From positions 1-34,514 of the forward strand of contig JAFGQN010000038.1 in the NCBI GenBank assembly GCA_016935665.1: a DNA stretch of 34,514 nt, given 5' to 3'. Under the pieces are notes generated by a model, which worked only from the letters and a program-made list of their open reading frames with translations, searched no databases and was not told the origin of the DNA. This document shows, one piece after another, positions 1 through 34,514 of this stretch. The DNA comes from Deltaproteobacteria bacterium (GTDB taxonomy: Bacteria; Myxococcota_A; Polyangia; JAAYKL01). The translations under genes were made by a program, and so were the position numbers. How positions within the stretch are numbered: position 1 is the stretch's first letter; the number at the start of each line of letters is the position of its first letter.

Positions 1-1586
1 ACATCAACGGTGTTGCAGCAAAGTGTTTTGCCCTGCATTGCCATTTCCTCGGAACATTCGAGGCCAGGTACGGGAGTACCGTCTGCGGAGAGACCCGTAA
101 GCGAGCCGTTTTCACAGTTCCATACGTCGAATGTGCATTCGTAGGGGCAAAGAGCCACGTCTGTATCTTCTTCGGTATCCACTTCAGAATCTTCTTCAGA
201 ATCTTCTTCAGAATCTTCTTCAGAATCTTCTTCAGAGTCTTCTTCAGAGTCTTCGTCTGAGTCAGCGCCAGTGGTGTTGCAGCAAAGTGTTCTGCCTTGA
301 GCAATCTGCTTGCTGGAGCAGGTCAGCTCGGGAAGGGCAACGCCGGGGATGCCACCCAGTGTGCCGTTTTCACAATTCCATTGATCCCATGTGCAGTCAA
401 AGGGGCATTCGCCTTCTTTTACTTCTGTGTCCACATCAACGGTGTTGCAGCAAAGTGTTTTTCCTTGTGCAATATCTGCATCGGAGCAAACCAGTCCGGG
501 AACAGGGAAGCCGTCGGCACTCAGGCCAGTTTGGGAACCATACTCGCAATTCCACACGTCATAAGTACATTCGTAGGGGCAAACTTCAACTTCAGAATCA
601 GCGGTTTCAGAATCAACTTCAGAGTCAACGGTTTCGGAATCCACGATTTCAGAATCAGCTGTTTCAGAATCAACTTCAGAGTCAGCGGTTTCAGAATCAG
701 CGGTTTCAGAATCAGCGGTTTCAGAGTCAGCGGTTTCAGAATCAGCGGTTTCAGAATCAGCGGTTTCAGAATCAGCGGTTTCAGAATCAACTTCAGAATC
801 TTCTTCAGAGTCTGCGCCGGTAGTATTGCAGCATACAGTTTTTCCCTGCATAATGTTGGCAGGGGAGCAGGTCTTGTCAGGAACAACAACGCCGGGGATG
901 CCGCCCAGTGTGCCGTTTTCACAATTCCATTGATCCCATGTGCAGTCAAAGGGGCACTCATCGGCGCCAATTTCTGTATCGACCTCGGGATTGCAGCAAA
1001 GGGTTTTGCCCTGCATTACCATCGCTTCAGAACATTCGAATTCGGATGCCGGCGTTCCGGAATAACCCAGCTCGCCAAATTCGCCAAATTCGCAGTTCCA
1101 CTGGTCATAAGTGCATCCCCATGGACAAAGAACGGGTTCTTCGATGGTATCGGAGTCTTCGGAATCGACGGTGTCTGAATCGGGTACTTCTGAATCCTCA
1201 GAATCAACGACATCCACTTCACAGCAGACCATTTGTGCATTGGAGCAGTTTCCATCGGTGACGGAGCTTCCTTCACCGCAATTTTGCTCTTTTTGCCATT
1301 CAAAGATACATTCGCCGGCGCACTGCGCTTTGGGCTCCTGCTCCGGGACCTGGCAACATACCTGTCCAGCGCCGCAGATTCCGTCCACCATGGCGCCTTC
1401 CACCTCGGCATTGATGCACGCCCATTTATCCACGCCCCACTCACAGTTGTATGCGCATCCGCCGTCTTCGTAGGCCTTCATGGTCGATGCGCTCATCGTT
1501 CTGTTTTCCGCTCCGTTGTCACACGCAATTGCTGCAAATACTGCAGCAATGATAACGACAGGTACTTTCATGTGCATGATTTTCAT
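1..1586 (-). CDS. modular Cys-rich acidic-linker lipoprotein (partial, 3' end outside window)
   Basis: The frame opens at ATG 1586 and stays open to the left edge (about 528 codons), so the C-terminus is missing. AAAGGA lies about nine bases before the start. Residues 7-22 form a hydrophobic signal ending FAAIAC, a plausible lipobox with C22 as the lipidated residue, so the protein is probably outer-membrane or surface exposed. After it come seven modules of about 35-45 residues (approx. nt 1457-1350, 1320-1219, 1126-993, 955-824, 579-445, 408-274, 151-13). Each carries six cysteines in the order C-x3-C, WxC or NC, C, then CC; later modules share DxWNCE and GKTLCCNT. Two subtypes alternate (GGIPG-type and GLSADG-type). 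Modules 3-7 are separated by linkers made almost only of S, E, D, T and V. The six-Cys pattern suggests three disulfides per module (inference). I do not recognise the family. The apparent plus-strand ORFs here are shadows of this repeat-rich gene. Confidence 0.85.
   Translation of the reverse strand, partial: MKIMHMKVPVVIIAAVFAAIACDNGAENRTMSASTMKAYEDGGCAYNCEWGVDKWACINAEVEGAMVDGICGAGQVCCQVPEQEPKAQCAGECIFEWQKEQNCGEGSSVTDGNCSNAQMVCCEVDVVDSEDSEVPDSDTVDSEDSDTIEEPVLCPWGCTYDQWNCEFGEFGELGYSGTPASEFECSEAMVMQGKTLCCNPEVDTEIGADECPFDCTWDQWNCENGTLGGIPGVVVPDKTCSPANIMQGKTVCCNTTGADSEEDSEVDSETADSETADSETADSETADSETADSETADSETADSEVDSETADSEIVDSETVDSEVDSETADSEVEVCPYECTYDVWNCEYGSQTGLSADGFPVPGLVCSDADIAQGKTLCCNTVDVDTEVKEGECPFDCTWDQWNCENGTLGGIPGVALPELTCSSKQIAQGRTLCCNTTGADSDEDSEEDSEEDSEEDSEEDSEEDSEVDTEEDTDVALCPYECTFDVWNCENGSLTGLSADGTPVPGLECSEEMAMQGKTLCCNTVD
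183..258. repeat. 12-bp tandem repeat coding DSEE linker
   Basis: About six copies of a 12-base unit that on the minus strand reads gattctgaagaa (Asp-Ser-Glu-Glu), with small variations at the ends. It forms the linker between the last two visible Cys modules. Confidence 0.8.
342..407. repeat. 66-bp direct repeat, copy A
   Basis: Nearly identical to 891-956 (one difference seen, gccaccc versus gccgccc). Both copies encode the DQWNCENGTLGGIPG part of Cys-rich modules (sixth and fourth from the N-terminus). Much higher DNA identity than between other modules, pointing to recent duplication or gene conversion. Confidence 0.85.
594..795. repeat. 15-bp tandem repeat coding SET-A/V-D linker
   Basis: Repeats of tcagaatcagcggtt (minus strand Asn-free pentapeptide Ser-Glu-Thr-Ala-Asp) with variants using Val or Ile in place of Ala. 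The cleanest copies are at 681-790. Codes the long acidic linker between the fourth and fifth Cys modules. Confidence 0.8.
891..956. repeat. 66-bp direct repeat, copy B
   Basis: Second copy of the 342-407 sequence, in the fourth Cys module of the same lipoprotein gene. See copy A. Confidence 0.85.
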
Positions 1587-2012
1587 AAGTATTGTCCTTT
1601 GTTTAATGAAGAGCCCGGTTGGAACTCTTCCATAGTGGATATTTCCACGTTAATCAGGCGTCTTCCTCGTTCACCTGAAGAGTAACTGGTTGAACATCAA
1701 TATTCGGTCGAAAGTACAATTGATCGGGAGTCGACCGGTCCGCATGTGTTATAGTGCGGACACACTATCAGGTTATGTAAAGTTTGGAAGTGAAAAATCG
1801 GAAAAGCTTTGGAAACTATTTGTGAAAAAATAAATATTACATTTACATCGAAATAAAATTTAATCTGGTTTAAATCATGTTTAATTCGGTATACAGGTAC
1901 ATATTGGCACACTTTCAGCGCTATGAAAATGCGCTCATCTAAAATTGCGCCGGGATAATTTCAGACGTTTTTTTCTTTTAAACGAATATGGCCGCGTGCT
2001 AATGCATGTTTT
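1587..2012. promoter_or_regulatory. divergent intergenic region, no gene seen
   Basis: 426 bases separate the Cys-rich lipoprotein (-) from tsaB (+), so promoters for both should lie here. The part from 1770 to 1990 is AT-rich. A short hairpin is visible at 1738-1761 (gtccgca and tgcggac, 10-base loop) without a T-run. The only ORF (71 codons, minus) has no recognisable features and I reject it. No promoter boxes could be assigned with confidence. Confidence 0.4.
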
Positions 2013-2744
2013 ATGCTGATTCTGGTATTTGATACATCAACACGAAACGGTACAGTAGGATGGGTTAAACTGGAGGAAAATGATGATTTTCCCAAGGTGC
2101 TTGATTTTGCACACATGTACTTGCCAGCCATCCCTGGTCACGCAGAGCGTCTGCTTGAACGCCTCGAATTCTGTCTTAAAAGCGGTGGTTTCAACATCGG
2201 CGACGTGGATTTGATTGTGATTGGACGGGGGCCTGGAACATTCACGGGGCTTCGAATCGGGTTCAGCACGGCCAAGAGTTTGTCGCTGGTACATCGATTT
2301 CCGCTGGTAACCGTTTCGACCCTTGAAATGCTTGCCTGTAATGCGCCGGCACCGGGACATGTCGTGGCACTGATTGATGCACGCCGAAAGGAAGTTTACG
2401 CTGGCGTGTTCGAGCGGTCATCTGTCAACGGATATCCCTGTGCCATTCCGATTGGAGAGGAAGTGGTCACATCTCCTTTGCAAATATCTGAGCTGCTGTC
2501 GTGCCGAAATATTTTCACGCCGGTTCAGTTGGTGGGAGATGGCGCTATTGCGTATGCGAGTCAATTCGCTTCTCTGGGCGTTTCGGCATTGGCGCCTTCT
2601 GTCGCAATCCACAGCTGTCACATGGCCATTCACGGTTTTCTGAGCTATAAGAAAAATGGCGCTGTCAATACCGCTTTGGTCGAACCGGAGTATTTGCGAG
2701 AACCGGATGCCCGCAAACCTTCGAAGCCCTTTGGACTGAACTGA
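2013..2744 (+). CDS. tsaB: tRNA threonylcarbamoyladenosine biosynthesis protein TsaB
   Basis: 243 residues, near the family's usual 220-240. TsaB is the non-catalytic partner of TsaD in the complex that attaches threonylcarbamoyl to A37 of ANN-decoding tRNAs. The ASKHA-fold N-terminus is typical (LILVFDTSTRNGTVGW, residues 2-17), as is the signature GRGPGTFTGLRIGFSTAKSL around residues 71-90. The C-terminal half (LVEPEYLREPDARK) matches the usual TsaB ending, where the gene often leads into rimI; here it does not. The ATG at 2013 gives the expected N-terminus although no good Shine-Dalgarno is visible. First gene of an apparent three-gene plus-strand unit with the small Cys-rich protein and dtd. 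tsaD, tsaE and tsaC are not in the window. Confidence 0.93.
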   Translation: MLILVFDTSTRNGTVGWVKLEENDDFPKVLDFAHMYLPAIPGHAERLLERLEFCLKSGGFNIGDVDLIVIGRGPGTFTGLRIGFSTAKSLSLVHRFPLVTVSTLEMLACNAPAPGHVVALIDARRKEVYAGVFERSSVNGYPCAIPIGEEVVTSPLQISELLSCRNIFTPVQLVGDGAIAYASQFASLGVSALAPSVAIHSCHMAIHGFLSYKKNGAVNTALVEPEYLREPDARKPSKPFGLN

Positions 2745-2767
2745 ACAGCACCCCGGAAAGTGTATTA

Positions 2768-3190
2768 ATGGACGTAAAAGATTTTAAAAACCGATTGAAA
2801 CAACTGGAGCATGAGTTCCAGACAAATCCCGTCAATAACAAAAGTCATGGACTGACCGATTGTACCCGATGTGCCAATTGTGTTTTTTGTCGGGAGTGTG
2901 ACCGTTGTTACAAGTGTTCGTATTGCAGCCAATGCGAAAATTCCACCAATCTCACCCACTGTATACAGTGCGTCAGCTGTCATAGTCTGGCCAATTGCGT
3001 CCAATGCAGCAACTGCACCAACAGTGCTTTTCTTATCATGTGTCAGGACATGACGGAGTGCAACTATTGCTTTGGTTGCGTCGGGCTGACTCGGCGGGAT
3101 TTTCATATATTAAATGAAAAATACAGTCGCTCAGACTACTTTAAAATTACCGATAAGCTGAAGAAAGCGCTGCATATACCCAAGCCATGA
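2768..3190 (+). CDS. small Cys-ladder protein (19 cysteines), function unknown
   Basis: 140 residues. After a charged helical N-terminus (1-30), nine cysteines occur at exactly every third residue (32, 35, 38, 41, 44, 47, 50, 53, 56), followed by further C-x2-C pairs at 65-71, 77-83 and 98-104. The C-terminal part, CFGCVGLTRRDFHILNEKY then YFKI, resembles a motif (CFGCVGL..., N-x-x-Y-x-x-xxY/F) that I recall from uncharacterised Cys-rich bacterial proteins; some are mislabelled CaiB/BaiF. Regular CxxCxxC spacing suggests metal binding or a stacked-coil (repeat) fold, both inference. GGAAAG lies eight bases before ATG 2768. The stop overlaps the dtd start (ATGA), implying translational coupling with dtd; tsaB ends 23 bases upstream. 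No signal peptide, so cytoplasmic. Confidence 0.85.
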   Translation: MDVKDFKNRLKQLEHEFQTNPVNNKSHGLTDCTRCANCVFCRECDRCYKCSYCSQCENSTNLTHCIQCVSCHSLANCVQCSNCTNSAFLIMCQDMTECNYCFGCVGLTRRDFHILNEKYSRSDYFKITDKLKKALHIPKP

Positions 3191-3636
3191 GAGCGGTTGT
3201 TCAACGAGTTGCCACCGCATCGGTGGCTGTAGATCAGAAAACAGTTGGGAAAATTGAAAAAGGGCTTCTTGTGTATCTGGGAATCGGGGAAGACGATGCT
3301 CAGGTGGACTTTGACTATTTATTAAAAAAGATCACGGGACTTCGCATTTTTGCCGATACGCGGGGCAATATGAATCTTTCTGTAAAGGATATTCAGGGAC
3401 ATATTTTACTGGTAAGCCAGTTCACCCTCTATGGAGATGCAAGGAAAGGCAAACGACCATCGTTTTCGACTGCCATAGCGCCCGAGAAAGCCAATGTGGT
3501 TTATCGGTCATTTGCCGAAGCGATACGAAAAGAGGGAATCTCATGCGAAGAAGGCGTTTTTGGCGCCATGATGGATGTATCGTCTGTGAATGATGGGCCT
3601 GTGACCATTTTACTGGATTCCCAGAAGCGGTTTTAA
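3187..3636 (+). CDS. dtd: D-aminoacyl-tRNA deacylase
   Basis: 149 residues, the normal DTD length. The enzyme hydrolyses D-aminoacyl-tRNAs (and Gly-tRNA-Ala), a chiral proofreading step in translation. The start MRAVVQRVATASVAV is typical. Both active-site motifs are present: SQFTLYGD (residues 78-85) and the C-terminal NDGPVT (about 137-142, the Gly-cisPro motif of DTD). The ATG overlaps the stop codon of the Cys-ladder gene by four bases (ATGA), so this start is well supported. With tsaB two genes earlier, the unit links two tRNA-quality functions. Confidence 0.95.
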   Translation: MRAVVQRVATASVAVDQKTVGKIEKGLLVYLGIGEDDAQVDFDYLLKKITGLRIFADTRGNMNLSVKDIQGHILLVSQFTLYGDARKGKRPSFSTAIAPEKANVVYRSFAEAIRKEGISCEEGVFGAMMDVSSVNDGPVTILLDSQKRF

Positions 3637-3774
3637 GTTGATTCGGATTTGAATGAAGATTGGATTTGGGTTTTAGGTCGTTCTGGCGGCGTACTTTGAA
3701 TCTGTTTCCGATTTTTGAGTGTAGATATTCCGTATATTCCTAAAATTAGTCTCGAAAGTTTATATCGACTGTAC

Positions 3775-3787
3775 TATTCTAAGAATA
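3775..3787. promoter_or_regulatory. 13-bp palindrome upstream of acidic lipoprotein
   Basis: tattct-a-agaata, perfect six-base arms around one base, about 30 bases before ATG 3818. Could be an operator or part of the promoter; the rest of the 3637-3817 intergenic stretch shows nothing else firm. Confidence 0.3.
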
Positions 3788-3817
3788 TGGGAACGGTTTC
3801 CATGGAAAGGAGTCCAC

Positions 3818-4765
3818 ATGAAACCGGTAAATCTGTTTTTAATAGCGATATCGATTGGTTTTTGGGGGGCCTGCGTTGAAGCGAATCTTGTTAAATCTGA
3901 AGACGAAACACTTGACAGCGATGGTGATGGCGATATGGATGCCGATGGTGATGGCGATATGGATGCCGATGGTGATGGCGATATGGATGCCGATGGTGAT
4001 GGCGATATGGATGCCGATGGAGACGCCGATGGGGATTCCGAAACCAATGGCAGCATTGACAGTGAGACTGAAATGGACACACTCAAAGATTCGTCGGAGC
4101 AGCAAACGGATGTGGAAGATACATCTCCGGAGACTGAATCTGAGTCAATCGGAGAAACCGATTCCGACAGCGTGCAGGATACCGGCGTCGATACGGGGAC
4201 GGGTACGGGCGTGGATACTGAGACAGGTACGGGAGTGGATACTGCGACCGATACCGGAATCGATACCGGCGTGGACACGGGGATTGCGGACACCGAGACG
4301 GATACGGGCATTGATACGGGGACCGATACGGGATTTGATACGGTAACCGATACGGATGTGGATAGCGGATCGGACACGGAATCGGATATCGCATCGGATA
4401 CGGAAACGGATAGCGCATCGGATACTGATGTCGTTGTCTGTACCCCCTCCAAAACACTTGGGATTGGTGATGGTGCAAGGACGACGGTGTCGAACAAGGG
4501 ATGCTACCGGATTGAACCGCAAAACTCGTGGACCAGGTCGTACATTATTCAGATCTCGTCGGGCAGCGTTTCAAGTCAGAATCCGTTACCATTCTCATGG
4601 TCGTGGACCGATGGGAACAGCACCTCAAGTGGTTTTGGGGAATTCACTCATTTGTGGGCGCCAGCCACCGTTTTGGAGCCAGCCCCATACCCCGGCACTG
4701 TTTTTTTGGAATTGCTGGGAGAGGGCGATGGCACCGTTGAACTTCAGATCTACGAAGGCTCCTGA
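3818..4765 (+). CDS. acidic-repeat lipoprotein
   Basis: 315 residues. A strong Shine-Dalgarno (AAAGGAG) precedes ATG 3818. Residues 1-19 form a signal ending GFWGAC; C19 is the likely lipidated Cys, although Trp at -3 is unusual for a lipobox. Residues 34-72 are four DGDGDMDA repeats plus variants. Residues 115-205 are Thr/Asp/Gly repeats of the VDTGTDTG type, which resemble calcium-binding acidic linkers of deltaproteobacterial surface proteins. The C-terminal ~105 residues (after VVVCTPSKTLG) are a normal-composition, Trp/Ser-rich domain with two cysteines, predicted to be beta-rich. Likely a surface stalk with a terminal domain; function unknown. Convergent with the CcdA fusion 38 bases downstream. 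Confidence 0.85.
   Translation: MKPVNLFLIAISIGFWGACVEANLVKSEDETLDSDGDGDMDADGDGDMDADGDGDMDADGDGDMDADGDADGDSETNGSIDSETEMDTLKDSSEQQTDVEDTSPETESESIGETDSDSVQDTGVDTGTGTGVDTETGTGVDTATDTGIDTGVDTGIADTETDTGIDTGTDTGFDTVTDTDVDSGSDTESDIASDTETDSASDTDVVVCTPSKTLGIGDGARTTVSNKGCYRIEPQNSWTRSYIIQISSGSVSSQNPLPFSWSWTDGNSTSSGFGEFTHLWAPATVLEPAPYPGTVFLELLGEGDGTVELQIYEGS
3920..4015. repeat. 24-bp tandem repeat, four perfect copies
   Basis: Four back-to-back copies of gatggtgatggcgatatgg plus atgcc (24 bases each) inside the acidic lipoprotein, encoding DGDGDMDA. Perfect identity between copies suggests recent expansion by slippage, so copy number probably varies between strains. Confidence 0.95.
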
Positions 4766-4803
4766 TGCATTGGAGTAGAGCCCTTAAAGTCACAATGCCG
4801 TTA

Positions 4804-5907
4804 TCAGATATTGCAATTGAGTGAAGAGCCTTCGACAGGTGTTTGCCAGTCGTTGGGGGAGAGGAACGCCACTCCCGGGCATGGTTCTCCGCGCAGCACG
4901 GAAATCGTTTGTTTGAGGCTTCCCTCGGTTTGTTCTCCCACCAGCCGAGCGGTTTCTTTGCCGGTTTCATCCAGAAAAATAAATGTAGGCACGCCCACCA
5001 GATTGAATTTGCGCACCAGATACCGGTTTTCGGGTTTTCCAATATCAATGGTACGGACGTGAACACCTTTTTCGTCGCACTGACTGGTAATGGCATCCAT
5101 TGTGGGTTTCATTTTCTGGCATACAGCACAGTCTTCTTTGTATAGTTCCACCATTACAGGGAGACCCTTTTGGGTTTCCGGCAAAATGGATTCCACAACA
5201 TCGGCGTTCGGGCTCTGACCGCTGTAACGCGACGCCTGAACAACATCCAGAACCAACATTCCAGCGATAAAAAGCAAAACAATACCGATTCCTTTTTCGA
5301 TTTTGGGCAAATGGGGAGAAATGCGTCCGATGATGCGCATGCCCAGTTCCGCAAAAGCAGCTGTTATGAGAAGTGGAATAGCAAAACCAAGCCCGTAGAG
5401 CGACAGATAAACGGCGCCTTCAGCTGGTCCGGCTGTGGATGAGGCAGTATATGTGAGTATGGAGCCAAGGATGGGACCAACGCAGGGAGACCAACCGGCC
5501 GCAAAGATGATGCCCATTAAAAATGCACTGATGATTCCGAATTTCTGATTTAAGCGTGAGTCATCGGCGCGAATAACGCGGTCCATAAAGGGCAGCTTTA
5601 TAAACCCGATGAATTTGAGCGCAAATACTAGAACAATGGCCGCTCCAATTCCCTGCATCAGTGTTTTGTGGTTGCTTAAAAAGGTGCCGATAGCGGAGGC
5701 GCTAAATCCCATCGCTGTGAACACGCTGATGAATCCGATTGAAAACAACCCGGCGCGGAGCATTAGACGCCCCTTTTCCCGGCCGGTGAGGCCAGTGATA
5801 CTGCCACCGGTTAGAGCGGTCAGGTAGATTGGAATAAGTGGCAGTACGCATGGCGTGAAGAAGGTAAGCACGCCCGCGCCAAAAACGGTGAACAAATCCA
5901 GATTCAC
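4804..5907 (-). CDS. CcdA-type thiol transporter fused to thioredoxin domain
   Basis: 367 residues. Residues 1-230 are a CcdA/DsbD-beta membrane domain with several helices and the two redox cysteines in TPCVLPLIP (about 18-26) and WSPCVGP (about 139-145). Residues 248-350 are a thioredoxin-like domain with an atypical CxxC, EDCAVCQKM, and the cis-Pro loop VGVPTF. Such fusions move electrons from cytoplasmic thioredoxin across the inner membrane to periplasmic disulfide partners. Extra cysteines near the C-terminus (GEPCPG and LNCNI) are unusual. The start is GTG at 5907: its GTGA overlaps the stop of the 65-aa gene, and MNLDLFTVFGAGVLTFFTPC is a typical CcdA N-terminus. Last gene of the thioredoxin operon. 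Confidence 0.92.
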   Translation of the reverse strand: MNLDLFTVFGAGVLTFFTPCVLPLIPIYLTALTGGSITGLTGREKGRLMLRAGLFSIGFISVFTAMGFSASAIGTFLSNHKTLMQGIGAAIVLVFALKFIGFIKLPFMDRVIRADDSRLNQKFGIISAFLMGIIFAAGWSPCVGPILGSILTYTASSTAGPAEGAVYLSLYGLGFAIPLLITAAFAELGMRIIGRISPHLPKIEKGIGIVLLFIAGMLVLDVVQASRYSGQSPNADVVESILPETQKGLPVMVELYKEDCAVCQKMKPTMDAITSQCDEKGVHVRTIDIGKPENRYLVRKFNLVGVPTFIFLDETGKETARLVGEQTEGSLKQTISVLRGEPCPGVAFLSPNDWQTPVEGSSLNCNI

Positions 5908-6101
5908 AGCTGCCCCTCTTTATTGACAAGATCAATGTGACCTTCGTATTTTCCTTCAGAGGCATTTTTTTTTGGGGACGAATTTCTGGGCACCTGGCAT
6001 GCGCCCGACATGCACGTAGGAATGCCAAGTTTGGGAAAAACCCACAGTTGGAGTACAAACCATACACCCAAAATAATGCCATACAGAATTAAGTCATTCA
6101 T
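5904..6101 (-). CDS. 65-aa single-TM protein with CxxxxC, thiol operon
   Basis: Starts at ATG 6101 (GGGGAG lies 10 bases upstream), giving MNDLILYGIILGVWFVL and a single membrane helix (about 3-22), then KLGIPTCMSGACQV with two cysteines separated by four residues just after the membrane, and a polar lysine-rich tail. The frame stays open further upstream but that part has no start signal and overlaps the DUF6132 gene, so the short form is chosen. The stop overlaps the GTG start of the CcdA fusion. I recall similar tiny proteins beside DUF6132 and CcdA/thioredoxin genes, but the function is unknown; a membrane redox accessory is inferred from context. Confidence 0.78.
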   Translation of the reverse strand: MNDLILYGIILGVWFVLQLWVFPKLGIPTCMSGACQVPRNSSPKKNASEGKYEGHIDLVNKEGQL

Positions 6102-6142
6102 AACAGTATCACTCCCCTTTTTTTGTGCAACGCGAGACGCGT

Positions 6143-6349
6143 TCAGTACGTTGCCGTGAGTCCAATAATCGCGCCCCATCCTGTCGAAATCCACGGATTT
6201 GACGTGATGGGACAGCCGCCGCTGCTGCAACCAACGGTTGCGTAGTAGGTAAAACCGGCTGCTGCGCCGAGCGTCAGGCCGATTGTGCGTTTTATTGTTT
6301 TCTTTTTTGCAGGCGGTAGATTCGCCCATTTTTCTTTTAATTGATTCAT
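6143..6349 (-). CDS. DUF6132-family small membrane protein
   Basis: 68 residues. Contains a Gly/Ala-rich membrane helix (GLTLGAAAGFTYY), then VGCSSGGCPITSNP and a second short hydrophobic stretch. The VGC-x-SG-x-CPITSNP signature is that of DUF6132 as I know it. The two cysteines sit at the membrane edge and suggest redox or metal use (inference). ATG 6349 overlaps the thioredoxin stop by four bases (ATGA). 41 bases separate it from the next gene. Second in the thioredoxin - DUF6132 - 65 aa - CcdA operon. Confidence 0.85.
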   Translation of the reverse strand: MNQLKEKWANLPPAKKKTIKRTIGLTLGAAAGFTYYATVGCSSGGCPITSNPWISTGWGAIIGLTATY

Positions 6350-6744
6350 GCGGTTTTCTCCGATGCATCGGTTGATGCGTCCAGAAGATCGGTTTCGATT
6401 ATCTCTTCGAAATAGTGTTGTCCTCGCACGCCAACCACTCGCTCAACGATGTTGCCATTTTTGAAAAACAGAACTGTGGGTGTCCCTCTTACGCCGAGCT
6501 TGCTAAGCGTTTTGCGCCCATTGCCAACATTCAGTTGCGCCACTTTGACTTTCCCTTCGTACTTGCAGGCCAGTCGTTTGATAGTGGGGACCAGTTGCAT
6601 ACATGGAGCGCACCCGTTGGACCAAATATCCACAATTACCGGTGTTTTGGATTGACGTACTTCTTTAACGAAATTGCCATCATTCAATTCCACCGGATCT
6701 TTTTCACAATCACCTGTAATTCCCAGCCAGTTTAATATTCCCAT
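6346..6744 (-). CDS. thioredoxin
   Basis: 132 residues with a full thioredoxin fold: the active site WSNGCAPCMQLVP (Cys-Ala-Pro-Cys, residues 41-53), the cis-Pro RGTPT and the FFKNG strand-turn are all present. The N-terminal ~20 residues (MGILNWLGITGDCEKD) extend beyond standard thioredoxin and contain one extra Cys. No signal peptide, so cytoplasmic; it probably supplies electrons to the CcdA fusion at the end of the operon. GAGGGAG precedes ATG 6744. First gene of the operon, so a promoter should lie in 6745-6900. Confidence 0.93.
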   Translation of the reverse strand: MGILNWLGITGDCEKDPVELNDGNFVKEVRQSKTPVIVDIWSNGCAPCMQLVPTIKRLACKYEGKVKVAQLNVGNGRKTLSKLGVRGTPTVLFFKNGNIVERVVGVRGQHYFEEIIETDLLDASTDASEKTA

Positions 6745-7093
6745 AATCTCGCTCCCTCATAGTCGTGTGGGCTCTCAATAGTTTGGAACCGCCAAAGTCT
6801 GGTTTCATTCCTTGCCACAATGAGCCAGTCAATAGCGTGAACGTGTCACCAATATATAAAAATAACCTGCTAATCATTGAGGTGCATTGGGGTAATCCAG
6901 CGAAAGATGATTAATTAATGGAAGGATTTGTGGATGTATAGGGATTGTTACCGAGGGATTTCTGATATGAGAAGCATTGGGGAAGCGGACCGTCCCTGTC
7001 AGAATGTCATTACCCGCTTGAAACGCCCCTGAATGCAACGCATGTATGGACGCTATGGTGGAGGTAACGGGTGTGGTAAGGTGTAATATATTC
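6745..7093. promoter_or_regulatory. intergenic, presumed promoter of thioredoxin operon
   Basis: 349 bases between the thioredoxin gene and the 3' end of the sigma54 activator (both minus). No convincing gene; the 112-codon minus ORF has no start signal or recognisable protein features. A -24/-12 sigma54 promoter (TGGC-N8-TTGC) was looked for before the thioredoxin start and not found. Confidence 0.35.
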
Positions 7094-8617
7094 CTATGCG
7101 ATACTTTTTCGGTACTGTCGGTAATTGATGTTGTACTTTTTGATTTTGTACTGGATGATACGTTTGGTGGTTTCGAGAAACTCTGCTGCTTTGGTCTGGT
7201 TTCCTTCGGCATCCTTTAACGCATCCTTTATGAGTCCCATTTCGTAGACCGCTACCAATTGCTCCAGTCGGCCGCGTTTTTCATTGCGGTTTTCCGCGGC
7301 TTTCATTTGCAACGATGGGGGGAGACATCGCGTGGTGACCACACCGTCCTCTGAAAGTAAAACAGCTCTTTCTACTGCATTTTCAAGTTCCCGCACATTT
7401 CCGGGCCAATGATAAGACATAAACAAATCGATAGCAGGCGTATCGATGCGCTCAACGGTTTTTCCCATTTCGTCGGCGTATCGGCTTATAAAATGATCGG
7501 CTAGTAACATAATATCCGCACCGCGGTTTCTTAGAGGGGGGATTAGAATTGGGAATACGTTTAACCTGTAATAGAGGTCGGCTCTGAATGTTCCATCCTC
7601 CACTTCCTTTTCCAAATCCTTATTGGTGGCGGTGATAATACGTGCATTGGTATGTGTTGTTTTGCTGGAGCCCACGCGTTCAAATTCGCGGTCCTGAATC
7701 ACTTTGAGCAGTTTTACCTGCGCCTGAGCGGGCAGAGAGTTTATTTCGTCGAGGAAAATAGTTCCGTTTTTAGCGGCCTCAAAGCGTCCTTCCCGCGCAG
7801 CAATCGCACCGGTGAAAGCACCTTTCTCGTGACCAAAAAGTTCGCTCTCAATGAGGTGCTCGGGAATGGCGCCACAGTTTAAGTGCACAAAGGGCTGGTC
7901 CTTGCGCGGACTCATGCGGTGAATGGCCCTGGCAATCAGGCCTTTACCTGTACCGGTTTCACCGGTGAGCAGCACAGATGTCCGCGAATCGGCCACTTGG
8001 GCGATGAGCTGTCGAACGTGTTTAATAGCGTCTGAAGAGCCGATGATACTGTGATGACTATCAATGGCATCCGGGTCTTTCAGCCGTTTGTTTTCTTCCA
8101 TAATCCGACGCCGCTCCACTCGGGAAGCGATGAGATTGGCAATGGATTCCAGAAGCTTGAGGTCAAGTGAAAGTTCAGGTTCACTGCGGGCATTGAAGTC
8201 CGCAGACAGTGTGCCCACCACTTCCTGCCCATAACAGATGGGCACGCAGATGAACGACAATTCGGATACATCAATATCGTCGCGGGTGCCCGATCGATTG
8301 AGAAAAAGCGGCTCCTGATTGATTCGCGGGACGACAATTGCTTTTCCAGAACTGAGCACTCGTCCGATAATTCCTTCGCCGGGACTGTAACGCGCACGTT
8401 CTGTCGCTTCCTCATCCATTTGGTTTCCGGCGATTGTTTGGATTTGGTCAATATCTCTTCTGAAAATGGTCACCATGCCTCGTGCCACTCCCAGATATTC
8501 GTGCATCTGATTGAGTGTTTCCTTGAGGGCGGCATCAAATGGACCCGGCCTGGCGAGGTCGGATGAGATAACGTGAAGTGCGTGATATTGTTCCTGAGTG
8601 AAATGTGAATTCATCAT
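7094..8617 (-). CDS. GAF-AAA+-Fis sigma54-dependent transcriptional activator (NifA-like)
   Basis: 507 residues in the NifA arrangement. An N-terminal GAF sensor domain (about 20-170) contains the GEGIIGRVLSSG stretch typical of NifA-type GAF domains. The AAA+ domain (about 190-425) has Walker A GETGTGKG (219-226), the sigma54-contact loop GAFTGA (266-271), Walker B GTIFLDE (285-291) and the PGNVRELEN segment. The C-terminal Fis-type helix-turn-helix is EGNQTKAAEFLETTKRIIQY. It should activate sigma54 promoters in response to a small molecule or redox signal bound by GAF; the signal is unknown. No nif genes are here. The start has tandem ATGs (8617, 8614); both are possible. Divergent from the sigma-factor gene. 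Confidence 0.93.
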   Translation of the reverse strand: MMNSHFTQEQYHALHVISSDLARPGPFDAALKETLNQMHEYLGVARGMVTIFRRDIDQIQTIAGNQMDEEATERARYSPGEGIIGRVLSSGKAIVVPRINQEPLFLNRSGTRDDIDVSELSFICVPICYGQEVVGTLSADFNARSEPELSLDLKLLESIANLIASRVERRRIMEENKRLKDPDAIDSHHSIIGSSDAIKHVRQLIAQVADSRTSVLLTGETGTGKGLIARAIHRMSPRKDQPFVHLNCGAIPEHLIESELFGHEKGAFTGAIAAREGRFEAAKNGTIFLDEINSLPAQAQVKLLKVIQDREFERVGSSKTTHTNARIITATNKDLEKEVEDGTFRADLYYRLNVFPILIPPLRNRGADIMLLADHFISRYADEMGKTVERIDTPAIDLFMSYHWPGNVRELENAVERAVLLSEDGVVTTRCLPPSLQMKAAENRNEKRGRLEQLVAVYEMGLIKDALKDAEGNQTKAAEFLETTKRIIQYKIKKYNINYRQYRKSIA

Positions 8618-8837
8618 AGCTTAGGGTGACTAGCACACTTTTGTTCTCTTTGTAAATGATGAATACAAAAATGTGCACACAGAATGTGTCGATACATTTT
8701 CGTATAGATTTTATCTGGCAAAATACATTTTTGTTTTACGTGTTTCGATATAACGTGGTGGATTATTTGAGAAACAGTATCCGTAAATTACAGTACGTTT
8801 GGTAGACAGAATGGTGACAATGATTTAACTTGAGGCC
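8618..8837. promoter_or_regulatory. divergent promoter region with repeated 10-mers
   Basis: 220 AT-rich bases between the sigma54 activator and the sigma-factor gene. acaaaaatgt at 8665-8674 and its exact reverse complement acatttttgt at 8725-8734 are 50 bases apart; a third related copy (acattttcgt, one mismatch) is at 8695-8704. They could be binding sites of a shared regulator, possibly the activator itself. Confidence 0.4.
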
Positions 8838-9461
8838 ATGTCTGTGAATGAAGATAACGAAAAAAAGAAACTTGAATATGAGATAAAGAAATCCGGGAAC
8901 ACGCGGTGCCCCGATTTTGCTGAGATTATTCGCACCAGTACTCCTGACGATTCCCTTTTTATCCAGATTGCCAACTGTTTTTCCCAGCGATTGTCAGATT
9001 TCGCGGTGGCCTACTGCCGCGATAGCACGTTGGGAAAAGATGCGTTTCAGGAAGCGATGCTCACTGCATTTTCCAAGCTGGATACATTTCGCGGGGATGC
9101 GCCAATTGAACCCTGGCTTCGTCGTATTGTTGTAACCTCCTGTTCACGGTTGCGTCGGGGTAAAAAAAATGACCCTTCCATTAACGCATCTTTTGATGCA
9201 GGTGGGGGAGATAATACATTTAAAGCCGATGATCCGGGGCAGGAATGGTCGCTGATGATGGCGCAGAGTTTTCAACAGGTTCTTGAAGAAGTGGATTCGC
9301 TGGGAGAACCCAACCGAAGTCTGCTTCTCGGTCACGACATGCACGAAGAGCCGATTGTGACGCTGGCGGAACGGTACAATATGACAGAAGATGCCGTCAA
9401 ATCGCGATTGAAGCGCAGCCGGGCACAGTTGCGCGAATCTCTACTGGCTCGGGCGGGTTGA
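8838..9461 (+). CDS. ECF-like RNA polymerase sigma factor
   Basis: 207 residues. Region 2 is seen as KDAFQEAMLTAFSKLDTFRG followed by PIEPWLRRIVVTSCSRLRR (about 70-113). Region 4 is TLAERYNMTEDAVKSRLKRS (about 177-196), a standard ECF helix-turn-helix. A ~35-residue acidic/Gly linker joins the two. The first 25 residues are charged and not conserved looking. It directs RNA polymerase to its own promoter set; no anti-sigma gene is adjacent, which is unusual for ECF factors. It converges on the HtrA gene with a 16-base gap, so no co-transcription with it. Confidence 0.9.
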   Translation: MSVNEDNEKKKLEYEIKKSGNTRCPDFAEIIRTSTPDDSLFIQIANCFSQRLSDFAVAYCRDSTLGKDAFQEAMLTAFSKLDTFRGDAPIEPWLRRIVVTSCSRLRRGKKNDPSINASFDAGGGDNTFKADDPGQEWSLMMAQSFQQVLEEVDSLGEPNRSLLLGHDMHEEPIVTLAERYNMTEDAVKSRLKRSRAQLRESLLARAG

Positions 9462-9477
9462 CGATCAAAGCGTTTAT

Positions 9478-10635
9478 CTACAAAAACGGTTTGGCCTGTA
9501 CTTCCACTTCAATTTTTTGAGTATTTCGATCTCGTTTGATTTCGAGAAGAACAGTGTTTCCGATTCCGGCTGTTGCGGTTAGCCAGGCGAGCATGGAAGA
9601 ATCTGTTATTTCCTGACCATTGAATTTTACGATGACATCGCCCACCTGCAGTCCTGATTTTGATGCGGGACCATCTTTGTACAGCTCCGTGATAACAACA
9701 CCGTTGGGCGCATTGGTGAGCTGTGAAATCCGTTCGTCCAAATCTCGAATTCCCACCCCCAGCCACGCCGGCAAAACGCGGCCAGAACGCTTTAACTGAG
9801 GCAGAATCGTTTTTAACATGTTAATAGGGACGGCAAATCCGATTCCCTGTCCCTCTGCGGAAATGGCAGTGTTCATCCCAACCACTTCACCGGATACATT
9901 AACGAGAGGGCCACCCGAATTTCCCGGGTTAATGGAGGCATCGGTCTGGATGAAATTCTGATATCCGCCGTCATCGGCGTTGGATTGGTTTCCAATATCG
10001 TGCCAGTTGCGTCCTTTTGCACTGACAATGCCAGCGGTCACGGTATGGGACAGTCCAAACGGATTTCCGATTGCCATTACCCATTCGCCCACTTCGAGTA
10101 AATCGGAGTCTCCCATTTCGATGGGCGCCAGTTTGTCGGCATCAATGTGAAGCAGGGCAGCGTCAATGCCTGGTTCTATACCCACCGGTATAGCGGGTAT
10201 CTGGCGCTTGTCCGCCAGTTGTACCACAATTTGTTGCGCGCCGCGGATGACATGGTAATTGGTAAAAATATAGCCCTGCGCGTCGATGATGAACCCAGAC
10301 CCCAACGAACGCTGTATCCGCTCCCGGTGCGGACGACCGAACAGATCTTCGAATAGTGAGAAACCGCTGCGCGGCTGATCGCTGACTACCGCCGCTGTGA
10401 ATATGTTCACCACAGACGGCTTCACTTTTTTGGTGGTGGCGACAAAGGAACCCGGTACGTTGGGATAAACAACCTTCACGTTTTCGTTTTGACCAGATGT
10501 GCCTGACAGAGGGGATGGACGGGGGGCAGTTGGATCATCACTGGTCGCAATAGGTCTGCAGGCCACAAGCGACAAAAGTAGAAGTCCGGCGAGCGCGACA
10601 GTCGGGTTTAAGACCACACCTAAAGACAGCCGCAT
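9478..10635 (-). CDS. HtrA/Deg-type serine protease lipoprotein
   Basis: 385 residues. The signal peptide ends LLSLVAC with C26 as lipid Cys, so it is probably membrane anchored in the periplasm. A Pro/Ser/Asn-rich tether follows, then the trypsin-like domain with catalytic H128 (TNYHVI), D158 (GIDAALLHI) and S240 (NPGNSGGPL). One C-terminal PDZ domain (about 285-380) has the LGVGIRDL carboxylate-loop region. One PDZ and an N-terminal anchor make it DegS-like rather than DegP-like. The start overlaps the end of the DUF1844 gene by 16 bases. Role in envelope protein quality control is family knowledge. Confidence 0.93.
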   Translation of the reverse strand: MRLSLGVVLNPTVALAGLLLLSLVACRPIATSDDPTAPRPSPLSGTSGQNENVKVVYPNVPGSFVATTKKVKPSVVNIFTAAVVSDQPRSGFSLFEDLFGRPHRERIQRSLGSGFIIDAQGYIFTNYHVIRGAQQIVVQLADKRQIPAIPVGIEPGIDAALLHIDADKLAPIEMGDSDLLEVGEWVMAIGNPFGLSHTVTAGIVSAKGRNWHDIGNQSNADDGGYQNFIQTDASINPGNSGGPLVNVSGEVVGMNTAISAEGQGIGFAVPINMLKTILPQLKRSGRVLPAWLGVGIRDLDERISQLTNAPNGVVITELYKDGPASKSGLQVGDVIVKFNGQEITDSSMLAWLTATAGIGNTVLLEIKRDRNTQKIEVEVQAKPFL

Positions 10636-10940
10636 TGCTTTTTGATTTTATCGTATTTTTGCTGAAGGCTATCGATTATGTCCTCGAGCAAGCGCTCTTC
10701 TTCGCCGGTGAGATTATTTTTTGTTTTCTCCTGGAGCAGATGCAAAATATCGATGGTTTGCTTCGCCATAGGGAGATTGGTACAGCAGTTGTTCTTTTCA
10801 GGCCGGGGCGTCAACCCCAGATGGAAAGCTGCCGATGAGCTCAGCGAGAGAATGAATGTATTGAAATCGATTGGGAAATCAGGTTCCGAATCGTTTTGTT
10901 CGTTATCGGTGACCTGGTCGTTTTCACAATTGCAGCTCAT
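10620..10940 (-). CDS. DUF1844 family protein
   Basis: 106 residues. The core NTFILSLSSSAAFHLG followed by AKQTIDILHLLQEKTKNNLT and EEERLLEDIIDSL matches DUF1844, a family common in deltaproteobacteria and Planctomycetes with no known function. The first 25 residues are acidic and carry CNC; a CC pair is at about 52-53 and the tail ends CGCL, giving six cysteines, more than I expect for this family. No membrane segment. Its 3' end overlaps the HtrA start; the preceding 83-aa gene ends 15 bases upstream. Confidence 0.88.
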   Translation of the reverse strand: MSCNCENDQVTDNEQNDSEPDFPIDFNTFILSLSSSAAFHLGLTPRPEKNNCCTNLPMAKQTIDILHLLQEKTKNNLTGEEERLLEDIIDSLQQKYDKIKKQCGCL

Positions 10941-10955
10941 CAGTGGGTCCTTCCT

Positions 10956-11207
10956 TTAAAAATCGTATACGTTCCTGGGGCCGTCATTTTCCGGATTTTC
11001 AAAATTGTAGGACTCTTTTTCTGTTTCCGTCGCTTCGACATCCACGTCGTTGTCATTTTCTTCGGTATCCAGCAGTAATAGTTCGCTTTCACTTTCCATA
11101 TCAGGAAGGTTTGCCATGTATTCCATTATCTCGGTCTGGGTCAAAAGACCTTTGTCGAGGTTTCGTTCAATGACACGTTTGTCAAACAGTCTACGTTTTT
11201 CTTTCAT
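10956..11207 (-). CDS. small conserved acidic protein
   Basis: 83 residues. The N-terminal half (KRRLFDKRVIERNLDKGLLT, then EIMEYMANLPDMES) resembles a short protein that I recall from deltaproteobacteria, often near DUF1844. The C-terminal half is a low-complexity acidic tail (TEENDNDVDVEATETE). Function unknown. Start at ATG 11207, weak Shine-Dalgarno. Likely first gene of the 83 aa - DUF1844 - HtrA operon; the conserved association is from memory and not checked. Confidence 0.75.
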   Translation of the reverse strand: MKEKRRLFDKRVIERNLDKGLLTQTEIMEYMANLPDMESESELLLLDTEENDNDVDVEATETEKESYNFENPENDGPRNVYDF

Positions 11208-11302
11208 GATCGTCTCGCTTTCAGTTCTTTTTGTAAGCTGCGTTCAGTTTGCATTTCATAATGATGAATGAGCATTCCGTCAACATTTCAATGGTCATAT
11301 TA

Positions 11303-12523
11303 TCATTCAAATAACATTCGCGTAAAATTATTAATAACGACATCCCAGCCCCTTTGGGCCGCCATCGATGCTGCGCTATCTACCAACCGCTGCCGCAGAT
11401 CAGGATTTTCTTTAATCATATTAATTGCTTTGGCGATTTGCCTCGGGTTTTTCTCGGGGACAAGCAACCCCGTCGAATGATGTCGAATATATTCTGGAAT
11501 GCCACCGGTATGCGTTGCGATAACCGGCAGTTTCGCCTGCATTGCTTCCAGAATGACCGTCGGCGCCCCTTCATGGCGACCATTGGGCAGCTGAATTGAT
11601 GGCACAACAAGGGCATCGGCGGCGGTAAACAGCAAATCCCTGGTTTCGCGAGAAACGGAACCCATAAATTGAACATCGATATTCAGTTGTTTTGCCTGCT
11701 GTTCCAGAACGGGGCGCAATTCGCCGCCGCCGGCTATCACGAGTTGCCCCTCGCAGTGCTCCATACCGGCAATCAGGTAAGCTACGCCTTTAATGGGACT
11801 GAGCCGACCCATGTACAGGACGGTAAATCGTCGCCAGTTCAGTTTTTCTCGCGCTGCGTGCCTGGTAAGAACGCAGGTATTGGGCAATACGCCCATTGGG
11901 GCGACGGACGTTTTGTTTTGTGTATGCGTTTGCAGATGCCCTGGCAGGCAATGAATGAATTCTGATCTGAGCTGACGCGATACAAAATTGATGTGCCTGC
12001 AGCGCTTTGCCACCGTTGCAGCAATAAGTGATTTAGCAGGAAGGCGCCTCAATAGATGAATGTCGCCGGAATGCGCGATGGCCAGATGAGGGATGGTGGA
12101 CCCGGGAATGCGGGGAGCAATGAGCGCCGAGGGCAGCAGCCAATGGCTGACGACACCATCCCACTGACCGGCCAGCTGTTCTATTCGACGCCACATCTGG
12201 TGCACCAGCGCGGGTATCAGCAGCGCCGTCAAGGGTGAACGACTCAGATTTTCAGGGGCGCCCTGGCCAAAACACACTTTTTGCAGCGAGCCTGGATACA
12301 TATATTGGATAGGAAAAACACGGAGCCAATCGCGGCAATTATCCACAAGGCGTGCGCCCTTTGGAGTGGTGCTCGGTGCGGCGGCGGGCACAATCACGTC
12401 AATTTGGAAACCCTGTTTGGCCAGCGCTTCGGCCATGTGAAACACAAAATTACCGGAGAAATCTCCAGCATAACGCGGAAATGACGTGGTAACAAAACCA
12501 ATGCGTCGCTGTCTGTAAATCAT
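11303..12523 (-). CDS. GT4-family glycosyltransferase
   Basis: 406 residues, GT-B fold. The N-terminal Rossmann half starts IGFVTTSFPRYAGDFSGNFV. The C-terminal nucleotide-sugar half has VLYMGRLSPIKGVAYLI, LVIAGGGELRP and the EX7E region HEGAPTVILEAMQAKLPVIA with GGIPE, all typical of the GT4 retaining enzymes. Transfers a sugar to an envelope glycan or lipid; the exact substrate cannot be read. Its ATG (12523) overlaps the stop of the upstream GT2 gene (ATGA), so the two act in one unit. No membrane segment. Confidence 0.92.
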   Translation of the reverse strand: MIYRQRRIGFVTTSFPRYAGDFSGNFVFHMAEALAKQGFQIDVIVPAAAPSTTPKGARLVDNCRDWLRVFPIQYMYPGSLQKVCFGQGAPENLSRSPLTALLIPALVHQMWRRIEQLAGQWDGVVSHWLLPSALIAPRIPGSTIPHLAIAHSGDIHLLRRLPAKSLIAATVAKRCRHINFVSRQLRSEFIHCLPGHLQTHTQNKTSVAPMGVLPNTCVLTRHAAREKLNWRRFTVLYMGRLSPIKGVAYLIAGMEHCEGQLVIAGGGELRPVLEQQAKQLNIDVQFMGSVSRETRDLLFTAADALVVPSIQLPNGRHEGAPTVILEAMQAKLPVIATHTGGIPEYIRHHSTGLLVPEKNPRQIAKAINMIKENPDLRQRLVDSAASMAAQRGWDVVINNFTRMLFE

Positions 12524-13281
12524 GCGCGTTCTGCGGTTGTGGAGGATACCGATGGCAGGCGAGGGGGTTTGTTGCGAAGCCTGTAAATGAGGGACCGAAG
12601 CAGAACCAGTGGAACTTTAAACATTGCGGTTCCAAAAGTGATACCGGATGTTTCGGCGCCGTATAATGGCCTTACCGTTACTTGCGCCAGTCTCGCGCGA
12701 ATGGTGAAGAGGTGGGCCAGAATATCGTTTGGAAATCCGTATCTTGGATAAATTCTGGAAAGCTGCAACCGGCCCAGGACTTCTTTGGAGATTGCCGTAT
12801 ACCCGCATTGTGAGTCACGGACATCGCCGTAGCCCGAAGTGAGGCGCGTGAACACACTCAGGACATGGTTGGCCAGAAAGCGTGCGATGGGCATCACTTT
12901 TTGCACCCCTTTCCAGGAGAGGCGATCCCCTTTACAGTAGTCGGCGCGGTTTTGGACAACCGGTGTGACCACCCTTTGGAGATCTGCCGGATCCATTTGT
13001 GCGTCGGCTCCCATGACCGCCACCACATCGACATCCAAACGCAGACATTCCCGATACCCACTGATGATGGCAGCACCCACCCCGGCGTTTGATTTGTGTT
13101 GAATCAATCGGATTTTGGGGGTTGAAATCTGTTCAATTTCCAAAACCGTCTGGTCGGAGCTGGCGTCGTCCACCACGCAAATATAGTCCACAAATTCAGG
13201 GATGGATAACAGGGTTTGTTTTATTAAAAGCGCTTCGTTGTATGCCGGAATCACAACGGCAATGGATTTCCCTTCGAACAT
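12520..13281 (-). CDS. GT2-family glycosyltransferase (polyprenyl-phosphate type)
   Basis: 253 residues from ATG 13281; the frame extends 27 codons upstream but the extra residues do not look conserved and MFEGKSIAVVIPAYNEA is a standard GT2 start. It carries IAVVIPAYNE, VVDDASSDQT (nucleotide binding), VMGADAQMDP (metal/donor site) and DSQCGYTAISKEVL, a pattern typical of dolichol/undecaprenyl-phosphate mannosyl- or glucosyl-transferase relatives. A C-terminal hydrophobic/basic stretch (PLVLLRSLIYRLRNK) may touch the membrane. It likely makes a lipid-linked sugar or extends a glycan (inference), followed by the GT4 enzyme encoded directly downstream. Confidence 0.88.
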   Translation of the reverse strand: MFEGKSIAVVIPAYNEALLIKQTLLSIPEFVDYICVVDDASSDQTVLEIEQISTPKIRLIQHKSNAGVGAAIISGYRECLRLDVDVVAVMGADAQMDPADLQRVVTPVVQNRADYCKGDRLSWKGVQKVMPIARFLANHVLSVFTRLTSGYGDVRDSQCGYTAISKEVLGRLQLSRIYPRYGFPNDILAHLFTIRARLAQVTVRPLYGAETSGITFGTAMFKVPLVLLRSLIYRLRNKPPRLPSVSSTTAERA

Positions 13282-13398
13282 CGCTGCTATATAGCATAGC
13301 CGTTTTGAAAATAAATTGGAAAATTGTCCAAAGGACGTTCCATCTCCGGATCGAAAATGCATTTTTATTTTGCAGGTAAATTATGATATTGGGGCTCT

Positions 13399-13812
13399 AT
13401 GTTTATTTACTCCGTAACCAGAATAGTGAAACTTCAGGATATTGACGCGGCGGGAATTGTTTTTTTTCCCAAATTTCTGGAGTATTGCCATGATGCCTAT
13501 TTCGAGTATCTGATGAAGTCAGGCATTGATTTACCCACCTCCATCCCCTCTGGGGAGTACATTCTGCCGCTGGTGCACGCGGAAGCGGATTTCAAGGGGC
13601 CGCTGCGATTTGGCGATGAGATTATTGTAACGATAGACAACGCGATAAAAAAAAAATCCAGTTATCGCGTGAATTATTCTGTTCGCAAAAACGACGCGCA
13701 GCGAACGTTATGCTGTGTCGCGCAAACCGTGCACGCCGCTATTTCGAGAACGTCATTCGCTCCCCTCAAGGAAGTGCCCATGGAAATTGTTCGGGTGCTG
13801 AAAATGGAATAA
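13399..13812 (+). CDS. hotdog (4HBT) thioesterase, probable DHNA-CoA hydrolase
   Basis: 137 residues, single hotdog domain. VKLQDIDAAGIVFFPKFLEY with D14/D16 is the 4HBT/YbgC active-site motif (catalytic Asp, then AGIVFFP). Lengths and motif resemble YbgC and cyanobacterial Slr0204-type 1,4-dihydroxy-2-naphthoyl-CoA thioesterases. Because it lies 29 bases from the end of menE, and the step between MenB and MenA needs such an enzyme, a MenI-like role is the best guess, inferred from context. It is on the opposite strand to the men operon, converging on it, so it is regulated separately. TTGGGG lies before ATG 13399. Confidence 0.85.
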   Translation: MFIYSVTRIVKLQDIDAAGIVFFPKFLEYCHDAYFEYLMKSGIDLPTSIPSGEYILPLVHAEADFKGPLRFGDEIIVTIDNAIKKKSSYRVNYSVRKNDAQRTLCCVAQTVHAAISRTSFAPLKEVPMEIVRVLKME

Positions 13813-13841
13813 TTGAACGGAAAGGTGGGCGAACCAGCGCG

Positions 13842-15269
13842 TTAAACCCGTATCAGATGGGCAACGGCGGCGTCGATAATTCGGGCTCTGTGAATTTTTT
13901 TGTTTTCCAGCAGGGGAATGGTTTGAATGGGCGCGATATACACGCAACGCGGTTTCTGATGCGACGGGAAATGCGCTTCAAGACTGGCGGACAACACATC
14001 CATAGAGAAAATCTCTGTATCTACGTACAATGCCGCGGCAATCAGTTGACCGTATTCGTCGTCACTGACACCAAATACCACGGCCTCACGAATGCCATCG
14101 ACCGTCTTTAAGCTGTTCTCCACAGTTGCGGGATACACGTTTTCTCCGCCGGTGATGATGATGTCATCCGCGCGCCCAAGAACATGGAGATATGCGTTTT
14201 CGTCGAGATACCCCACGTCGGCCGAGACAAAAACGCCATCCACCGGGGGGTGCCCCAAATATCCCCGCATGACCGTTGGACCCAAAATGCGTATTCGGCC
14301 ATGGGTGAGAGCGGGCATCGACACACCGTTTTTATCCACGATGTCCACCTGTACGCCTTGCAGTGGTTTGAGACCCGGGCGAGTAGCATCAGTGATTGCT
14401 GATGCGGGAACAGTGGCCACCTGCGAGGCCGTTTCGGTCATGCCATAGGTTTCAAAGACCGGTAATTGACGGCGTTGCCATTGGTCTCGAAGCGTATCCG
14501 ACGCGGCGGCGCCACCCAGCAGAATCACGCGGAGCGACCGGAGTCGTTTCCACTCATCCGATGCCATGAGACGGTGCAGAGTGGTGGGGACCAGCGAAAT
14601 CATGCTCGCGCCCTGCATTGCAATGTCATCGAATATGAGCGGCAGGTCAAAACGCGGATGCAGAATGGCGCATTTGCCCGCAAGCAAACAGCGAATGAGA
14701 ATGGAGAGACCGCCCACGTGCGCCAGGGGGAGATTTAGAATCCACTTGTCGTCTTTGGCCCATCCAAGATGCGTTTCACTGGCCATGGCAGCCGCTGCAA
14801 GAGTTGTTTCGGGCAGAATCACGCCTTTGGCAATGCCGCTGGAACCGGATGTAAACAGAATGCTTTCACTTTGCGACAGTACTCCTGGCGCGGTTGCGCG
14901 AGCGTTTGTTTTGCTTTGGCCTGTGAAGACGGAGGCCCTGGACTGTTGAACGAATTGCGAACAGTCGTCGATGAAATAGGCGTCTGCAAGTTTCGTTTTG
15001 AATTGATGCTTTTCTGCCAGTGTGCTTTTTCCGTGGAGCAACGCAATTTTTCGCCGGCAATGCCACGCGGCCAGCACAATTATCACTGTGGATGGATGGT
15101 TGTGGGCCTTGAGGACAATTGTTCGCTCTTCGGGTATTTGGTGAATATGATCACACACCGGTGCACAGTGCGCGGCGAGCTCATTAAACGAATAGCTCTG
15201 ATTGGCAAATTGGAGCAGAAGCGCATCTTTGAATTTTTTTGCACAGGTAAATATGCTGAGGCGATTCAC
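13842..15269 (-). CDS. menE: o-succinylbenzoate-CoA ligase
   Basis: 475 residues from GTG 15269. That start is chosen because its GTGA overlaps the menC stop and GGAG sits seven bases upstream; a longer frame (to 15413) would overlap menC by 148 bases. ANL-family adenylating enzyme: A3 loop ILFTSGSSGIAKGVILP, A5 FETYGMTETASQ, A8 GRADDIIITGGENVYP, and the A10 lysine in NKKIHRARI. MenE converts o-succinylbenzoate to its CoA ester with ATP. The men context and NLPLAHVGGLSILIR favour MenE over other acyl-CoA ligases. Last gene of menB-A-C-E; ends 29 bases from the hotdog thioesterase gene, convergent. Confidence 0.92.
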   Translation of the reverse strand: MNRLSIFTCAKKFKDALLLQFANQSYSFNELAAHCAPVCDHIHQIPEERTIVLKAHNHPSTVIIVLAAWHCRRKIALLHGKSTLAEKHQFKTKLADAYFIDDCSQFVQQSRASVFTGQSKTNARATAPGVLSQSESILFTSGSSGIAKGVILPETTLAAAAMASETHLGWAKDDKWILNLPLAHVGGLSILIRCLLAGKCAILHPRFDLPLIFDDIAMQGASMISLVPTTLHRLMASDEWKRLRSLRVILLGGAAASDTLRDQWQRRQLPVFETYGMTETASQVATVPASAITDATRPGLKPLQGVQVDIVDKNGVSMPALTHGRIRILGPTVMRGYLGHPPVDGVFVSADVGYLDENAYLHVLGRADDIIITGGENVYPATVENSLKTVDGIREAVVFGVSDDEYGQLIAAALYVDTEIFSMDVLSASLEAHFPSHQKPRCVYIAPIQTIPLLENKKIHRARIIDAAVAHLIRV

Positions 15270-16345
15270 TCGCTGGCTCCAATCAGGTGCGTCAGAGTCG
15301 ACGCTGAAATTCCCAGACCGTGACATTCCTTCAGACGGAGCATTTCGCCTTGCCGCTGGATATAACCGTCCAGATGGATGGGTCCCAGGGCCGGGTGCGG
15401 AAACAGGCCACATGCACTTTCCGTTCGAATGGATGCCGCCAGATGAACAGCGGCCAGGTAACCGGGCAGAGATTCGTACATATGGGTCACGATGATTTTC
15501 AAGCGGTGTTGCCGTGCAAACTGTGCCAACCGATGGATTTTAAAGAAACCGCCCAGCAAAGAAGGCTTGAGCACCAGAGCATTGCAGGACGGATGCATAG
15601 TGATGGCATGTATATTTTTGAGATGCACCAGACTTTCATCAAACGCGAATGGAATGGGCAATGGGCTGGGAATCATCGTTTCGAACGGCGCCGGCTCTTC
15701 GATGAATTCCGGGCAGAAAGGGGCAAATGCAGCCAGTTTATGGGACATCCTTTGGCCGGCCAATGTGCCATTGGCATCCAAACGAATGTCGATGGTGTCG
15801 CCAAACGTCTCTCTGAGCCAGTGCAGCTGTTGCATCTCTGTGCGAGCACTGTTGCGGGCGCCCACCTTTATTTTAAAAACGCGAATTCCATCGTCGTAAA
15901 ATTGGGTGGCAATGTCCCTGTAGTCGGTGCTGGGCAGCAGTGCATTCGCCTTCACGGGGGAGATTTGGCGTACAAACAATCGCCAAAGGGGAATGCGATG
16001 CGCCTTTGCCAGCAAGTCCAGCAGCGCGGTTTCCAGGGCAAAACGTGCTGCCGGGGTCTTGTCGGTGAAGGCGCGGGATACCGCCTCCACGTCCTGAACT
16101 GTTTCGATAACGTTATTGACTATCCGTGGCAGGAATCGAGACAATGCCTGATGGCACTGCAGCAGCGTGTCTGGAGAATGCCCGGGAAGGGGTGATGCTT
16201 CTCCTGTTCCGGTATTTCTGTCGCCATCGCTGACAAAAACGTAGACACGGCAAAACTGCTGCCAGCTTTTTGCCGCGTTTCCCACTGCGAATGGAATTCG
16301 CAGGGCGCGCTCAATGACCTTCCATTGTTTGATGATGATTGCCAT
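15266..16345 (-). CDS. menC: o-succinylbenzoate synthase
   Basis: 359 residues, enolase superfamily (muconate lactonizing group). Catalytic Lys in FKIKVGA (about 166-172), metal ligands in RLDANGT (Asp), FIEEPAPF (Glu) and FAFDES (Asp), and the second catalytic Lys in LVLKPSLLGG. It dehydrates SHCHC to o-succinylbenzoate. The sequence is divergent, as is usual for OSBS; the neighbours menA, menB and menE make the assignment firm. ATG 16345 shares one base with the menA stop (TAATG). Confidence 0.93.
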   Translation of the reverse strand: MAIIIKQWKVIERALRIPFAVGNAAKSWQQFCRVYVFVSDGDRNTGTGEASPLPGHSPDTLLQCHQALSRFLPRIVNNVIETVQDVEAVSRAFTDKTPAARFALETALLDLLAKAHRIPLWRLFVRQISPVKANALLPSTDYRDIATQFYDDGIRVFKIKVGARNSARTEMQQLHWLRETFGDTIDIRLDANGTLAGQRMSHKLAAFAPFCPEFIEEPAPFETMIPSPLPIPFAFDESLVHLKNIHAITMHPSCNALVLKPSLLGGFFKIHRLAQFARQHRLKIIVTHMYESLPGYLAAVHLAASIRTESACGLFPHPALGPIHLDGYIQRQGEMLRLKECHGLGISASTLTHLIGASE

Positions 16346-17283
16346 TACACCCTGGGCACAACCAGTGCGAGTGCCAGCACTCCACCAAAAAGAAATGTAA
16401 ACATCGCCGTTTTTGCCAGCACATCATTGAGCATTTTTCCCTCGAGTACGGTCAGGCGCCTGAAGTTATGAATGCCGATGGGAGCAATGGCGCCGGTCAG
16501 GAACACCCAGTGGTTTTGTGTGAGCGATGCAATAAGCCCAACACAGACGTACGCAAAAAACAATCCGAACGCATATTGGGCAATGCCAAACCGTTTGCCC
16601 CATCGGGCCACCACGGTTTTTTTGCCGTGCTGACGGTCCTGGAGTTCGTCTCGGACATTGTTGACCACCAGCAGATTCATTGCCAGAAGTCCCATGGCGC
16701 AGGCGGCGGGCCAGGCAATGACGGGAATCCCAAAGGGGGCGGATACGCTTTTGCCGCACAGTTGCGTTGTTCCCACCACGGCCACCAGTCCAAAGAAAAC
16801 AAACACGAAAATGTCTCCCAGGCCATTGTAGCCCAGTGGAAACGGGCCACCGGTATATACAATGGCACAAAGAACAGCCATAATCCCCAGAACCACGTAT
16901 GGCCAGCCGCCGTGCCAGACCAGAACGCTGCCCGTTGCCATTGCCAGAAAGGAAACCACCACAAGTGCAACCCGCATACGGAAATGGGTGATCAGTCCCT
17001 GCTGCATGGCGCGGGGGGGGCCCAATCTGTCGTCGTTGTCTGCGCCCTTTTTAAAATCGTAAAAATCATTGGCCAGGTTTGAGAGGATTTGCAGGAGAAG
17101 GGCCGTCACCAGACAAACTGCCGCGATAGGGTACTGAATTGGTTCAGCTGAGGATGTGTACGCCACCGCGATGCCCACGATGATTGGCGCGATTCCCACC
17201 GGCAACGTTTTGGGGCGCGCTGCGAGAATCCAGGCCCCCATGGAATTGGGACGCGGAAGAGGCAAAGCGGAGGGACGACTCAT
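16345..17283 (-). CDS. menA: 1,4-dihydroxy-2-naphthoate polyprenyltransferase
   Basis: 312 residues, UbiA-superfamily integral membrane prenyltransferase with about eight helices. First Asp-rich motif: [20 protein letters not shown] followed by PPRAM. Second: [20 protein letters not shown]. MenA prenylates DHNA to demethylmenaquinone. A ~17-residue polar N-terminus precedes the conserved [21 protein letters not shown] 17283 overlaps the menB stop by four bases. Methylation (MenG/UbiE) is not encoded in this window. Confidence 0.95.
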
Positions 17284-18101
17284 GGACGCCTTTTGAATTT
17301 GCTGAAATCCGGGGACCTTTTTTCAAGGAAGGCGTTTTTCCCTTCCTGTCCCTCTTCGGTCATATAAAAAAGCATGGTGGCGTTGCCGGCCAGTTCCTGC
17401 AATCCCGCCTGCCCGTCGCAATCCGCATTCAACGCCGCCTTTAGACAGCGCAGCGCCATGGGACTGTTGGCGAGCATTTCGCGACACCATTGCACGGTTT
17501 CGGATTCCAGTTCTGCAAGAGGAACAACCGTGTTGACCAATCCCATGTCCAGCGCTTCTCTGGCACTGTACTGGCGGCACAAAAACCATATTTCCCTGGC
17601 CTTTTTCTGGCCAACGATGCGTGCCATGTAAGATGCGCCGTATCCGCCATCGAAACTGCCCACCCTGGGACCTGTCTGCCCAAATACAGCGTTTTCAGCT
17701 GCAATGGTGAGGTCGCACATCAGATGAAGCACATGTCCCCCGCCAATGGCATAACCGGCCACCATGGCCACCACGGGCTTGGGAAGTGTGCGAATCTGCC
17801 GTTGCAAATCCAGTACGTTCAGTCTTTGCACGCCATCAGCGCCCTCATACCCGGCTTCTTTTCTGATTTTTTGATCGCCTCCCGAGCAGAATGCCTTGTC
17901 GCCCATGCCAGTCAGGATGATCACTCCGACCTCCGGATCGTTTCGGGCGTCGTCAAACGCCAAAGACAGTTCCATAACGGTTCCTGGGCGGAACGCATTG
18001 TGCACTTCGGGGCGATTAATGGTCACTTTCGCGATGCCTTCTGCTTTTTCGTACACCACGTCTTCAAAGGACATGGCTGATTGCCAATTGATTGGTCTCA
18101 T
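17280..18101 (-). CDS. menB: 1,4-dihydroxy-2-naphthoyl-CoA synthase
   Basis: 273 residues, crotonase fold. Oxyanion-hole segments [10 protein letters not shown] and [13 protein letters not shown], then [20 protein letters not shown] and [13 protein letters not shown], all diagnostic of MenB. The QTGP form (Gly rather than Asp as in the mycobacterial QTD form) marks a bicarbonate-dependent type I MenB, from family knowledge. It closes the second ring on OSB-CoA. ATG 18101 is preferred over ATG 18074 because GAGGT lies ten bases before the first and nothing before the second. First gene of the operon; promoter expected in 18102-18250. Confidence 0.96.
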
Positions 18102-18380
18102 ATGGGGCTTTACCTCGTATCGCAGTGTCGTTGATGATGCGTGCGGATTTATTTTATTTTCGATTTGTAAAAAACGTTGCTTTAAAACACAATATTTAAA
18201 ATAATATTTTCGATAACACTGTTCGATTTATTTCAAAGTAACATCGTTTGTAGTGGCAATATTTTCAAATGGTTGAGTGCAAGGGGGCCGTCTGAATATT
18301 AACTGGTTGCTTAATTTTCCAATGCAAAAACCGTAGTGGTAGATAAAGTGTTTTAATTTTCCACCAAGCGGGAGCGGATA
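18102..18380. promoter_or_regulatory. divergent intergenic, AT-rich
   Basis: 279 bases between menB (-) and the PAS kinase (+). Very AT-rich at 18140-18240, with runs such as aatatttaaaataatatttt, suitable for promoters of both directions. No specific box could be assigned, and no gene is seen. Confidence 0.35.
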
Positions 18381-19547
18381 ATGGGAGAAGCTGTGTTGGA
18401 ACAGGAACAGATGGAGCTGAACGATATGGCAACGCTTGCACTGGTTTGTCGCAGCGCGCTTCTGGGGAGCTGGCGGCTTCAAAGAACCTCAGGCACCATC
18501 ACGCTGTCCCAGGAATACTGTCGATTGCTTCGAATTCCATCATCCGCGGAACTGATGCTGCCCCACGATGTTTTTTGTTCAAAGTACATTCATCCCGAGG
18601 ATAACTGGTTCGTTCGCGATTATCAAATATCGCCACCCGGTCGTAAGTACTCGTTCAGAGCGATATGCGCGGACGGAGTGGAGCGGTGGCTGGAATCCTT
18701 TCCAGTGCAAACCGACAATGTCAACCGGGAAATGCTGTCGGGTGTGGTTCAGGACATTACCGAACGGATGGCCCATGAAGACAATCTGCGAAACGCACGA
18801 AAAATGGAATCCATTCGCAGCATTGCCGGTGGGATTGCACATGAGTTCAACAATATTCTCTACTCAATGGCGGGCTATCTCGGTCTGGTGAAGGAGATGC
18901 TGACGGATGTAACCACTCTGGATATGACCGAGCTGGCCGATTGTGTGGGGGAAATGGAAATCAGCAATCAGCGGGCGGTTCGATTGATTAAAAAGATACA
19001 GGCCTTTAGCCATAGTGGTCGACATGGAATCGCTATAGTGGATTTGGACAGGGCCATCGATATGGCGGTGAAGACCGCTCCCGTCTACGAAAACATAAAT
19101 GTGCGCACGGCGTTGCCTTCCGAAGGTGCTGTCCGTGTATACGTGAACGAGGCCATTCTGGTGGAGGGGCTTTGCAATATTATTGATAATGGGATTGCAG
19201 CGATGGAGAAGTCCGGCGGCACGCTCGATATTCGCACCGACATCGTGTTTGCGGAAGATAATCGACCTGCGGCCTGCGGCACGGTAAAGACGGGATATTA
19301 TGGACGGGTGCTTATTCGGGATGAGGGATGTGGGATGGATAGAAACACCATTTCCCGCATATTTGAACCGTTTTACACCACGAAACAGGCGGGAGATGGA
19401 ACAGGGCTTGGGCTTGCCATTGTTTATGGTATGGTGAATGCCGCCGGTGGCGCTGTTGAAGTGGAAAGTCAACCCGGGAAGGGGACAATATTCAAGTTGC
19501 TTCTTCCCTACTGTTCGAATCAGGTACAGGGAGAGAGTGTTCAATGA
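18381..19547 (+). CDS. PAS-domain sensor histidine kinase
   Basis: 388 residues, soluble (no membrane helices). A PAS domain (about 20-130; note the Trp-rich GSWRLQ start and VVQDITERM end) is followed by a HisKA-like helix pair with GGIAHEFNNILYSM, phospho-acceptor H154, of the NtrB/HWE-neighbour hybrid-kinase type. The ATPase domain has IIDNGIAAM (N box), IRDEGCGMD (G1), FEPFYTTKQAGDGTGLGLAI (F/G2 boxes) and a C-terminal GKGTIFKLLLP. GGGAG lies eight bases before ATG 18381. The stop overlaps the response-regulator ATG (ATGA), so the two form a pair. Confidence 0.92.
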   Translation: MGEAVLEQEQMELNDMATLALVCRSALLGSWRLQRTSGTITLSQEYCRLLRIPSSAELMLPHDVFCSKYIHPEDNWFVRDYQISPPGRKYSFRAICADGVERWLESFPVQTDNVNREMLSGVVQDITERMAHEDNLRNARKMESIRSIAGGIAHEFNNILYSMAGYLGLVKEMLTDVTTLDMTELADCVGEMEISNQRAVRLIKKIQAFSHSGRHGIAIVDLDRAIDMAVKTAPVYENINVRTALPSEGAVRVYVNEAILVEGLCNIIDNGIAAMEKSGGTLDIRTDIVFAEDNRPAACGTVKTGYYGRVLIRDEGCGMDRNTISRIFEPFYTTKQAGDGTGLGLAIVYGMVNAAGGAVEVESQPGKGTIFKLLLPYCSNQVQGESVQ

Positions 19548-19909
19548 CACGCATTTTAGTAATCGATGATGATGTTCAGGTTTGTACCATGCTGGAGCGC
19601 TTCTTTGCCCGCAAGGGATATGAAGTGGATGTGGCGTATGATGGATTTCAGGGAATTACAAAATTTCATCCGGAGAAAACAAATCTGGTGATTACGGATT
19701 TGGTGATGCCAGAGAAGGAAGGCATTGAAACCGTGATGGAATTGCGGTCAAGGCATCCGGACGTGAAAATTATCGCCATCTCCGGCGGCGGTCGGGTGGG
19801 GCCGGAATCCTATCTCGAAATTGCCAGGGAGCTGGGCGCCCAGCGGACGTTTGAAAAACCCGTGGATTTTGACGAATTGTTGGGAGCAGTTGAAGAATTG
19901 ACCGCTTGA
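19544..19909 (+). CDS. single-domain response regulator
   Basis: 121 residues, receiver domain only. Acidic pocket DDD (8-10), phospho-acceptor D52 in ITDLVMPEKEG, Ser at AISGGG and Lys105 in FEKPVD are all in place. No output domain, so it acts by protein contact, like CheY or Spo0F. It partners the kinase encoded directly upstream, with ATGA overlap. The real output of the pair is unknown. Confidence 0.93.
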   Translation: MTRILVIDDDVQVCTMLERFFARKGYEVDVAYDGFQGITKFHPEKTNLVITDLVMPEKEGIETVMELRSRHPDVKIIAISGGGRVGPESYLEIARELGAQRTFEKPVDFDELLGAVEELTA

Positions 19910-19983
19910 GGTTGGCCAGTTCGCCGGCATTGGCGTGGCCGAAAAAAATCAAACCGTCGCTTGCATTTTTGCCAACCTGTTGA

Positions 19984-19999
19984 AAGTATTTAAATACTT
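19984..19999. promoter_or_regulatory. 16-bp perfect palindrome upstream of radC
   Basis: aagtatttaaatactt reads the same on both strands. It starts 48 bases before the radC ATG. A dimeric repressor site is possible; it does not look like a terminator because no GC stem or T-run is present. An additional 8-base inverted pair (aggttggc 19909-19916, gccaacct 19971-19978) lies between it and the response-regulator stop. Confidence 0.4.
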
Positions 20000-20031
20000 G
20001 TCTGGCATGCCGGTTGCTTTGTTCCGTATGT

Positions 20032-20721
20032 ATGAATTTGTCAAACAGCAATCAGGAAAAACCAAGAGAACGTTTGCGGGATAAAGGCGTCGCTTACCTT
20101 GGGGATGCCGAACTTGTGGCCATACTCATCGGTACGGGTACGCGTGGCCTGGGAAGCGTCGCTTTGGCCACCCAATTGTTGCAGCACATCGGCGGCGTTG
20201 TGGGGTTGAATGCGCAGGGGCTGGGATCTTTGTGCGAACTGCCGGGGATGGGAATAGCCAAAGCCGCGAGGCTGCTGGCTGCCATGGAATTGGGGGCGCG
20301 CGTCATCGAAAAACGGAATATCAAAGCCGGGTTAAATCGGTTTACCTGCAGTCGCGACATTTTTCAGCGATACCACGGCCGGTTGAGTGCCCTTCGGCAG
20401 GAAGTGTTTCTGGCTGTGGGATTGAACAATAAGAATGAGGTGCTCACCGAGCAGGTGGTGGCCATGGGAACAGTAGACGAGTGCCGGGTCAATCCCAGAG
20501 AAGTGTTTCGGCCCATGATTTTGGAGGCGGTGGCGCGGGTACTGTTGCTGCACAACCATCCTTCCGGCGATCCCACGCCCAGTCCCGATGATGTCGAACT
20601 TACTTCGCGGCTTGCAGAGGTGGGCATTCTGTTGGGGATTCCCGTCCTCGATCATCTGGTGGTGGGGCGCAATAGCTATCGTTCCCTTCGGGACATGGGG
20701 CTTTTAACAGATAAGCTGTAA
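20032..20721 (+). CDS. radC: RadC family JAB/MPN-domain protein
   Basis: 229 residues from ATG 20032. An upstream TTG (20014) would add six residues but the family begins close to NQEKPRERLRDKGVAYLGDA. A helix-hairpin-helix segment (LCELPGMGIAKAARLLAAME) precedes the RadC JAB domain with the metal-site motif LLHNHPSGDPTPSPDD (HxHP...D). The catalytic acid may be the Glu of LTEQ. The historical DNA-repair role of RadC is doubtful; it is a predicted metalloprotease or nuclease-like enzyme (family knowledge). No Shine-Dalgarno is visible. Ends 57 bases before the sulfatase-fold gene. Confidence 0.93.
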   Translation: MNLSNSNQEKPRERLRDKGVAYLGDAELVAILIGTGTRGLGSVALATQLLQHIGGVVGLNAQGLGSLCELPGMGIAKAARLLAAMELGARVIEKRNIKAGLNRFTCSRDIFQRYHGRLSALRQEVFLAVGLNNKNEVLTEQVVAMGTVDECRVNPREVFRPMILEAVARVLLLHNHPSGDPTPSPDDVELTSRLAEVGILLGIPVLDHLVVGRNSYRSLRDMGLLTDKL

Positions 20722-20778
20722 AAAAACCGCTGGTATGAATCACTTGGTCTTCTGTTCAAAGCCGTTTATAAGAACGCC

Positions 20779-23214
20779 ATGACGATTCAACATCATATGA
20801 CAAAACAGAATTTGAAATTCATCGAACGGTTGGGATACGCCGCCATCGGACTGTGGCTGTGCGGTTGTGCCAATGGGAACAACGGTTCTCATGCGACAGA
20901 TTCGATGATGTCTTCCACCGAAAAGGTGGCTGGCATGCCTGTGGTTACGTCCTTGAAATCCAAATCAGGCTCATCCCGGTTGGCGTCGCAACCAAAGGAT
21001 ACCACGCCGTTACCGCCCAGTGAATTGCGCTTTGATTTTGCAGCGAATATGGATTTGGCCCATCTGCGATCCGGTGGTCTCCTGCTGGATTTCGGCACAA
21101 CATCCCGAAATAAATACACGGTGGGAGACTGGAAAACCGGCTGGCGTGGCAACTACACACTTGATGGAACCACCCTCTCCTATATAGAGGACAAAGCAGC
21201 TCGTGTATTCTTTTTCCTTGGGGAGGCGGAGGCAGGCAACGGCCGTTTGATTATTCGCGCCCGAGGCATTGGGAAAAAGGCCACAGGTCGGTTGTATCTA
21301 AATGGGGAAGGGCTGGGGCCCGTGGTATTTGAATCGCGGTTTTCGCATGTTGCCGTCGATACACAGGGGAAACTGAAGGCCGGGAATAATGAACTGCTGT
21401 TACGAGTGAATCCGGCGGAGCGGGCGGCGGATGGGAAGCTGGCCCGACTGGCGGTGGATTATATTCGGGTTATTCCCGAAGGCGCCAGCGAGGTTCAGGC
21501 CGCGGCGTCGGTGTCCTCGGTGCTGTCCAGCAGCAACGGCGGCGTCGACAGCGCACTTCGACTCACGGCGGGCGATCGTCTCACATGGTACTTGCCAGTG
21601 CCAAAGATGGCATTTGTGACGATAAAGTTGCGCGCCGTTGGCGAAAGCAAAAGCGGTGTGGTCACATTGTCTGTATCCCAACGCGGGTTGCCCTCAAAAG
21701 AGCTGTTGCGGCAAACGGTGGATCAGAAAGGTGATATTGCATCAGTCCCGTTGCAGGAGTGCGATGATGATGTTTGCGCTGTGGATGTGGAAGTGCACAA
21801 GGGAGAAGTGTTTTTCGAAAAACTGCAGATGCGACTGCCCAGTCTGCCTAAGAATGAGGCGTCGGGCAAGCGCGCGGCCACCAATGTGGTGCTGATACTT
21901 ATCGATACGCTGCGCGCCGATCATCTGTCCAGTTATAATCGAGAGACTCGGGTGCAGACGCCCTTCCTGGACGCGCTGGCCAAAGAATCGATGGTGTTTG
22001 AAAATGCCTGGGCGCAGGAAAACTGGACCAAGCCCTCGATAACCTCTCTGTTGTCGGGACTCTATTCAGCGACACATCAGAACAAGACCGAGCAAAACAA
22101 AGTGCCTTCATCGGTGGTGATGATTCAGGAACATTTACAGAAGCTGGGTTTTGAAACCGCCGGTTTTGTGGCCAACGGATACATTTCGGACAAATTTGGA
22201 TTCAAACGTGGTTGGGATACCTGGACCAATTATGTGCGCGAAGGAAAGCGAAACCGGGCCCAGTTCGTGGCGGAAGAAGCGGTGGCGTGGCTGAAAAAAC
22301 GAAATGAATCGAAACCTTTCTTTTTATATGTGCACACTATTGACCCCCATGTGCCGTATATTCCCCCAGCAAAATATCGGGCATTGTACGACAACGAGCC
22401 GTACAATGGCATCGTTGAAGCCACAAAAACCGCTGATTTGCTGGGCAAGGTGAAAATCGGTGCTGCGCGCCTGAACGATAGGGATAAATTTCGTTTGGAA
22501 GCCCTGTATGACGGTGAAATATCTTACCATGACGACCACATCGTAAAGGTATATGACGAACTGAAAGAGCAGGGGCTCCTTGAAAACACGGTGCTGGTGG
22601 TCACGGCGGATCATGGCGAGGAATTTTTTGAGCATGGCAGTGTGGGCCACGGGCATTCTCTGTATGAGGAATTGCTGCATGTGCCTTTGTTCGTTCGACT
22701 GCCCGGTGCAAAACCCGAAAGCGGTGCGCGATTTACCGAAATGGTGGAGTTGGTGGATGTGGCGCCCACGGTGTGTGAAATGACGGGCGTGACCGTGCCC
22801 GAAGGTGTCGAGGGAAAGAGTCTGGCGCCGCAGTTGAACGGATCTGAGATCGACTGGCCCAATGTGGCCTTTTCCGAATTCATGGAAGGCCAGCTCACTG
22901 TGCGGACCATTCGCTATAAGCTGATTTACCGTGGATTGAGCACCACCGTGTTTGACCTTGAAACCGATCCGCTGGAAACCGCGGACCTGACCGCGGAACG
23001 CCCCGAGGCGTTTGTGCTGCTCCGAGATATGCTGGGAGTGCATATGGGCGGCTTTGCGCCCACTGGCGAACTGAATGCCGGCAGTTCCAGGACCTCGGGG
23101 AAATCAGGCACCAGTCCTGCGAATAAGCCCCCAAAGGTGCATCAGCGCGAAAATGCCAACATCGACGCGGAAACCCGCAAGCAGCTCAAAGCCCTTGGCT
23201 ACATGGGGGATTAA
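20779..23214 (+). CDS. sulfatase/alkaline phosphatase-superfamily lipoprotein, Thr at nucleophile position
   Basis: 811 residues. Signal segment ends GLWLCGC, with C30 (or C28) as lipid Cys. Residues 80-355 form a beta-rich N-terminal region with no domain that I recognise; YLNGEGLGPVVF and LLLRVNPAE suggest a galactose-binding-like jelly roll. Residues 367-720 are the sulfatase fold: NVVLILIDTLRADHLSSY (metal Asp376), VHTIDPHVPYIPP, ADHGEEFFEHG and VGHGHSLYEELLHVPLF. The usual C/S-x-P-x-R nucleophile motif is replaced by W-T417-K-P-S, so the residue is Thr, as in LtaS-like phosphoglycerol transferases. Hence not a classical formylglycine sulfatase (inference). The end, LKALGYMGD, is common to this deltaproteobacterial group. 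Confidence 0.88.
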   Translation: MTIQHHMTKQNLKFIERLGYAAIGLWLCGCANGNNGSHATDSMMSSTEKVAGMPVVTSLKSKSGSSRLASQPKDTTPLPPSELRFDFAANMDLAHLRSGGLLLDFGTTSRNKYTVGDWKTGWRGNYTLDGTTLSYIEDKAARVFFFLGEAEAGNGRLIIRARGIGKKATGRLYLNGEGLGPVVFESRFSHVAVDTQGKLKAGNNELLLRVNPAERAADGKLARLAVDYIRVIPEGASEVQAAASVSSVLSSSNGGVDSALRLTAGDRLTWYLPVPKMAFVTIKLRAVGESKSGVVTLSVSQRGLPSKELLRQTVDQKGDIASVPLQECDDDVCAVDVEVHKGEVFFEKLQMRLPSLPKNEASGKRAATNVVLILIDTLRADHLSSYNRETRVQTPFLDALAKESMVFENAWAQENWTKPSITSLLSGLYSATHQNKTEQNKVPSSVVMIQEHLQKLGFETAGFVANGYISDKFGFKRGWDTWTNYVREGKRNRAQFVAEEAVAWLKKRNESKPFFLYVHTIDPHVPYIPPAKYRALYDNEPYNGIVEATKTADLLGKVKIGAARLNDRDKFRLEALYDGEISYHDDHIVKVYDELKEQGLLENTVLVVTADHGEEFFEHGSVGHGHSLYEELLHVPLFVRLPGAKPESGARFTEMVELVDVAPTVCEMTGVTVPEGVEGKSLAPQLNGSEIDWPNVAFSEFMEGQLTVRTIRYKLIYRGLSTTVFDLETDPLETADLTAERPEAFVLLRDMLGVHMGGFAPTGELNAGSSRTSGKSGTSPANKPPKVHQRENANIDAETRKQLKALGYMGD

Positions 23215-23222
23215 GGGGCGCG

Positions 23223-25652
23223 TTATTTCCTTACATGGAGGTAGCTGATACCACGATTGGTGGCAATCCACAGATCTGAATTTTCGTCGATTTCGATACC
23301 GAAAATATCGGGACCAGCCAGGCCGTCGTTGGTGGAGTAATAGGTCCATACGTCATCGGATTTTGTGCCCGGGGTGTTGTTGTCATCGAGACTGCACAGT
23401 TGGGGTTCGAAATCAAGGTTGTGGCTCACAATCCATTTTTCTCCCCGACCATCTATTTTGATGTCGAAAACATCCTGGAACATCAGACCGTCATCCTGCG
23501 AGAAGACCACCCACTTGTCATCACTGTCATCCCACATGGTTCCACCATTGTGCAGATACCGAAGAGTGCCAAACATACCCGGATTGATGCTGTCGTCGCT
23601 GTAATATCCAAACCAGCGACCGCCCGCGTCATCCATCGCCATAGTGCGCGCATCAAATTTATCCAGCTTGATCAGCGCATCATCGTCCTCCGCCTGCAGG
23701 GATGCGCCGTAGTTTAGATAAACGCCTCCGGACCATATGCCTCCTTCGGGATCCATGGTGATAAAATAGGAGTCGTTAAACAGCTCTCTGTTGTAGGATT
23801 GCCATATGTCGTCACTGAGATTGTGAGTGGTGCCGTTAAAATCCAGGACCTCGAAACCGGGTACTCTCCCGGTAACAGGATCGCGGAACCTTGACCATAT
23901 GTGGTCATTGGCGTCCGGCCCATACAGGTTGATGCACAATTTCCTCTGACTCTCGCTGGCGTATGATTGCCATTTATCGTCGAAACCGTTAAGAGGCCGG
24001 CCCATATTGAGGGAGTAAAAGTCGGTGTTGCAGGTGGCCGTACCGATAGTCGGGCCCACTGTTTTTATCCACAGGTCATCGTTGGATCCCGCGTAAAAAT
24101 AAGCGACAGCCATGGCCTTTTGAGGTCTGCCAAGGTAAACCCACACATCTCCGTTTGTGTTGAGGGGCGTTCCCCTGTCATCGAAATAATACACGTCGCC
24201 GTTGGCGGCCACCCATTTGTTGCCTTCGGTGTCGAGTGCAATGTTGCGCACTGCCAGCAAGGTGGGATTTTCAGAATAAATTGGGCAGGAAAGGGGGGGA
24301 TATTCGGTTCGGCTTCCAGATGGTGATAACAGATCTTCCCGCCTCAGGGCGGCGCCGGTGGGGATTCGCTGCCACTGGGCGCCATCCTTTGAAACGCCTA
24401 TTACTGGCCCGGTGGCGTTATTTCCGCCGGTGCCAGATGTGGGGCTCAACCATGTATGCCCGTCTGTGTCCAGCACATTGGCCGCCACTTCCAGTTTTAC
24501 TGTGGTTTCGTCGGTATTGAACCACACCGAACCGTCCGCATCAAAGGTGACCATGCTCAATACAGGACGACCATCCAATTCTGGCGCGTCCGACATATCG
24601 AGCCATACATCATCTGATTCATCAAATGGAGAACCATCAAAACCCACGTAGTACACGCCCGATTCAGCGGCCAACCAGGCGCCATCGTCCACTGGAGCAA
24701 TATCGTAAATCATTTCCCCTTCAAACAGCGACCACCACCTGGGCGCATCTTCGGAGAGTTCGTTGACGTTGGCCAGCATGCGCACCCCTTTGGTGTCGTC
24801 CGTCAGCAGCCACAGTCTGTCTGCGCTGTCCACCCGGAAGCGTCTGACGCGACGTACATCATCTTCGCTTACCGGAGCAGGAAAGCGGTCCCATTTGTCA
24901 TCGGATTTGGTCCTGGGGGTTTGATTGTCGTCCAGTCGATAAAACCATGAGTCACTGGCCATCCATTTGACATCCGTGGAGTCCACCGCAATTCCGTGCA
25001 CCCTTGCGGTAATTTCCAAAAAGCGCTGCCAGCGGTCGTCATCAATATTTTCGGGAGTATCGTTCAAATCCCAGTACAAAATGCCCTGTGTCGTGCTGAA
25101 CCAGCCGTTGCCGTTTTGGTCAAACGCCACATCCCGTATAAATGGCGGCACCTGAATGGTTTTCCATTGTTGATTGCAATGCAACCCGGACATGCCGTTG
25201 CTACACTGACAGTCGGCCAGACCGTTGTCGCCGATGAGGCAGGCGCCCCTGCCACCACAGGTGACGTTGGTGCAGGCGTCTGTGTCTGAATCCGAATCCG
25301 TATCGCTGTCGCCATCGGCGTCCGAGTCGCCATCGGCGTCGCCGTCAGTGTCCAAGTCGCCATCGGCGTCGCCATCTGCGTCCGAGTCCGTATCCATATC
25401 TGAATCCGCATCGGTATCAATGTCGGAGTCGCCGTCTGAAGACGCCGACTCACTGTCTTTGTCCGACGCTGTGGAGGTGATGATATCCCCCGTGCCCATT
25501 TCAGTGTCCAGTGCCATCGTACCAGTCTGGGAACATCCTGCAGATGTCAGCGCCAAAAGCAATAGGATGGCGATTGCACAAAGGGTTGTCGTGGCGTCCA
25601 TTTTATTGCGCGATTTGTGATTTTCGGAATTTGCTATAGAAGGTTTAATCAT
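23223..25652 (-). CDS. EGF + beta-propeller surface lipoprotein with acidic linker
   Basis: 809 residues. A long polar N-terminus is followed by a signal segment ending LALTSAGC (C40, lipobox). Residues 65-125 are an Asp/Ser/Gly linker made of DGDSD, DADGD units. Residues 126-160 are an EGF-like domain (CTNVTCGGRGAC, CQCSNGMSGLHC; six cysteines). Residues 165-809 are at least ten blades of about 45-60 residues carrying G-x-W-F/W-I-A and DDxW motifs (GWFSTTQGI, KWMASDS, DLWIATNRGIS), like two-component-regulator propeller repeats. ATG 25652 has AAAGG eight bases upstream and is chosen; ATG 25601 would give a more standard signal peptide but has no ribosome site. Probably a surface binding or adhesion protein. 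Confidence 0.85.
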   Translation of the reverse strand: MIKPSIANSENHKSRNKMDATTTLCAIAILLLLALTSAGCSQTGTMALDTEMGTGDIITSTASDKDSESASSDGDSDIDTDADSDMDTDSDADGDADGDLDTDGDADGDSDADGDSDTDSDSDTDACTNVTCGGRGACLIGDNGLADCQCSNGMSGLHCNQQWKTIQVPPFIRDVAFDQNGNGWFSTTQGILYWDLNDTPENIDDDRWQRFLEITARVHGIAVDSTDVKWMASDSWFYRLDDNQTPRTKSDDKWDRFPAPVSEDDVRRVRRFRVDSADRLWLLTDDTKGVRMLANVNELSEDAPRWWSLFEGEMIYDIAPVDDGAWLAAESGVYYVGFDGSPFDESDDVWLDMSDAPELDGRPVLSMVTFDADGSVWFNTDETTVKLEVAANVLDTDGHTWLSPTSGTGGNNATGPVIGVSKDGAQWQRIPTGAALRREDLLSPSGSRTEYPPLSCPIYSENPTLLAVRNIALDTEGNKWVAANGDVYYFDDRGTPLNTNGDVWVYLGRPQKAMAVAYFYAGSNDDLWIKTVGPTIGTATCNTDFYSLNMGRPLNGFDDKWQSYASESQRKLCINLYGPDANDHIWSRFRDPVTGRVPGFEVLDFNGTTHNLSDDIWQSYNRELFNDSYFITMDPEGGIWSGGVYLNYGASLQAEDDDALIKLDKFDARTMAMDDAGGRWFGYYSDDSINPGMFGTLRYLHNGGTMWDDSDDKWVVFSQDDGLMFQDVFDIKIDGRGEKWIVSHNLDFEPQLCSLDDNNTPGTKSDDVWTYYSTNDGLAGPDIFGIEIDENSDLWIATNRGISYLHVRK

Positions 25653-25895
25653 TGCATAAGCCTTTATTCTAAATGAACCGGTTGCGTGTCTTTTTTAAGA
25701 ATACTTGAAAGCGGAGCGCGATACAATTCAAACCTTGTATTCACGCATTGGCACGGATGCGTGGTGTCGATTACTGAAATCTTCGGAAATTCGAACCCTT
25801 GAGGGATCGAATGGGTGCGGTGTGCCATGTCCAGATGGCATATATTTTTTAACGCCGTTGTTTTCCCCCGTGTGTTTTCTGGCTACAATAAACAG
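25653..25895. promoter_or_regulatory. divergent intergenic region
   Basis: 243 bases between the propeller lipoprotein (-) and the FAD oxidoreductase (+). Both need promoters here. No gene; no clear boxes or repeats seen. Confidence 0.3.
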
Positions 25896-27551
25896 ATGAC
25901 CCGTAGAGATTCAATTGTTGTAATTGGCGCCGGCGTCGGTGGACTGGTATGTGCGACCATACTGGCAAAAGCGGGTTTTGGAGTCAGTCTCATCGAGCAA
26001 AACAACAAGGTGGGAGGCCTGTCGCAGGGGTGGGAGCGAAAGATTCGGCTGGCCAATGGCGAGCGGGTGAGGGCAACGTTTGATTTGACCCATCTGATGT
26101 CGCAGTTCCTGCCTGGTGAACATTTTTATGAACTGTACACGTCTTTGGGAGTGGACTGGGAAACGGTTGGCGCTTTTATCCCCACTTCCAAAATCGCGTG
26201 TCTCAGAGCGCCGAGTGGGGAATTCTTTGAAATTCTGAACGGATTTGAAGAAAGTCGTGCGCAGTTGAAACAACTGTATCCCCGTGAATCGGTCAATATT
26301 GACCGGTATTTTCAATTGCTCGACAATATTGATGAACAGTTTCAGGCGCCACCGCATCGTCGTCCCGGCTGGCAGCGAACTCTGGAAACGCTTCTGGCGC
26401 CTGGTTGCGAAAAATACTTGCCTCTCAACGCCATGCTGTCATTGCTGACCAAACCACACTTTGTAAAATGGCACAAGCACACCCAGCAGCAGTTGGTGGA
26501 TGCATTTTTCAAAGACGACCAGCTTAAAACCCATCTTTCCCTTATCGCCGACTACATGGGCTTGCCGCCCTCCAGAGCGTCGGGGCTGATGATGTGCCTT
26601 GTGGTGTTGTCATTCTGGAAACACGGCGGGCCCTCGGTGCCGAAGCGCAGTTCATACCAGACGTTGCACAATGAACTGGCCAGGGTACTGGTGGAAAAAC
26701 ATGGAGGCACGGTGCATCTGGGTACCAAAGCCATCGACATCACCGTTGAAAAAAATCGCGTTAAAGGGGTTTCGATTCAGGCGTATCGGCGCGGTACGGA
26801 ACTGCGGTTTCTTGTCGCATCCACGGTGGTGGTGGCCGGGGACATGAAAAAAATACTGTTGCCACTTGCCGACAGACTGCCTAAAAAATACGTGCAAAAG
26901 TTAAGCCGCATGAAGATGGCCACATCGTTCTTAACAGTGCACATGGTGGTGGAGCGGGACAAATTGCCGTTGAATGACAGTCACGGGGTATATGGCACCA
27001 CCATGGTGGTATCGTCACCTTCGGCCCTCGAAATTGAGCAGTCGAAGGAGTTCCCCAAAAAGTACAATATCATCGTCTCCTTCCCTGGATTGGTGCGGCC
27101 CCAGGCGCCCCACGTTTCCACGCTGGACGGTCAACCACTGAACAAATATCTGCGGATGGATTTATCCATGAAATGCCCGTCGTACGAGAAGTTGGCGATT
27201 CTCAGGCAAAGCGACAAACCGGCGTATAAAGCGCTCAAGGAAAAAACCGTGATGCAAATGATAGATATTGTGGAAGCGCATTTCCTGCCGGGCCTCAAGG
27301 ACGCATTGCAATACAAACTGTCATTCACGGCGGCCACCATGGAACGCTACTGTTCGGTAACGCAAGGCGCCGTATACGGATTCGAACAGACCCCCAATCA
27401 GTTTCCACCCTATCGCATGAGCCCCTGGACGCCAATTAAAGGGTTGTACGCCACTGGCGCGGGCACACTGGCGGGGGGAATTGCCGGCGTGATAGCCGCC
27501 GGTGAAAGGACTGCCAATATTGTCATTCGAGAACGAGGAAGGGGTATGTGA
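25896..27551 (+). CDS. CrtI/phytoene-desaturase-like FAD-dependent oxidoreductase
   Basis: 551 residues from ATG 25896; upstream in-frame codons to 25815 lack a conserved look. Residues 4-45 form the dinucleotide site SIVVIGAGVGGLVCATILAK followed by SLIEQNNKVGGLSQ. The C-terminus has the FAD-closing motif PIKGLYATGAGTLAGGIAGV. The length and motifs place it with CrtI/RetSat/BscA-type NAD(P)/FAD oxidoreductases, which desaturate or saturate carotenoids, retinoids and related lipids. No other carotenoid gene is here, so the substrate is unknown. Separate from the neighbours: divergent on the left and convergent on the right. Confidence 0.9.
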   Translation: MTRRDSIVVIGAGVGGLVCATILAKAGFGVSLIEQNNKVGGLSQGWERKIRLANGERVRATFDLTHLMSQFLPGEHFYELYTSLGVDWETVGAFIPTSKIACLRAPSGEFFEILNGFEESRAQLKQLYPRESVNIDRYFQLLDNIDEQFQAPPHRRPGWQRTLETLLAPGCEKYLPLNAMLSLLTKPHFVKWHKHTQQQLVDAFFKDDQLKTHLSLIADYMGLPPSRASGLMMCLVVLSFWKHGGPSVPKRSSYQTLHNELARVLVEKHGGTVHLGTKAIDITVEKNRVKGVSIQAYRRGTELRFLVASTVVVAGDMKKILLPLADRLPKKYVQKLSRMKMATSFLTVHMVVERDKLPLNDSHGVYGTTMVVSSPSALEIEQSKEFPKKYNIIVSFPGLVRPQAPHVSTLDGQPLNKYLRMDLSMKCPSYEKLAILRQSDKPAYKALKEKTVMQMIDIVEAHFLPGLKDALQYKLSFTAATMERYCSVTQGAVYGFEQTPNQFPPYRMSPWTPIKGLYATGAGTLAGGIAGVIAAGERTANIVIRERGRGM

Positions 27552-27572
27552 ACTCATAGTCGTGATGATGCA

Positions 27573-27699
27573 GGGCAATCGCAAAGTCGCAATTGATAGA
27601 AAAATATTGTAGTTTATCTGCCACCGCAACCCGTTTTCGGCCGGGGATAAACCTCGGGCCCGACATTATTTTGCTGCAGCGACGACTTTGCGATTGCCC
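27573..27699. repeat. element bounded by 17-bp perfect inverted repeat
   Basis: gggcaatcgcaaagtcg (27573-27589) and its exact reverse complement (27683-27699) enclose 93 bases. Inside is cggggataaacc, shared with the palindromic element at 34431-34511. It lies between convergent genes and may be a decayed miniature element or serve as a bidirectional terminator. Confidence 0.6.
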
Positions 27700-27763
27700 G
27701 TGCGCCTGGTAAAGACGATTTCAGCGAATTTGAACGGCAGGCGCAGGCGTTTCGAAACAGTCC

Positions 27764-28498
27764 TTACCCCTTTTTGTCCGATGCCTCGTCGGATGGCGGT
27801 TCATACCGATACCCAATACCGTGCACCGTGTGGATGAGGGTTGGATTTTTGGGATCGGTTTCCACCTTTTTGCGCAGTTTAACAATGTGCTGATCCAGGG
27901 TGCGGCTCGAAGGAAAGAACGATTCGTCCCAGCAGGCAGTGAAGATGGCGTCTCGACTGAGTACGCATCCTTCGTTGGCGGAGAAGTAGTTGAGCAGAGA
28001 CACCTCTCGCATGGAGAGTTCGATTTGCGTTTCACCGTGCGCAGCACGCAGTTGTTTTGGGAAGACTTGCCAGGGGCCAAATTCAAACGGTGTGACGGAT
28101 TCATTGGCTTCATTGGCAGGAATCCGGGCAAAACAGCGCCGGGTTACCGCACGGATGCGGGCCACCACTTCTTTAACGCCAAATGGTTTCACGATAAAGT
28201 CGTCTGCGCCCAGTTCCAAACCGAGCACTTTGTCTATTTCTTCCGATTTGGCGCTGATAAAAATGATGGGCACCTGTGCGTCTTTTTGACGAATGGCTTT
28301 GCACACATCGTATCCACTCAGGGCGGGCATCATGATGTCGAGGCAAATAAAATCCGGCGTTGAGGCCTCGTACTGAAGCAGCGCATCTTTGCCGTCGGCC
28401 GCTTCAACGGTGTGATAGCCTTCCTGTCTTAAAATGTCCACCAGACCTTCGCGAATCAATTGATCATCTTCAGCGACGAGTACTTTCAATGTGCTCAT
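27764..28498 (-). CDS. OmpR/PhoB-family response regulator
   Basis: 244 residues. Receiver domain 1-120: ED-D (10-12), phospho-acceptor D54 in ICLDIMMPALSGYD, Ser/Thr in FISAKS and Lys in FIVKPFG. Winged-helix output domain about 140-238, with LSMREVSLLNYFSANEG and the recognition/wing LDQHIVKLRKKVETD followed by HTVHGIGYRY. The ATG overlaps the stop of the histidine kinase gene (ATGA). Last gene of VWA - kinase - regulator. Confidence 0.95.
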   Translation of the reverse strand: MSTLKVLVAEDDQLIREGLVDILRQEGYHTVEAADGKDALLQYEASTPDFICLDIMMPALSGYDVCKAIRQKDAQVPIIFISAKSEEIDKVLGLELGADDFIVKPFGVKEVVARIRAVTRRCFARIPANEANESVTPFEFGPWQVFPKQLRAAHGETQIELSMREVSLLNYFSANEGCVLSRDAIFTACWDESFFPSSRTLDQHIVKLRKKVETDPKNPTLIHTVHGIGYRYEPPSDEASDKKG

Positions 28499-30039
28499 TG
28501 GTTCACCCTTTTTACTTTAAATCGAAATTCAAAGACGGCGCCTTCGGCCGATGGCAATACCGTCAAATCACCCTCATGGAGCCGGGCCAGATTTCGGGCA
28601 ATGGTTAAACCGATGCCGGTTCCGGTGGCGCCTTCTGTGATTTGATTGTGGATTCGCGAAAACGGCGCAAAAATCGTTTTCTCGCGTCCGTGGGGAATGC
28701 CCGGTCCTCTGTCGCGGACACGGATGCGGACGTCGGTTTCCAGAAGCGCGCTTTCAATTCGCATCCATCTACCCTCTCTGGCGTATTTTTCAACATTGCC
28801 AATCAGGTTGGTAAGCACCTGTCCCGCCACATCGCCATCGAAAAGCACCGTGTCTCCCGCATCCAGCTGCAATTCCAGTTCAATCCCCAGACGCGCAAGG
28901 GAAGGGCGGAATGAATCCACCGTGTCGATAATCACATCGTCCACGATGCCGTTCGCAGGGCGCAGTACCAGTTTGTTGTTGTTGCTGCGGGCGAATGAAA
29001 GCACGTTTTGAATGAGCCGGGTAAGGCGCCGACTCTCCGTGGTAATGTTGTTTAAATAGCGGCTTGACACCTCGTCTTCTTCATCGAGCCTGTCGGCCAG
29101 CAGTTCGGCGTACATGCGGATATTGGTGAGCGGGGTTTTGAGTTCATGGGATACCTGATTTACAAAGTTCACCTGCTGCAACGCCAGCTTTCGTTCACGC
29201 CCTGAGGCCACCACAAAGTAGCTTAACAACGCCATGGCCAGGAGCAGCAGCGTTCCAATCAACAGAAGGGTGGTGATGGTTTGCCGGGTGAGTGCGGTGG
29301 CGCCTTTCGGTTTGGGTGCGAAATAGGCCAGGTGCCACGAGGCGAAAGGCGATGGCAGTGACAGGGTGGCCCTGGGCGTTGTGTTCTTCGCAGGTGCAAA
29401 TCCGCCGAATTGATAAACCGTATCACCGTTTTCCGAAACGAGTCGAATCAGACGGGAGGGGGGCGCGTCGAGAGGCGTCTGCGGCAGCGCGGCCACCAAA
29501 TCCGAGACGAGGCGAGTGGTCTCCACATCGAAACCGGCGACCTTACCGTCTTTGGTGGTGCACCAGTAAATCAGGTGTAAGCCGCGCTGCCAGTAATAGG
29601 AGTGAAATCCGGAACCCCTTAGGGGTGTTGATTCATCATCGCTGCGAAAGGGGTGACGGTGCCTCCACAGGTGAGCCGTTCGGGTGAAAAAGGCGTCTTC
29701 CGTTGCGGTAATGGTCGACGACTGAAGCGGCCACACCAACTGCCCAGCGCGATTCAGCATAAAAAACTGCCTGACAAAGGGGGTTTCATCCGCGTGGTCT
29801 CTTAACGCATCTACGGAATTTGGCGCCGAGAGACAAAGCTGCTCAAACGCCGCTGTCCGTTCCTGCAACACGTTCTCCAGCGTACTGTTGGCGTTTTGCA
29901 GCTCGCTTTCCATATTGGTTTGATACTGCTGCGCAATCAATCGGCTGTCGTCCCGGGTTATCTTCAGGCTCAGCACACCAATACCAATGAGTGGCAGCAG
30001 CACAATGAAAAGGAGAACGATGGCGAGTTTCTTAGTCAA
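28495..30039 (-). CDS. membrane sensor histidine kinase without HAMP
   Basis: 514 residues. TM1 at 5-25, a ~225-residue periplasmic sensor region, TM2 at about 254-278, then within 20 residues a HisKA dimerisation helix with H298 (QVSHELKTPLTNIRMYAEL), so no HAMP domain. HATPase about 400-510: LTNLIGNVEKYA (N box), VRDRGPGIP (G1), IFAPFSRIH (F) and GTGIGLTIAR (G2). The periplasmic region, Trp-rich in the middle (HSYYWQRGLHLIYW), has no domain that I recognise. Partner of the downstream OmpR-type regulator. Starts 18 bases after the VWA gene ends, so it is probably co-transcribed with it. Confidence 0.94.
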   Translation of the reverse strand: MTKKLAIVLLFIVLLPLIGIGVLSLKITRDDSRLIAQQYQTNMESELQNANSTLENVLQERTAAFEQLCLSAPNSVDALRDHADETPFVRQFFMLNRAGQLVWPLQSSTITATEDAFFTRTAHLWRHRHPFRSDDESTPLRGSGFHSYYWQRGLHLIYWCTTKDGKVAGFDVETTRLVSDLVAALPQTPLDAPPSRLIRLVSENGDTVYQFGGFAPAKNTTPRATLSLPSPFASWHLAYFAPKPKGATALTRQTITTLLLIGTLLLLAMALLSYFVVASGRERKLALQQVNFVNQVSHELKTPLTNIRMYAELLADRLDEEDEVSSRYLNNITTESRRLTRLIQNVLSFARSNNNKLVLRPANGIVDDVIIDTVDSFRPSLARLGIELELQLDAGDTVLFDGDVAGQVLTNLIGNVEKYAREGRWMRIESALLETDVRIRVRDRGPGIPHGREKTIFAPFSRIHNQITEGATGTGIGLTIARNLARLHEGDLTVLPSAEGAVFEFRFKVKRVNQ

Positions 30040-30057
30040 ACAGACAATCCTCGATAG

Positions 30058-31428
30058 TTACCAGTTTTGCTGGTTTTCAATGGCAAAGTTATCGTCAAAC
30101 ATGGCCTTGCGCTGTTTTCGCCATTTTGATGGCGCCAGGTTCTTTTTGGCGCTGCGGTTTTGGCTGGCGCGCTGTTCCAGTTTTTTGGAACTGTATTTTT
30201 TTCCCGCGTTTTCAAGATACACCGCATTTTGCTCCAGGGCTTTTTCGGCCTCTTTGGTTTGGCCCTGATCCCGCAGGGCGATGGCGCTTTTCTGCGCATC
30301 GGCGGCGATGAGCTCGATTCCCGCCACCATCACGTCGTCGTTTCGGTTTTCTTCAACCGTGGCCCAGGAGTCGGTAAATGCAGCATACACGTTTTTGCTC
30401 AGTACATCGGTAACATTCTCCACAGTGTTGTTATAGGTGATATCCACTGCCGCAATTTCCGTTTTTTCTGCTGATGCGCCCGGATTTACCTTCACTTCCA
30501 CCAATAAAAACTTTTCCTGATTGGCATAGAGTTGAGAAAGTCTCGAAGAAACCGTCTGACCACTGATACGCGCCGTGCGTCCCAGCACCCGAAGTGGCGT
30601 GACCCTGGCATCGAAACGAATTTTGAATCGAATATTCTGCGCCACCACCGACAAAAGGTCGCCAAACTCGTGATTGAATATGGTGGCCAAATCCGTGGCG
30701 TTCTCCGCAAAGGCATGATTACCGTCACTGGTGCCTGCCAGAGCCACCATCAGGTCTTCGTTGTACCCTTCGCCAAGGCCAATGGTGGTAACCGAAATGC
30801 CCTCTTTGGCCAGTGATCGCCCCAGATTGCCCAGCTCTTCGGGACTGTCGGGTCCCACGTTGGCCAGACCGTCCGAAACAAGAATAATACGATTCACTCG
30901 GTTTTGGCTTTTAAATTTGCGCACCTGCCTTGCCCCTTTGCTCACCCCGGCAAACAGTGCCGTACTCCCATCTGCGCCAAGGTGGCGAATGGCGTTGAAA
31001 ATGCTTTGGCGGTCATCCACTTTGGTGGCGGGCACCACCACATGGACGGTGTCGTTGTATGAAATTACCGATACAATGTCGTTGGGACTGAGTCGCTCAA
31101 TGGCCATAATGGCCGCATCCTTTGCCCGGGCCATCTTCTCGCCGAACATGGAGCCGGACTGATCAATGACAATTGCCACATTGACCGGTGTGCGGTTGCT
31201 TTTGCCTGCGATGGGAAATCCGGTCAGACTCACCTTTAAAAATGCCGTCTGCCCATCGCTGCGCAACATCACCGGTGTGCTGAGCGCCACATCCAGTTCC
31301 GCCTGAGTAGCGGCCAGTGTTGTGTTGCCAGTGGCGCAGATGACTGCGACGGTTATCGTTATTAAGAATGCTCTCATTGTGACTGTTGCCCTTGTTTTCG
31401 CCTCTTTTTTTGAAGAACACTGTGTCAT
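30058..31428 (-). CDS. secreted von Willebrand factor type A domain protein
   Basis: 456 residues from ATG 31428 (GGAGAGGG eight bases upstream); a second possible start at 31377 (MRAFLITI) gives a shorter standard signal peptide. Signal segment about 18-40 (MRAFLITITVAVICATGNTT), then a beta region and the VWA domain about 84-260 with a complete MIDAS: DQSGS (D89, S91, S93), T156 in GSTAL and D186 in VSDGLAN. The remainder is a beta/helical C-terminal domain ending with a basic segment (NRSAKKNLAPSKWRKQRK). Periplasmic. Encoded directly before a two-component system, so it may be its sensor partner (inference). Confidence 0.88.
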   Translation of the reverse strand: MTQCSSKKEAKTRATVTMRAFLITITVAVICATGNTTLAATQAELDVALSTPVMLRSDGQTAFLKVSLTGFPIAGKSNRTPVNVAIVIDQSGSMFGEKMARAKDAAIMAIERLSPNDIVSVISYNDTVHVVVPATKVDDRQSIFNAIRHLGADGSTALFAGVSKGARQVRKFKSQNRVNRIILVSDGLANVGPDSPEELGNLGRSLAKEGISVTTIGLGEGYNEDLMVALAGTSDGNHAFAENATDLATIFNHEFGDLLSVVAQNIRFKIRFDARVTPLRVLGRTARISGQTVSSRLSQLYANQEKFLLVEVKVNPGASAEKTEIAAVDITYNNTVENVTDVLSKNVYAAFTDSWATVEENRNDDVMVAGIELIAADAQKSAIALRDQGQTKEAEKALEQNAVYLENAGKKYSSKKLEQRASQNRSAKKNLAPSKWRKQRKAMFDDNFAIENQQNW

Positions 31429-31805
31429 TTTACCCTCTCCTGGTTGGTGCATCCACCTTCTTCGGTGCGTGCTCTTCAATAGTACGTACGACCCGGCCCA
31501 AAGTTGTTCGCCTGTTTGCAAAACGTTTGTAAAATAATTGTAAAACCGGTTTAGGGGGTGGGGCAAGGAGCGAAATCCTTTGCTTGTAAAATCGACCAGC
31601 CTAGTCCGTCATCCCCGCGAATGCGGGGACCCTGTGAGCGCTTAAAGGATTCCTTCATTCACGGAAATGACGCACTTTTTTATCCAGGAACCCAAAGTGT
31701 CCTGAATAATTGATCCCTTATTTCGCATTGGATTCCTGATCTTGCACAAAAGACAATTACGGGCCATGATACGCATTTCGAACAATTTGCCAGCAAGGGA
31801 AAACG
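31429..31805. other. repeat-bearing intergenic stretch
   Basis: No intact gene. Holds the VWA promoter area on the left, the REP-like hairpin at 31606-31632 and its tail to about 31672, then a 130-base stretch without recognisable content up to the DUF4062 fragment. Confidence 0.5.
31606..31672. repeat. REP-like palindromic repeat
   Basis: gtcatccccgcgaatgcggg with stem ccccgc/gcgggg (31613-31618, 31623-31628, loop gaat) followed by ggattccttcattcacggaa and atgacg. This is the widespread GTCATTCCCGCGAA..GCGGGAATCC family of bacterial intergenic repeats. Confidence 0.7.
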
Positions 31806-31865
31806 ATGACCTACAAGGTATTTGTATCCAGCACATATTTGGATAATGTGGAGCCGAAATTTGCG
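31806..31865 (+). pseudogene. truncated DUF4062 N-terminal fragment
   Basis: ATG 31806 (AAGGGAA upstream) encodes MTYKVFVSSTYLDN, which is the classic start of DUF4062 proteins (KVFVSSTYLDxxxxR), then the similarity stops at about 31850 and the frame runs on without conserved sequence. The rest of the domain is not in the window. DUF4062 is often an N-terminal part of NACHT/STAND proteins, and such a protein (NACHT) lies 600 bases downstream on the same strand, so this may be the severed head of that or a related gene (inference). Confidence 0.6.
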
Positions 31866-31893
31866 GTTGGGTGGTATGGTTTAGGGTGCCCGT

Positions 31894-32460
31894 TTAGAGT
31901 TTTTCGATTTCTTCTTCGGAAAGTCCGGTGTACTGCGAAATTTTTGCGACAGGCTCCCCATTGGCTTTCATAGTGCGGGCAATTTGCACTATTCCTTCCT
32001 CCCTTCCTTCCTCCCTTCCTTCCTCTCTTCCTTCTACGAGACCTTTCTCCATTCCTTCAGCAAGCCCCTTCTCCATTCCAGCGGCCCGTCCTTTCAGTTC
32101 GGCTTCTTCGTACCATCCCTGAACTGTTTCTCGAAGCATCGTACTGACCTCCGTTAAATCCGCAAATGCGGGAATATCATCTATATTTTTTTTCGCAGGG
32201 CGCAGCACTCTGTCAAACCATCCCGCCAGTGCCCGCGAAAGAGACTGCTGCTCGGGCAGTTTGAGCCAATGCAGCATCTCTTCAACCACGGTGAGTATAG
32301 CATGTTTTTCGACCGCATTTTCAAGGGCAAAAAGCGCGGCCACCAGGTTCTTTGAGGCCTTCATTGAAGATGGCAGACGGCAGTCCCCGGCGATGGCGCC
32401 TTCGTCGATGAGCAAAAGGGACAATCCGTTATTTCATATGAGGTTGCAGTTGGCTGGATA
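31894..32460 (-). pseudogene. decayed Rpn-type (PD-(D/E)XK nuclease) gene, C-terminal part
   Basis: A reading frame of 176 codons to TTG 32424 resembles the C-terminal half of Rpn/transposase-31-like proteins: helical LFALENAVEKHAIL, a middle LRETVQGWYEEAEL and a characteristic tail of EG(L/R)EEG repeats (GMEKGLAEGMEKGLVEGREE...) ending in a small helix-turn-helix-like SQYTGLSEEEIEKL. The N-terminal nuclease domain is missing. In the same frame a TGA lies at 32434-32436, with a few non-conserved codons before it. So it is truncated or interrupted, not a full gene. Rpn proteins are mobile, recombination-promoting nucleases with repeat-number variation in this tail. Confidence 0.7.
31990..32035. 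repeat. 12-bp tandem repeat coding EGRE
   Basis: ccttcctccctt-type 12-base units in the Rpn remnant, reading Glu-Gly-Arg-Glu on the minus strand. Short but almost perfect; typical of variable tails in Rpn-like genes. Confidence 0.65.
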
Positions 32461-32475
32461 GCTGGGCTTGCGAAA

Positions 32476-34353
32476 ATGTATGGTCAATTGAAAAAGAAGC
32501 ATCAGGATGACCTCAACAGGTTGGGCGATTTATTTGGTCCTCCCAGTGAGATAGCCCATTTTTACATTCAGCCCAATTGCCAGCAGCTCAATCCCGCGGA
32601 CAAAGATGAAGATCAGGCAGTGTCCTATGTACGAAGTCCGGTTCTGGAAACCATCAGCAGCTTTTTAAGTGGTGAAATCGCCGCCCAGCAGGGAGATAGA
32701 CACATGTTTGTTTTATCCGACGCCGGCATGGGTAAAACCTCGCTTTTGATTATGTTGAAGCTGACCCATATGAGCGAATTCTGGCCCGGCAGCGTGCGGT
32801 GTGCGCTTTTGAAAATAGGCGAAGATACGCTGGCGGAAATCGAACAGATAGAAGGAAAGCAGCAAACCGTTCTTTTGCTCGATTCTCTGGATGAAGACCC
32901 GACCGCGTGGGCTGATGTAAAAACACGTCTCATTTCATTGCTCGACGCGACAAGGCATTTCAGGCGCGTGATTATTACATGCAGAACACAGTTTTTTCCC
33001 ACCACTGAGACCGATGTGTTCGAACGACCGGGATATGTGAAAGTTGGCGGATATGCGTGTCCTTCCATTTATCTCTCGTTGTTCAGTGACAAACAGATTG
33101 ACGAATATCTTCACAAACGGTTTCCCAAAACCATCTGGCATGCCCTAAGTCTGAAATCCCATCCAAAGTATGAGAAATCAAAGCGGGCCGTGGAAAAGAT
33201 GCGATCGCTCAAATGCCGTCCCATGCTGCTTTCCCACATCGAAAGCATTCTGGAGGGCAATCGCGAGTGCGAAACCGAATATGATATGTACGATATGCTG
33301 ATTCAACAATGGCTGGACAGGGAGGAGATAAAGTCTCGACGGCGAAAAGACCGGATAACCGCCAATGAGCTCAAAACATCATCCGTGGTCATTGCCGCGG
33401 CCCTTCAGCGGACAGGACGTCGTGTGTTATCAAGGGAGGCGCTGCTTCGCCTGTGTGATGAAACCCCGGTTATTAAAAAGCTGGAGTTTTTAGACATAAG
33501 CGGACGCTCTCTTTTAAACCGGACCTCAGAAGGGAATTTTCGGTTTGCGCACTACACCATTCAGGAGTTCCTGGTCGCCAGAGCTTTGGCTGAGGGTGAA
33601 ATATCCGATGATATGCATAAACTGCACATCACCCCATTTATGGGATTAATATACGCCCAGCGACTGACGCGCCATACAGGATATGAACTGCTCTGGATAC
33701 CGGGGGGAGAATTCCAGATGGGGAGTAAGGAAAGCAACGATGAAAGTCCTGTTCACAACGTACATATCAAGGGTTTTTGTCTTGGAAAATACCCTGTCAC
33801 AAATGAGCAATACAAAAGATTTATGACGGCGAATCCAGGGGTGCACGAACCGGATTTCTGGGGTCACCGCAAGTTCAATCATCCGCAACAGCCCGTCGTG
33901 GGAATCAGCTTTGAGGACGCCAGACAATACTGCGAATGGGCAGGAATGCGATTGCCATCTGAAGCGGAGTGGGAATATGCGTGTCGTGCCGGAAGTACAA
34001 CTCAATACTGTAATGGGGATAGTGAATCCGACCTGGAACGGGCAGGCTGGTTCGCCCAAAACTCGGGGAAAAGTACGCATTCAGTGGGGGAAAAGGAACC
34101 AAATCGATTTGGACTGTACGATATGCACGGAAACGTGTGGGAATGGATAGAGGATGACTGGCACGACAATTATAACGGCGCGCCTGTGGATGGGAGGGCG
34201 AGGGTGAATGAATCGAGGGCCGATTTCCGAGTATACCGCGGTGGCTCGTGGAACTATGATGCCAGGTATTGTCGGTCGGCATACCGCGGCGGCAGGCGCC
34301 CAGACTTCCGCTACGTCTTTCTCGGCTTTCGTCCGGCGAGGTCGATCCCTTGA
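32476..34353 (+). CDS. NACHT-type NTPase fused to C-type-lectin/FGE-fold domain
   Basis: 625 residues. N-terminus 1-75 unassigned. NACHT/STAND NTPase about 76-380: Walker A SDAGMGKTSLL (81-91), Walker B TVLLLDSLDED (131-141), sensor-like VIITCRTQF (165-173) and FRFAHYTIQEFLVARA (355-370), the usual C-terminal NACHT helix. From 402 to the end is a formylglycine-generating-enzyme/C-type-lectin fold: LLWIPGGEFQMGS, MRLPSEAEWEYACRAG, GLYDMHGNVWEW and RGGSW. The first catalytic cysteine of true FGE is replaced (Y594 in SWNYDARYC), so it is a binding domain, not an FGE enzyme. The last ~40 codons look like a DGR variable region. The frame is open for about 37 codons before ATG 32476 and reads protein-like (SYEVAVGWIAGLAK), so the 5' end may be truncated. 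No clear ribosome site. Confidence 0.9.
   Translation: MYGQLKKKHQDDLNRLGDLFGPPSEIAHFYIQPNCQQLNPADKDEDQAVSYVRSPVLETISSFLSGEIAAQQGDRHMFVLSDAGMGKTSLLIMLKLTHMSEFWPGSVRCALLKIGEDTLAEIEQIEGKQQTVLLLDSLDEDPTAWADVKTRLISLLDATRHFRRVIITCRTQFFPTTETDVFERPGYVKVGGYACPSIYLSLFSDKQIDEYLHKRFPKTIWHALSLKSHPKYEKSKRAVEKMRSLKCRPMLLSHIESILEGNRECETEYDMYDMLIQQWLDREEIKSRRRKDRITANELKTSSVVIAAALQRTGRRVLSREALLRLCDETPVIKKLEFLDISGRSLLNRTSEGNFRFAHYTIQEFLVARALAEGEISDDMHKLHITPFMGLIYAQRLTRHTGYELLWIPGGEFQMGSKESNDESPVHNVHIKGFCLGKYPVTNEQYKRFMTANPGVHEPDFWGHRKFNHPQQPVVGISFEDARQYCEWAGMRLPSEAEWEYACRAGSTTQYCNGDSESDLERAGWFAQNSGKSTHSVGEKEPNRFGLYDMHGNVWEWIEDDWHDNYNGAPVDGRARVNESRADFRVYRGGSWNYDARYCRSAYRGGRRPDFRYVFLGFRPARSIP
34237..34353 (+). 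other. candidate DGR variable region
   Basis: Encodes residues 588-625 (RGGSW to the stop). In lectin-fold DGR targets the last ~40 codons of the lectin domain vary. Here N593, Y594, D595, Y598, Y603, G605, G606, R608, F611, Y613, V614 and F615 stand at positions that are Asn in typical template repeats of this fold (from memory), and all twelve codons end in C or T, as expected for AAY codons with first/second-base adenine changes. The constant residues between them (RYCRSA, R..., PD, LGFR) are those of the family. Confidence 0.65.
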
Positions 34354-34371
34354 TCCTTGAACCCTTGAACC

Positions 34372-34389
34372 CCACCCCTTTCAAGGTGG
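34372..34389. repeat. small hairpin just after the NACHT stop
   Basis: ccacc/ggtgg stem with an eight-base loop, 18 bases past the stop and after a repeated ccttga stretch. A hairpin soon after the variable region is a known feature of some DGR targets (for example in Bordetella phage), so it is noted here as possible. Confidence 0.35.
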
Positions 34390-34430
34390 TGCCAAAATAC
34401 AGATGAAAAACAGCTGATTCATAAGGAAAA

Positions 34431-34511
34431 AAATGTAGTTGCGGGCTTTATGCCCGCTTTTTATTGTTCAATCGCGCTTTTCAAGCGGGGATAAACCCCG
34501 CAACTACATTT
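34431..34511. repeat. palindromic multi-hairpin element (MITE/REP-like)
   Basis: Outer arms aaatgtagttgcggg (34431-34445) and cccgcaactacattt (34497-34511) are a perfect 15-base inverted repeat. Between them are two further hairpins, gcgggc/gcccgc at 34441-34457 and gcgggg/ccccgc at 34485-34501. The motif resembles part of 27604-27670 (cggggataaacc), so it is probably a dispersed family. Confidence 0.7.
34441..34464 (+). terminator. Rho-independent-type terminator
   Basis: gcgggc-tttat-gcccgc, six GC-rich pairs and a five-base loop, then ttttttatt. It lies 88 bases after the NACHT stop and would end that transcript. It is also the left hairpin of the palindromic element at 34431-34511. Confidence 0.75.
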
Positions 34512-34514
34512 AAT

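What the first reader, a model, noticed from the sequence alone, without database searches (positions are those of the whole stretch)
34237..34353. NACHT-lectin gene ends in a probable DGR variable region
Twelve codons in the last 40 (N593, Y594, D595, Y598, Y603, G605, G606, R608, F611, Y613, V614, F615) sit where Asn is usual in template repeats of this fold, and every one ends in C or T. That is what adenine-specific mutagenesis of AAY codons leaves. The fold is the C-type-lectin/FGE scaffold used by DGR targets, and the flanking constant residues (RGGSW, CRSA, PD, LGFR) match. A NACHT NTPase fused to a diversified binding domain would be a variable-recognition conflict or signalling receptor. 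The sequence is direct; the DGR reading is inference. I saw no template repeat or reverse transcriptase in the window.
Basis: partly seen in the sequence, partly recalled or inferred. Interest (0 to 1): 0.9.

Follow-up and report, generated by a model that had tools for sequence, protein, structure and literature searches.

The report
NACHT receptor with orphan DGR-type tail
A bacterial immune-receptor-like protein ends in a segment that looks rewritten by a targeted-mutation machine (a diversity-generating retroelement), but neither the machine nor its template is in the assembled genome, and receptors of this kind are already known.

Summary
In detail: all twelve codons named are there and end in C or T. 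Eight of them could not do otherwise (N, D, Y, F), so the codon argument alone is weak (p about 0.016 for the four free codons). Stronger tests support the DGR reading. The tail fits real FGE-type DGR templates better than any of 21 held-out true variable regions or 30 other FGE tails, and against its closest homologue it differs at 10 of 13 template-N columns but 1 of 19 constant ones, as DGR pairs do and ordinary orthologues do not. Yet no template repeat and no DGR reverse transcriptase is in the 95%-complete assembly, by a calibrated search. The contig ends 161 bp after the gene, inside a MITE-like repeat, where the cassette would sit. The same genome holds other DGR marks: three FGE tails (C131, C48) with an adenine-mutagenesis footprint and a broken avd (C172). 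Best reading: a NACHT/STAND NTPase with a non-enzymatic FGE-type lectin sensor whose binding face was written by a DGR that is unassembled or lost. A new member of a known kind.

The parts
32476..34353 (+). NACHT/STAND-FGE gene, 625 aa
32695..33123 (+). P-loop STAND/NACHT NTPase region (residues 74-216), Walker A 32719-32742, Walker B 32872-32895; no N-terminal effector domain recognised
   Evidence: homologue beside a BREX-1 system in Paraburkholderia
33685..34341 (+). FGE-sulfatase / C-type-lectin domain (residues 404-622); first copper Cys replaced by Tyr594, so not an FGE enzyme
34237..34332 (+). DGR-type variable region RGGSW...LGFR, 32 codons; template-N columns at residues 593-595, 598, 605, 606, 611, 613-615 (603 and 608 also possible)
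34372..34514 (+). MITE-like repeat (143 of 187 bp) starting 18 bp after the stop codon; 18-bp TIR CCACCCCTTTCAAGGTGG; truncated by the contig end. Full copy at G000:C33:771-957
31894..32424 (-). C-terminal remnant of an Rpn-family nuclease/transposase gene, divergent from and abutting the NACHT gene
   Evidence: TIGR01784 positions 166-273 of 273

Best explanation
The gene encodes a NACHT/STAND-type NTPase whose sensor is a C-terminal, non-enzymatic FGE-type C-type-lectin domain. The last 32-codon block of that domain (34237-34332) is a DGR variable region: at some point a template repeat carrying AAY codons at about ten positions was reverse-transcribed with random bases at its adenines and pasted in, setting the ligand-binding face. 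The template and the reverse transcriptase are not in the assembly. They lie either just beyond the contig end, in unassembled sequence, or the cassette has been lost and the tail is a frozen product. By analogy the lectin face would bind an invader molecule and the NTPase would oligomerise and signal. Shown: domain layout, fold, variable-region signature, absence of TR/RT from the assembly. Inferred: the diversification event, ligand binding, immune role.
For: Same ungapped 32-aa frame as bona fide DGR templates in 30 loci found by TR pattern, most with an IGxxxSQ RT in the same stretch. Best template-compatibility score of all tails tested (constant 0.95, NNY 10/10 against the L146 template). 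Against its nearest homologue (Desulfosarcina plasmid, 60% identity over that FGE stretch) it differs at 10/13 N columns and 1/19 constant columns, inside the range of DGR pairs (N columns 62-100%, constant 5-21% at similar divergence) and outside that of ordinary orthologues (15-36%). PDB sequence and fold match to TvpA, a solved DGR variable protein. The same genome bears DGR footprints: C131a/C131b tails differ at 19/26 first/second bases but 1/13 third bases of N columns, p = 1e-4, and a truncated avd follows an FGE gene on C172. A homologue of the NTPase half sits beside BREX-1 with a different C-terminus.
Against: No TR by blastn, by A-aware patterns over 94 bp or 70 bp, or by a generic FGE-TR pattern, although 14/14 real VR-TR pairs would have passed the A-aware test. 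No DGR RT by RVT_1 or a DGR RT profile. No avd directly after the gene. Nine of 30 FGE tails from other loci also reach 11-12 of 12 NNY codons. Only one homologue was near enough for the variability test. No reads were available.
Confidence: 0.77

Rival explanations
1. Active DGR beyond the contig end (a sub-case of the best explanation): avd, RT and TR follow the gene within about 2 kb, unassembled because of the MITE-like repeat.
For: In reference FGE-type DGR loci the TR lies about 0.3 to 1.7 kb downstream of the VR, often past the RT; here only 161 bp are known after the stop and the contig ends inside a multicopy repeat. Assembly 95% complete.
Against: A whole RT plus TR would have to be missing from 8.16 Mb; no contig begins with the rest of the MITE. 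A MITE sits where avd starts in the C172 and G014 loci (about 80 bp after the stop).
Confidence: 0.33
2. Relic (the other sub-case): a DGR once wrote this tail and the C131/C48 tails, then was lost; the receptors are now fixed, germline-like variants.
For: No TR/RT in the assembly; C131 and C48 tails share third bases at N columns yet have 6-8 third-base differences in 19 constant codons, more drift than in any VR-TR pair checked (0-1 non-template-A mismatch in 96); avd on C172 is truncated.
Against: Absence rests on a fragmented assembly; the drift could also mean separate TRs. The window tail itself has no sibling to date it.
Confidence: 0.44
3. Ordinary FGE-family C-terminus, never DGR-edited; the pattern reflects family-wide preference for N, D, Y, F, G at these columns.
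For: Constant residues are shared with FGE proteins not linked to a template; 9 of 30 other tails reach 11-12 of 12 NNY; NYD after RGGSW also occurs in conserved FGE orthologues of two family members.
Against: Top template-compatibility of 52 tails; DGR-like divergence from the nearest homologue; free codons biased to NNY against the gene's own usage.
Confidence: 0.23

Closest known systems
STAND/NACHT-CLec DGR targets of Thiohalocapsa PB-PSB1 (DGR 3, DGR 6; clade 5D), PMC10907252
   Same: NACHT or nSTAND NTPase fused to a C-terminal CLec/FGE domain carrying a VR; DGR 3 targets likewise have no recognised adapter domain
   Different: There the targets lie in DGR loci with RT and TR, and most target genes vary in metagenomes; here no RT/TR in the assembly and no population data
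FGE-type (FGS) DGR targets of VMAP ternary systems, PMC7159879
   Same: FGE/CLec domain with variable C-terminus tied to NTPase conflict systems
   Different: Those are vWA-FGE fusions with MoxR and VMAP partners; the window gene is a single NACHT-FGE protein. G000:C131 resembles them more
TvpA, Treponema denticola DGR variable protein (PDB 2y3c)
   Same: Same fold (Z 31.4, rmsd 2.1 over 219 residues) and same RGGSW...LGFR frame at the C-terminus
   Different: TvpA has no NTPase; its DGR is known
Antiphage NACHT/STAND proteins (Avs, bacterial NACHT; weak NCBIfam hit to EruA)
   Same: P-loop STAND NTPase with variable C-terminal sensor; homologue in a BREX-1 island
   Different: No N-terminal effector found; sensor is CLec; function untested

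Membership tests
DGR target (variable protein) | CLec/FGE domain with variable residues at the C-terminal ligand-binding face | tested here: met
   Pfam FGE E 2e-59; AlphaFold model pLDDT 95, matches TvpA Z 31.4 and Mtd Z 14.8
DGR target (variable protein) | Variation among homologues concentrated at template AAY columns with constant residues kept | tested here: met
   10/13 vs 1/19 against the nearest homologue; DGR-like, unlike ordinary orthologues. One pair only
DGR cassette | Template repeat nearly identical to the VR, mismatches at template A | tested here: inconclusive
   None in the assembly by a search that 14/14 real pairs would pass; but 161 bp to contig end and 95% complete assembly
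DGR cassette | DGR reverse transcriptase (IGxxxSQ) | tested here: inconclusive
   Only group II-type RTs (QGxxxSP or fragments) in the assembly; assembly incomplete
DGR cassette | avd accessory gene by the target | tested here: inconclusive
   Not in the 161 bp available; only a broken avd on C172
DGR target (variable protein) | Within-population variation at the VR | not testable with these tools
   No reads or strains at hand
STAND/NACHT receptor | P-loop NTPase with Walker A/B and a C-terminal sensor | tested here: met
   Walker motifs read directly; Pfam nSTAND3/NACHT below gathering score; FGE sensor
STAND/NACHT receptor | N-terminal effector domain or adjacent effector gene | tested here: inconclusive
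   No domain found in residues 1-73; downstream side is off the contig
Formylglycine-generating enzyme | Two active-site cysteines binding copper | tested here: not met
   Only the second Cys (C599) is kept; the first is Tyr594 in the alignment to T. curvata FGE

The most novel reading that the evidence does not exclude
The genome carries a frozen repertoire: several sensor tails (C90, C131a, C131b, C48) written by DGRs that have since been lost, so that once-adaptive lectin receptors have become fixed, inherited immune receptors.
Probability: 0.28. Interest if true: 0.55.

Novelty: new member of a known kind. Interest (0 to 1): 0.42.

Why it matters
It adds a compact NACHT-CLec protein to the short list of prokaryotic immune-like receptors whose binding face is set by targeted mutagenesis. 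With three other footprint-bearing tails and no RT/TR in the assembly, this genome would let one ask whether DGR-made receptors persist after the mutator is gone.

Tried and rejected
blastn of the VR against the genome: only itself plus chance hits. Sibling VR in C131: shares constant residues but not synonymous sites with the window tail, so not the same template. The 34372-34514 hairpin as a DGR IMH/cruciform element: rejected, it is a dispersed MITE-like repeat. avd-like Pfam hits on C173, C65 and C172:9212: below cut-off and probably 23S_rRNA_IVP-type helix bundles; the real avd remnant is C172:5336-5656. Relatives by protein in genome contigs and viral contigs: none. TR of the window tail in 20 genomes of own and related species: none. 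Simple NNY counting as proof: rejected, it does not separate DGR from other FGE tails well enough.

Full report
What is there. The window is the whole of contig C90 (34,514 bp) of a 249-contig, 8.16-Mb draft genome estimated 95% complete. The last gene, 32476-34353 (+), encodes 625 aa. Residues about 74-216 carry a P-loop NTPase: Walker A DAGMGKTS at 82 and Walker B LLLDSLDE at 133, with weak Pfam matches to nSTAND3 and NACHT. Residues 404-622 are an FGE-sulfatase domain, E 2e-59. A model of this domain (pLDDT 95) matches PvdO, the Treponema DGR variable protein TvpA (Z 31.4) and FGE enzymes, and at Z 14.8 the Bordetella phage DGR protein Mtd. It is not an FGE enzyme: of the two copper-binding cysteines only C599 is kept and the first is Tyr594.

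The observation. The twelve codons exist as described and all end in C or T. Eight are forced by the amino acid. The four free codons give p = 0.016 against the gene's own usage, and no other start in the gene with the same spacing exceeds 10 of 12. Because the positions were picked after the fact, I sought independent columns.

Calibration with real DGRs. Two pattern scans for FGE-type template repeats returned 5 viral and 25 genomic loci. Most hold an IGxxxSQ reverse transcriptase within the fetched stretch and templates such as RGGSWNNNARNCRSANRNRNNPTNRNNNIGFR. In 14 of 14 VR-TR pairs in these loci and G014, at most 1 of 96 positions differs at a non-adenine template base. The window tail is in the same ungapped 32-residue frame. 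Scored against every template (own locus excluded), it ranks first of 52 tails (constant positions 0.95; 10/10 NNY at template-N codons of the Neolewinella template). Plain NNY counts separate the groups less well: true VRs 10-12 of 12, other FGE tails 5-12, with 9 of 30 at 11 or more.

Variability. The nearest FGE relative found is on a Desulfosarcina ovata plasmid, 60% identical over the aligned FGE stretch. The two tails differ at 10 of 13 template-N columns and 1 of 19 constant columns, at 61% identity in the 70 residues upstream. DGR-linked pairs at 60% or more upstream identity differ at 62-100% of N columns and 5-21% of constant ones; ordinary orthologue pairs differ at 15-36%. One other pair, in relative G047, is DGR-like too and was not followed. 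This is the best evidence that the window tail is a DGR product, though it rests on one pair.

Machinery. It is not in the assembly. RVT_1 finds three RTs, of group II type: PQGAVISP on C145, QGGPLTP on C186, and an N-terminal fragment on C129. A DGR RT profile built from G014 and G031 finds no others. No template is found by blastn, by A-aware patterns with up to 3 mismatches, or by a generic FGE-TR pattern that does recover the known templates of G014 and G031.

Why absence is not decisive. The contig stops 161 bp after the stop codon. From 34372 on it is a repeat 97% identical to C33:771-913, where the full element is 187 bp with 18-bp perfect terminal inverted repeats, a MITE-like element. 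In the reference loci the template lies 0.3 to 1.7 kb downstream of the VR, so here it would lie beyond the break. Large-scale DGR mining also notes that remote targets are missed in fragmented assemblies (PMC8144416).

Other DGR marks in this genome. C131 has a MoxR/MadB-like AAA gene followed by two FGE-ended genes; C48 has a third related FGE tail. Between the two C131 tails 19 of 26 first/second bases but only 1 of 13 third bases of the N columns differ (p = 1e-4), while constant codons differ only at third bases, 8 of 19. That is an adenine-mutagenesis footprint followed by synonymous drift. The N columns used for this test were set with these tails and the template frame in view, so the p-value is a guide. 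C172, a prophage-like contig, has an FGE gene followed by a truncated avd (NCBIfam DivGenRetAVD, E 1e-7, profile positions 2-54 of 104) and no RT. The window tail does not share a template with C131/C48 (third bases differ at 7-10 of 13).

Mechanism. The NTPase half has one plasmid homologue (32% identity over 358 columns), beside a BREX-1 system in Paraburkholderia sabiae, with a different C-terminus. This fits a modular STAND receptor with swapped sensors. STAND/NACHT-CLec DGR targets are described and proposed as antigen sensors (PMC10907252), and FGE domains with DGRs in ternary conflict systems earlier (PMC7159879). I therefore read the gene as a STAND receptor whose lectin face was written by a DGR (0.77). 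Within that, a lost DGR (0.44) is somewhat likelier than an unassembled one (0.33). Ligand, effector and immune role are inference.

Standing. The kind is known, so this is a new member. The orphan state, with four footprint-bearing or VR-like tails and no mutator in the assembly, is the unusual part, and it depends on closing the genome.

Noticed in passing
L115:1206-5937 (G000:C131) and L268:5052-5777 (G000:C48, - strand): Two tandem FGE-ended genes after a MoxR/MadB-like AAA gene, and a third related tail on C48, show an adenine-mutagenesis footprint (N columns change at first/second base, third base kept) with synonymous drift elsewhere.
   Followed up: partly
L040:4062-5656 (G000:C172): Prophage-like contig with an FGE target gene followed 83 bp later by a truncated avd and no RT: a DGR remnant.
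   Followed up: partly
L109:2154-5407 (G014:C187): Complete FGE-type DGR (target, avd, TR, IGSLTSQ RT) in a genome of the same class; serves as positive control.
   Followed up: yes
window:31894-32424: Rpn-family nuclease gene lacks its N-terminal 165 profile positions and stops at the NACHT gene's start: a possible insertion junction of the NACHT-FGE gene.
   Followed up: no
L213 and L236 (G047:C77 and C6): FGE pair 83% identical upstream differs at 13/13 N columns and 1/19 constant columns, DGR-like, but its NNY count is low (8/12), so a different template codon make-up may apply.
   Followed up: no
L270:5102-7779 (Paraburkholderia sabiae plasmid): Homologue of the NTPase half with a different, unannotated C-terminus, two genes downstream of BREX-1 brxL.
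   Followed up: partly
window:34372-34514; G000:C33:771-957, C33:18511-18620, C170:53355-53417: 187-bp MITE-like repeat with 18-bp perfect TIRs and a strong internal hairpin, dispersed in the genome.
   Followed up: partly
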